A DNA stretch of 35,104 nucleotides from Deltaproteobacteria bacterium (GTDB lineage Bacteria; Desulfobacterota; Desulfobaccia; Desulfobaccales; 0-14-0-80-60-11), in assembly GCA_021813445.1 (NCBI GenBank), contig JAKAKP010000038.1, positions 1 through 35,104 on the forward strand, in the 5' to 3' direction. Both the position numbers and the translations under genes were made by a program. Positions 1-35,104 of the stretch are shown here, one piece after another. Each line of letters opens with the position of its first letter. Within the stretch, counting starts at the first letter, position 1. The notes under the pieces are model-generated. The model was not told where the DNA came from. It saw only the letters and a list, made by a program, of their open reading frames with translations, and did no database searches.

Positions 1-9
1 TATTTTTCA

Positions 10-81
10 AAAAATATAAGGGGTTGGGGAAGGGGGTTTGGGGGAGGGGGCTGGGGCCCTCGGCCCCTGGCCCCCTCCCCC
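10..81. repeat. G/C-rich palindromic repeat, copy 1
   Basis: A run of G-rich sequence leads into a long imperfect palindrome (about 40-81) whose arms are GGGGGAGGGGG and CCCCCTCCCCC with inner arms GGGGCC/GGCCCC. The same sequence, including the flanking A/T-rich 'aaaatat' and the 'ttggggaaggggg' stretch, recurs in reverse orientation at 18435-18508. It lies directly upstream of bioF, so no native promoter or Shine-Dalgarno site for bioF is visible in the window. Confidence 0.8.
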
Positions 82-97
82 AACTCATACCAAAACC

Positions 98-1273
98 ATG
101 TTTCCAGAACTGGACCAAGAATTAGCGGCATTGGCAGCCCAGGCCCTGCGGCGCCGCCTCCAGGTGGTGGAGACGGTGTTGCCCGGCGGCCGGGTGCGGG
201 TGGCCGGGCAGGTGTTGCTGAACCTGTCCTCCAATGATTATCTGGGGCTGGCCCAGGACCCCCGCCTCATTGCCGGGGCCCAGGAAGCCGCGGCCCGTTG
301 GGGGGTGGGGGCCGGAGCTTCCCGGCTGGTGGCGGGGCATCTGGGCCTGCATGAGGACGTGGAAAAGGAACTGGCGGCGTTCAAAGACGCCGAGGCCGCG
401 GTGCTGTTCAGTACCGGTTACATGGCCAACCTGGGGGTGATCACCGCCCTCATGAGCCAGGGCGATGTCATTTTCAGCGACCGGCTCAACCATGCCAGCA
501 TCATGGACGGCATCAGACTGTCCGGGGCGACGCTGCACCGCTTTCCCCACCGGGATATGAATCAGCTGGAAAAGATCCTGCGGCAGACTCCCGGAGGCAA
601 AAGACGGCTGATCATCACCGATTCCGTCTTTTCCGTGGACGGCGACCTGGCGCCTTTGTGGGAGCTGGTGGCCTTAAAAGAACGATACGGCGCCTGGCTG
701 ATGATCGATGAGGCCCACGCCACCGGGGTCCTGGGGCCGGGGGGGGCGGGGCTGGCCCAGGCCCTGGGCCTGGCCGCAGGGGTGGACATCCACATGGGCA
801 CCTTATCCAAGGCCCTGGGTTCCCTGGGGGGGTATGTGGCCGGGGAGCGGCGGCTCATCGATTACCTGCACAACAAGGCCCGATCTTTCATTTACACCAC
901 GGCCATGCCGCCTCCGGTCCTGGGCGCGATCCAGGCGGCCCTGCGGGTGGTCCGGGAAGAACCGGACAGGAGGCTGCGCCTCCTGCAAGAGGCGGAAAAG
1001 TTTCGCCGGGGCTTGCAGGACGCGGGTTTCGACACCCTGGGCAGCGAAACCCAGATCGTCCCCGTGCTGGTGGGAAAAAACGAACCCGCGCTGGAATTCG
1101 CCGCGGCCCTGCGGGCCCGGGGCCTGATGGCCGTAGCCCTGCGGCCGCCCACGGTGCCGCCGGGCCGGGCCCGGGTCCGTTTTTCCCTGTCTGCGGCCCA
1201 TAGCCCGGCCGACCTGGCCCGGGCGCTCCAAATTATCGTGGCCACGGGCCAGGAAATGGGGATAGTGTCATGA
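98..1273 (+). CDS. bioF: 8-amino-7-oxononanoate synthase
   Basis: This PLP enzyme condenses pimeloyl-ACP (or -CoA) with alanine to make 8-amino-7-oxononanoate, the first step of biotin ring assembly, in the cytoplasm. From the start at 98 the protein has 391 residues, normal for the alpha-oxoamine synthase family. Seen in the sequence: SSNDYLGLA near the N-terminus, the cofactor-binding DEAHATG motif (Asp204, His207), and TLSKALGS with the Schiff-base lysine at 238. The frame stays open upstream to position 38, but those 20 extra residues are encoded by the G-rich repeat and do not look like family sequence, so ATG 98 is preferred. The stop overlaps the next gene by 4 bp (ATGA), which suggests translational coupling. 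The symbol bioF is favoured over kbl or spt because bioH-like and bioC genes follow. Confidence 0.93.
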   Translation: MFPELDQELAALAAQALRRRLQVVETVLPGGRVRVAGQVLLNLSSNDYLGLAQDPRLIAGAQEAAARWGVGAGASRLVAGHLGLHEDVEKELAAFKDAEAAVLFSTGYMANLGVITALMSQGDVIFSDRLNHASIMDGIRLSGATLHRFPHRDMNQLEKILRQTPGGKRRLIITDSVFSVDGDLAPLWELVALKERYGAWLMIDEAHATGVLGPGGAGLAQALGLAAGVDIHMGTLSKALGSLGGYVAGERRLIDYLHNKARSFIYTTAMPPPVLGAIQAALRVVREEPDRRLRLLQEAEKFRRGLQDAGFDTLGSETQIVPVLVGKNEPALEFAAALRARGLMAVALRPPTVPPGRARVRFSLSAAHSPADLARALQIIVATGQEMGIVS

Positions 1274-1974
1274 AGACCCTGATCCTGGTCCACGGCTGGG
1301 GCGCCAACGGTGCGGTTTGGCGCCGCCAGGTCCAGGCCTTTCAGGAGCGGCTGCAGGTCTTGACCCCGGATATTCCGGTCTGGGACCCGGAATGGCTGGG
1401 GGATTATTTGCAAGAATCTTCCCTGGCGGATTGTCTCCTGGTGGGCTGGTCCCTGGGGGGGATGCTCCTGCTGGAGGTCCTGGCCCGGCGGGCCGCGTCC
1501 CCGGGCGGCCTGGCCCTGGTGGGGGTCCCGGCGGTCTTTTGCTCCCGGCCGGATCACCCCTGGGGGCAGCCCCTGGCTGCGGTCCGGGCCATGCGTCTGG
1601 GCCTGAAAACCGAGCCCCGCAAGGTGCTCCAGGATTTTGCCGGCAGTTGTTTAAGCCCCGGGGAGGCGGCGTTCCAGGCAGAGGTCAGCCCCTTATTTCC
1701 GGAAAGTGACCGGGCTAACCTGGCCGCCGGGCTGGACTATCTGCGGCTCCGGGACCTGCGGCCCCTCTTGGCGCAATTGGCCGCGCCGGCCGCCATCATC
1801 CAGGGGGAGCAGGATGCCATTGTCCCCCCGGAGCAGGCCCGCTTTCTCCAGGAATACCTCCCCGGCTCCAGCCTGCACCTCCTGCCGGGCGCCGGACATA
1901 TGCCTTTTTGGACGCAGGCAGAGCGGTTTAATGGAATTTTGGCAGAGATTTTAAGAAACGAGGCAGCGGCTTAG
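1270..1974 (+). CDS. bioH: alpha/beta hydrolase, probable pimeloyl-ACP methyl ester esterase
   Basis: A 234-residue alpha/beta hydrolase. The N-terminus carries the oxyanion region LILVHGWGANG, followed by the nucleophile elbow GWSLGG (Ser61), an acid in GEQDAIVP (Asp182) and the general base in GAGHMPF (His210), so the catalytic triad is complete. In biotin synthesis BioH removes the methyl group from pimeloyl-ACP methyl ester, ending the chain-elongation phase started by BioC. The position between bioF and bioC, and the 4-bp overlap with bioF, support this role. Several unrelated or loosely related esterases (BioG, BioK, BioJ, BioV) do the same job, so bioH means BioH-like here. Confidence 0.8.
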   Translation: MKTLILVHGWGANGAVWRRQVQAFQERLQVLTPDIPVWDPEWLGDYLQESSLADCLLVGWSLGGMLLLEVLARRAASPGGLALVGVPAVFCSRPDHPWGQPLAAVRAMRLGLKTEPRKVLQDFAGSCLSPGEAAFQAEVSPLFPESDRANLAAGLDYLRLRDLRPLLAQLAAPAAIIQGEQDAIVPPEQARFLQEYLPGSSLHLLPGAGHMPFWTQAERFNGILAEILRNEAAA

Positions 1975-1977
1975 CGG

Positions 1978-1998
1978 TCAGCTTTCAGCTTTCAGCTT
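1978..1998. repeat. 7-bp tandem array (TCAGCTT x3)
   Basis: Three exact copies of TCAGCTT begin three bases after the bioH stop codon. It is one of several arrays in this window with a 7-bp period and different unit sequences. Confidence 0.85.
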
Positions 1999-2054
1999 AA
2001 TAAGGATTTAGCTGGCTGTTAAAAAAACTTAGCCCCCGATTAGAAGAGGTTTTT

Positions 2055-2091
2055 ATCCCCCCCTTTGAAAAAGGGGGGTTAGGGGGGATTT
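2055..2091. repeat. C-run/G-run hairpin repeat
   Basis: A run of seven C, a short A/T loop (tttgaaaaa) and a run of six G form a strong hairpin, followed by 'ttaggggggattt'. It lies in the 158-bp gap between bioH and bioC. It resembles dispersed hairpins common in repeat-rich bacterial genomes. Without a T-tract directly after the stem it is a poor terminator. Confidence 0.7.
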
Positions 2092-2132
2092 GATAAGCGC
2101 TGGAAATCACCCAAATCCACTTATTATTACTT

Positions 2133-2924
2133 ATGGATATTAAACAAAGCATTAGACGTAATTTCGCACGCCGGGCCGAATCCTACGACCGGTATGCGGG
2201 CGTGCAGCGCTTGATGGCCCGGGGCCTGCTGGACCGGGTGCAGGAGGAGCTGGCCCTGTCCCGGCGCATCCTGGAAGTGGGCTGCGGCACGGGTTATCTC
2301 ACCGCCTCGCTTAGGCGGGGACACCCCCGGGGCCGGATAGTGGCCCTGGACCTGGACGCGGCCTTGATCGAGCAGGCCCGCCGCCGCCTGGGGCCGGATG
2401 CCCGGGTGTCCTGGCTGGTGGCGGACGGCGAATTTTTCAGCCGGGGCGACTTCGACCTGATCATTTCCAACGCCGCGTTTCAATGGTTTACCAATCCCGG
2501 GGGGGCGCTCCAGGCTTATGCCCAGGCCCTGAGCCCCCAGGGGTGCCTGGCCTTTTCCACCCTGGGCCCCCGGACCTTCGGCGAACTGGACGCCTCTTTG
2601 CACCAGGCCGCAGCCTGCCTCAACCTGACCGCGCCCCCGGCCATTGCCGCCCGGGAGTTTCTGAATTACCGGCATTGGGAAGACTTGCTGGCTCTGGCCG
2701 GGTTCTCCCAGGTCCGCCTGACCCGGCAAATTATCACCGCCGACTTTCCCAACGTACCGGAGTTTCTCCGGGCCCTCAAGGCCATGGGGGCCACGAACCC
2801 CCGACCCCGGCCCTTTTCCCCCCGCCTGCTCAACGCCCTGATCCAGGCCTATGAGGCCCGGTTCCGGACCAACGGCAGCGTCCCCGCCACTTATGAAGTC
2901 ATCTGGGCCATAGCCCGGAAGTAG
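2133..2924 (+). CDS. bioC: malonyl-ACP O-methyltransferase
   Basis: A 263-residue SAM-dependent methyltransferase. It starts with the BioC-like segment KQSIRRNFARRAESYDRYA and has motif I ILEVGCGTGYLT (residues 46-57), an acidic residue after strand 2 (ALDLDA) and FDLIISNAAFQW as motif IV. BioC methylates the free carboxyl of malonyl-ACP so that the fatty-acid machinery can extend it to a pimeloyl chain; the upstream BioH-like esterase would then unmask it. Start at ATG 2133; no strong Shine-Dalgarno sequence is visible. The gap to bioH is filled by repeats, so it may be transcribed separately or by read-through. bioA, bioD and bioB are not in the window. Confidence 0.92.
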   Translation: MDIKQSIRRNFARRAESYDRYAGVQRLMARGLLDRVQEELALSRRILEVGCGTGYLTASLRRGHPRGRIVALDLDAALIEQARRRLGPDARVSWLVADGEFFSRGDFDLIISNAAFQWFTNPGGALQAYAQALSPQGCLAFSTLGPRTFGELDASLHQAAACLNLTAPPAIAAREFLNYRHWEDLLALAGFSQVRLTRQIITADFPNVPEFLRALKAMGATNPRPRPFSPRLLNALIQAYEARFRTNGSVPATYEVIWAIARK

Positions 2925-3005
2925 GATGATATATTGAGTCGCCATTCTAAGCGGCGCGCAGAATCTTGGGTCTCATACCGGGTTGCAATCTAACCGCGCG
3001 GATCT

Positions 3006-3134
3006 GGGGGACACCCATGTGTGCCCCCAGGACGTTCACAAAAACGCAATCCTTCGGTCTCTAAAAATAAATAAGATCATAGAATTAACGCATGATTATT
3101 TACAGCCGCCAGGGCGGACACCTGGGTCCGCCCC
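3006..3134. repeat. two REP-type palindromes in the bioC-iorA gap
   Basis: The 587-bp space between bioC and iorA has no gene that can be supported. It holds GGGGG...CCCCC with the core ACCCATGTGT at 3006-3028, and a GGGCGGAC-type palindrome at 3112-3134. Both belong to the same families seen inside and around the RAYT gene at 13.7-14.4 kb. Confidence 0.75.
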
Positions 3135-3188
3135 GACAAAAAAATTGCCGTTAGATTGCGCCCCGGTATTAGCGATGTAGCGTTGTAG

Positions 3189-3214
3189 GGCGGGAAAGCG
3201 AAGCGCATCCCGCC
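3189..3214. repeat. GGCGGGA/TCCCGCC hairpin, MITE target
   Basis: An imperfect palindrome with arms GGCGGGA and TCCCGCC around AAGCGAAGCGCA. The MITE at 3218-3359 has inserted at its right edge, splitting it from downstream sequence. Part of the same dispersed palindrome collection. Confidence 0.6.
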
Positions 3215-3217
3215 TTG

Positions 3218-3359
3218 AGACCTCTGCGAAAGTCTCCCAACTTGTCATTCTGAGGGAGCGGAGCGACCGAAGAATCTCAAGCGTTCCAACCAAATACGAG
3301 ATTCTTCACTCCGCTGCGCTCCGTTCAGAATGACATAAAAAAGACTTTCGCAGAGGTCT
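3218..3359. mobile_element. 142-bp MITE with perfect TIRs and 7-bp target duplication
   Basis: The ends are exact 18-bp inverted repeats: AGACCTCTGCGAAAGTCT at 3218-3235 and its reverse complement at 3342-3359. Inside is a second inverted repeat, GTCATTCTGAG...CTCAGAATGAC-like, so the whole element can fold back. The heptamer CGCCTTG is present directly on both sides (3211-3217 and 3360-3366), as expected of a target-site duplication. There is no coding capacity, so it would need a transposase in trans. Related decayed or partial copies occur at 7382-7478, 30597-30630 and 31386-31448. Confidence 0.85.
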
Positions 3360-3511
3360 CGCCTTGGTTGGCCGGGATGCGATCCTAAGAACGAATCCCA
3401 AATTATCAGTTTCCCTTTACTTTTATGCATCCCCTTGACGTTTTCTCTTGGAAAAATCTGTAGATATGTTAACTATAAAAGGTTCTACACCATAAATTGG
3501 GATAACTGTCC

Positions 3512-5401
3512 ATGTCCGAATTGCTTACAGGTCAGCCAGGAGAAACGCGGTTATTCTTGGGAAATGAAGCCATTGTCCGGGGGGCCCTGGAGGCGGGAGT
3601 GGCCCTGGTCGCCACCTACCCCGGCACCCCGTCTTCCGAGATCGGCGACCGTTGCTACGAAATCTCCCGGCAGACGGACCTCTATTTCGAATATTCGGTG
3701 AACGAAAAAGTGGCCCTGGAAGTGGCCGCGGGCGCGGCCGCGTCCGGCTGGCGCTCTCTGTGCTCCATGAAGCACGTGGGCCTGAACGTGGCCGCGGACA
3801 CCCTCATGACCCTGGCCTATGTGGGCGTCAAGGCGGGCATGGTCATCGTCAGCGCCGACGACCCCTCCTTGTTCTCCAGCCAGAACGAGCAGGACAACCG
3901 CTACTATGCCAAGATGGCGGGCCTGCCCATGCTGGAGCCGTCCTCCCCCCAGGAGGCCAAGGAGATGACCCGGGCCGCGTTCGCCCTGTCCGAGGGACTG
4001 GGTCTGCCGGTGCTGCTCCGCACCACCACTCGTATCAACCATACCCGGGGTGCGGTGACCTTAAGAGAACTGGTATCCCGTTCCGGACCCGGCATCTTCG
4101 CCAAGGAACCTTTCCAGAAAGTGATGGTCCCCGCGGTGGCCCGTCTGGCCCACGCCCGGCTGCTGGAATCCCAGGCCCGGGCTGCGGCCCTGGCCGAGGA
4201 TTCCCTGTTTAACAAGGTTTCCGGCAAAGGCAAATGGGGCATTATCACCAGCGGCGTCAGCGCCAATTACGTGGAAGACGCGGTGGCCGAACTGGGGCTC
4301 GAGGACCGGGTGCAGGTCCTGAAGTTGGGTTATACCAACCCCCTGCCGGCCAACCTCATCCTTAAATTTCTGGCCCCCCTGGAAAGGGTGCTGGTGGTGG
4401 AGGAACTGGAGCCCTTTCTGGAAGAAGGCGTCCGGGCCCTGGCCCAGGCCCAGGGACTGGCCCTGCCCATCCAGGGCAAAGGTCCGGCCCTGTTTTCCCG
4501 TCTCTATGAGTACCACCCGGCCCTGGTGCGCCAGGTCGCGGCCCGCTATTTCGGCCTGCCCGGCAAAGCCGCGGCCCCCGCGGATCCCCAGAAAATTCTG
4601 GGGGAGCCCCTGCCGGACCGGCCCCCCAACCTCTGTCCGGGCTGCCCCCACCGGGCCATGTATTATTCGGTGAAAATCGCCCTCAAGGACTTGGGCCTAG
4701 AAGGGGTCTTTCCCACGGACATCGGCTGCTACACCCTGGGGTTGCTGCCGCCCTTGAGCATGGCCGATTTTCTCATCTGCATGGGCTCCAGCATCAATAC
4801 CGCCGCGGGCATCTCCAAGGCCACCGGCCAGAAGGTGGTGGCCTTTATCGGTGACTCCACCTTTTTCCATGCCGGGTTGCCGGGCCTGGTCAATGCGGTG
4901 CACCAGGGCCATGACTTCCTCCTGGTCATTTTGGACAACGGCACCACCGCCATGACCGGCCACCAGCCCCACCCGGGGGTGACCCTCACACCTCCCGGCT
5001 TCCCTTGCGAACACGTGCCCCTTAAAAGGGTGGTCCAGGCCCTGGGGGTGACCCAACTTTGGGTGGTCAATCCTTTAAAGTATAAAGAGACTTTGGCGGC
5101 CACCAAGGAGGCGATCGGCGCCACCGGGGTGCGGGTGATCATTGCCGAGGCCCCGTGCCATCTCCATGTGCAGCGGCTCAAAGGCCGGAAGAGCAAGGCC
5201 CGCTTCCGGGTCACCGAGGCCTGCCGGGACTGCCGGGACTGCCTGGATAACTTCGGCTGCCCGGCCATGCAATTGAACCCGGGACCGGAAGGCGGCCGCA
5301 TGTTCATCGATACCGACCTCTGCTCCGGCTGCGCCTTCTGCGTCCAATGGTGCGAGGCGATCAAGCCGGTGAAGAAGGAAGCAGTGAGCAGTGAGCAGTA
5401 A
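3512..5401 (+). CDS. iorA: indolepyruvate:ferredoxin oxidoreductase, alpha subunit
   Basis: The 629-residue large subunit of the enzyme that oxidatively decarboxylates indolepyruvate and other aryl pyruvates to aryl acetyl-CoA, reducing ferredoxin. Seen: an N-terminal pyrimidine-binding domain with YPGTPSSEI and the catalytic-type Glu in EYSVNEKVALEVAAG, a central region, a C-terminal TPP-binding domain with LCPGCPHR, GDSTFFHAG and LDNGTTAMTGHQPHPG, and two [4Fe-4S] motifs at the end (CxxCxxCx5CP, then CxxCxxCx3C). These match the family in order and length. A possible -35 TTGACG lies at 3435, but no well-spaced -10 is visible. The last six residues and the stop codon come from a 7-bp tandem array, so the original C-terminus has been changed. 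iorB follows after one unrelated gene. Confidence 0.95.
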   Translation: MSELLTGQPGETRLFLGNEAIVRGALEAGVALVATYPGTPSSEIGDRCYEISRQTDLYFEYSVNEKVALEVAAGAAASGWRSLCSMKHVGLNVAADTLMTLAYVGVKAGMVIVSADDPSLFSSQNEQDNRYYAKMAGLPMLEPSSPQEAKEMTRAAFALSEGLGLPVLLRTTTRINHTRGAVTLRELVSRSGPGIFAKEPFQKVMVPAVARLAHARLLESQARAAALAEDSLFNKVSGKGKWGIITSGVSANYVEDAVAELGLEDRVQVLKLGYTNPLPANLILKFLAPLERVLVVEELEPFLEEGVRALAQAQGLALPIQGKGPALFSRLYEYHPALVRQVAARYFGLPGKAAAPADPQKILGEPLPDRPPNLCPGCPHRAMYYSVKIALKDLGLEGVFPTDIGCYTLGLLPPLSMADFLICMGSSINTAAGISKATGQKVVAFIGDSTFFHAGLPGLVNAVHQGHDFLLVILDNGTTAMTGHQPHPGVTLTPPGFPCEHVPLKRVVQALGVTQLWVVNPLKYKETLAATKEAIGATGVRVIIAEAPCHLHVQRLKGRKSKARFRVTEACRDCRDCLDNFGCPAMQLNPGPEGGRMFIDTDLCSGCAFCVQWCEAIKPVKKEAVSSEQ

Positions 5402-5471
5402 GCAGTGGTCAGTGGTCAGTGGGCAGTGGCCAGTGGTCAGTAAGCGGTGAGCAGTGAGCAGCAAGCAGTAG
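5381..5471. repeat. 7-bp tandem array (GCAGTGA-like, 13 units)
   Basis: Thirteen consecutive 7-bp units vary around GCAGTGA/TCAGTGG. The third unit contains the iorA stop codon (5399-5401), so the array overlaps the end of the gene. Related units in both orientations flank the element at 7318-7508. Confidence 0.9.
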
Positions 5472-5500
5472 GAGGGAAGGCGGTGGTCCAGTAGCCGGTG

Positions 5501-5521
5501 GCACAGGCGTCTCGCCTGTGC
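5501..5521. repeat. GCACAGGCG/CGCCTGTGC hairpin
   Basis: A perfect 9-bp stem with a 3-base loop (tct). It is related to the GCACAGGC hairpins at 9172-9193 and 14793-14814. It lies 25 bp upstream of the A+T-rich gene at 5546 and has no T-tract on either strand. Confidence 0.8.
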
Positions 5522-5545
5522 AGTAATATCGGGGTAGAGACATAT

Positions 5546-6049
5546 ATGAAAGATAAGATTGAAAAGAAAATTGAAGAAATTCTTGAAAAAATTGCTGAGC
5601 AAGCTGATGAAGATGGTATTTATAATAACGAATGGTGGACAAAGAAAATTAAATCTGAACTTTGTAAATTAGGACATGAAAACAAAGTAGTTGTTTGTGC
5701 ATCAAGATGTGAAGACGCTGATTCAGGGGAATGGCTTCTTGATCTTATTTGGATAAAAGGTGACGAAAAATCACTATGCACGTTGGTAGAAATGCCTTTG
5801 GCAATGGAATGCGAATGGTCCCTAGATAATGTTGAAATCTGTTGGGATTTTGAAAAATTGCTAATTGTAAGAAGTAAATATCGTATATTTATCTTTAATA
5901 AACCAAAAAACGAAGAAGTTGAAAGAATTTTCAGCAAACTTGAAAATACAATTCATAATTTTAAGAGTTCACAACCAGGAGATAGATATCTTTTAGCCGG
6001 GTTTTCTTGGGAAGATTGTAAATTCAGATTTCAACATATAATCGTCTGA
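5546..6049 (+). CDS. A+T-rich gene of unknown function inserted between iorA and iorB
   Basis: Encodes 167 residues that I do not recognise. The N-terminus is a charged amphipathic helix (KDKIEKKIEEILEKIAEQA); the middle alternates acidic and hydrophobic strands with several Trp (NNEWWTKK, GEWLLDLIWI, MECEWSLDNVEICWDFEKLL); the C-terminal half reads as a mixed alpha/beta domain. No signal peptide, membrane segment or catalytic motif is apparent. Base composition and codon use are strongly A+T-rich, unlike iorA and iorB on either side, which points to horizontal acquisition. Start ATG 5546 is chosen over upstream codons because those are encoded by the hairpin repeat. The stop lies 6 bp before iorB, so the two are probably co-transcribed. 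The fold could be that of an immunity or small adaptor-like protein, but that is speculation. Confidence 0.75.
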   Translation: MKDKIEKKIEEILEKIAEQADEDGIYNNEWWTKKIKSELCKLGHENKVVVCASRCEDADSGEWLLDLIWIKGDEKSLCTLVEMPLAMECEWSLDNVEICWDFEKLLIVRSKYRIFIFNKPKNEEVERIFSKLENTIHNFKSSQPGDRYLLAGFSWEDCKFRFQHIIV

Positions 6050-6055
6050 GAAATT

Positions 6056-6724
<669 letters not shown>

Positions 6725-6755
6725 GGCGCTACCGTTATTAACTTAAATGGCAATC

Positions 6756-6799
6756 GTAGGGGCGCACCTGTAGGGGCGGACCCGTGTGTCCGCCCTGGC
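6756..6799. repeat. GGGCGGAC-type REP palindrome
   Basis: Contains GTAGGGGCGCACC followed by GTAGGGGCGGACCCGTGTGTCC and CGCCC, that is, one partial and one full unit of the REP family that also occurs in the RAYT region. Located between iorB and the archease gene. Confidence 0.8.
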
Positions 6800-6870
6800 G
6801 GAGGAAGCACACATGAGCGCCCCCGGCATCAAGAGTTTTTTAGGAAAATTCCCGGCAAATATTGGGGTGC

Positions 6871-7317
6871 ATGAAACCGGCTGCCGCCAGCAGAAAGCGA
6901 CCGAGAAAATACCGGCAACTGGCCCACACCGCGGACCTGGGCCTGCGCATCTGGGGCGCGAGCCGGGAAGAACTGTTCGAGAATGCCGGCGCCGCCCTGA
7001 TGGGCGTGCTCACGGACCGGCGGCGGCTGCGGCGGCGAAAAACCGCGGAAATTTTACTCGATGCCTCCGATCTGGAAGCCCTCCTGGTTGCGTGGCTGAA
7101 TTACCTGCTTTATCTTTATGACGTAGACGCCTTCTTGGGGCGGGAATTCAAGGTTCTGGAGTTAACCCCCCAGCGTCTGGCGGCCCAGGCCCGGGGGGAA
7201 ACTTATGACCCCGGGCGGCACGTGAGCCGGACCGCGGTCAAGGCCGCCACTTATCATCATTTGGAGATAGTTAAGCGAAATGGCCGCTGGCAGGCCACGG
7301 TCATATTAGATTTGTGA
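6871..7317 (+). CDS. archease family protein
   Basis: A 148-residue archease. In archaea and animals, archease is a cofactor of the tRNA ligase RtcB: it speeds guanylylation of the ligase and widens its nucleotide use. Family signatures seen: YRQLAHTADLGLRIWG near the N-terminus (HTAD motif), LEALLVAWLNYLLYLYD in the middle, KAATYHHLEIV and the terminal strand with an acidic residue (VILDL), the metal-binding area of the family. ATG 6871 is chosen; the frame extends to a TTG nine bases upstream. rtcB follows on the same strand 196 bp downstream, the usual functional pairing. A 7-bp tandem array begins immediately after the stop codon. Confidence 0.92.
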   Translation: MKPAAASRKRPRKYRQLAHTADLGLRIWGASREELFENAGAALMGVLTDRRRLRRRKTAEILLDASDLEALLVAWLNYLLYLYDVDAFLGREFKVLELTPQRLAAQARGETYDPGRHVSRTAVKAATYHHLEIVKRNGRWQATVILDL

Positions 7318-7508
7318 GTGATCAGTGGCCAGTGATCAGTGATTAGAAACCAATTAACAGATTAGGGTCTTGAAAAACTTTTATGTCATCCTGAGCGAAG
7401 CGAAGGATCTAGATTCTTCGGTCGCTTCGCTTCCTCAGAATGACAATCCCTGGCTAAAAGAGATTTTTGCAAAAGATTCTAACTGAACACTGGCAACTGA
7501 CCACTGTT
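7318..7508. repeat. composite repeat: inverted 7-bp arrays flanking a foldback element
   Basis: Fills the archease-rtcB gap. Left: four 7-bp units (GTGATCA, GTGGCCA, GTGATCA, GTGATTA) at 7318-7345, starting at the base after the archease stop. Right: four units at 7481-7508 (AACTGAA, CACTGGC, AACTGAC, CACTGTT), the opposite orientation of the same CAGTG-type unit, ending 5 bp before the rtcB start. Between them is a foldback sequence TGTCATCCTGAGCGAAGCG...CAGAATGACA, internally like the MITE at 3218-3359, with terminal sequence resembling TTTTGCAAAAG. Confidence 0.85.
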
Positions 7509-7513
7509 TTAAC

Positions 7514-8962
7514 ATGGCCACCCAGGTCAAACTGCGGCAGGTAGACGAATACCGCTGGGAGATCCCCCGGGAGGGAAAGATGCGCACCCGGGGCTTGATC
7601 TTCACCTCCCAGCGGATGCTGGCCAAGATCCAGGAGGATCAAAGCCTGCAGCAGGTGGCTAACGTCGCCACTCTGCCGGGGATTGAAGGTGCGTCCCTGG
7701 CCATGCCCGACATCCATTGGGGCTACGGCTTCCCCATCGGCGGGGTGGCGGCCTTTAACCTGGACGAGGGGGTGGTCTCCCCCGGCGGCGTGGGCTACGA
7801 CATCAACTGCGGCGTGCGCCTGCTGCGCACCAACTTGCAGCGGCCGGAGGTGGAGCCCCGCATCGAGGAGCTGGTCAACGCCCTGTTCGGCAATATTCCT
7901 TCAGGGCTGGGCTCCCGGCGCAAGGATTTGAAGCTCTCGGCCCCCACCTTGCACGAGGTAATGCGGTATGGAGCGGGATGGGCCGTGAAAAACGGCTACG
8001 GGTCCAAAGAGGACCTGGCCCACATCGAGGCCCAGGGCCAGATTGCCGGGGCCGACCCGGAGTTGGTGTCCGATTTTGCCCAGGACCGGGGCAAGGACCA
8101 GTTGGGCACCCTGGGCTCGGGCAATCACTTCGTGGAAGTGGGTCATGTCCTGGAGGTCTACGACGCCAGGCTGGCCGCGGCCCTGGGGCTGTTCAGAGAC
8201 CAGGTCACGGTCATTGTCCATACCGGCTCCCGGGGTTTGGGCCACCAGGTGTGCGACGACTACATCAAGGTGATGCTTAGGGCCGCGGCCAAGTACGGCA
8301 TTGAGCTTCCGGACCGGCAGCTCTGCTGTGCGCCGCTTTCTTCGCCGGAGGGCAAACAATACCTGGCGGCCATGGCCGCGGCCGCGAATTTTGCCTTTGC
8401 CAACCGGCAGATGATCACCCATTGGGTGAGAGAAAGCTTCGAGCAGGTGTTGCATATGGGGCCCAAGGACCTGGGTCTGGAGCTGGTCTACGACGTGGCC
8501 CACAACATCGCCAAGATCGAAGATCATCACGTGAACGGCAAGAAGAAAAAGCTCTGCGTGCATCGCAAGGGTGCGACCCGGGCCTTCCCCCCGGGCCACC
8601 CAGAGACCCCCCCGGCCTATCAGCAAACCGGGCAGCCGGTGCTCATCCCCGGGGACATGGGGCGTTATTCTTTCGTGCTGGTGGGGACGGAGCAGGCCCT
8701 CACCGAAACCTTCGGCAGCACCTGCCACGGCGCGGGCCGGGAGATGTCTCGCCACGCAGCCCTAAAAGTAGCCAAAGGCCGGAACATTGTCCGGGAATTG
8801 GCAGGGAAGGGCATTGTGGTGAAGGGTGCGGGCCGGGGCACCATTGACGAGGAAATCCCCGAGGCATACAAGGACGTGGAAGCAGTGGTGGCCGTGGCCC
8901 ACGGCGCGGGCATCAGCAAGAAGGTGGCGAAGCTGAAGCCGCTGGGGGTAATTAAGGGATAG
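7514..8962 (+). CDS. rtcB: RNA-splicing ligase RtcB
   Basis: A 482-residue GTP- and Mn-dependent RNA ligase that joins 2',3'-cyclic phosphate or 3'-phosphate ends to 5'-OH ends, acting in RNA repair in bacteria. Seen: the metal-ligand motifs GYDINCGVRLL, GSGNHFVEVG and HTGSRGLGH, a later YDVAHNIAKIE, and CHGAGREMSR with the histidine (405) expected to be guanylylated. Length matches the archaeal-type RtcB. The start ATG 7514 gives the usual N-terminus. A heptamer array ends 5 bp upstream, so no ordinary Shine-Dalgarno site is present. The upstream archease gene makes this the archease-dependent type of system. Confidence 0.96.
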   Translation: MATQVKLRQVDEYRWEIPREGKMRTRGLIFTSQRMLAKIQEDQSLQQVANVATLPGIEGASLAMPDIHWGYGFPIGGVAAFNLDEGVVSPGGVGYDINCGVRLLRTNLQRPEVEPRIEELVNALFGNIPSGLGSRRKDLKLSAPTLHEVMRYGAGWAVKNGYGSKEDLAHIEAQGQIAGADPELVSDFAQDRGKDQLGTLGSGNHFVEVGHVLEVYDARLAAALGLFRDQVTVIVHTGSRGLGHQVCDDYIKVMLRAAAKYGIELPDRQLCCAPLSSPEGKQYLAAMAAAANFAFANRQMITHWVRESFEQVLHMGPKDLGLELVYDVAHNIAKIEDHHVNGKKKKLCVHRKGATRAFPPGHPETPPAYQQTGQPVLIPGDMGRYSFVLVGTEQALTETFGSTCHGAGREMSRHAALKVAKGRNIVRELAGKGIVVKGAGRGTIDEEIPEAYKDVEAVVAVAHGAGISKKVAKLKPLGVIKG

Positions 8963-8970
8963 AAGAGAGA

Positions 8971-9330
8971 CTTCACGCAGAGACGCAAAGACGCAAAGAA
9001 AGACGCAAAAAATATAGAGGTATTTTTTGTAGGGTGCGTCTCACGCACCATCTTGTAGGGTGGGCATGGCCCACCGGCTTTTGTGGATTTTGTTTCATTC
9101 CCTTTATCCCTAGTTGAACTTGGGGGCGCAAGCGGTGTCCAAGCAGAGCTTGGGAACGAGATAGAGCGGTATCACAGGCTTTCCAGCCTGTGCGGAGGCG
9201 GTCTTTTGGTACGCAGGGATCACCCTACGGCGGGCTTCTCAACCTTGAACTTTGAACCTTGAACTATTCAAGGAAGCTGGCAGCCCATATTTCTCTTGCG
9301 TCTTTGCGCCTTGGCGTCTTTGCGTGAGAT
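8971..9330. repeat. mosaic of repeats filling the rtcB-ffh gap
   Basis: The 374-bp gap contains no supportable gene. In order: CGCAGAGACGCAAAGACGC-type repeat (8975-9010); hairpin GGTGCGT/ACGCACC (9033-9049); hairpin GGTGGGC/GCCCACC (9059-9075); a degenerate copy of the CCAAGC/GCTTGG family (about 9139-9156); the CACAGGCT/AGCCTGTG hairpin (about 9172-9193), nearly identical to one at 14793; a 7-bp array AACCTTG/AACTTTG (9241-9268); and the opposite-strand form of the first repeat, TTGCGTCTTTGCGCC (9297-9330), ending just before the ffh start. Confidence 0.85.
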
Positions 9331-9336
9331 TAAAAA

Positions 9337-10674
9337 ATGTTCGATCGCTTATCCGACAAACTGGCCGGCGTCTTTAAGAAGCTCAAAGGCCATGGCAAGC
9401 TCACCGAGGCCCAGGTGGAAGAGGCCCTGCGGGAGGTGCGCCTCGCCCTGTTGGAGGCCGACGTCCACTACAAGGTGACCAAGGGCTTCATCGAGTCCAT
9501 CAAGGCCCGGGCCGTGGGCGAAGAGGTGATGCGGTCGCTGACCCCGGCCCAGCAGGTGGTGAAAATCGTCCACGAGGAGCTGACCCGGCTCCTAGGGGGC
9601 GAGTCTCCCCGCCTGGACCTGGGCGGCAAGCCCCCGGTGGCCATCATGCTGGTGGGCCTCCAGGGCTCCGGTAAGACCACCACCGCAGGGAAACTGGCCC
9701 GGCGCCTCAAGAGCCAGGGCCGCCAGCCCTATCTGGTGCCCGCGGACGTGCAGCGGCCCGCGGCCATTGAACAACTGAAAAGATTGGCCGGGGATCTGGG
9801 CGTGGACGTCTATCCCTCGCAAACAAACCAGAACCCGGTGGACATCGCCGTCCTCGCCATGGAAGCGGCCTATACCGCGGGCTACGACACGGTCATCCTG
9901 GACACCGCGGGCCGCCTCCATATCGATGCGCCTCTGATGGACGAACTCAAGGCCATCCGCGCCAAGACGGAGCCCAACGAGATCCTCCTGGTGGCGGACG
10001 CCATGACCGGTCAGGACGCGGTGCAGGTGGCCCAGAAGTTCCACGACCTTTTGCGCCTCACCGGGGTCATCCTCACCAAGATGGAAGGCGACGCCCGGGG
10101 CGGCGCGGCCCTGTCCATGCGGGCGGTCATCGGCCAGCCCATCAAGTTCCTGGGGGTGGGGGAGAAGCTGGACGCCCTGGAGGTCTTTCATCCCGACCGC
10201 CTGAGCTCCCGCATCCTGGGCATGGGGGACGTCCTCACCCTCATCGAGAAGGCCCAGGAGACCTTTGACGCGGCCCAGGCCCAGGCCCTGGAAAAAAAGC
10301 TGCGGAAAGAGGGCTTTACCCTGGAAGATTTCCGGGACCAATTGCGGCAAATAAAAAAGATGGGTACAATGGAACAATTACTCGGGATGATCCCCGGCTT
10401 GGGCAAGCTCAAAGCTTTGAAGGATATGAAGCCGGACGACCGGGAATTAAAAAGGGTGGAGGCCATCATCAATTCCATGACGCCCAAGGAAAGGGCCGAC
10501 CACCTGATTATCAACGGCAGCCGGCGCCGCCGCATCGCCCTGGGCAGCGGCACCTCCGTCCAGGACGTCAACCGGCTGCTGAAGAATTTCGCCACAACCC
10601 AGAAAATGATCAAGCAAATGACCCAGGGAGGCAAGAAGGGCAAACTCCCCTTCATGCCGGGGAAGTTTTTTTAA
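9337..10674 (+). CDS. ffh: signal recognition particle protein Ffh
   Basis: The 445-residue SRP54-type GTPase that binds signal sequences of nascent inner-membrane proteins together with SRP RNA and docks on FtsY. The N domain (about 1-95) is followed by the G domain with P-loop GLQGSGKTTTAGKLA, DVQRPAA, DTAGRLHID and TKMEGDARGGAALS, then the methionine-rich M domain with MEQLLGMIPGLGK and the RNA-binding helix-turn-helix region RRRRIALGSGTSVQDVNRLL. The family length is normal. The start codon lies 7 bp after a dispersed repeat, and only TGAGA from that repeat could serve as ribosome site. rpsP follows after 79 bp, a common bacterial order. Confidence 0.97.
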   Translation: MFDRLSDKLAGVFKKLKGHGKLTEAQVEEALREVRLALLEADVHYKVTKGFIESIKARAVGEEVMRSLTPAQQVVKIVHEELTRLLGGESPRLDLGGKPPVAIMLVGLQGSGKTTTAGKLARRLKSQGRQPYLVPADVQRPAAIEQLKRLAGDLGVDVYPSQTNQNPVDIAVLAMEAAYTAGYDTVILDTAGRLHIDAPLMDELKAIRAKTEPNEILLVADAMTGQDAVQVAQKFHDLLRLTGVILTKMEGDARGGAALSMRAVIGQPIKFLGVGEKLDALEVFHPDRLSSRILGMGDVLTLIEKAQETFDAAQAQALEKKLRKEGFTLEDFRDQLRQIKKMGTMEQLLGMIPGLGKLKALKDMKPDDRELKRVEAIINSMTPKERADHLIINGSRRRRIALGSGTSVQDVNRLLKNFATTQKMIKQMTQGGKKGKLPFMPGKFF

Positions 10675-10753
10675 GGACAGCGATGGAGGAGGAGCGGGAA
10701 CCCCCTGGCTTCCCGGCTCCAATATTAAACCCAAAGGAGGGTAAAGCGGCCTC

Positions 10754-11017
10754 ATGGCATTACGTATCCGGTTGGCCCGTTTCGGCGCCAAGAAGCGCCC
10801 TTATTACCGCATCGTGGTATCTAACAGTGAGTCCCCCCGGGACGGCAAGTTTCTGGAGATCGTGGGCTCTTATGATCCTCGCCAGGATCCGGCCGGGATC
10901 TCGGTGAAAGAGGAACTCCTGGCTCTCTGGATGAGCCGGGGAGCAACCCCCACGGACACGGTGGCCAGTCTTTTAAAGCGGCGGAGCGCCCCCGCGGCCG
11001 CCGCCGCGGCAGATTGA
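10754..11017 (+). CDS. rpsP: 30S ribosomal protein S16
   Basis: An 87-residue S16 with the typical start [21 protein letters not shown], then [17 protein letters not shown] and a C-terminal ATPTDTV segment followed by an Ala-rich tail. S16 binds 16S rRNA early in 30S assembly. A Shine-Dalgarno-like AAAGGAGGG lies 12-20 bp upstream of ATG 10754. It leads the conserved rpsP-khpA-rimM-trmD-rplS group. Confidence 0.96.
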
Positions 11018-11082
11018 AGCCCATCCCCGGGAGACTAGAAAAAGGTGGAGCCCACCACCCCATCCTCGACGAGGTGGCGACA

Positions 11083-11313
11083 ATGAAAGACTTGGTAAAG
11101 TTCATCGCGCAGGCTCTTGTGGATAATCCTGATGAAGTGCAGGTCAAAGAAATCGAGGGAGAACAGACCTCCGTCATCGAACTCAAAGTAGCCAAGGAAG
11201 ATCTGGGGAAGGTCATCGGCAAGCAGGGGCGTACGGCCCGGGCCATCCGCACCATTCTGAGTGCGGCCTCCACCAAGATTCGCAAGCGCGCGGTCCTGGA
11301 AATCCTTGAGTAA
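11083..11313 (+). CDS. khpA: KH-domain RNA-binding protein KhpA
   Basis: A 76-residue single KH-domain protein. The GxxG loop is IGKQGR within [18 protein letters not shown], followed by the final helix. KhpA-type proteins bind RNA, in many bacteria with a partner KhpB/Jag, and influence translation and cell division. ATG 11083 is used; the frame is open to 11014, which overlaps the rpsP stop, but the extra 23 residues are not family-like. The gene before rimM in this operon is typically this one. Confidence 0.93.
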
Positions 11314-11848
11314 GGGGCCAGGGACCGTTCCCTCAACCGTAGGATTGGGAAAAGTGGCCGGGGTCCATGGACTCCGGGGCGTCCTGAAAGTGAGAGCTGA
11401 TGCCGCCTCAGCCACCACCGACCCCGAGGTGATCGCGGCCCTGGGGGAGGTGGAAATCGGGGGCAGAAGCTACCGGGTAACCAGCGCCAGCCGCCAGAAA
11501 GGGCAGGTGCTGCTGCGTCTGGAGGGTGTACAGACCCGGGACCAGGCCGAAGCCCTCATCGGCCAGGAAGTGAGCGGGGAGGTAGCTCGCTTTCCGCTAC
11601 TTCCTGAAGGTGAATATTACTGGTTTCAGGTTTTGGGGTTGCCCGTCATTAATGGCGCGGACGGGGTTTTATTGGGGCATCTCCGGGAGATCATCGCCAC
11701 CCCGGCCCACGATGTTTATGTGGTGCGCCGGGGGGAAGAGGAGTTACTCCTGCCGGCGGTGGAGGAGGTGATCACCGACATTAATCTGGAAGAGGGCTGG
11801 ATCAAGGTCGCGCCGCCTCCGGGGCTGCTGGAGGCCTATGCTCATTGA
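11306..11848 (+). CDS. rimM: ribosome maturation factor RimM
   Basis: A 16S rRNA processing factor of about 180 residues needed for maturation of the 30S head; it binds S19. Seen: [20 protein letters not shown] at the N-terminus of the RimM barrel, then the linker and PRC-barrel domain with [12 protein letters not shown] and [21 protein letters not shown]. The start is uncertain: TTG 11306 overlaps the khpA stop by 8 bp and gives a plausible N-terminus, while the frame also extends to a GTG at 11261 deep inside khpA. The stop overlaps trmD by 11 bp, typical of coupled translation. Confidence 0.92.
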
Positions 11849-12575
11849 GCTGCTGACCCTGTTCCCGGAGTTTTTTGCAAGCCCCCTCAGCCAGAGCATG
11901 ATTAGCCGGGCCCAGTCTCAGGGTGCGGTGGAGTTCCGCTTGCTGAACCTCCGGGACTTCACCACCGACCGCCACCGGGTGGTGGATGACCGCCCTTTCG
12001 GAGGCGGGCCGGGCATGGTCCTGAAACTGGAACCCCTGGTGCGGGCCATCCGGACGGTCAAGCAGGAAGACCCGGAAGTCCGGGTGATTTTACTCAGCCC
12101 CCGGGGGCCGCTGTTTTCCCAGGAAAAGGCCCGGGAGCTGGCGGCCACGCGCCACTTGTTGTTGATCTGCGGTCATTACGAAGGGGTGGATGACCGCCTG
12201 CATTTTTATATTGATGAAGAGCTGTCCATCGGCGATTATATCTTAACCGGGGGCGAAATTCCGGCTCTGGTGGTGGCGGACGCGGTGACCCGGTTGCTCC
12301 CCGGGGTCCTGGGGGGTGAAGGGGCCGTGGAGGAAGAGTCCTTTGAGACCGGGTTGCTGGAATATCCTCACTTTACACGGCCCCGGGACTTCGAAGGTTT
12401 GGAGGCGCCGGAGATCCTGCTCAGCGGCGATCATCAGCGCATCCACCGCTGGCGGCGCGAGCAGGCCCTGCGGCGCACCGCCTCTGAGCGCCCCGATTTA
12501 CTGGCAAAAGCGGACCTGGATGACCAGGACCGAGAGTTTTTGGCAAAATTATCCGATACTGGAAAGAAAGATTAG
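11838..12575 (+). CDS. trmD: tRNA (guanine-N1-)-methyltransferase
   Basis: A 245-residue SPOUT-class enzyme that methylates N1 of G37 in tRNAs reading CNN-type codons, preventing frameshifting. It has the TrmD N-terminal strand [23 protein letters not shown], the SAM-binding knot with LLICGHYEGVDDR and SIGDYILTGGE, and the linker to the C-terminal helical domain (HQRIHRWRREQALRRT). Dimeric cytoplasmic enzyme. Overlaps rimM by 11 bp. Confidence 0.97.
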   Translation: MLIELLTLFPEFFASPLSQSMISRAQSQGAVEFRLLNLRDFTTDRHRVVDDRPFGGGPGMVLKLEPLVRAIRTVKQEDPEVRVILLSPRGPLFSQEKARELAATRHLLLICGHYEGVDDRLHFYIDEELSIGDYILTGGEIPALVVADAVTRLLPGVLGGEGAVEEESFETGLLEYPHFTRPRDFEGLEAPEILLSGDHQRIHRWRREQALRRTASERPDLLAKADLDDQDREFLAKLSDTGKKD

Positions 12576-12584
12576 GTGGTTACT

Positions 12585-12938
12585 ATGGAACGCGTAGATC
12601 AATTATCCCGGGAGCAGATGCGGGCGGACCTGCCCGCGTTCCGGCCCGGAGACACCGTGGAAGTGCACGTGCGCATCGTGGAAGGGGACAAGGAACGCAT
12701 CCAGGTCTTTAAAGGCGTGGTGATCCGTAAAAGAGGGGCGCTTACCGGCTCCACCTTCACCGTGCGTAAAGTCTCGTACGGCGTGGGCGTGGAACGGATT
12801 TTTCCCCTGCACTCCCCCAATATCGAGCAGGTGGTGGTTCTCACCCGGGGCGATGTCAATCGCAGCCGTCTGTACTACCTGCGCCAGCGGGTGGGCAAGG
12901 CGGCCCGGATCAAAGAAAAGCGGACCCCCCACGCATGA
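12585..12938 (+). CDS. rplS: 50S ribosomal protein L19
   Basis: A 117-residue L19, which lies at the 30S-50S interface. The sequence shows [50 protein letters not shown] and the basic end [10 protein letters not shown]. The frame is open to a GTG at 12576 but ATG 12585 fits the family start. The stop overlaps rnhB by 4 bp (ATGA). Confidence 0.96.
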
Positions 12939-13573
12939 GCCCCCCCCGGGTCGGCAAGCAGGTTTTTGCTGACCCGGAGGCTTATTGGCGCTCGCAAAAA
13001 CTACCCGTCATCGCCGGCACCGATGAAGTGGGCCGGGGCCCCCTGGCAGGACCGGTGGTGGCCGCGGCCGTGATCATCCCTGCGGCCGCGGTCTTTCCGG
13101 GCCTGCGGGATTCTAAGCGCCTCACCCCCGAGATGCGGGAGGCCCTGGACGCGCAGATCCGCGAGCAGGCCCTGGCCTTTGCCATTAAAGAGGTGGGGCC
13201 CCGGCAGATCGAGACCCTGGGCATCCTGGCCGCCAGCCTCAAGGCCATGGCCCAGGCGGTGAAGGCCCTGTCCCTGCTGCCGGAAATCGTGCTGGTGGAT
13301 GGCCCGCACCCCCTGCCCCTGGCTTATCCCCAACAACCGGTGGTCAAGGGGGACGATCTCTGCCCCTCCATCTCCGCGGCCGCGGTCCTGGCCAAGGTAT
13401 ACCGGGACCGGCTGATGACCTCTTACCATCGCCAATATCCCCAATACAATTTCCATAGACACAAAGGCTACGCCACTGCCGAACACCTGGAGGCCCTGCG
13501 CTGCTGGGGCCCCTGCCCCATACACCGCCGCACCTTCAGCGGCGTCAAGGAATGGCTGGGTGATAGGGAATAA
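12935..13573 (+). CDS. rnhB: ribonuclease HII
   Basis: A 212-residue RNase HII that removes ribonucleotides embedded in DNA by cutting 5' of the ribonucleotide. The catalytic acidic residues are visible in [12 protein letters not shown] (Asp, Glu), ILVDG-type [10 protein letters not shown] (Asp) and a later Asp in DRLMTSYH; the [18 protein letters not shown] segment is the family signature. It overlaps rplS by 4 bp. In related genomes yraN follows immediately; here a repeat cluster and a RAYT gene intervene. Confidence 0.96.
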
Positions 13574-13649
13574 ATGGGGGCTTGCTTTTTCTCCCATAAT
13601 AATATTTCCTTTGCATTCCTGCCATCTTTGCGTGAGATTATTTCCCGTA

Positions 13650-13673
13650 GGGGCGGACCCACGTGTCCGCCCC
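13650..13673. repeat. REP palindrome upstream of RAYT
   Basis: A perfect 9-bp stem GGGGCGGAC/GTCCGCCCC with loop CCACGT, preceded by GTA and followed by CGGCGCTCGCAAA. It lies 63 bp before the RAYT start and is the best formed member of the family in the window. An upstream fragment TTTGCGTGAGATTA is from the repeat also found before ffh. Confidence 0.9.
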
Positions 13674-13736
13674 GGCGCTCGCAAATACAACTACATCCTT
13701 AACTCTATGATCACCTTGATTTAAGGACAGATCAAA

Positions 13737-14786
13737 ATGCCTCTTTGGCCATGGAAGCGCAAGTCTCCCCGGTTAGAGGGATTCGACTATGCCACGGAAG
13801 GAGCTTATTTTATTACGGTTTGCATCCAGAAACATGAATGTTTATTAGGGCGGGTGTCTGAGGGGATTTTTCAGCCGAATGCCGCCGGGAAAATGGTGGA
13901 AAGATGGTGGCAGAAATTGGAAAGCAAGTTCCCTCGAATCAAAATAGATTCTTTTTATGTGGTTATGCCCAATCATTTTCATGGCATTGTGTTTTTGCGA
14001 GCCTCTGATGGGGCACACACGGGTGCCCCCCTACAAGAATCCCCTGTAGGGGCGGACCCATGTGTCCGCCCTGGTGCGCCCGCGTTGTCTGGGAGGGCTC
14101 ATAGGGGTGCCCCCTTACAGAAGATCGTGCAGTGGTTCAAGACTATGAGCACTAATGAATATATTCATGGGGTTAAAGAATATGGCTGGCCCCAATTTAA
14201 AGATAAATTATGGCAACGCAGCTTTTATAATCATGTTATCCGCAATGAGGAATCGCTGAGTCGTATTCGGGAGTATATTGCCACGAATCCCAATCGCTGG
14301 ATCCTGGACCGGGAAAATCTCCAGGCCACAGGAAAAGATGATTTTGATGTCTGGCTTGACACCTTCAACAGCGGGCCACAAACATCACCTGGTGGGGGCG
14401 CACCCCGTAGGGGCGGACCCAGGTGTCCGCCCGTGGAGGCCAGACGCCGGTTAGGCGACGCCGGCGAAGACCTGGCGGCCGCGGCCCTGAGAAAGCAGGG
14501 CTATAAAATCCTGGAGCGCAACTATACCACGCCTCTGGGGGAGATCGACCTCATCGCCCGGCACCGGGGGGATCTGGTCTTCATCGAGGTCAAGACCCGG
14601 AAAAGCCTCCGCTACGGCGCGCCCCAGGACGCGGTCTCTCCCGCCAAACAGGCGCGTCTCCACAAACTGGCCGATTATTATGTAAAACGGCAGCGCCTGG
14701 GGGAGGTGCCGCTGCGCTTTGACGTGGTGGGCATTACCGTGTCTGTGGATGGACCCCAGGTAGAAGTTATCCAGAATGCATTTTGA
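13737..14786 (+). CDS. REP-associated tyrosine transposase fused in frame to YraN nuclease-like domain
   Basis: One 349-residue reading frame with two unrelated parts. Residues 1-200 are a Y1/HUH transposase of the RAYT type: SPRLEGFDYATEGAYFITVCIQ at the start, the HUH metal site MPNHFHGIVF (His80, His82), WQRSFYNHVIRNEESL and the catalytic-tyrosine helix IREYIATNPNRW (Tyr180). RAYTs nick and mobilise REP palindromes. Residues about 91-126 are translated REP sequence and break the normal spacing between HUH and the next helix. Residues 233-349 are YraN (described separately). The junction, about residues 214-232, is a translated REP palindrome. No stop codon separates the halves. Whether a fusion protein is made, and whether the RAYT is still active with its insert, cannot be told from sequence. 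Confidence 0.85.
   Translation: MPLWPWKRKSPRLEGFDYATEGAYFITVCIQKHECLLGRVSEGIFQPNAAGKMVERWWQKLESKFPRIKIDSFYVVMPNHFHGIVFLRASDGAHTGAPLQESPVGADPCVRPGAPALSGRAHRGAPLQKIVQWFKTMSTNEYIHGVKEYGWPQFKDKLWQRSFYNHVIRNEESLSRIREYIATNPNRWILDRENLQATGKDDFDVWLDTFNSGPQTSPGGGAPRRGGPRCPPVEARRRLGDAGEDLAAAALRKQGYKILERNYTTPLGEIDLIARHRGDLVFIEVKTRKSLRYGAPQDAVSPAKQARLHKLADYYVKRQRLGEVPLRFDVVGITVSVDGPQVEVIQNAF
14010..14071. repeat. two REP palindromes inside the RAYT coding sequence
   Basis: GGGGCAC/GTGCCCC (14010-14029) and GGGCGGAC/GTCCGCCC (14050-14071) lie within the RAYT frame and are translated, with a further GGTGCCCCCTTACA fragment near 14106. The combined insert keeps the frame open. Confidence 0.88.
14411..14432. 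repeat. REP palindrome at the RAYT-yraN junction
   Basis: GGGCGGAC, loop CCAGGT, GTCCGCCC. It ends exactly one base before the GTG (14433) that would start yraN by itself. Confidence 0.88.
14433..14786 (+). CDS. yraN: YraN family protein (UPF0102), C-terminal part of the fusion or independently started
   Basis: The last 117 residues of the fused frame are a complete YraN: RRLGDAGEDLAAAALRKQGYKILERNY, then the restriction-endonuclease-like active-site pattern GEIDLIARHRGDLVFIEVKTR (Asp, Glu-x-Lys), then QARLHKLADYYV and LRFDVVGI. Function is unproven; the fold resembles Holliday-junction resolvases and type II nucleases. GTG 14433 gives the normal family length and N-terminus, so the gene may still be translated by itself, although no good Shine-Dalgarno site precedes it (only the REP palindrome). 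The rnhB-yraN-rsmI order is the usual one for this gene. Confidence 0.75.
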   Translation: MEARRRLGDAGEDLAAAALRKQGYKILERNYTTPLGEIDLIARHRGDLVFIEVKTRKSLRYGAPQDAVSPAKQARLHKLADYYVKRQRLGEVPLRFDVVGITVSVDGPQVEVIQNAF

Positions 14787-14792
14787 GCGGTA

Positions 14793-14843
14793 GCACAGGC
14801 TTTCCAGCCTGTGCGAATTACCAGGGCGGGCGAGATGCCCGCC
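14793..14843. repeat. two hairpins between yraN and rsmI
   Basis: GCACAGGCT/AGCCTGTGC with loop TTCC at 14793-14814 (near-identical, with the flanking GAGCGGTA, to the copy at 9172), then GGCGGGC/GCCCGCC with loop GAGAT at 14825-14843. The rsmI frame is open through the second hairpin, but this part is not family sequence. Confidence 0.82.
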
Positions 14844-14906
14844 GAATTTTTCATGATTTATGGCTGGGCTTGTGGCCCACGGGCAACTGCATTGAGAGAT
14901 GGAAGG

Positions 14907-15743
14907 ATGGGTACCCTCTACATCGTCGCCACCCCCATCGGCAATCTGGAGGATATCACGCTCCGGGCCCTCCGGGTCCTCAAGGAGGCGGATCTCATTG
15001 CCGCGGAGGACACCCGGCACACCCGCAAGCTCCTCAGCCATTACGGGATTAAAACGGCCCTCATCAGCTATCACGCCCACAACCAGAAGACCCGGGGCCC
15101 GGAATTGATCCGGCGCTTGCAGGCAGGCCAGAATCTCGCCCTGGTGTGCGACGCGGGCACGCCCGGGTTCTCCGACCCGGGGACCGACCTGGTGGCCCTG
15201 GCCTGGGACGCGGGAGTAAAGGTAGAGGCCGTGCCCGGCCCCGCCGCGGGCGTGGCGGCCCTGTCCCTGTCCGGCTTCCAAGGCGACGTCACCTTTGTGG
15301 GTTTCCTGCCCACCCGGGAGGGCAAGCGCCGGGAATTTCTGGCCACCTTGGCGAATGAGCCCCGGGCGGTTATAATATATGAGTCACCCCGCCGCCTGCC
15401 GGCGACGCTTAAGGAAATCGCCGCGGTCATGGGCAACCGCCAGGTGCTGGTGGTCCGGGAGCTGACCAAGAAATTTGAAGAATCCTGGCGAGGGCCGGTC
15501 CAGGAAGTGGCCGGGCAATTGGCCGGCCGGGAGCTCAAAGGGGAGTGTGTGCTGGTCCTCTCCTGCCCGGCAGGAAAGGTGGCCCAGGAAGTGGATCTGA
15601 GCGGTTATCTGCTCCAGGCGGCCCGGGAAAGCGGCTTGCAGGGACGGCAGCTCACCGACTTGGTGGCTGGGAAATTGAAACTGCCCCGGCGCCAGGTCTA
15701 TCAGACCTATCTGGCCCTGAAAGCACAAGGCCACGTTAAATAA
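14907..15743 (+). CDS. rsmI: 16S rRNA (cytidine(1402)-2'-O)-methyltransferase
   Basis: The 278-residue SAM-dependent methyltransferase RsmI that adds the 2'-O-methyl group on C1402 in the decoding centre. It belongs to the tetrapyrrole-methylase fold: GTLYIVATPIGNLEDIT at the start, AAEDTRHTRKLLSHYGI, SDAGTPGFSDPG-type VCDAGTPGFSDPG, AVPGPAAGVAALSLSG and a C-terminal helical domain. ATG 14907 is chosen because the conserved protein begins with the GTLYIV strand; the frame upstream to 14811 is repeat-derived. Conserved neighbour of yraN. Confidence 0.95.
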   Translation: MGTLYIVATPIGNLEDITLRALRVLKEADLIAAEDTRHTRKLLSHYGIKTALISYHAHNQKTRGPELIRRLQAGQNLALVCDAGTPGFSDPGTDLVALAWDAGVKVEAVPGPAAGVAALSLSGFQGDVTFVGFLPTREGKRREFLATLANEPRAVIIYESPRRLPATLKEIAAVMGNRQVLVVRELTKKFEESWRGPVQEVAGQLAGRELKGECVLVLSCPAGKVAQEVDLSGYLLQAARESGLQGRQLTDLVAGKLKLPRRQVYQTYLALKAQGHVK

Positions 15744-15780
15744 AATCGGATTGCAGAAGGAAGGATAGAGGGGGCAGCAG

Positions 15781-15837
15781 TCAGCTATCATGTATCAGCT
15801 TATATGTTTTATTCCTGGCTGAAAGCTGTAAGCTATT
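15781..15837. repeat. inverted pair of 7-bp arrays between rsmI and ptsH
   Basis: Left: TCAGCTA, TCATGTA, TCAGCTT (15781-15801). Right: GGCTGAA, AGCTGTA, AGCTATT (15817-15837), which is the reverse-complement orientation of the same unit. The two arrays can pair, giving a hairpin between rsmI and ptsH. The unit is the same as in the array after bioH (TCAGCTT). Confidence 0.8.
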
Positions 15838-15863
15838 AGTCTCATTCAATCTGAAATTTATCA

Positions 15864-16172
15864 ATGTCTAACTTATCCATGTCGCAACGCAAGCCAAAGA
15901 CGCCGGTCGTCGAAAAGGAAATCTGGGTGGAAAATCGTTTTGGACTTCATGCCCGGCCCGCAGCCCAGGTAGCGCAGATGGCCCAGAAGTTCGACGGTGA
16001 GATCTTTCTGGAAAAGGACGGCGCCCAGGCCAACGCCCGGGATCTGCTATCCCTGCTGGCGCTGGACTGCCCCCAGGGCACCCGCCTGGTGATCCGGGCC
16101 ACCGGCCCCCAGGCTCATGAGGCCGCGGCGGCCTTGTTTTCCCTGTTTGCCAGCAAATTCGGAGAAAAATGA
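15864..16172 (+). CDS. ptsH: phosphocarrier protein HPr
   Basis: A 102-residue HPr with an N-terminal extension of about 15 residues. It relays phosphate from enzyme I on the active-site histidine in RFGLHARPAA (His29, matching His15 of E. coli HPr). At the position of the regulatory serine (Ser46 in E. coli and Bacillus numbering, 31 residues after the histidine) this protein has Asp60, in ANARDLLSLL. ATG 15864 and ATG 15879 are both possible starts. Overlaps ptsI by 4 bp. No EII permease genes are nearby, so the system may be mainly regulatory or serve a distant mannose-type transporter. Confidence 0.92.
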   Translation: MSNLSMSQRKPKTPVVEKEIWVENRFGLHARPAAQVAQMAQKFDGEIFLEKDGAQANARDLLSLLALDCPQGTRLVIRATGPQAHEAAAALFSLFASKFGEK

Positions 16173-17956
16173 CACCCCATAATCGGGTCATCCAGGGTAT
16201 CCCGGCTTCCCCCGGCATCGTTCTGGGCCGCGCCAAGGTGTTGGCCGAACATGCGGAGGCTCAGCCCTACAATTGCGTGCTTTACTCCCCGGAAGAGATT
16301 GAGGTGGAGCTGGACCGCTTCTTGAAAGCCGTGGAACAGGCGGAAGCGGACCTCATCGCCCTGCGGGAATCCCTGTCCCCGGAATATCAGGAACATGGCC
16401 ACTTGCTGGACGTGCAAATCCTGATGCTCAAAGAGCGCATGATCTTCCAGGAAACCCAGCGCCTCATCCGGGAAGAGCGCTTCAATGCCGAATGGGCCCT
16501 GTTCCAGGCCTGGCAGAAGGTGCGGGAGCTCTTCCAGGGCATCGGCGACCCTTACATCAAAGGCCGCGTCCAGGATGTGGAGGAGGTCTATCGCCGCCTG
16601 CAAAGCAATCTTGCCGGTAAGGAGGCCTGGACCATTTCCGGGGAAGCCCCTGTGATTCTTGTGGCCCGGGACTTGTCTCCCGCGGAAGCCACCCAGATGA
16701 CCAGTTCCCAGGTGCTGGGTTTCGTAACCGAGCGGGGCGGGCGGACTTCCCACACCGCCATTATCGCCCAATCTTTGGAGATACCCGCAGTGGTGGGGGT
16801 GGACTTCGCTACCCGGGAGATCGTCACCGGCGACCCGTTAATCATGGACGGGCTGACCGGCCAGATCATCCTGGACCCGGACGAGGCCATGAGCCGCTCT
16901 TACCAGGCCCGGAAAAGGGATTTTGAGGCTTTCAAAGGAGAGGTGGCCCAGGCCAGTAACCTGCCCGCGGTCACCACGGATGAGTATCCTACCCAGATTC
17001 TGGCCAATATCGAACTGCCGGAAGAAGTGGACTTGGGGCTCAAGTACGGTGCCGACGGCGTGGGCCTGCTGCGCACCGAGTTTATTTATCTGCGGCAGCG
17101 CCAACTGCCCACCGAAGAGCAGCTTTTTCAAGATTACCGGCGGGTGGTGGAAGCCATGGCCCCCCGGGTGGTGACCATCCGCACCCTGGATATCGGCGGG
17201 GACAAGTTCCTCTCCCACCTGGAATACGCCCCGGAAATGAACCCGGCCCTGGGGCTCCGGGCCATTCGCTTCTGTCTTAAAGAACAAAATATCTTTCGCA
17301 CCCAGTTGAAGGCCATCCTCCGGGCCTCGGTTTACGGGCGGGTGCGGGTCATGTTCCCTCTCATTTCCAACGTCCGGGAGTTGCAGGAGGCGCGGCAGCT
17401 CCTCAATAGTGTCAAGCAGGAGCTGCAAGCGGCAGAAGTCCCCTTTGACGATCAGATGCCCGCCGGGGCCATGATCGAGGTGCCCGCGGCCGTTACTCTG
17501 GCCCATCTCCTCACCAAGGAGGCGGACTTTTTTAGCATCGGCACCAATGACCTGATACAATATGCCTTGGCTATTGACCGGGGCAACAAGCAGGTGGCCG
17601 ACATGTATCAACCGCTGCACCCGGCGGTGATGCGCATGATCCGGGAGGTGGTGCACGCCGCCCGGGTGGCCCAAATACCGGTGGCCATGTGCGGGGAAAT
17701 GGCGGGCGACCCCCTGTATATTCCGGTGCTTCTGGGACTGGGGGTTTCGGAGCTATCCATGAATGCCATGGCCATCCCCATGGCCAAGCACATTATCCGC
17801 CTGATCACCATCGAGGAAGCCCGGAAGATCGCCCGCAACGCCCTGCGGCTGGTGACGGTGGAGGAAGTCAACGAATATGTGGCCCAGGAGATGAATCGCC
17901 GTTTCCCCGAAGTATTCCGTTTCGTCCATATCCTGGGGGCCAATCCTGAACCATGA
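16169..17956 (+). CDS. ptsI: phosphoenolpyruvate-protein phosphotransferase (enzyme I)
   Basis: The 595-residue enzyme I that autophosphorylates from PEP and passes phosphate to HPr. Seen: N-terminal HPr-binding helices (about 25-145), the phosphohistidine loop GGRTSHTAIIAQ (His195), the PEP-binding TIM barrel with RTEFIY, RTLDIGGDK, MFPLI, FFSIGTNDLIQY and the active-site cysteine in MCGEMAGD (Cys508). Dimeric, cytoplasmic. All key residues are present. It overlaps ptsH upstream and smpB downstream by 4 bp each, so the three are probably one transcript. Confidence 0.97.
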   Translation: MTPHNRVIQGIPASPGIVLGRAKVLAEHAEAQPYNCVLYSPEEIEVELDRFLKAVEQAEADLIALRESLSPEYQEHGHLLDVQILMLKERMIFQETQRLIREERFNAEWALFQAWQKVRELFQGIGDPYIKGRVQDVEEVYRRLQSNLAGKEAWTISGEAPVILVARDLSPAEATQMTSSQVLGFVTERGGRTSHTAIIAQSLEIPAVVGVDFATREIVTGDPLIMDGLTGQIILDPDEAMSRSYQARKRDFEAFKGEVAQASNLPAVTTDEYPTQILANIELPEEVDLGLKYGADGVGLLRTEFIYLRQRQLPTEEQLFQDYRRVVEAMAPRVVTIRTLDIGGDKFLSHLEYAPEMNPALGLRAIRFCLKEQNIFRTQLKAILRASVYGRVRVMFPLISNVRELQEARQLLNSVKQELQAAEVPFDDQMPAGAMIEVPAAVTLAHLLTKEADFFSIGTNDLIQYALAIDRGNKQVADMYQPLHPAVMRMIREVVHAARVAQIPVAMCGEMAGDPLYIPVLLGLGVSELSMNAMAIPMAKHIIRLITIEEARKIARNALRLVTVEEVNEYVAQEMNRRFPEVFRFVHILGANPEP

Positions 17957-18423
17957 AAGAACCCAAGGAAGAAAATCTGAAGATCATTTGCCGCAACCGG
18001 AAGGCCTATTTCGACTTCGTCATTGACGCCATGTACGAGGCCGGTCTGGTCTTGAGCGGGACGGAAGTCAAGGCCCTGCGGGAGGGCCGGGCCAATATCA
18101 ATGACGCCTACGCCCGCTTCCGGGACGGAGAGATCTTCCTCTATAACGCCCATATCAGTCCTTATTCCCACGCCGCGGTGGACAGCCACCAGCCGGAACG
18201 GCCCCGGAAACTGCTGCTGCACGGCTGGGAAATCAAACGCCTCCTGGGGAAGCTCCAGGAACGGGGCTATACTCTGGTTCCTTTGAGAATGTATTTCAAG
18301 AATGAACATGCTAAAGTGGAACTGGGTCTGGCCAAAGGCAAGAAGAAAGTGGATAAACGGGAAGCCATCCGCCGCCGGGAGGAACAGCGGGAAATGGACC
18401 GCGCCCGCAAACGCCGGCGATGA
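17953..18423 (+). CDS. smpB: SsrA-binding protein SmpB
   Basis: A 156-residue SmpB, the protein partner of tmRNA in trans-translation of stalled ribosomes. Family motifs: NRKAYFDFVIDAMYEAGLVL, GTEVKALREGRANINDAYARF, HISPYSHA, RPRKLLLH and the basic tail that reads the empty decoding site (KGKKKVDKREAIRRREEQRE and onward). ATG 17953 overlaps the ptsI stop by 4 bp. No ssrA gene was recognised in the window. Confidence 0.96.
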   Translation: MKEPKEENLKIICRNRKAYFDFVIDAMYEAGLVLSGTEVKALREGRANINDAYARFRDGEIFLYNAHISPYSHAAVDSHQPERPRKLLLHGWEIKRLLGKLQERGYTLVPLRMYFKNEHAKVELGLAKGKKKVDKREAIRRREEQREMDRARKRRR

Positions 18424-18434
18424 TAAGAAATATG

Positions 18435-18508
18435 TGGGGGAGGGGGCTAAGGGCCGCGGGCCCTTACCCCCTCCCCCCACCCCCTTCCCCAATCCCATAT
18501 TTTTTAGG
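18435..18508. repeat. G/C-rich palindromic repeat, copy 2
   Basis: Reverse-orientation copy of the repeat at 10-81, with arms GGGGGAGGGGG and CCCCCTCCCCC and inner arms AAGGGCC/GGCCCTT, followed by 'cccccttccccaatcccatattttttagg'. It starts 12 bp after smpB and may act as a transcription roadblock. The T-run on its right lies 23 bp from the stem, so it is not a clean intrinsic terminator. Confidence 0.8.
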
Positions 18509-18559
18509 ATGGAGTAATCGGGGCCAGAACTCCTGCCCCAATCCCTTAATTATAAATGG

Positions 18560-18705
18560 GAGGGGCGGAGAGCAGGGATCGGCGGGCGTCAAGCCCGCCC
18601 CGTCAATCTGAATAGGCTGGAAAGCCTGAACCATCACCTGGCCCTTTGAAAATATTCTTGCGTCTTGCTTTGCGCCTTGGCGTCTTTGCGTGAGGCTATC
18701 TTCTT
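18560..18705. repeat. further dispersed repeats before the DUF1992 gene
   Basis: Contains GGCGGGCGTCAAGCCCGCC-type palindrome (18582-18600), a fragment related to the GGCTGGAAAGCC hairpins (18613-18626), and the TTGCGTCTTGCTTTGCGCC/TTTGCGTGAG repeat (18658-18696) that also precedes ffh and the RAYT. No gene can be supported between smpB and 18726. Confidence 0.75.
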
Positions 18706-18725
18706 CAGAATAAGGGAACTACTCG

Positions 18726-19109
18726 TTGGATTCGTTTCAGAGGATCGCGGAAAACCGCATTTTGGAGGCCATCGACAATGGCCTTTTTGACAACCTGCGG
18801 GGGAAGGGCCAGCCCCTCAAGTTTGAAGATGAAAGTCACATTCCCCCGGAATTGCGTATGGCCTACAGGATTCTGAAAAATGCCGATTGCCTGCCCCCCG
18901 AGCTGGAGTTGCGCAAGGAAATCGTGCAGTTGCAGGACCTGGTGGCCTCCTTGCCTGACGAAGCCGAAAAGCTCAAGCAGATGCGCCGCCTCAATTTCTT
19001 AAAAATGAAAATGGACATGACCCGGCCGGTCTCCGCGCAATTACTGGAGCACGACCTCTATACCCCCAAGATTTTGGAGCGTCTGCAATCCAAGCCGGGC
19101 AAACAATAG
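18726..19109 (+). CDS. DUF1992 (DnaJ-related C28 domain) protein
   Basis: A 127-residue protein matching the DUF1992 family: FQRIAENRILEAIDNGLFDNLRGKGQPL at the N-terminus, then LRMAYRILKNADCLPPELELRKEI and a helical C-terminus rich in charged residues. In eukaryotes the domain is part of DNAJC28; the bacterial role is unknown, and no J domain is present. The start is TTG 18726, the only candidate that keeps the conserved FQRIAE segment, with GGGAA 8-12 bp upstream. It is cytoplasmic by appearance. Confidence 0.85.
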   Translation: MDSFQRIAENRILEAIDNGLFDNLRGKGQPLKFEDESHIPPELRMAYRILKNADCLPPELELRKEIVQLQDLVASLPDEAEKLKQMRRLNFLKMKMDMTRPVSAQLLEHDLYTPKILERLQSKPGKQ

Positions 19110-19120
19110 CAGTTTTCTTG

Positions 19121-19235
19121 TTCCCTCCCCCTTCGAGGGGGGAGGGTTAGGGTGGGGGTGGAGTCTTTTTGGCGGTGGGGGGGCCACAAGTCACCACCCT
19201 CCCCCCAATTCCTTCCCTCACAGGGAGAGGGAGTT
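19121..19235. repeat. C-rich/G-rich foldback repeat
   Basis: CCCTCCCCC-TTCGA-GGGGGGAGGG hairpin, then 'ttagggtgggggtgg' and, further on, 'ccaccctcccccc' and 'ccctcacagggagaggg', giving nested palindromes over about 115 bp between the DUF1992 gene and the next. Confidence 0.75.
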
Positions 19236-19317
19236 TGTCATTACGATGCCCTTGAATAATGATTGATTAACGGGAAATAGATGGCCTTGGGTATCAAAAC
19301 TAAAAACCGCATTCATA

Positions 19318-19995
19318 ATGAAAATCCGCTTAGATAACCCCCTCTGGCGGCACCGGGCCCCGGCCCTGGCCAAGACCCTGGCCCAGGCCTATCTGCGCAC
19401 CTGTACTCCGGATTTGCGCATCAACCCGGACTTGAAAGATCTGGTGCTCTCCGGCCAGCCGGTGATCTACACGGTCTGGCACTGCCAACTCCTCTTTCCC
19501 CTTTATTATATGCGGCGTTACTATCCCCAATTGCCGCCCCTGGTGGTGATGGCCAGCCCCAGCCGGGACGGCGAATTCATCGGGGAGGTGGCCCGGGGAT
19601 TGGGTTTTACGGTGTGCTTCGGGTCCCGGCGCAAAGGCGGGGTTAAGGCCTTGCAGCAATTGGCGGACTACTTCCGCCGGGGTTATAGTTGCGGTCTCAT
19701 TGCCGATGGCTCCCGGGGGCCGGTCCGGGTGGCGCAAAAGGGACCTTTATATCTGGCCCGGGAGAGCCGGGCTCCCCTGGTGCCCCTGGCCGTGGCCAGC
19801 CGCCGGAAAATCACCTTCCAGACCTGGGACCGCTTTGAATTACCCCTGCCTTTCAGCCGTATGGCCGTGCTGGTGGGCGACCCCCTCTATGTCCGGCCCG
19901 GAGACCGGGGCCAGCTTTTGGAGGACCGCCGCCAGGAGTTGGAAGAGCGCCTCAACCTTCTCTTTGACCAAAGTCAGCAATATTTTTCCCGTTAA
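19318..19995 (+). CDS. DUF374 family, lysophospholipid acyltransferase-like protein
   Basis: A 225-residue protein of the DUF374 family, related to the LPLAT acyltransferases. Seen: VIYTVWHCQLLFPLYY (the WHxxLL block that replaces the usual HxxxxD box), MASPSRDGEFIGEVARGLGF, GSRRKGGVKALQQLADYF, and ADGSRGPVRVAQKGPLYLAR, the acyl-acceptor-binding-like block. A role in lipid A or phospholipid acylation at the inner membrane is inferred from the superfamily; substrates are unknown. ATG 19318 gives the family N-terminus. Confidence 0.85.
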   Translation: MKIRLDNPLWRHRAPALAKTLAQAYLRTCTPDLRINPDLKDLVLSGQPVIYTVWHCQLLFPLYYMRRYYPQLPPLVVMASPSRDGEFIGEVARGLGFTVCFGSRRKGGVKALQQLADYFRRGYSCGLIADGSRGPVRVAQKGPLYLARESRAPLVPLAVASRRKITFQTWDRFELPLPFSRMAVLVGDPLYVRPGDRGQLLEDRRQELEERLNLLFDQSQQYFSR

Positions 19996-20093
19996 AAAAA
20001 CGACATAAAAGTGGGGATAGCCAGCATTAATAGTTCCCCCTGGGGGCATAATATGTTAAATTTAAAGAAAATCCCTTAACTAGATGGTATAAC

Positions 20094-20897
20094 ATGCGAT
20101 TTGAAGAATTGGACGCCCAAACCTTGAGCCAGATCGGCTCGCCGGAGGCAACAGCTAAGGCCAAAGATCTGGTCCAAGGCCAACACGTGTTGCATGGGTA
20201 CCGGTTGCCTGACCGCCTCCAGGGAGTGGTATGGGATGACCAGCCCCGCCAGGTGGAGGTCAGGATTCAAAATGACCAGTTATCCTATGTTTGCTCTTGC
20301 CCCCAAGTAGAAACTGGAGAAATCTGCTCTCATGTCCTGGCCCTTTTATGGGCCTGGGTGGAAGATTCCGGCAAATTCCTGAACCGGGCGGAGCTTACGG
20401 AAAAGCTGAAGAAATATTCGAAAAAAGAACTGATAGAGATCATCCTGGACCTAGCGGGTCGCACCCCGGAGGCCCGGGAAGTCCTCAAAGAGGAGGAGGA
20501 GGGCCTCGAAGATATCCTGGAGTCCATCGACCACGTAGTCGAGGAAGTCTCCGGGGATTCCACTTCCATCAGTGATGCGGAAGCCAAGCTGCAACGGGCC
20601 CAGGCCCGGGCCGACCGGCTGGCTCAAAGCGGGCTGTTGGCCGAAGCCCGCTCCATTTACTTCTATATCCTGGACAACATTCTGGGTTTGGAAGAGCGCT
20701 TTCCCACGGGTAAGGGCTTTTCCCCGGACCTGAAAAGCGAACTGTTTGAGGAATATTGCCAGTTCATCCATGAGGACCGGCACTTGGAAAAAGAGCTGGT
20801 GCAGCAGGAGATCGAACAATTGGAAAGCCGCGCCCCCGCGGCCCGGGGCGGGCTTGATCTCGCAGAACTGAAACGGGAAGTCTTAGGCGCAGCCTGA
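20094..20897 (+). CDS. SWIM zinc-finger protein
   Basis: A 267-residue protein with an N-terminal SWIM finger: YVCSCPQVETGEICSHVLALLWAW, ligands Cys67, Cys69, Cys78 and His80 (CxCx8CxH). The domain binds zinc and mediates nucleic-acid or protein contacts. The rest is mainly charged helix (coiled-coil likely around 95-190, including a 'KEEEEGLEDILESIDHVVEE' stretch). No catalytic domain is visible, so the job is unknown; SWIM proteins of this type often accompany SNF2 helicases, but none is in the window. A terminator-like hairpin follows at 20924. Confidence 0.85.
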   Translation: MRFEELDAQTLSQIGSPEATAKAKDLVQGQHVLHGYRLPDRLQGVVWDDQPRQVEVRIQNDQLSYVCSCPQVETGEICSHVLALLWAWVEDSGKFLNRAELTEKLKKYSKKELIEIILDLAGRTPEAREVLKEEEEGLEDILESIDHVVEEVSGDSTSISDAEAKLQRAQARADRLAQSGLLAEARSIYFYILDNILGLEERFPTGKGFSPDLKSELFEEYCQFIHEDRHLEKELVQQEIEQLESRAPAARGGLDLAELKREVLGAA

Positions 20898-20923
20898 GAA
20901 ATTCAACGAAGATGCGTTTTGCC

Positions 20924-20954
20924 GGGGCGGACCCGCGGGTCCGCCCCTTTTTTT
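20924..20954 (+). terminator. intrinsic terminator made from a REP palindrome
   Basis: A perfect 24-bp palindrome, GGGGCGGACCCG/CGGGTCCGCCCC (20924-20947), is followed on the plus strand by seven T. It lies between convergent genes and would end the SWIM transcript. Its arms are the same GGGGCGGAC core as the REP family, so the terminator appears to be a REP copy. On the minus strand there is no T-tract after the stem. Confidence 0.8.
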
Positions 20955-20956
20955 GG

Positions 20957-22192
20957 CTAGGACCCATTTCCCGCCGGGGTGATGGGTCTTTTTTTTTGGG
21001 GTAGGACCAGCGCGGCCGCCAGGGGCGGCGGAGCCAGGATGGTCTTTTGGTAGATGCGCAGCAGCGCCAGGAGAAAGGAAAGGATCAAGGGCCCCAGGAT
21101 GAAGCCGATCATCCCGAAGTAGGTGATGCCCCCCAGGATACTGAAGAGGATAAAGATGGAGGGCGTGGAGCGGCTGCCTTTCATCAGTATGGGCTTCAGA
21201 ATATTGTCAATGACGCTGACAATGACTCCTCCCCAAATGATCAACCCCACTCCTGCGCCCACATGCCCCGCAAAGATAAGATAAACTGCGGCAGGCCCCC
21301 AGATCAGGGCGCTGCCCACCACCGGGATCACTGCTGCGGGGATCATCACCGTGCCCCAAAACGCGGGTTGGGACAGTCCGAAAATCAAGAACCCCACCCC
21401 TCCTAAAATCCCCTGCACCACTGCGACGATCACTGTGCCCCAAAGAGTGGCCTTGATGGTAGTTTCGGTTTCCCGGAGAATCTCCTGATTATGGGCGGCT
21501 TCCAGGGGGGAGAGTTGTAGGATCTCCTCAATGAAGTCGTCTCCCTGAATAAACATGAAAAACGCGATAAACAACACCAGGACCAGGTCCAGGAAGAAGT
21601 AGGTGAACCCTTTGAGGAGGCCGATGGCGTTGGTGTACACGAACTCGCTGGCTTTGGTGAGGACCGTCTGCACGATCTGCTCCAGCTTGATCTGCTCTGC
21701 AGGCACGGGCAGGTTCAGATGGACCAGATAGGCTTGAATGGCGTTGACCTTCGCGGTCACCAATTGCCAGAGGTGGCCGCTTTGCAGCCCCTGGCGCACA
21801 ACGCCGGAGAACTCCAGGGCTTGGTTGGCAATGATGCTTACCAGGCTTACCAGGGGAATCAAGATCACCAGGGCCAGAATCAGGCAGGTGAGGAAAGAGG
21901 CCAGGGTGCGCATGCCGAAAAGGGCGCGGCTAAGGGCCCGGTACAAGGGTTTGGCGGTGAAAAAGAGCACCATGGCCATGAAAATGTCAATGAGATAGGG
22001 TTTGATGATCAGGTAAGAAAAATAGAGGACCAGGATCGTGATCACCCCGAAAAAAAGACGGGCGAAATGAGTGGGGAACGCGGCCTGCTCTCCTGCCGGG
22101 GGGCAGGGGGGACAAACCTCCGCCGGTCCCGGCGCGGGCGCCGGGGACTCTGGCGGGGGGGCCTGGGTTCCTCGAGATTCCGGGGTGGTCAT
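20957..22192 (-). CDS. AI-2E family permease (PerM/YdiK type)
   Basis: A 411-residue integral membrane protein with about eight hydrophobic segments. After a Pro-rich cytoplasmic N-terminus come FFGVITILVLYFSYLIIKPYL and FMAMVLFFTAKPLY, then LILALVILIPLVSLVSIIA, a soluble stretch, GFTYFFLDLVLVLFIAFFMF, VIVAVVQGILGGVGFLIFG, the helix pair around PAAVIPVVGSALIWGPAAVYL, and FILFSILGGITYFGMIGFILG near the end. These are the AI-2E family hallmarks. Some members are Na+/H+ antiporters or putative AI-2 exporters; substrate unknown. ATG 22192 (GGGA 9 bp upstream) is preferred to the upstream start at 22237. Confidence 0.9.
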   Translation of the reverse strand: MTTPESRGTQAPPPESPAPAPGPAEVCPPCPPAGEQAAFPTHFARLFFGVITILVLYFSYLIIKPYLIDIFMAMVLFFTAKPLYRALSRALFGMRTLASFLTCLILALVILIPLVSLVSIIANQALEFSGVVRQGLQSGHLWQLVTAKVNAIQAYLVHLNLPVPAEQIKLEQIVQTVLTKASEFVYTNAIGLLKGFTYFFLDLVLVLFIAFFMFIQGDDFIEEILQLSPLEAAHNQEILRETETTIKATLWGTVIVAVVQGILGGVGFLIFGLSQPAFWGTVMIPAAVIPVVGSALIWGPAAVYLIFAGHVGAGVGLIIWGGVIVSVIDNILKPILMKGSRSTPSIFILFSILGGITYFGMIGFILGPLILSFLLALLRIYQKTILAPPPLAAALVLPQKKRPITPAGNGS

Positions 22193-22310
22193 GGAATAAT
22201 TCCCTATTTTAAAGAAATTAAGGGCAATATACGGCAAAAATGGAGGTTTGCAAAGATGAAAAGGGGGAGCACGGCTTTATTGACCACCTTTAGGGAGCTC
22301 CGGTCCCCTG

Positions 22311-22337
22311 AATAAATAAGGCGGCCACTTGGCCGCC
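22311..22337 (-). terminator. probable terminator for the small gene at 22363
   Basis: On the minus strand GGCGGCCA/TGGCCGCC (plus 22320-22337) is followed by TTATTTATT. It lies 26 bp beyond the stop of the minus-strand gene at 22363-22557 and upstream of the permease gene. Confidence 0.6.
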
Positions 22338-22362
22338 TCGGAAATAAGTGCAGTTAAATTGG

Positions 22363-22557
22363 TCATGAAGAGCGAGATTTGTCTCTTGCCGAGGATGTGA
22401 AATTACCGGTCCTGACCCAATTGAGCAGATCCTCACGCAACCCGCTGCCATGATGAGACCGTTCCCGCTTTTTTATCAGTTCCAGTCTCATTCTTAAGGG
22501 CATGGTAAAGTATAGCGGACTTTCCATGCACATCTCGACGACCTTTTTTCTAGTCAT
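22363..22557 (-). CDS. small basic protein of unknown function
   Basis: A 64-residue protein, very rich in Arg and Lys, beginning TRKKVVEMCMESPLYFTMPL and continuing with helix-forming sequence and a LREDLLNWVRTG segment. The strong site GGGGGGA lies 5 bp upstream of the ATG, and a hairpin with a T-rich tail follows the stop, so it looks like a real autonomous gene. I do not recognise the family with certainty. Size and composition would fit a DNA- or RNA-binding regulator, but this is a guess. Confidence 0.65.
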   Translation of the reverse strand: MTRKKVVEMCMESPLYFTMPLRMRLELIKKRERSHHGSGLREDLLNWVRTGNFTSSARDKSRSS

Positions 22558-23002
22558 AACATCCCCCCCCAGGACATTATGCCCTCTATTCCGGCCTTAA
22601 TTAATCCATCCTCAGGCTAAGATGATGCTTCCGTCAGTACGCTGGCGCAGCCGGGATAATAATGTGGGTCTAACTGCATCTTCCCCCATAACCATTGGTA
22701 TTCTTTAAAACTCTGCGGCCATCTCCTCCTTCCTGTGGGTTAGTTTTTCCACAACTTCCCACTGTTTCTGTCGGTATCCTAAGTTATAAATAAAATTTTG
22801 TCAATGATATTTCTTAATAAGTCTTTGAAGAAAGGCGGAAAAACACCGAGTAAACCGGGAAAAAGCCCCGTGGATCTCCAGGTAATTGACAACCACAATG
22901 AAAGGCTTGAAGCGGCCAGGGCAGCAAAGTTTTGGACTGGCGGATGTTGCTAAATCTAGCAGACTACTTATTTTAAAAATAATTAAAGTCAGGAGGAAAA
23001 TA
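22558..23002. other. gene-free, A+T-richer region
   Basis: No supportable gene, tRNA or repeat family member seen. It is richer in A+T than most of the window and carries the divergent promoters expected for the genes at 22557 (minus) and 23003 (plus); no near-consensus sigma70 pair could be picked out with confidence. The reading frame of the next gene is open back to 22886 but lacks a signal-peptide-like start there. Confidence 0.5.
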
Positions 23003-23320
23003 ATGAAAAGGACGGTTATTGGGGTTTTATCGGCGGCGGCGTTGGTGGTGCTCTTAGGTTCTGGAGCTATGGCCGATAAACTGCTCTGCGTTTCCAATCA
23101 GAACCTAAAGGGAGAGACGACGGTAAATAAATGCCTTGACCAGGGCATGGAGTTCGCCATCGTCGAACCCAATGGCTTCGTGCGTATCCTGCGCCCCCGG
23201 GAAATTGAATTGACCAAAAAGATCAATCCCAAGGCCTTCGAAACCCCCGGCTTTGGGTTGAAATACTACCGGATGGCTCCGGAGATCCCGCCGCTGCCCG
23301 TTTCTCCGGAGGTACAGTAA
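23003..23320 (+). CDS. small secreted protein of unknown function
   Basis: A 105-residue protein with a clear Sec signal peptide (KRTVIGVLSAAALVVLLGSG followed by AMA-D, likely cleaved after residue 24). The mature part has two cysteines (LLCVSNQNLKG and NKCLDQGMEF) that could form a disulfide, and a conserved-looking strand region EFAIVEPNGFVRILRPREI. AGGAGG lies 6 bp upstream of ATG 23003, which decides the start over the longer frame from 22886. The stop is 7 bp from the convergent NlpC/P60 gene. Function unknown; probably periplasmic. Confidence 0.85.
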   Translation: MKRTVIGVLSAAALVVLLGSGAMADKLLCVSNQNLKGETTVNKCLDQGMEFAIVEPNGFVRILRPREIELTKKINPKAFETPGFGLKYYRMAPEIPPLPVSPEVQ

Positions 23321-23327
23321 AGCCGGT

Positions 23328-24158
23328 TCACAGTTCCCTGGGGGGAGCAGTTTCCGAATGAGCATTGCGAGGTGATTGCACCTCGGGGAGACGTTTGGCC
23401 ACCACGAAGGTGCCTGCGTGATAGGGATCATCCAGATCGCTGATGATCACGCCCCGGCGGCTGGCGCAATGGATCATCTTGCCGTCTCCCATATAAATGC
23501 CCACATGACCGATATGGCGGCCCCCCTGGCCGAAAAAGAGGAGATCCCCGGGAAGCAATTTGGCAAAATCCAGGGTGCGGGTCACCACCGCGCCCGTCTG
23601 GGCCTGTTCGTTGCTAGAGCGAGGCAGATCGATATGGGATTTTTGATAGATATACTGCACAAATCCTGAGCAATCGGTGGCCCGGCTGGTTTCCAAGGAA
23701 CCGCCCGAGCGGTAGGGAGTTCCCAAATAACTACGGGCCTCGGCAAGTATCTGGTTCGTGGTGGTACTTGATACAGGCCGGTTAACTGGCGGTTTTGGCG
23801 GTGGCAAGACCCTGGGGCCTGACGACGCAGAGTACAACTGGCGAGCGAGCGGGCTGCGGAGGCTCTTGGGCGCCAGCAAGTCGCATCTGTCCCCTGGAAT
23901 GAGGGCTCTCGTAACCGGAGTTTTAGGGAGAACTGCGCTGGCAGGTATTCTCCGCAGGGGGCCTGGGTGGGAATTGTGTAACAAGCCCGGGGACCGGGTT
24001 AAAGGCGTGCCCGCGCTTATCCGGCACATGCTGCTGCCTCCGCGGGGAGAAAGGGAAGATTTTGCCGGACCAGCCAGGGCCGCGGCAGGAGCAACGGTGA
24101 GGCCGATGAGGGAGATTAACAGCACCAGGACGATTTTTGGTAACTTCGCTGGTATCAT
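23328..24158 (-). CDS. NlpC/P60 family cell-wall hydrolase
   Basis: A 276-residue secreted peptidase that would cut peptide stems of peptidoglycan. It has an N-terminal signal peptide (PKIVLVLLISLIGLTVAPAA, cleavage near ALA-G), a low-complexity Pro/Ser/Arg-rich linker of about 100 residues, and a C-terminal NlpC/P60 domain: YLGTPYRSGG, the nucleophile in ATDCSGFVQYIY (Cys163), LLPGDLLFFGQGG, the catalytic His in IGHVGIYMGDG (His218), and MIHCASRRG with the third polar residue (His230). AAGGAA lies 6 bp upstream of the ATG. The domain looks intact and active. Confidence 0.93.
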   Translation of the reverse strand: MIPAKLPKIVLVLLISLIGLTVAPAAALAGPAKSSLSPRGGSSMCRISAGTPLTRSPGLLHNSHPGPLRRIPASAVLPKTPVTRALIPGDRCDLLAPKSLRSPLARQLYSASSGPRVLPPPKPPVNRPVSSTTTNQILAEARSYLGTPYRSGGSLETSRATDCSGFVQYIYQKSHIDLPRSSNEQAQTGAVVTRTLDFAKLLPGDLLFFGQGGRHIGHVGIYMGDGKMIHCASRRGVIISDLDDPYHAGTFVVAKRLPEVQSPRNAHSETAPPREL

Positions 24159-24350
24159 GCTATTCCTTGTTTTTCCGGTTCTAATTCGTGGGTTACCGGT
24201 TTGGCCAAAGGTGTCTGGCCCAGGTTAGGCGTACGGTTCTGCAGCAGCTATTTCGGCCCAGCCTCAACGCCGCAGGCTCGGGACTCCACAGAAATCTTTG
24301 CAAGGGATGGGCCAAACAGGTCTCAAGTTCAAAGGGGTGCCTGGCTCTCT

Positions 24351-24379
24351 TTGACAATTATTCCAGAGGTGCTTATAGA
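24351..24379 (+). promoter_or_regulatory. near-consensus sigma70 promoter for the glutaredoxin/FTR operon
   Basis: TTGACA (24351-24356), a 17-bp spacer and TATAGA (24374-24379, in TATAGAAT). The expected start of transcription is about 24386, leaving a 5' leader of about 113 bases before the glutaredoxin start. It is the best sigma70 promoter I can see in the window. Confidence 0.8.
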
Positions 24380-24498
24380 ATTGTTAGGGCCGGAATATGG
24401 AGGACGCGTCAGCAGCCGGCGAGGATAGAGAAACGGAGCTCGAAATATCCTCAGAAGGGCTCGGGAAAATAAATAATGATCGCACCAAGGATGTGAAA

Positions 24499-24756
24499 AT
24501 GGAACAATGCCCTGTCAAGCTTTATGCCTTGAGTACCTGTATTCATTGTAAAAATGCCAAAGAATTCCTGGATCAATGCGGCATCCACCCCGATTGTGTG
24601 GATGTGGACAAATTGGAGGGGGAAAAGAGAAGAGAACTTTTGGAGGAAATTAAGCGGATCAACCCGGAGTGCGCCTTCCCCACCATCGTCATCGGCGATA
24701 AGGTCATTGTGGGCTTTAAGAAAGATGAAATTAAAGAGGTCCTGGGCATCAAATGA
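24499..24756 (+). CDS. glutaredoxin family protein
   Basis: An 85-residue glutaredoxin/thioredoxin-fold protein. The active site is LSTCIHCKNAKEFL (Cys14, Cys17; CxxC), followed by ECAFPTIVIGDKVIVGFKKDEI, with the cis-Pro of TIVIG and the glutathione-fold ending. ATG 24499 has AAGGA 8 bp upstream and is preferred over the frame open to 24397. It overlaps the next gene by 4 bp (ATGA). The CIHC dithiol is more typical of NrdH-like and redoxin-type proteins than of classical CPYC glutaredoxin. The adjacent FTR-like gene suggests that this is its thiol substrate. Confidence 0.9.
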   Translation: MEQCPVKLYALSTCIHCKNAKEFLDQCGIHPDCVDVDKLEGEKRRELLEEIKRINPECAFPTIVIGDKVIVGFKKDEIKEVLGIK

Positions 24757-25088
24757 ACGTTGACCAACTCTATGAATTCTTGAAAAAATCCCAGGAGGCC
24801 CGGGGCTATTATTTTAATAAAGACCGGAAAAAAGTTGATGAGCTCCTGGAGGGATTGCTCTTCAATAAAGAGCGTTATGGTTATATGTGCTGCCCTTGCC
24901 GGCTGGCGGCCGAGGACCGGGAGTGGGATCAGGACATCATCTGCCCCTGCATCTACCGGGAGCCGGACGTGGCCGCATACGGCAGTTGCTATTGCAACCT
25001 CTATGTGTCCGCGGCCTGGAACGAAGAGCAGATGCCCCACACCTATGTGCCGGAGCGCCGCCCCCTGGAGAAGAGATTCAAGCTCTAA
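24753..25088 (+). CDS. ferredoxin-thioredoxin reductase catalytic-chain-like protein
   Basis: A 111-residue protein of the FTR catalytic chain (FTR beta) family. FTR uses a [4Fe-4S] cluster plus a redox-active Cys pair to pass single electrons from ferredoxin to a disulfide. Six family cysteines lie in three pairs: CPC (47-49), CPC (64-66) and CYC (79-81), with an extra Cys46. Spacing is x14 and x12, not the x16 and x8 of plant FTR, and CHC is CYC. No variable chain is encoded nearby, as in other non-photosynthetic FTR-type reductases. The overlap with the glutaredoxin gene indicates one operon: ferredoxin electrons to FTR to the CIHC redoxin. Confidence 0.9.
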   Translation: MNVDQLYEFLKKSQEARGYYFNKDRKKVDELLEGLLFNKERYGYMCCPCRLAAEDREWDQDIICPCIYREPDVAAYGSCYCNLYVSAAWNEEQMPHTYVPERRPLEKRFKL

Positions 25089-25132
25089 CTATAATTACTT
25101 CGCGGTTTCTGAAGGGCAAGGGGCAAAACGAG

Positions 25133-25151
25133 GGCGCAGCAGAGCTGCGCC
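25133..25151. repeat. GGCGCAGC/GCTGCGCC hairpin
   Basis: An 8-bp perfect stem around AGA. It belongs to the AGCAGAGCT-centred palindrome family, with other members at 26258-26271 and 31153-31171. It lies 45 bp after the FTR-like gene. Confidence 0.75.
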
Positions 25152-25231
25152 GGTGCACCTCGCCCCCCGGCCGGGCCGGCCGCGTCTCTCCAGAAAAACG
25201 AAACGCCGCCATTAACCTTGGGGCAACGGAC

Positions 25232-25972
25232 TCAACCTATAATTTTCCCGGGAATTCCCGGCTTGGCCCAGTTGTAAAAAAGAAAACGGGCATGCAGGGG
25301 AAATATCCGAATACAGCCGTGGGAGGCGGGATAACCAGGGACTATGCCTTCATGAATGTAATAATCCAGGCCAATATGCAATGCATGATCCATGGGCGCC
25401 TGATCAAATTTACTGGAGTTATGAAATTCATCCATATTGATTACCACGAATTTTTTAAAAGGCATCCATTTGTAGGTTCCGGAAGAGATGGGAAAACAGT
25501 GGGTTAAATTTCCCCATTCATAGAGGCCGAGATATTGCTGGCGGAGATCTATCAGAATGTACTTTTCATAATTGGTTGCCCCTGGCAAAAATTCCGGGAG
25601 AATTTCCGGCTTGATGGAATAGTCCAGGGGCACGAACATTCTGTCCTTATCGGTGCTGATATTGCCGGACCCATGCACGACCAGGAGATAATGGGTTTTA
25701 TTAATGAGAGCGATCCGGTCCTGAGCCATCAGGGACTTATTCCGCAAAGAAGGTAGGGAATCGACCAGGGTCCTGATGCTTTCCCCATCCTCCAGCTTAA
25801 CTTCAACGCAGGGCACGCCATAAACCGTGACTACCTCCCCGGTGGTCAGCCTTCCCTGTGCCGCCAGTTCCTGATAAATAGGATTGTTTTGCTCCAGACC
25901 TTGAGCTTGAGCCGCAGGACTCCAAAGCAACAAGGAAATTATTGCGGCACTCAATAACCATATTGCTTTCAT
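25232..25972 (-). CDS. L,D-transpeptidase (YkuD domain), secreted
   Basis: A 246-residue protein with a signal peptide (KAIWLLSAAIISLLLWSPAA, AQA cleavage). It would crosslink peptidoglycan stems 3-3 or attach lipoproteins. After an N-terminal region (about 25-130), the YkuD domain shows YEKYILIDLRQQYLGLYEWG, FPISSGTYKWMP, a conserved histidine in YYIHEGIVPG (His207) and the catalytic block ASHGCIRI (Ser217, His218, Gly219, Cys220, Arg222). The domain is complete. The upstream in-frame extension to 26089 lacks signal-peptide features. Neighbours are an NlpC/P60 hydrolase and secreted proteins. Confidence 0.93.
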   Translation of the reverse strand: MKAIWLLSAAIISLLLWSPAAQAQGLEQNNPIYQELAAQGRLTTGEVVTVYGVPCVEVKLEDGESIRTLVDSLPSLRNKSLMAQDRIALINKTHYLLVVHGSGNISTDKDRMFVPLDYSIKPEILPEFLPGATNYEKYILIDLRQQYLGLYEWGNLTHCFPISSGTYKWMPFKKFVVINMDEFHNSSKFDQAPMDHALHIGLDYYIHEGIVPGYPASHGCIRIFPLHARFLFYNWAKPGIPGKIIG

Positions 25973-26244
25973 TCGATTTCGCCTATTTGGTATTGATGCT
26001 GATATGCGCAGCCCTGGCCGCAACCGATTGCGCATTTGGCTCCGGCGGTTGGGGCTGCGGCTTAAACCTGACATCGGCGGCCTCAGCAAGGAACATTAAT
26101 GCTGTCTGCCAATATTCTTATGTAAAAGATAAGAATAGATGAGAACCGGCGCAACCTTGGCGAGGGAATAAGGTTGCACCGGTACCGTCTGGAAGAGGAG
26201 AGGGGATAAGAGGGAAAGGGCGTTTTCTGGGGTAGGGGGGTGAA

Positions 26245-26312
26245 AGGACGACGACGCTGAGCTGCGCCGGCAAAAGGCATTCCCCAGCTAAAGCCGGGGA
26301 ACGCCGGTGCGG
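26245..26312. repeat. palindrome cluster downstream of the Gly-rich gene
   Basis: Contains GACGCTGAGCTGCGCC (about 26255-26271) followed by GGCAAAAGGC and CCCCAGCTAAAGCCGGGGAACG (about 26283-26304), which reads on the other strand as the GTTCCC...GGGAA family. It may also serve as terminator for the minus-strand gene ending at 26328. Confidence 0.6.
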
Positions 26313-26327
26313 GGGTAACCAGTAATA

Positions 26328-26999
26328 TTAGCGGTGATGGCCGCCACCGCCTCGGGCAAAACCGCCACCGCCCCGGGCAAAACCACCGCCACCCTGGGGG
26401 AAGCCACCGCCAGCGGGACCGCCCCGCCCACCGCCGATGACGGCGGGACGACCGCTGCTGGGACCACCGCTGGGACCACCCCGGCCGCCGCCGATGACCA
26501 TGGGACTACCCCCGATGGGACCGCCCCGGCCACCGCCGACTACGCTCGGGGGGCCGCCAACGACCCCGCGGCTGCCGCGGCCGCCGCCCCGGTAGTAGCC
26601 GCCCCCATAGTTACCGCCGTAGGGGCGACGATAATTGCCTCCGTAATATCCTCTGCCTCCATAATATCCTCCGCCACAGTAGCCGCCGCGGTAAGGCCGA
26701 CACCACCCGCCATAAAACGGGTAGAAACCGCCGTAATATACGATCGGGGGCGGAGCATAGTAAACCGGCGTAGGATAGTAATAACCGCCATATGCCGGAT
26801 AGGCCGGATAACCCCCATAGCCATAGCCTGGGTAGGACGAAGCCAAGGCGGCGGCTCCCACCAGGGAGTTGAACGCGGCCAAACCGAAGAAGGCCCAGCC
26901 TAATGACTGCCAGTTGGCCATGGCCGGTGTGGCTAGAGCCATAACGAGGGCTACAACCACGATGATTTTTACCGCTTGTCTCGTTCTATTTCTTTTCAC
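26328..26999 (-). CDS. secreted Gly/Tyr-rich low-complexity protein
   Basis: A 223-residue protein. Residues 1-28 are a signal peptide (VKIIVVVALVMALATPAMA), followed by a hydrophobic/Trp-containing segment (NWQSLGWAFFGLAAFNSLVG), then a Tyr/Pro/Gly-rich region (about 57-130, with YGGYPAYPAYGG and CRPYRGGYCGGGYYGG) and a Gly/Arg-rich tail of short repeats around RGGGR, VGGGRGG and FARGGGG. Start is GTG 26999 with GGGAG upstream. No enzyme motif; likely surface-associated or outer-membrane/periplasmic, perhaps structural. The long opposite-strand frame here is a by-product of the G/C-rich repeats. Confidence 0.8.
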   Translation of the reverse strand: MKRNRTRQAVKIIVVVALVMALATPAMANWQSLGWAFFGLAAFNSLVGAAALASSYPGYGYGGYPAYPAYGGYYYPTPVYYAPPPIVYYGGFYPFYGGWCRPYRGGYCGGGYYGGRGYYGGNYRRPYGGNYGGGYYRGGGRGSRGVVGGPPSVVGGGRGGPIGGSPMVIGGGRGGPSGGPSSGRPAVIGGGRGGPAGGGFPQGGGGFARGGGGFARGGGGHHR

Positions 27000-27615
27000 C
27001 GTCGTTTCTCCCGCAGGTGCAGGGTCATCTTGGCTAATGGAGGCTGACCAGGAAAAGTGATTTATCGGAACCTTTTTTTAAACATTTAGACTGGATTAAC
27101 TCTAGAAAGTTAATAGCCCTCTTTCATAAAACTGCAAAAGAGATAATCATCCCCTGCTCTACCCTAAGCCCGGGGAGCTCACGGCCAATCTGATTTCCGC
27201 CTGGCAGCAGCTTGCCATCCAAGTCCGTCGCCAAGAAGAGGTTGGGAACGAGGGGAAAGATTATTTTTTTTATAAAAATTAATGATGGCCTGGGGGGAGG
27301 GGATAGCCGCCATGAAGATAATAGGCAGTGAATCTCATCGGTCTCGGAGAATGATGGATTATGGCAAATAATCGCCACCTCCGGCTGGGTGGCAGTCCGT
27401 CTAATGTCTGTCCAAGATTGACGGATCCGAAATTTACAAAAATCACCACTCTGGACAGTTAAGGGCATAACAAATGTTGCAGGTGTCCATCTAAGCTATT
27501 GGGGAGAGGATGGGAGAGAGGCGTTCGATGGGCGTATTGGGGGCGTCTGCCGCCTAATCTCCGCTAAAATTCCTGGCAACCTGGTCTTCTCCGGAGCCGG
27601 CAAGCAGGAGGAAAG
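27000..27615. other. gene-free region between two divergent secreted-protein genes
   Basis: The 616-bp interval between the divergently transcribed genes at 26999 and 27616 carries no gene that I can support. A frame of 114 codons on the minus strand lacks a ribosome site and any recognisable sequence. A degenerate AGAGGTTGGGAACGAG fragment near 27238 belongs to the dispersed palindrome family. Both promoters must lie here; I could not define them. Confidence 0.5.
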
Positions 27616-29280
27616 GTGAAATACGCAAGAATTATGGGCTTGGCCGCTTCAGGAACGATTTTAATCCTGGTGCTCCTGGGGCTGGCAGGCGGTTCAGTTG
27701 CGGCCCCGCAGGCTCGTGGAGTTCAAATCCAGGCAACCCAGCAGATCCTAGGGGCTTCAGCCCAAGTGCGTACTCCCGAGCAGATGGCTGCAGCCGCCGC
27801 GTTGCAGCCGGCTGCTCCCTCACTGCCGCCAAGGCCCAAACCCTTCCTCCGCCGCTTAGACGCGAATACTTATAAGGAGCTGAAGGTCAAAGCGGCCGCA
27901 AATGCCATGGGCAGGCGCCCCGCGACGGCCCCTCAGAGCACTGTCCCTCGGACCCCGGTAACCAGTACGGTTAATTTTGATGGGGTGAACGCCTCCACCG
28001 CCGGCTACTACCCGCCGGATACCCATGGTGCGGCAGGCCGTACCTATTTTGCCGAGGTCACCAACACCCATCTCGACATCTATCAGAAGGCCGCCCCGTA
28101 TACCCTGGTCCAAAGCATCTCTACGGAGGCTTGGCTCGGAGCCACCCCCGGCTATTTCTCCAACCCGCGGATGGTCTACGACCCGGTTTATGATCGCTGG
28201 ATCTTTTTGGCCACCCAATGGCGGACTCCCTCCGACCCGGCGCACCAGTACTTATACCTGGCGATCTCCTTAACCTCTGATCCCACGGGCAGTTTTTACC
28301 TTTACACCCTCGATGTCAGCGATTCCGGGGTGAGCAATAACACCCAATGGGATTATCCGCAGCTGGGTCTGGACCGCAATGCCATCATCATCACCGGGGA
28401 CCTGTTTAATCTGAATACCGGCAACTACATCGACAGCCGCATGTTTTCCGTGCCCAAGTCTCTGGTTTATAACGGCCAGGCTTTCAATTCCCCTCTCTTT
28501 ACCGGCCTGGACGGCACCCTGGCGCCGCCCATTGTCCTGGACCTGAATCCCTACAGTTACCTGGTGGCGGCGGATTGGTATGTCCGCAATAATTATGTCA
28601 CCATTTACGCCTTGCAGGGCTCCGACACCAGTAATCCCGTGCTGTACACCAGTTACATTGCGGTGCCGACCTTTGACATTCCCCCCTATGCCATCCAGCC
28701 CGGCACCAGCCAGATGCTGGACACTATGGACGCTCGTTTCGAAAACGCCAGCACCCAGATCGGCAATTCCCTTTTCCAGGTCCACACCGTGGCCTACAGC
28801 GGCTTGGCCACCCCCAGATTTTATGAATTCAACACGGCCACTGACAGCATCATCCAAAGCGGCATGTTTTACGGCAGCAACACCTCCAATGATTTCAACG
28901 CCAGTATTGCCGCCAGCCGCTACAAGGATGTCTACGTCACCTGGTCTTCCACCGATGCGCCCAACAGCGTCAACGCCCAGGTGCTGGTTGCCGGACGCCT
29001 GCATACCGACACGCCCGGGGTCATCGCCAATGGCTCTCCCCTTTACACCAGCTCCACTTTTCTCACCGGGGACCCATCGTCTTGGGATCAGTATGTCCAA
29101 CGCTGGGGCAACCATTCCGCGGTCTCCCTGGACCCCTCTGACCCCAGAGGGGCCACGGCCTGGATCGTTAATGAATATGTCCTGTCGAACAGCCTCTGGG
29201 GCAGCCGCATCGGCCGGATCAACCTGCCGGCGCAGAACCGCGTCATCCCGGCCATCAATTTCCTGTTATTGCTGAACTGA
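27616..29280 (+). CDS. large secreted protein of unknown function
   Basis: A 554-residue protein with a signal peptide (residues 1-29, ILVLLGLAGGSVAA) and a Pro/Ala-rich stretch to about 115. The rest is beta-rich and reads like a propeller: PPDTHGAAGRTYFAEVTN, MVYDPVYDRWIFLATQW, QLGLDRNAIIITGDLFN, MLDTMDARFENASTQIG, IAASRYKDVYVTW and RWGNHSAVSLDPSDPRGATAW recur at regular intervals. The PPDT-G motif near residue 135 occurs in many secreted bacterial proteins of unknown function. Start GTG 27616 has AGGAGG 4 bp upstream. Nothing identifies an enzyme. Location probably periplasm or cell surface. Confidence 0.8.
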   Translation: MKYARIMGLAASGTILILVLLGLAGGSVAAPQARGVQIQATQQILGASAQVRTPEQMAAAAALQPAAPSLPPRPKPFLRRLDANTYKELKVKAAANAMGRRPATAPQSTVPRTPVTSTVNFDGVNASTAGYYPPDTHGAAGRTYFAEVTNTHLDIYQKAAPYTLVQSISTEAWLGATPGYFSNPRMVYDPVYDRWIFLATQWRTPSDPAHQYLYLAISLTSDPTGSFYLYTLDVSDSGVSNNTQWDYPQLGLDRNAIIITGDLFNLNTGNYIDSRMFSVPKSLVYNGQAFNSPLFTGLDGTLAPPIVLDLNPYSYLVAADWYVRNNYVTIYALQGSDTSNPVLYTSYIAVPTFDIPPYAIQPGTSQMLDTMDARFENASTQIGNSLFQVHTVAYSGLATPRFYEFNTATDSIIQSGMFYGSNTSNDFNASIAASRYKDVYVTWSSTDAPNSVNAQVLVAGRLHTDTPGVIANGSPLYTSSTFLTGDPSSWDQYVQRWGNHSAVSLDPSDPRGATAWIVNEYVLSNSLWGSRIGRINLPAQNRVIPAINFLLLLN

Positions 29281-29315
29281 TTGGGGGGGAAAGAATAATG
29301 GCTTGGGTGGAGAAT

Positions 29316-29891
29316 CTATTTTCCTCCCGGGAGGAAGGCCTTTTTGATGGCGTTATGGTCAAGGAAAATAGGGCCGGTGAGCCCTTCCAGGTCAATGCCG
29401 GTGGCCAGGCGGGGCACAGCCGACGGCGGCAGGAAATTTTCAAGACCGGAGGAAAGTTTATCTGAAATCTCCTCCGCCTTTCTCCGGATTGCCCCCAACT
29501 TGGCGCAGACGCGCAGGTAAGCGACTTTCGCCTCTTCCAGTTCGACCATGCCCCTATGCCAATCGCGGCGGAGTTCTTTGTTGATGATATCTGCGCCTTC
29601 ATGCAAAACGTCCTGGGACGCCTTGTAAATCAGGCTGGTTTTGTCATTGCCGGAGATGGCGCCGTCCCAGGTGTCCCGTTCCTTGACCCTGATGTCAATT
29701 TGATTTTGCAGGGCGTCGATATACTCGTGCAATTCCTCCGGGTCCTCGCCTGCCTGCACCTGTTGATCGAAGACGGCGATTTTGTCGGCCAGGATTTTTT
29801 TCAGGTAGTTAATTTCCACGCCCAAAGTATGTTTCCGGGCCTCGGCCTCGGCCAGCAACTTTTCAAAGGTGGCGAAGGAGTTAATTTCCAT
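29316..29891 (-). CDS. coiled-coil protein of unknown function
   Basis: A 191-residue, strongly helical protein: NSFATFEKLLAEAEARKHTL, LKKILADKIAVFDQQVQAGE, LHEYIDALQNQIDIRVKERD, then a break with Gly/Pro-rich sequence, and AKVAYLRVCAKLGAIRRKAEE. The C-terminal third is less charged. No signal peptide or membrane segment, so it is probably cytoplasmic. It is convergent with the secreted protein at 27616. I do not recognise a family; the shape is that of a small scaffold or tether. Confidence 0.7.
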   Translation of the reverse strand: MEINSFATFEKLLAEAEARKHTLGVEINYLKKILADKIAVFDQQVQAGEDPEELHEYIDALQNQIDIRVKERDTWDGAISGNDKTSLIYKASQDVLHEGADIINKELRRDWHRGMVELEEAKVAYLRVCAKLGAIRRKAEEISDKLSSGLENFLPPSAVPRLATGIDLEGLTGPIFLDHNAIKKAFLPGGK

Positions 29892-30120
29892 AGGTCCCTC
29901 CCGTGGGCCTGAAGAAATTAGACTCAGAGCAGGATAACGCCGGGTCTGAGGGAGCTAATTTCCAAGCCGAATTAACCGGCGGCACTACCGATAGAGCAGA
30001 GTGACCACAATAACCCTCTGGAGAACATCCTTTCTGGGCCGGAAATGTGAAGCATTATAGCAGCTTCTCCGGGAAAGGGGGAGAAAAAGGAAGGGAAGCC
30101 GAGCCGCGCCGGCAACCGGC

Positions 30121-30144
30121 GTTCCCAAGCCGGAGCTTGGGAAC
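30121..30144. repeat. GTTCCCAAGC/GCTTGGGAAC palindrome
   Basis: A perfect 10-bp stem with a 4-base loop (CGGA), preceded by GCGCCGGCAACCGGC. It is a reference copy of the dispersed palindrome family also present at 31182-31205, 31664-31687 and, in variant form, 31744-31790, 32448-32497 and 32880-32900. Confidence 0.88.
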
Positions 30145-30181
30145 GCGGGAATAATCTTGATATCTGGGTAGATAGGGATCG

Positions 30182-30379
30182 TTAAGAATTCCCGGCAGGC
30201 TTATGCGCGGTTAGTTTTACGTATTTCTGCGGCTGGGGGGCTAAAGGTTCCACACCTTTTGCACAAAGACTCGGGCTGGTTAGCTGGCTGCTGGACCGCA
30301 GCGCCTTGGACCCGGATCAGCAGCCGCTGGCCACCACGAAAAGAAGCGGCAGAGACAGTAACAGGGCCAATTTCTTCAT
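30182..30379 (-). pseudogene. small lipoprotein-like gene with an in-frame UGA after the lipobox Cys
   Basis: Starts at ATG 30379 with a perfect AGGAGG 8 bp upstream. The first 20 codons read KKLALLLSLPLLFVVASGC after Met, a lipoprotein signal peptide ending in the lipobox cysteine. Codon 21 is TGA (30317-30319). The same frame then stays open for 44 more codons (SGSKALRSSSQL..., ending HKPAGNS) to a TAA at 30182-30184. Downstream of the TGA a 5-bp stem GCTGC/GCAGC with loop GGTCCA (30287-30302) begins 14 bases after the stop, with the loop at 19 bases, a spacing compatible with a bacterial SECIS element. It may be a nonsense-mutated lipoprotein, a 20-residue peptide, or a selenoprotein; I regard the first as most likely. 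Confidence 0.5.
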
Positions 30380-30480
30380 CAGGTTTTCCTCCTGGAAGCT
30401 TTTTATCCTAGATTTACTCCCCGTTCGCAAGCTCTATCGTTGGGAACGCCGGTATCCGGCAAACCTCTGGTTTGCCACCT

Positions 30481-31132
30481 CTATTCCAATGCCTCCAATT
30501 CCAGCACGCCCTTTCCCCGGCAAAATCCCTGGCGCTGGGATAGACCCAATCTTGCGCATGCTCCACCACCCCGGTACGCACGGGATTGTGATACAGGTCA
30601 GACCCTTCGCTTCGCTCAGGGTGACAGGGAAAAAAGAGGTTTCGCCATGGCTTCTATGCCTTGGCAGCTTGCTTCCCATACTGCAACTGGTTCAGGACCC
30701 AGGTTTTTTGCCCCTGCTCCAATCGGGCGATAAGGCTGTTGGCGGTGTAGCTTTTGAAATCCCGGATGACGTCCGTCAGTTTGTCACCCGCGACCATCAG
30801 GTGTAAATGGTTGTCCAGGATAACCCAGGCGTATATCTTCAGGCCCCTATGCTGGCGGCAAAATTATAGGGGGGCCCCCATGTGTGCCCCCTGGCGCTCG
30901 CAAAAACACCAAGCCCCCGGTCCTTACCTGGATGACCATAGAATAAGGGCGCATCAGCATTTGCGGGCGCCTGGGCAGACACCTGGGTCCGCCCAGGCGA
31001 TAACTACAGCGTAAGGGATGCGGGGAGAATATCAATGCAGGGCTTGCGGGTGAAGAGGGGAAGCCATTGGACCACGGTGCAGGTGATGAAGTAGGTGCCG
31101 CCCGGGTCTTTAATAGCGTAGCGGCTTCTCAT
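30481..31132 (-). pseudogene. degraded RAYT-type tyrosine transposase interrupted by repeats
   Basis: Reading the minus strand across frame breaks: ATG 31132 begins RSRYAIKDPGGTYFITCTVVQW, an N-terminus of a Y1 transposase; then 'LFTRKPCIDILPASL' and a stop; then a repeat block with GGGCGGAC- and GGGGGC-type palindromes (about 30868-31005); then LKIYAWVILDNHLHLMVAGDKL (the HUH site is HLH) and TDVIRDFKSYTANSLIARLEQ; then a stop (TAG near 30647) and a piece of MITE-type repeat translating as HPERSEGSD; then LYHNPVRTGVVEHAQDWVYP and a one-base shift before the terminal VLELEALE at 30481. It is thus non-functional, from a RAYT subfamily different from the one at 13737. Confidence 0.8.
30869..30996. 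repeat. REP palindromes inside the dead RAYT
   Basis: GGGGGCCCCCATGTGTGCCCCC (imperfect, 30869-30891) followed by TGGCGCTCGCAAAAAC, and CTGGGCAGACACCTGGGTCCGCCCAG-type palindrome (30971-30996). The core and the trailing GGCGCTCGCAAA match the copy at 13650-13686. Confidence 0.8.
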
Positions 31133-31144
31133 GGGTCAAGTGAG

Positions 31145-31345
31145 GAAGAGGTGGCGAAGCAGAGCTTCGCCGGCAACCGGCGTTCCCAAGCTGGAGCTTG
31201 GGAACGAGTTGCTGTAGGGTGCGTTCCCCGCACCATTGGGGGCGCGTCTGACACCAAGTCGCAATCAAAAGGCAACAAGGGGCGAACCTGGTGTTCGCCC
31301 AACGCGGCAGGGCGAATACAAGATTCGCCCCTACGAAAAAAATCC
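31145..31345. repeat. cluster of short palindromes
   Basis: In order: GGCGAAGC/GCTTCGCC (31153-31171), GTTCCCAAGC/GCTTGGGAAC (31182-31205), GTAGGGTGCG...CGCACC (31215-31234), GGGGCGAACCTGGTGTTCGCCC (about 31279-31300) and GGGCGAATACAAGATTCGCCCC (about 31311-31332). Each belongs to a family with other copies in the window. Confidence 0.8.
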
Positions 31346-31385
31346 GTTTGATTGCGGCTTGGTATGACACCCCCTGACCGGCCTA

Positions 31386-31448
31386 AAACCTCTGCGGAGG
31401 TACTCTTTCTGGTCATTCTGAGGGAGCGGCGCGACCGCAGAATCTCGC
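31386..31448. repeat. decayed half of the MITE
   Basis: ACCTCTGCGGAGGTACTCTT followed by GGTCATTCTGAGGGAGCGGC and GCGACCGCAGAATCTC: the left end and left inner arm of the element at 3218-3359, with the right half missing. Confidence 0.75.
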
Positions 31449-31486
31449 CTTTGGCGGCACAGCTTTTCCTGGCTAACCCTATGATA

Positions 31487-31625
31487 CCCAATTCATATTG
31501 CCATGCAACAAACCGGCATAATCAGCGGCGTTCATCTGCGTTTATCGGCGGTCAACTATTAGCCGCCGATACACGCCGGTCTTTAGGATTTGTTGCATGC
31601 AAAAGCGAACATGGTATGATTTGGG
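31487..31625. mobile_element. foldback element of about 139 bp
   Basis: Outer imperfect inverted repeats CCCAATTCATA (31487-31497) and TATGATTTGGG (31615-31625), with perfect inner arms CATGCAACAAA (31502-31512) and TTTGTTGCATG (31589-31599), and a partly self-complementary centre with CGGCGG/CCGCCG. No coding capacity. A non-autonomous element is the simplest reading; no clear target duplication was seen. Confidence 0.6.
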
Positions 31626-31654
31626 AATCCTGGCCGCCAAAATGACAAACCGGC

Positions 31655-31798
31655 TCCGCCCTGGTTCCCAAGCTCCAGCTTGGGAACCCGATTTTCCGGC
31701 AAAGCTCCGGCTTTGCCTGCCCCCGCCCCAGGGCCGCCCGGCGCTCGCCAAGCTTGAGCTTGGCGGCCAAGGGCGTTCCCAAGCAGAGCTTGGAAGGA
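31655..31798. repeat. tandem cluster of four related palindromes
   Basis: GGTTCCCAAGCTCCAGCTTGGGAACC (31662-31687), CCGGCAAAGCTCCGGCTTTGCC (about 31697-31718), GCCAAGCTTGAGCTTGGC (31748-31765) and GTTCCCAAGCAGAGCTTGG (about 31775-31793). All share an (A)AGC-xx-GCTT core and differ in the outer stem, so they look like diverged copies of one unit. Confidence 0.85.
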
Positions 31799-31808
31799 GG
31801 AGGGAAGT

Positions 31809-32379
31809 TTATGTATTGTTACGGGGACCAATTTCGTAACAATGATCCATACTTGAAAAGATTTGCCAGAGATTATTTCGAAATTTCAGAGAATAGACTT
31901 CTTGTGAGTCCTCGAAAATTGGAAGCCCGTCTGACTCGCGAGCGAGTTCAAAACGATAATGAACCTTCGCTGTTGCGGTTCCTTGCCTTGGACCGATGCT
32001 TATATCGTCAAAAACTAATGCAGGAACTTTGATTACTGAGTACTTCTGACATGAAGACCGAAACTTCTCAAGGATTTGCGCCTTATCCTCCTTTATAGGG
32101 GGACTCGGAGCCTACTATTTTAACTGCATCATCAGCCCAGCAGGAGGAGTAGGCATTCAGATCCTTCATCTCCCATGCAAAAAAGAGGCGTTCTACCAGT
32201 TGCTTAATTCTTCGCTCATCTGTGTTTAGTTTTAATCGAAGATAGAGCGCGGGATTCCTGAAAAATGCCATCATGCGCTTCTGCTTTACCAAAGGCACAT
32301 CTATTTCGAACCATCGGAAAAGAAAGCTTGCAATTACTGAAGCTAACACCCCTGAAATGAAGCCAACTATAAATTCCAT
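31809..32379 (-). pseudogene. NTF2-like (SnoaL-type) protein gene with one-base frame break
   Basis: From ATG 32379 the protein begins with a membrane segment (EFIVGFISGVLASVIASFLFRWF), a linker, then the start of an NTF2-like domain: DERRIKQLVERLFFAWEMKD, LNAYSSCWADDAVKIVGS, and stops at 32083. Skipping one base near 32090, in the run TCCCCC or GGAGGA, restores an open frame of about 95 codons: KAQILEKFRSSCQKYSVIK, VPALVFDDISI, GTATAKVHYRFEL, YSLKFRNNLWQIFSSMDH, ending at a TAA at 31809-31811. The continuation supplies the missing strands and final Trp-Gln-Ile strand of the fold. Either a pseudogene or a sequencing error. Ligand and role are unknown; a membrane-anchored cone-fold domain is inferred. 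Confidence 0.7.
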
Positions 32380-32395
32380 AAGCAATCACTTCCGC

Positions 32396-32500
32396 CCTGG
32401 TTCCCTATCTCTAACTTGGAAACCAAATTAGGGCTACCCGACGCTCGCAAGCTGGAGCTTGGCGGCCAAGGCGGTTCCCAAGCAGAGCCTGGGAACGATG
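32396..32500. repeat. palindrome remnants, GCTTGG family
   Basis: GTTCCCTATCTCTAACTTGGAAACC (32399-32423, diverged), GCAAGCTGGAGCTTGGC (about 32447-32463) and GTTCCCAAGCAGAGCCTGGGAAC (32475-32497). Confidence 0.7.
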
Positions 32501-32505
32501 CGAAA

Positions 32506-32727
32506 TTATGCTAAGCGATGCACCTCTATCATTTCATTCATACCCTCTACTTCGAGGAAATATCGTCCCCCTTGTTGCCAAACCTTTGCTTGTGGTCTGT
32601 ATCTATATCGATACGTATATTTATAACGCGATTGCTGCCACTTTGTTCCATTGTCAAGCTCGAAAATAGCATCACCATCCCAACCATTAAATTCGCCAGA
32701 AATTCTACTTTTATATCGTAATTGCAT
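32506..32727 (-). CDS. small conserved hypothetical protein
   Basis: A 73-residue protein: SRISGEFNGWDGDAIFELDNGTKW-type start, QQSRYKYTYRYRYRPQAKVWQQGGRY, then LEVEGMNEMIEVHRL. The GWDGDxxFELDNG pattern and the Tyr/Arg-rich beta strands resemble a small widespread family of hypothetical proteins as I remember it; this is recall, not a search. An AGGA lies 8 bp upstream of the ATG. Predicted all-beta, cytoplasmic. Function unknown. Confidence 0.7.
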   Translation of the reverse strand: MQLRYKSRISGEFNGWDGDAIFELDNGTKWQQSRYKYTYRYRYRPQAKVWQQGGRYFLEVEGMNEMIEVHRLA

Positions 32728-32824
32728 CGTAATTCCTGTATTTTCTAAATGAAGCCTCAGTAGAAGAATGATAAAGAACCCAACCTCTTCCCATCACTTC
32801 TCGACCTTGCTTAATAAAGTTGAT

Positions 32825-32960
32825 GTGGGGTTAGAGTGCGTTTCACACGCACTTTTGGGGCTCACACCCGACCTCTGGTTGCCAAGCCGGAGCTTGGAAA
32901 CGATGAAAATAAACAATCTACATGTCATGTACTCAAGACTGAGCTTGAGTACATGGTGAG
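32825..32960. repeat. palindromes in the 32728-33102 gap
   Basis: AGTGCGTTTCACACGCACT (32836-32854), GCCAAGCCGGAGCTTGG (32881-32897) and a perfect 12-bp stem CATGTACTCAAG/CTTGAGTACATG with loop ACTGAG (32926-32955). The rest of the 375-bp gap holds no gene that I can support. Confidence 0.8.
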
Positions 32961-33102
32961 ACATTTATTATCCCCATTCGGCCCAAAATCTTCCCCGTCT
33001 TATGGGGAATAATTATGGGGGATGGGGAATAAGGTTGGGAACGGGTAATTTTAGTAAGTTCCCTTCCCAAATTTGCAACAACGCAGCGCTAGTACCGTTA
33101 TG

Positions 33103-33243
33103 CTACCTTTTCTTTTTCTTATCAGGTGCTTGCGTCAATGCGCTGGCGGCAACAGATTTAACATCTCTAGGTGTCTTTGGATCTCTTAGTAATTTGGAAG
33201 CCTTACTCGCTACAGTCTTTGAGGTTCTCTCATTTTTAGCCAT
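33103..33243 (-). CDS. very small basic protein downstream of nrdJ
   Basis: A 46-residue protein: AKNERTSKTVASKASKLLRD after Met, then PKTPRDVKSVAASALTQAPD and the basic end KKKKR. AAAGGAGA lies 6 bp upstream of the ATG. It is predicted to be two short helices with strong positive charge. I recall similar short 'SALTQ' proteins in many bacteria, with unknown function; this is memory only. It starts 29 bp after the nrdJ stop on the same strand, so co-transcription is possible. A plus-strand frame over the same bases has no ribosome site and is not supported. Confidence 0.7.
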   Translation of the reverse strand: MAKNERTSKTVASKASKLLRDPKTPRDVKSVAASALTQAPDKKKKR

Positions 33244-33272
33244 TTTAAATCTCCTTTGATTTCATTATTCTT

Positions 33273-35104
33273 CTAACTACACTTCGAAAAGCCGCAGCTA
33301 TGGCAGACTAGACAGCCGCTTTCGTGTTCGATGGCGCCGCCGCAGTCGGGGCAGGCGGCCATGGTCATGGTGGGGGCCGGGGCCTCGATTTTGGCGACGC
33401 TGGCCAGAACCTTGGCGATGGCGTCGGGGCAGGACAGCACCTGGTGGCCGTTTTGCCAGATGGGGCTGGGGCAGCGGATGCCGGTGATCTGCTTAATCAA
33501 CGATTCGATCTTGACGCCGGAGCGCAAGGCGAGAGAAATGAGGCGGCCGGTGGATTCGATCTGGCTGGAGGCGCAGCCCCCGGTCTTGCCCATCTGCGCA
33601 AAAACTTCGCAGAAGCCCAGGTCGTCTTTGTTCACCGTGACGTAGAGCTTGCCGCAGCCGGTGTTGATGAGCTCGGTGACGCCGGTGGTGCGCTCGGGCC
33701 GGGGCCGGGGGGTGATGTACTCCAGCGTTTGGGTCTTCTTGGCGCCGCCGAAGCTCAAGACCTGCTGGTCCCGGGAGCCGTCCCGGTAGATGGTGACGCC
33801 CTTCAAGCCCAGCTCGTGGGCCATGAGATAGACCTGGCGCACGTCGTCGGCGGTGGCCTGGTGGGGGAAGTTCACGGTCTTGGACACGGCGTTGTCGGTG
33901 TATTTCTGGAACGCGGCCTGGAGGCGGATGTGCCACTGGGGCGAGACCTCGTGGGCGGTGACGAAGAGGCGGCGGATGTCCTGGGGAATCTCGGGGAATT
34001 CGCGAATGGAGCCGGTCTGGGCGATCTGGCGCATCAGTTCGCCGCTGTAAAACCCCCGGCGCTTGGCTATCTCCTCGAAATAGGGGTGGACCTCCACCAG
34101 CTCGGTGCCTTCGAGGACCCGGCGCACGTAGGAGATGGCGAAGAGGGGCTCGACGCCGGACGAGCAGCCGGCGATGATGCTGATGGTGCCGGTGGGCGCG
34201 ATGGTGGTGGTGGTGGCGTTGCGCATGCGGCCGATGCCGTTGCCGTCATAGCGGGAGCCGGCGTAATATTTGAAATTGCCCCGCTTATCAGCCAACAGGG
34301 CGGAGGCCTGGCGGGCCTCCTTCTGGATAAAAGACATGACCTCTTCGCCCACCGTAACGGCTTCCTCGGTGTTGTAAGGGATGCCCAGCTTCAGGAGCAG
34401 GTCGGCGAAGCCCATGACCCCCAGGCCGATCTTGCGGTTGGCCAGGGTTTGTTCCTTGATGGCCTCCAGGGGGAAATTGTTGGCGTCGATGACGTTGTCC
34501 AGGAAGTGCACCGCGGTGTGGACCATCTTTTTTAGCTGGGAATAATCCACCGCGCCGTCCTTGACCGCCTTGGCCAGATTCAGGGACCCCAGGTTGCAGG
34601 ACTCGTAGGGCAGCAGGGGCTGCTCGCCGCAGGGGTTGGTGGATTCGATCTCCCCCAGGTGGGGGAGCGTATTGTGGCGGTTGATGGCGTCCAGGTAGAT
34701 GATGCCCGGCTCGCCCGTGGCCCAGGCGCTCTCGACGATGAGGTTGAAGAGGGCCTCGGCCTTGACTTTCTTCACTTCCTCGCCGGTGCGGGGGTTGATC
34801 AGGGGAAAATCCGCCTTATTCTTCACCGCGTCCATGAAGGCGTCGGTGAGGCCCACGGAGATGTTGAAGTTGTTGAGGCGCTTGGTGTCGTTCTTACAGG
34901 TGATGAAGCGCTCGATATCTGGGTGGTCGCAGCGCAGGATGCCCATGTTGGCGCCCCGGCGGGTGCCGCCCTGCTTGATGGTCTCGGTGGCCACGTCGAA
35001 GATGTTCATGAAGGAGATGGGGCCGGAGGCCACGCCCTTGGTGGACTGGACGCCGTCGTTTTCGGGGCGGATGCGGGAAAAGGAGAAACCGGTGCCGCCG
35101 CCGG
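33273..35104 (-). CDS. nrdJ: adenosylcobalamin-dependent (class II) ribonucleotide reductase, C-terminal part
   Basis: The gene runs off the right edge; 610 codons are present, the N-terminal part is missing. The enzyme reduces NDPs (or NTPs) to deoxyribonucleotides using a 5'-deoxyadenosyl radical, oxygen-independently. Seen: GGTGFSFSRIRPENDGVQST, the active-site block ESTNPCGEQPLLPYESCNLGSLNL (radical Cys and Glu), APTGTISIIAGCSSGVEP with the C-terminal redox Cys partner, GVTIYRDGSR, then GCASSQIESTGR and a zinc-ribbon-like tail CPDCGGAIEHESGCLVCHSC. The first catalytic cysteine lies beyond the window. Class II assignment is from the family-specific tail and length. No cobalamin riboswitch can be checked, as the 5' end is absent. 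Confidence 0.93.
   Translation of the reverse strand, partial: GGGTGFSFSRIRPENDGVQSTKGVASGPISFMNIFDVATETIKQGGTRRGANMGILRCDHPDIERFITCKNDTKRLNNFNISVGLTDAFMDAVKNKADFPLINPRTGEEVKKVKAEALFNLIVESAWATGEPGIIYLDAINRHNTLPHLGEIESTNPCGEQPLLPYESCNLGSLNLAKAVKDGAVDYSQLKKMVHTAVHFLDNVIDANNFPLEAIKEQTLANRKIGLGVMGFADLLLKLGIPYNTEEAVTVGEEVMSFIQKEARQASALLADKRGNFKYYAGSRYDGNGIGRMRNATTTTIAPTGTISIIAGCSSGVEPLFAISYVRRVLEGTELVEVHPYFEEIAKRRGFYSGELMRQIAQTGSIREFPEIPQDIRRLFVTAHEVSPQWHIRLQAAFQKYTDNAVSKTVNFPHQATADDVRQVYLMAHELGLKGVTIYRDGSRDQQVLSFGGAKKTQTLEYITPRPRPERTTGVTELINTGCGKLYVTVNKDDLGFCEVFAQMGKTGGCASSQIESTGRLISLALRSGVKIESLIKQITGIRCPSPIWQNGHQVLSCPDAIAKVLASVAKIEAPAPTMTMAACPDCGGAIEHESGCLVCHSCGFSKCS

Follow-up and report, generated by a model that had tools for sequence, protein, structure and literature searches.

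The genome examined here (G000, 4.2 Mb) carries a reading frame in which a RAYT (TnpA-REP) transposase is joined through a translated REP palindrome to the widely conserved housekeeping protein YraN. In the window, which is the whole stretch of 35,104 nucleotides that was analysed, this frame lies on the forward strand at positions 13737-14786 and is open for 349 codons from ATG to TGA. The initial annotation had proposed such a single, stop-free frame, and our analysis confirms it. We consider it likely that a REP-flanked RAYT took over the start of yraN, giving one fusion protein with two nuclease parts. The gene order around the fusion is rimM, trmD, rplS, rnhB, RAYT-yraN, and rsmI. The left neighbour, rnhB (12935-13573, forward strand), has homologues upstream in all family members that were compared. 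On the right, homologues of the frame containing rsmI (14811-15743, forward strand) were recovered at 19 of 20 loci, and the real start of rsmI is probably near position 14910. An AAGGA sequence on the forward strand at 13723-13727, located 9 nucleotides 5′ of the ATG at 13737 and conserved in a second species of the genus (G004), is probably the ribosome binding site of the fused gene. A search of the window against Rfam yielded no matches.

The RAYT domain comprises residues 1-207 (13737-14357, forward strand) and is recognized by profiles, alignment, and modelled fold. It has the HUH motif and the single catalytic tyrosine of a Y1 fold, with His80, His82, and Tyr180 located as initially annotated and invariant in an alignment of the four fusions described below. 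Its profile scores are weak, with the Y1_Tnp profile of Pfam matching at E=1e-4, slightly below the gathering score, and the REP_Tyr_transpos profile of NCBIfam matching at E=2e-13 with 50.5 bits versus a cut-off of 80. These weak scores are probably due to in-frame REP inserts in the middle of the domain. The identity of the RAYT is settled by its REP context and by the match of the modelled domain to 4ER8, a RAYT bound to a REP (Z 11.5, rmsd 3.0, 132 aligned). As is characteristic of RAYT genes, it is flanked by GTAG-tagged REPs (13647-13672 and 14407-14432) of a type that is numerous in the genome. The presence of a REP inside the gene (14046-14071) and of G-C pairs at the base of the REP stem are features of TnpA-REP subclass 2.4, an assignment that is made here from the features described in PMC6006769. 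The internal REP is an exact pattern match on the forward strand and is translated as part of a 28-codon in-frame insertion in a RAYT loop (14022-14105, forward strand), which only the window's own genome has among the four fusions. By this alignment, it is a second, later REP within the same gene. The GC content of the RAYT is 0.43-0.50 versus 0.64-0.68 for rnhB and rsmI, and this AT-rich composition is a sign of foreign origin.

The YraN (UPF0102) domain follows as residues 234-349 plus the stop codon (14436-14786, forward strand). PF02021 matches residues 243-333 (E=1e-29, 102.9 bits versus a cut-off of 23.6), and NF009154 scores 126.5 bits on this half versus a cut-off of 109. The initial annotation had placed a complete YraN on the C-terminal side, which agrees with a UPF0102/YraN profile match that spans residues 234-349. 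Residues E244, D271, E284, and K286, which complete the catalytic E-D-ExK motif, are invariant in the four fusions. The gene also holds the operon place of yraN beside rnhB and rsmI. A stand-alone ORF with its own start, which is usual for YraN but not strictly defining, is lacking, as ATGAAA is absent in all four fusions.

The loss of the native start is evident from unfused relatives in three genera (G001, G002, G003, and G005; G008; G013), where yraN begins with ATGAAA-GAY-CC. In the fusions, the ATGAAA is replaced by the end of a REP, such that the junction reads CCGCCC-GTG-GAG in the window's genome, CCGCCC-TCA-GAT in G004, and CCGCCC-TCA-GAC and CCGCCC-TCG-GAC in two species of another genus in the same family (G016 and G021, respectively). 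We sought a second yraN in each fusion genome and found none, with each genome giving a single YraN match. The left side of the inserted block is marked by the old yraN leader, TTCCTTTGC...CTTTGCGTGA (13606-13635, forward strand). A TTTGCG-rich leader of this kind is found shortly 5′ of the yraN ATGAAA in four unfused species of the window's genus. When at most two mismatches are allowed, there is one copy each in G000, G001, and G005, two in G003, and four in G002, with one of each at yraN. In the window's genome, the leader is directly left of the upstream REP, and the window thus represents the filled form of a site with a known empty form. These comparisons support the earlier proposals that the RAYT has inserted between rnhB and yraN and that a mobile element has captured the 5′ end of the latter gene.

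The two halves are connected by a linker of residues 208-233 (14358-14435, forward strand). The REP within it, GTAGGGGCGGACCCAGGTGTCCGCCC, extends over 14407-14432 on the forward strand and codes within the peptide RRGGPRCPP. A palindrome had initially been assigned to 14411-14432; the palindrome is real, but these coordinates omit the GTAG foot, which is included in the full REP. Its end at 14432 does abut a GTG codon (14433-14435), as previously noted. G004, G016, and G021 each carry a REP at the corresponding place in the linker. The REP at 14407-14432 is not a chance palindrome because the pattern has 49 exact copies in the genome, compared to none for a reversed control pattern. Two REPs had gone unmentioned in the initial annotation, namely the RAYT-internal element at 14046-14071 and an upstream element on the forward strand at 13647-13672, which is an exact pattern match with a GTAG foot approximately 65 bp 5′ of the RAYT. 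Other copies in the window are present at 6770-6795 and 3112-3137, and a REP-like palindrome that is fully self-complementary (GGGGCGGACCCGCGGGTCCGCCCC) is located at 20921-20950. The RNA fold of the junction is stable, yet no more so than the folds of shuffled sequences (z −1.1).

A search of relatives, as the initial annotation had suggested, recovered the same in-frame fusion through a REP in G004 of the same genus and in G016 and G021 of the second genus, with frames of 325, 356, and 347 codons, respectively. The fusion is thus kept in four species of two genera, a small group of uncultured bacteria, with a REP in every linker. The G021 contig is publicly available as JAGVPN010000507.1 (a Syntrophobacterales MAG with the same sequence). 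All relatives of the family that were compared at the locus have either the fusion or a yraN without a preceding RAYT, and a separate RAYT stop codon with an independent yraN was sought among them without success. No further RAYT-YraN fusions were found in 29 genomes of the order and class or among the matches listed from 395 genomes of the phylum. Among the best 80 RAYT loci listed from a search of approximately 85,000 species genomes, a single locus has a C-terminal extension of more than 20 amino acids, and this is the contig of G021 itself (L086); no RAYT-YraN fusion beyond it was found among these loci. Long frames 5′ of yraN in G048, G007, and G020 were rejected as fusions because they are low-complexity or out-of-frame translations. 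Separately, G019 of genus g3 has 52 near-exact REPs, which is among the most in the family. Neither yraN nor rnhB was found in its 73% complete assembly, and it may hold a fifth fusion.

The fusion genomes appear to be metagenome assemblies, and only one of the three forward REP frames carries a stop, the other two being open, so that one open junction by itself would not be unusual. These facts could be taken to indicate that the fusion was created by faulty assembly or sequencing, or that it arose by a neutral accident and is now decaying. We consider this explanation scarcely credible. The sharing of the open fusion by three further genomes, and hence its presence in two genera, disfavours both a sequencing error and a one-off accident. 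Furthermore, the indels in the RAYT loop and in the linker are multiples of three, and the dN/dS of the RAYT core is low. Specifically, where synonymous sites are unsaturated, the values for this core are 0.068 (G000/G004) and 0.049 (G000/G021), compared to 0.17-0.19 for yraN in the same pairs. Measurable values for individual RAYT segments range from about 0.02 to 0.20, with the highest from the N-terminal part in the close pair G016/G021. Judged by these ratios, purifying selection acts strongly on the RAYT half, whose dN/dS is below that of yraN, and the low missense rate suggests that the RAYT's own activity is also selected. In simulations of neutral drift, the RAYT and junction were still open in 6.7% of runs at a divergence of 0.1 and in 0.8% at 0.2. 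The junction alone was still open in 56% of runs at a divergence of 0.2, and the argument therefore rests on the RAYT body and on the missing start in G021. Sequence comparison establishes an open frame in four species with the native start lost, catalytic residues intact, purifying selection acting on both halves, and no second yraN found.

Another possibility is that two products are made from one frame. In such a case, the fusion would be a by-product and most YraN would come from an internal start, with the REP supplying a transferable ribosome binding site plus start codon and with selection acting on yraN translation and not on the fusion. REPs at the 5′ ends of genes are often considered regulatory rather than coding (PMC3733652). 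Moreover, the GTG at 14433-14435 (forward strand) could start YraN by itself and is preceded, at a distance of 7 nucleotides, by an AGGTG (14421-14425) in the REP loop. This GTG is not conserved in the other three fusions, but G004 and G016 have an in-frame ATG within the REP loop, 7 nucleotides after an AGGGG. However, these start signals are located inside a stable predicted hairpin, and G021 maintains an open frame with neither feature. Its REP loop is CCTGCG, and there are no in-frame ATG, GTG, or TTG codons from RAYT codon 167 to YraN core codon 12, so that complete YraN in this species probably exists only as the fusion. An internal start also provides no reason for the missing RAYT stop in all four species. 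We therefore regard the production of YraN chiefly from an internal start as unlikely. The initial annotation had allowed for either a true fusion or a coupling of two proteins. No RAYT stop is left in frame, just as had been stated, and an ordinary stop-start coupling would have no such stop to work with. The evidence favours a true fusion, at least in G021, and an additional internal start is possible in G000, G004, and G016. In G016 and G021 (L004 and L006), the RAYT start overlaps the rnhB stop (ATGA), which suggests translation within the operon and indicates that the entire rnhB-yraN spacer is gone in the second genus.

The four fused RAYTs form one clade (SH-aLRT 99), and the other RAYTs of the family are located elsewhere in the tree, which includes no stand-alone member of the fused clade. 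In the yraN tree, the gene from the window's genome is found with those of G001 and G006, and that of G004 with those of G002, G003, and G005. A grouping of the G000 and G004 yraN genes is opposed by the DNA (AU p 0.007), and the flanking genes reject one clade of fusion genomes outright (AU p 1e-45). As the fused genes are not placed together in the yraN trees, straightforward vertical inheritance of one fused gene does not hold. With the RAYTs in one clade and the yraN genes ungrouped, it is probable that recombination at the locus has spread or removed the RAYT block. The residues that follow the RAYT 'WL' (DTFKARP / TTCKTRP) and the PPSD junction are common to both genera, and the fact that the residues there and at the YraN joint can be aligned between genera points to one fusion. 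The likeliest history, in our view, is one fusion event, after which recombination at this conserved locus transferred or removed the RAYT-linker block. These same trees, in which the fused yraN genes form no clade, could also reflect three or more independent insertions of the RAYT block, one per lineage and always at the same site. The old yraN leader left of the insert in the window's genome and the different 5′ junctions of the two genera are in keeping with such repeated insertion, as is a RAYT dS above that of most flanking genes, which is compatible with either origin. Repeated insertion is harder to reconcile with the single RAYT clade that lacks a stand-alone member and with the junction residues common to the genera, and a short REP guide sequence is unlikely to choose one site per genome. 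We view independent insertion as possible, though rather doubtful, and favour a single fusion that was subsequently moved or lost.

The density of GTAG-GGGCGGAC REPs is 8.6-26 per Mb in fusion genomes versus 0-9.4 per Mb in unfused genomes of the same two genera (one-sided exact p 0.0095, kinship ignored), a comparison in which relatedness and the other RAYTs of those genomes are confounding factors. The window's genome also has a second, stand-alone RAYT (L002, C108:602-1204) that belongs to another clade. The REP next to it is of a different kind (GGGCGAAC; GTAGGGGCGAAC...GTTCGCCC), a hint that each RAYT may have its own REP type. The greater REP density in fusion genomes and the pairing of the other RAYT with a different REP together suggest, though they do not prove, an active partnership between the fused RAYT and the GTAG-GGGCGGAC REP.

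An AlphaFold2 model of the fusion was built from 45 sequences and has a mean pLDDT of 82. The modelled domains are mostly at 88-98, and residues 217-236, including the REP-coded part, fall below 50 and are modelled as disordered. The two domains are thus predicted to be separate, flexibly joined units. The YraN half matches the YraN-family structure 3FOV (VIA-align Z 14.8, rmsd 1.4, 97 aligned) and Hjc Holliday junction resolvases (Z ~8.5, rmsd 3.0, 93 aligned). RAYTs bind and cut single-stranded GTAG-tagged hairpins (PMC8266576). YraN is a predicted PD-(D/E)XK nuclease related to Holliday junction resolvases (PMC1189080), and E. coli that has lost yraN survives less well at high temperature (PMC5828445).

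In our proposed mechanism, a REP-flanked RAYT would have settled between rnhB and yraN, where its 3′ REP replaced the native ATGAAA start. The RAYT frame would then continue through the translated REP into YraN to encode one protein of approximately 39 kDa, in which a HUH/Tyr single-strand nuclease for GTAG-tagged hairpins is connected by a flexible linker to an Hjc-like PD-(D/E)XK YraN. If the fusion protein is made and its RAYT half still acts on the GTAG-GGGCGGAC REPs of the genome, the linkage might bring YraN to REP hairpins or to nicks made by the RAYT. One half would cut or hold REP hairpins, and the other would process branched or nicked DNA. Because the sole yraN follows in the RAYT frame, any truncation of the RAYT would be costly. 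Selection would consequently act against nonsense or frameshift mutations within the RAYT, entrenching the transposase in a housekeeping operon. We offer only tentatively the fuller proposal that the HUH transposase guides a Holliday-junction-resolvase-like nuclease to REP hairpins via a REP-coded linker, that the transposase has become hard to lose through its capture of the start of the sole yraN, and that recombination at this locus carries the block from one species of the family to another.

The component parts of this arrangement are known, and the RAYT-YraN fusion itself appears to be undescribed. The papers searched contained no report of YraN linked to a RAYT or REP, and none in which a REP connects its transposase to a host protein. 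Gene-internal REPs have been described (PMC3733652). They are also on record for RAYT genes of subclass 2.4, as are DnaA_C or HTH domains in proteins of the RAYT type (PMC6006769). The survey in the latter paper excluded proteins of unexpected length, treating them as fusions or as errors of annotation. The fused RAYT resembles those of REPtron subclass 2.4 in its HUH and Tyr core, its flanking and gene-internal GTAG-tagged REPs, and its single copy, but it has no stop of its own and reads into a host gene. The extra C-terminal domains reported for the superfamily are DnaA_C or HTH (subclass 2.1) and not YraN (PMC6006769). Those proteins, too, have a DNA-related domain appended C-terminally to a Y1 transposase, whereas the fusion has a different domain and a different RAYT subclass, and a REP-coded linker is not described for them. 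REP- and RPE-decorated proteins (PMC3733652; Rickettsia palindromic elements) also carry a palindromic repeat translated in frame, often in a DNA repair protein. Here, in contrast, the repeat forms the connection between two distinct proteins, and one of these is its own probable transposase. Compared to the usual YraN/UPF0102 protein (3FOV, Hjc-like PD-(D/E)XK), the fused form retains the full domain, the ID-EVK motif, and the place beside rnhB and rsmI, but has no native start and bears a HUH nuclease at its N terminus.

RAYTs persist for long periods as single-copy genes, and we know of no benefit that they bring to the host. A RAYT that is locked in frame to the sole copy of a housekeeping gene represents a concrete and testable route to such persistence. 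The fusion also ties YraN to a class of proteins with known substrates, namely REP hairpins and single-stranded DNA, which provides a handle on YraN function. Finally, this family offers an example of a REP as a coding linker that joins two proteins.
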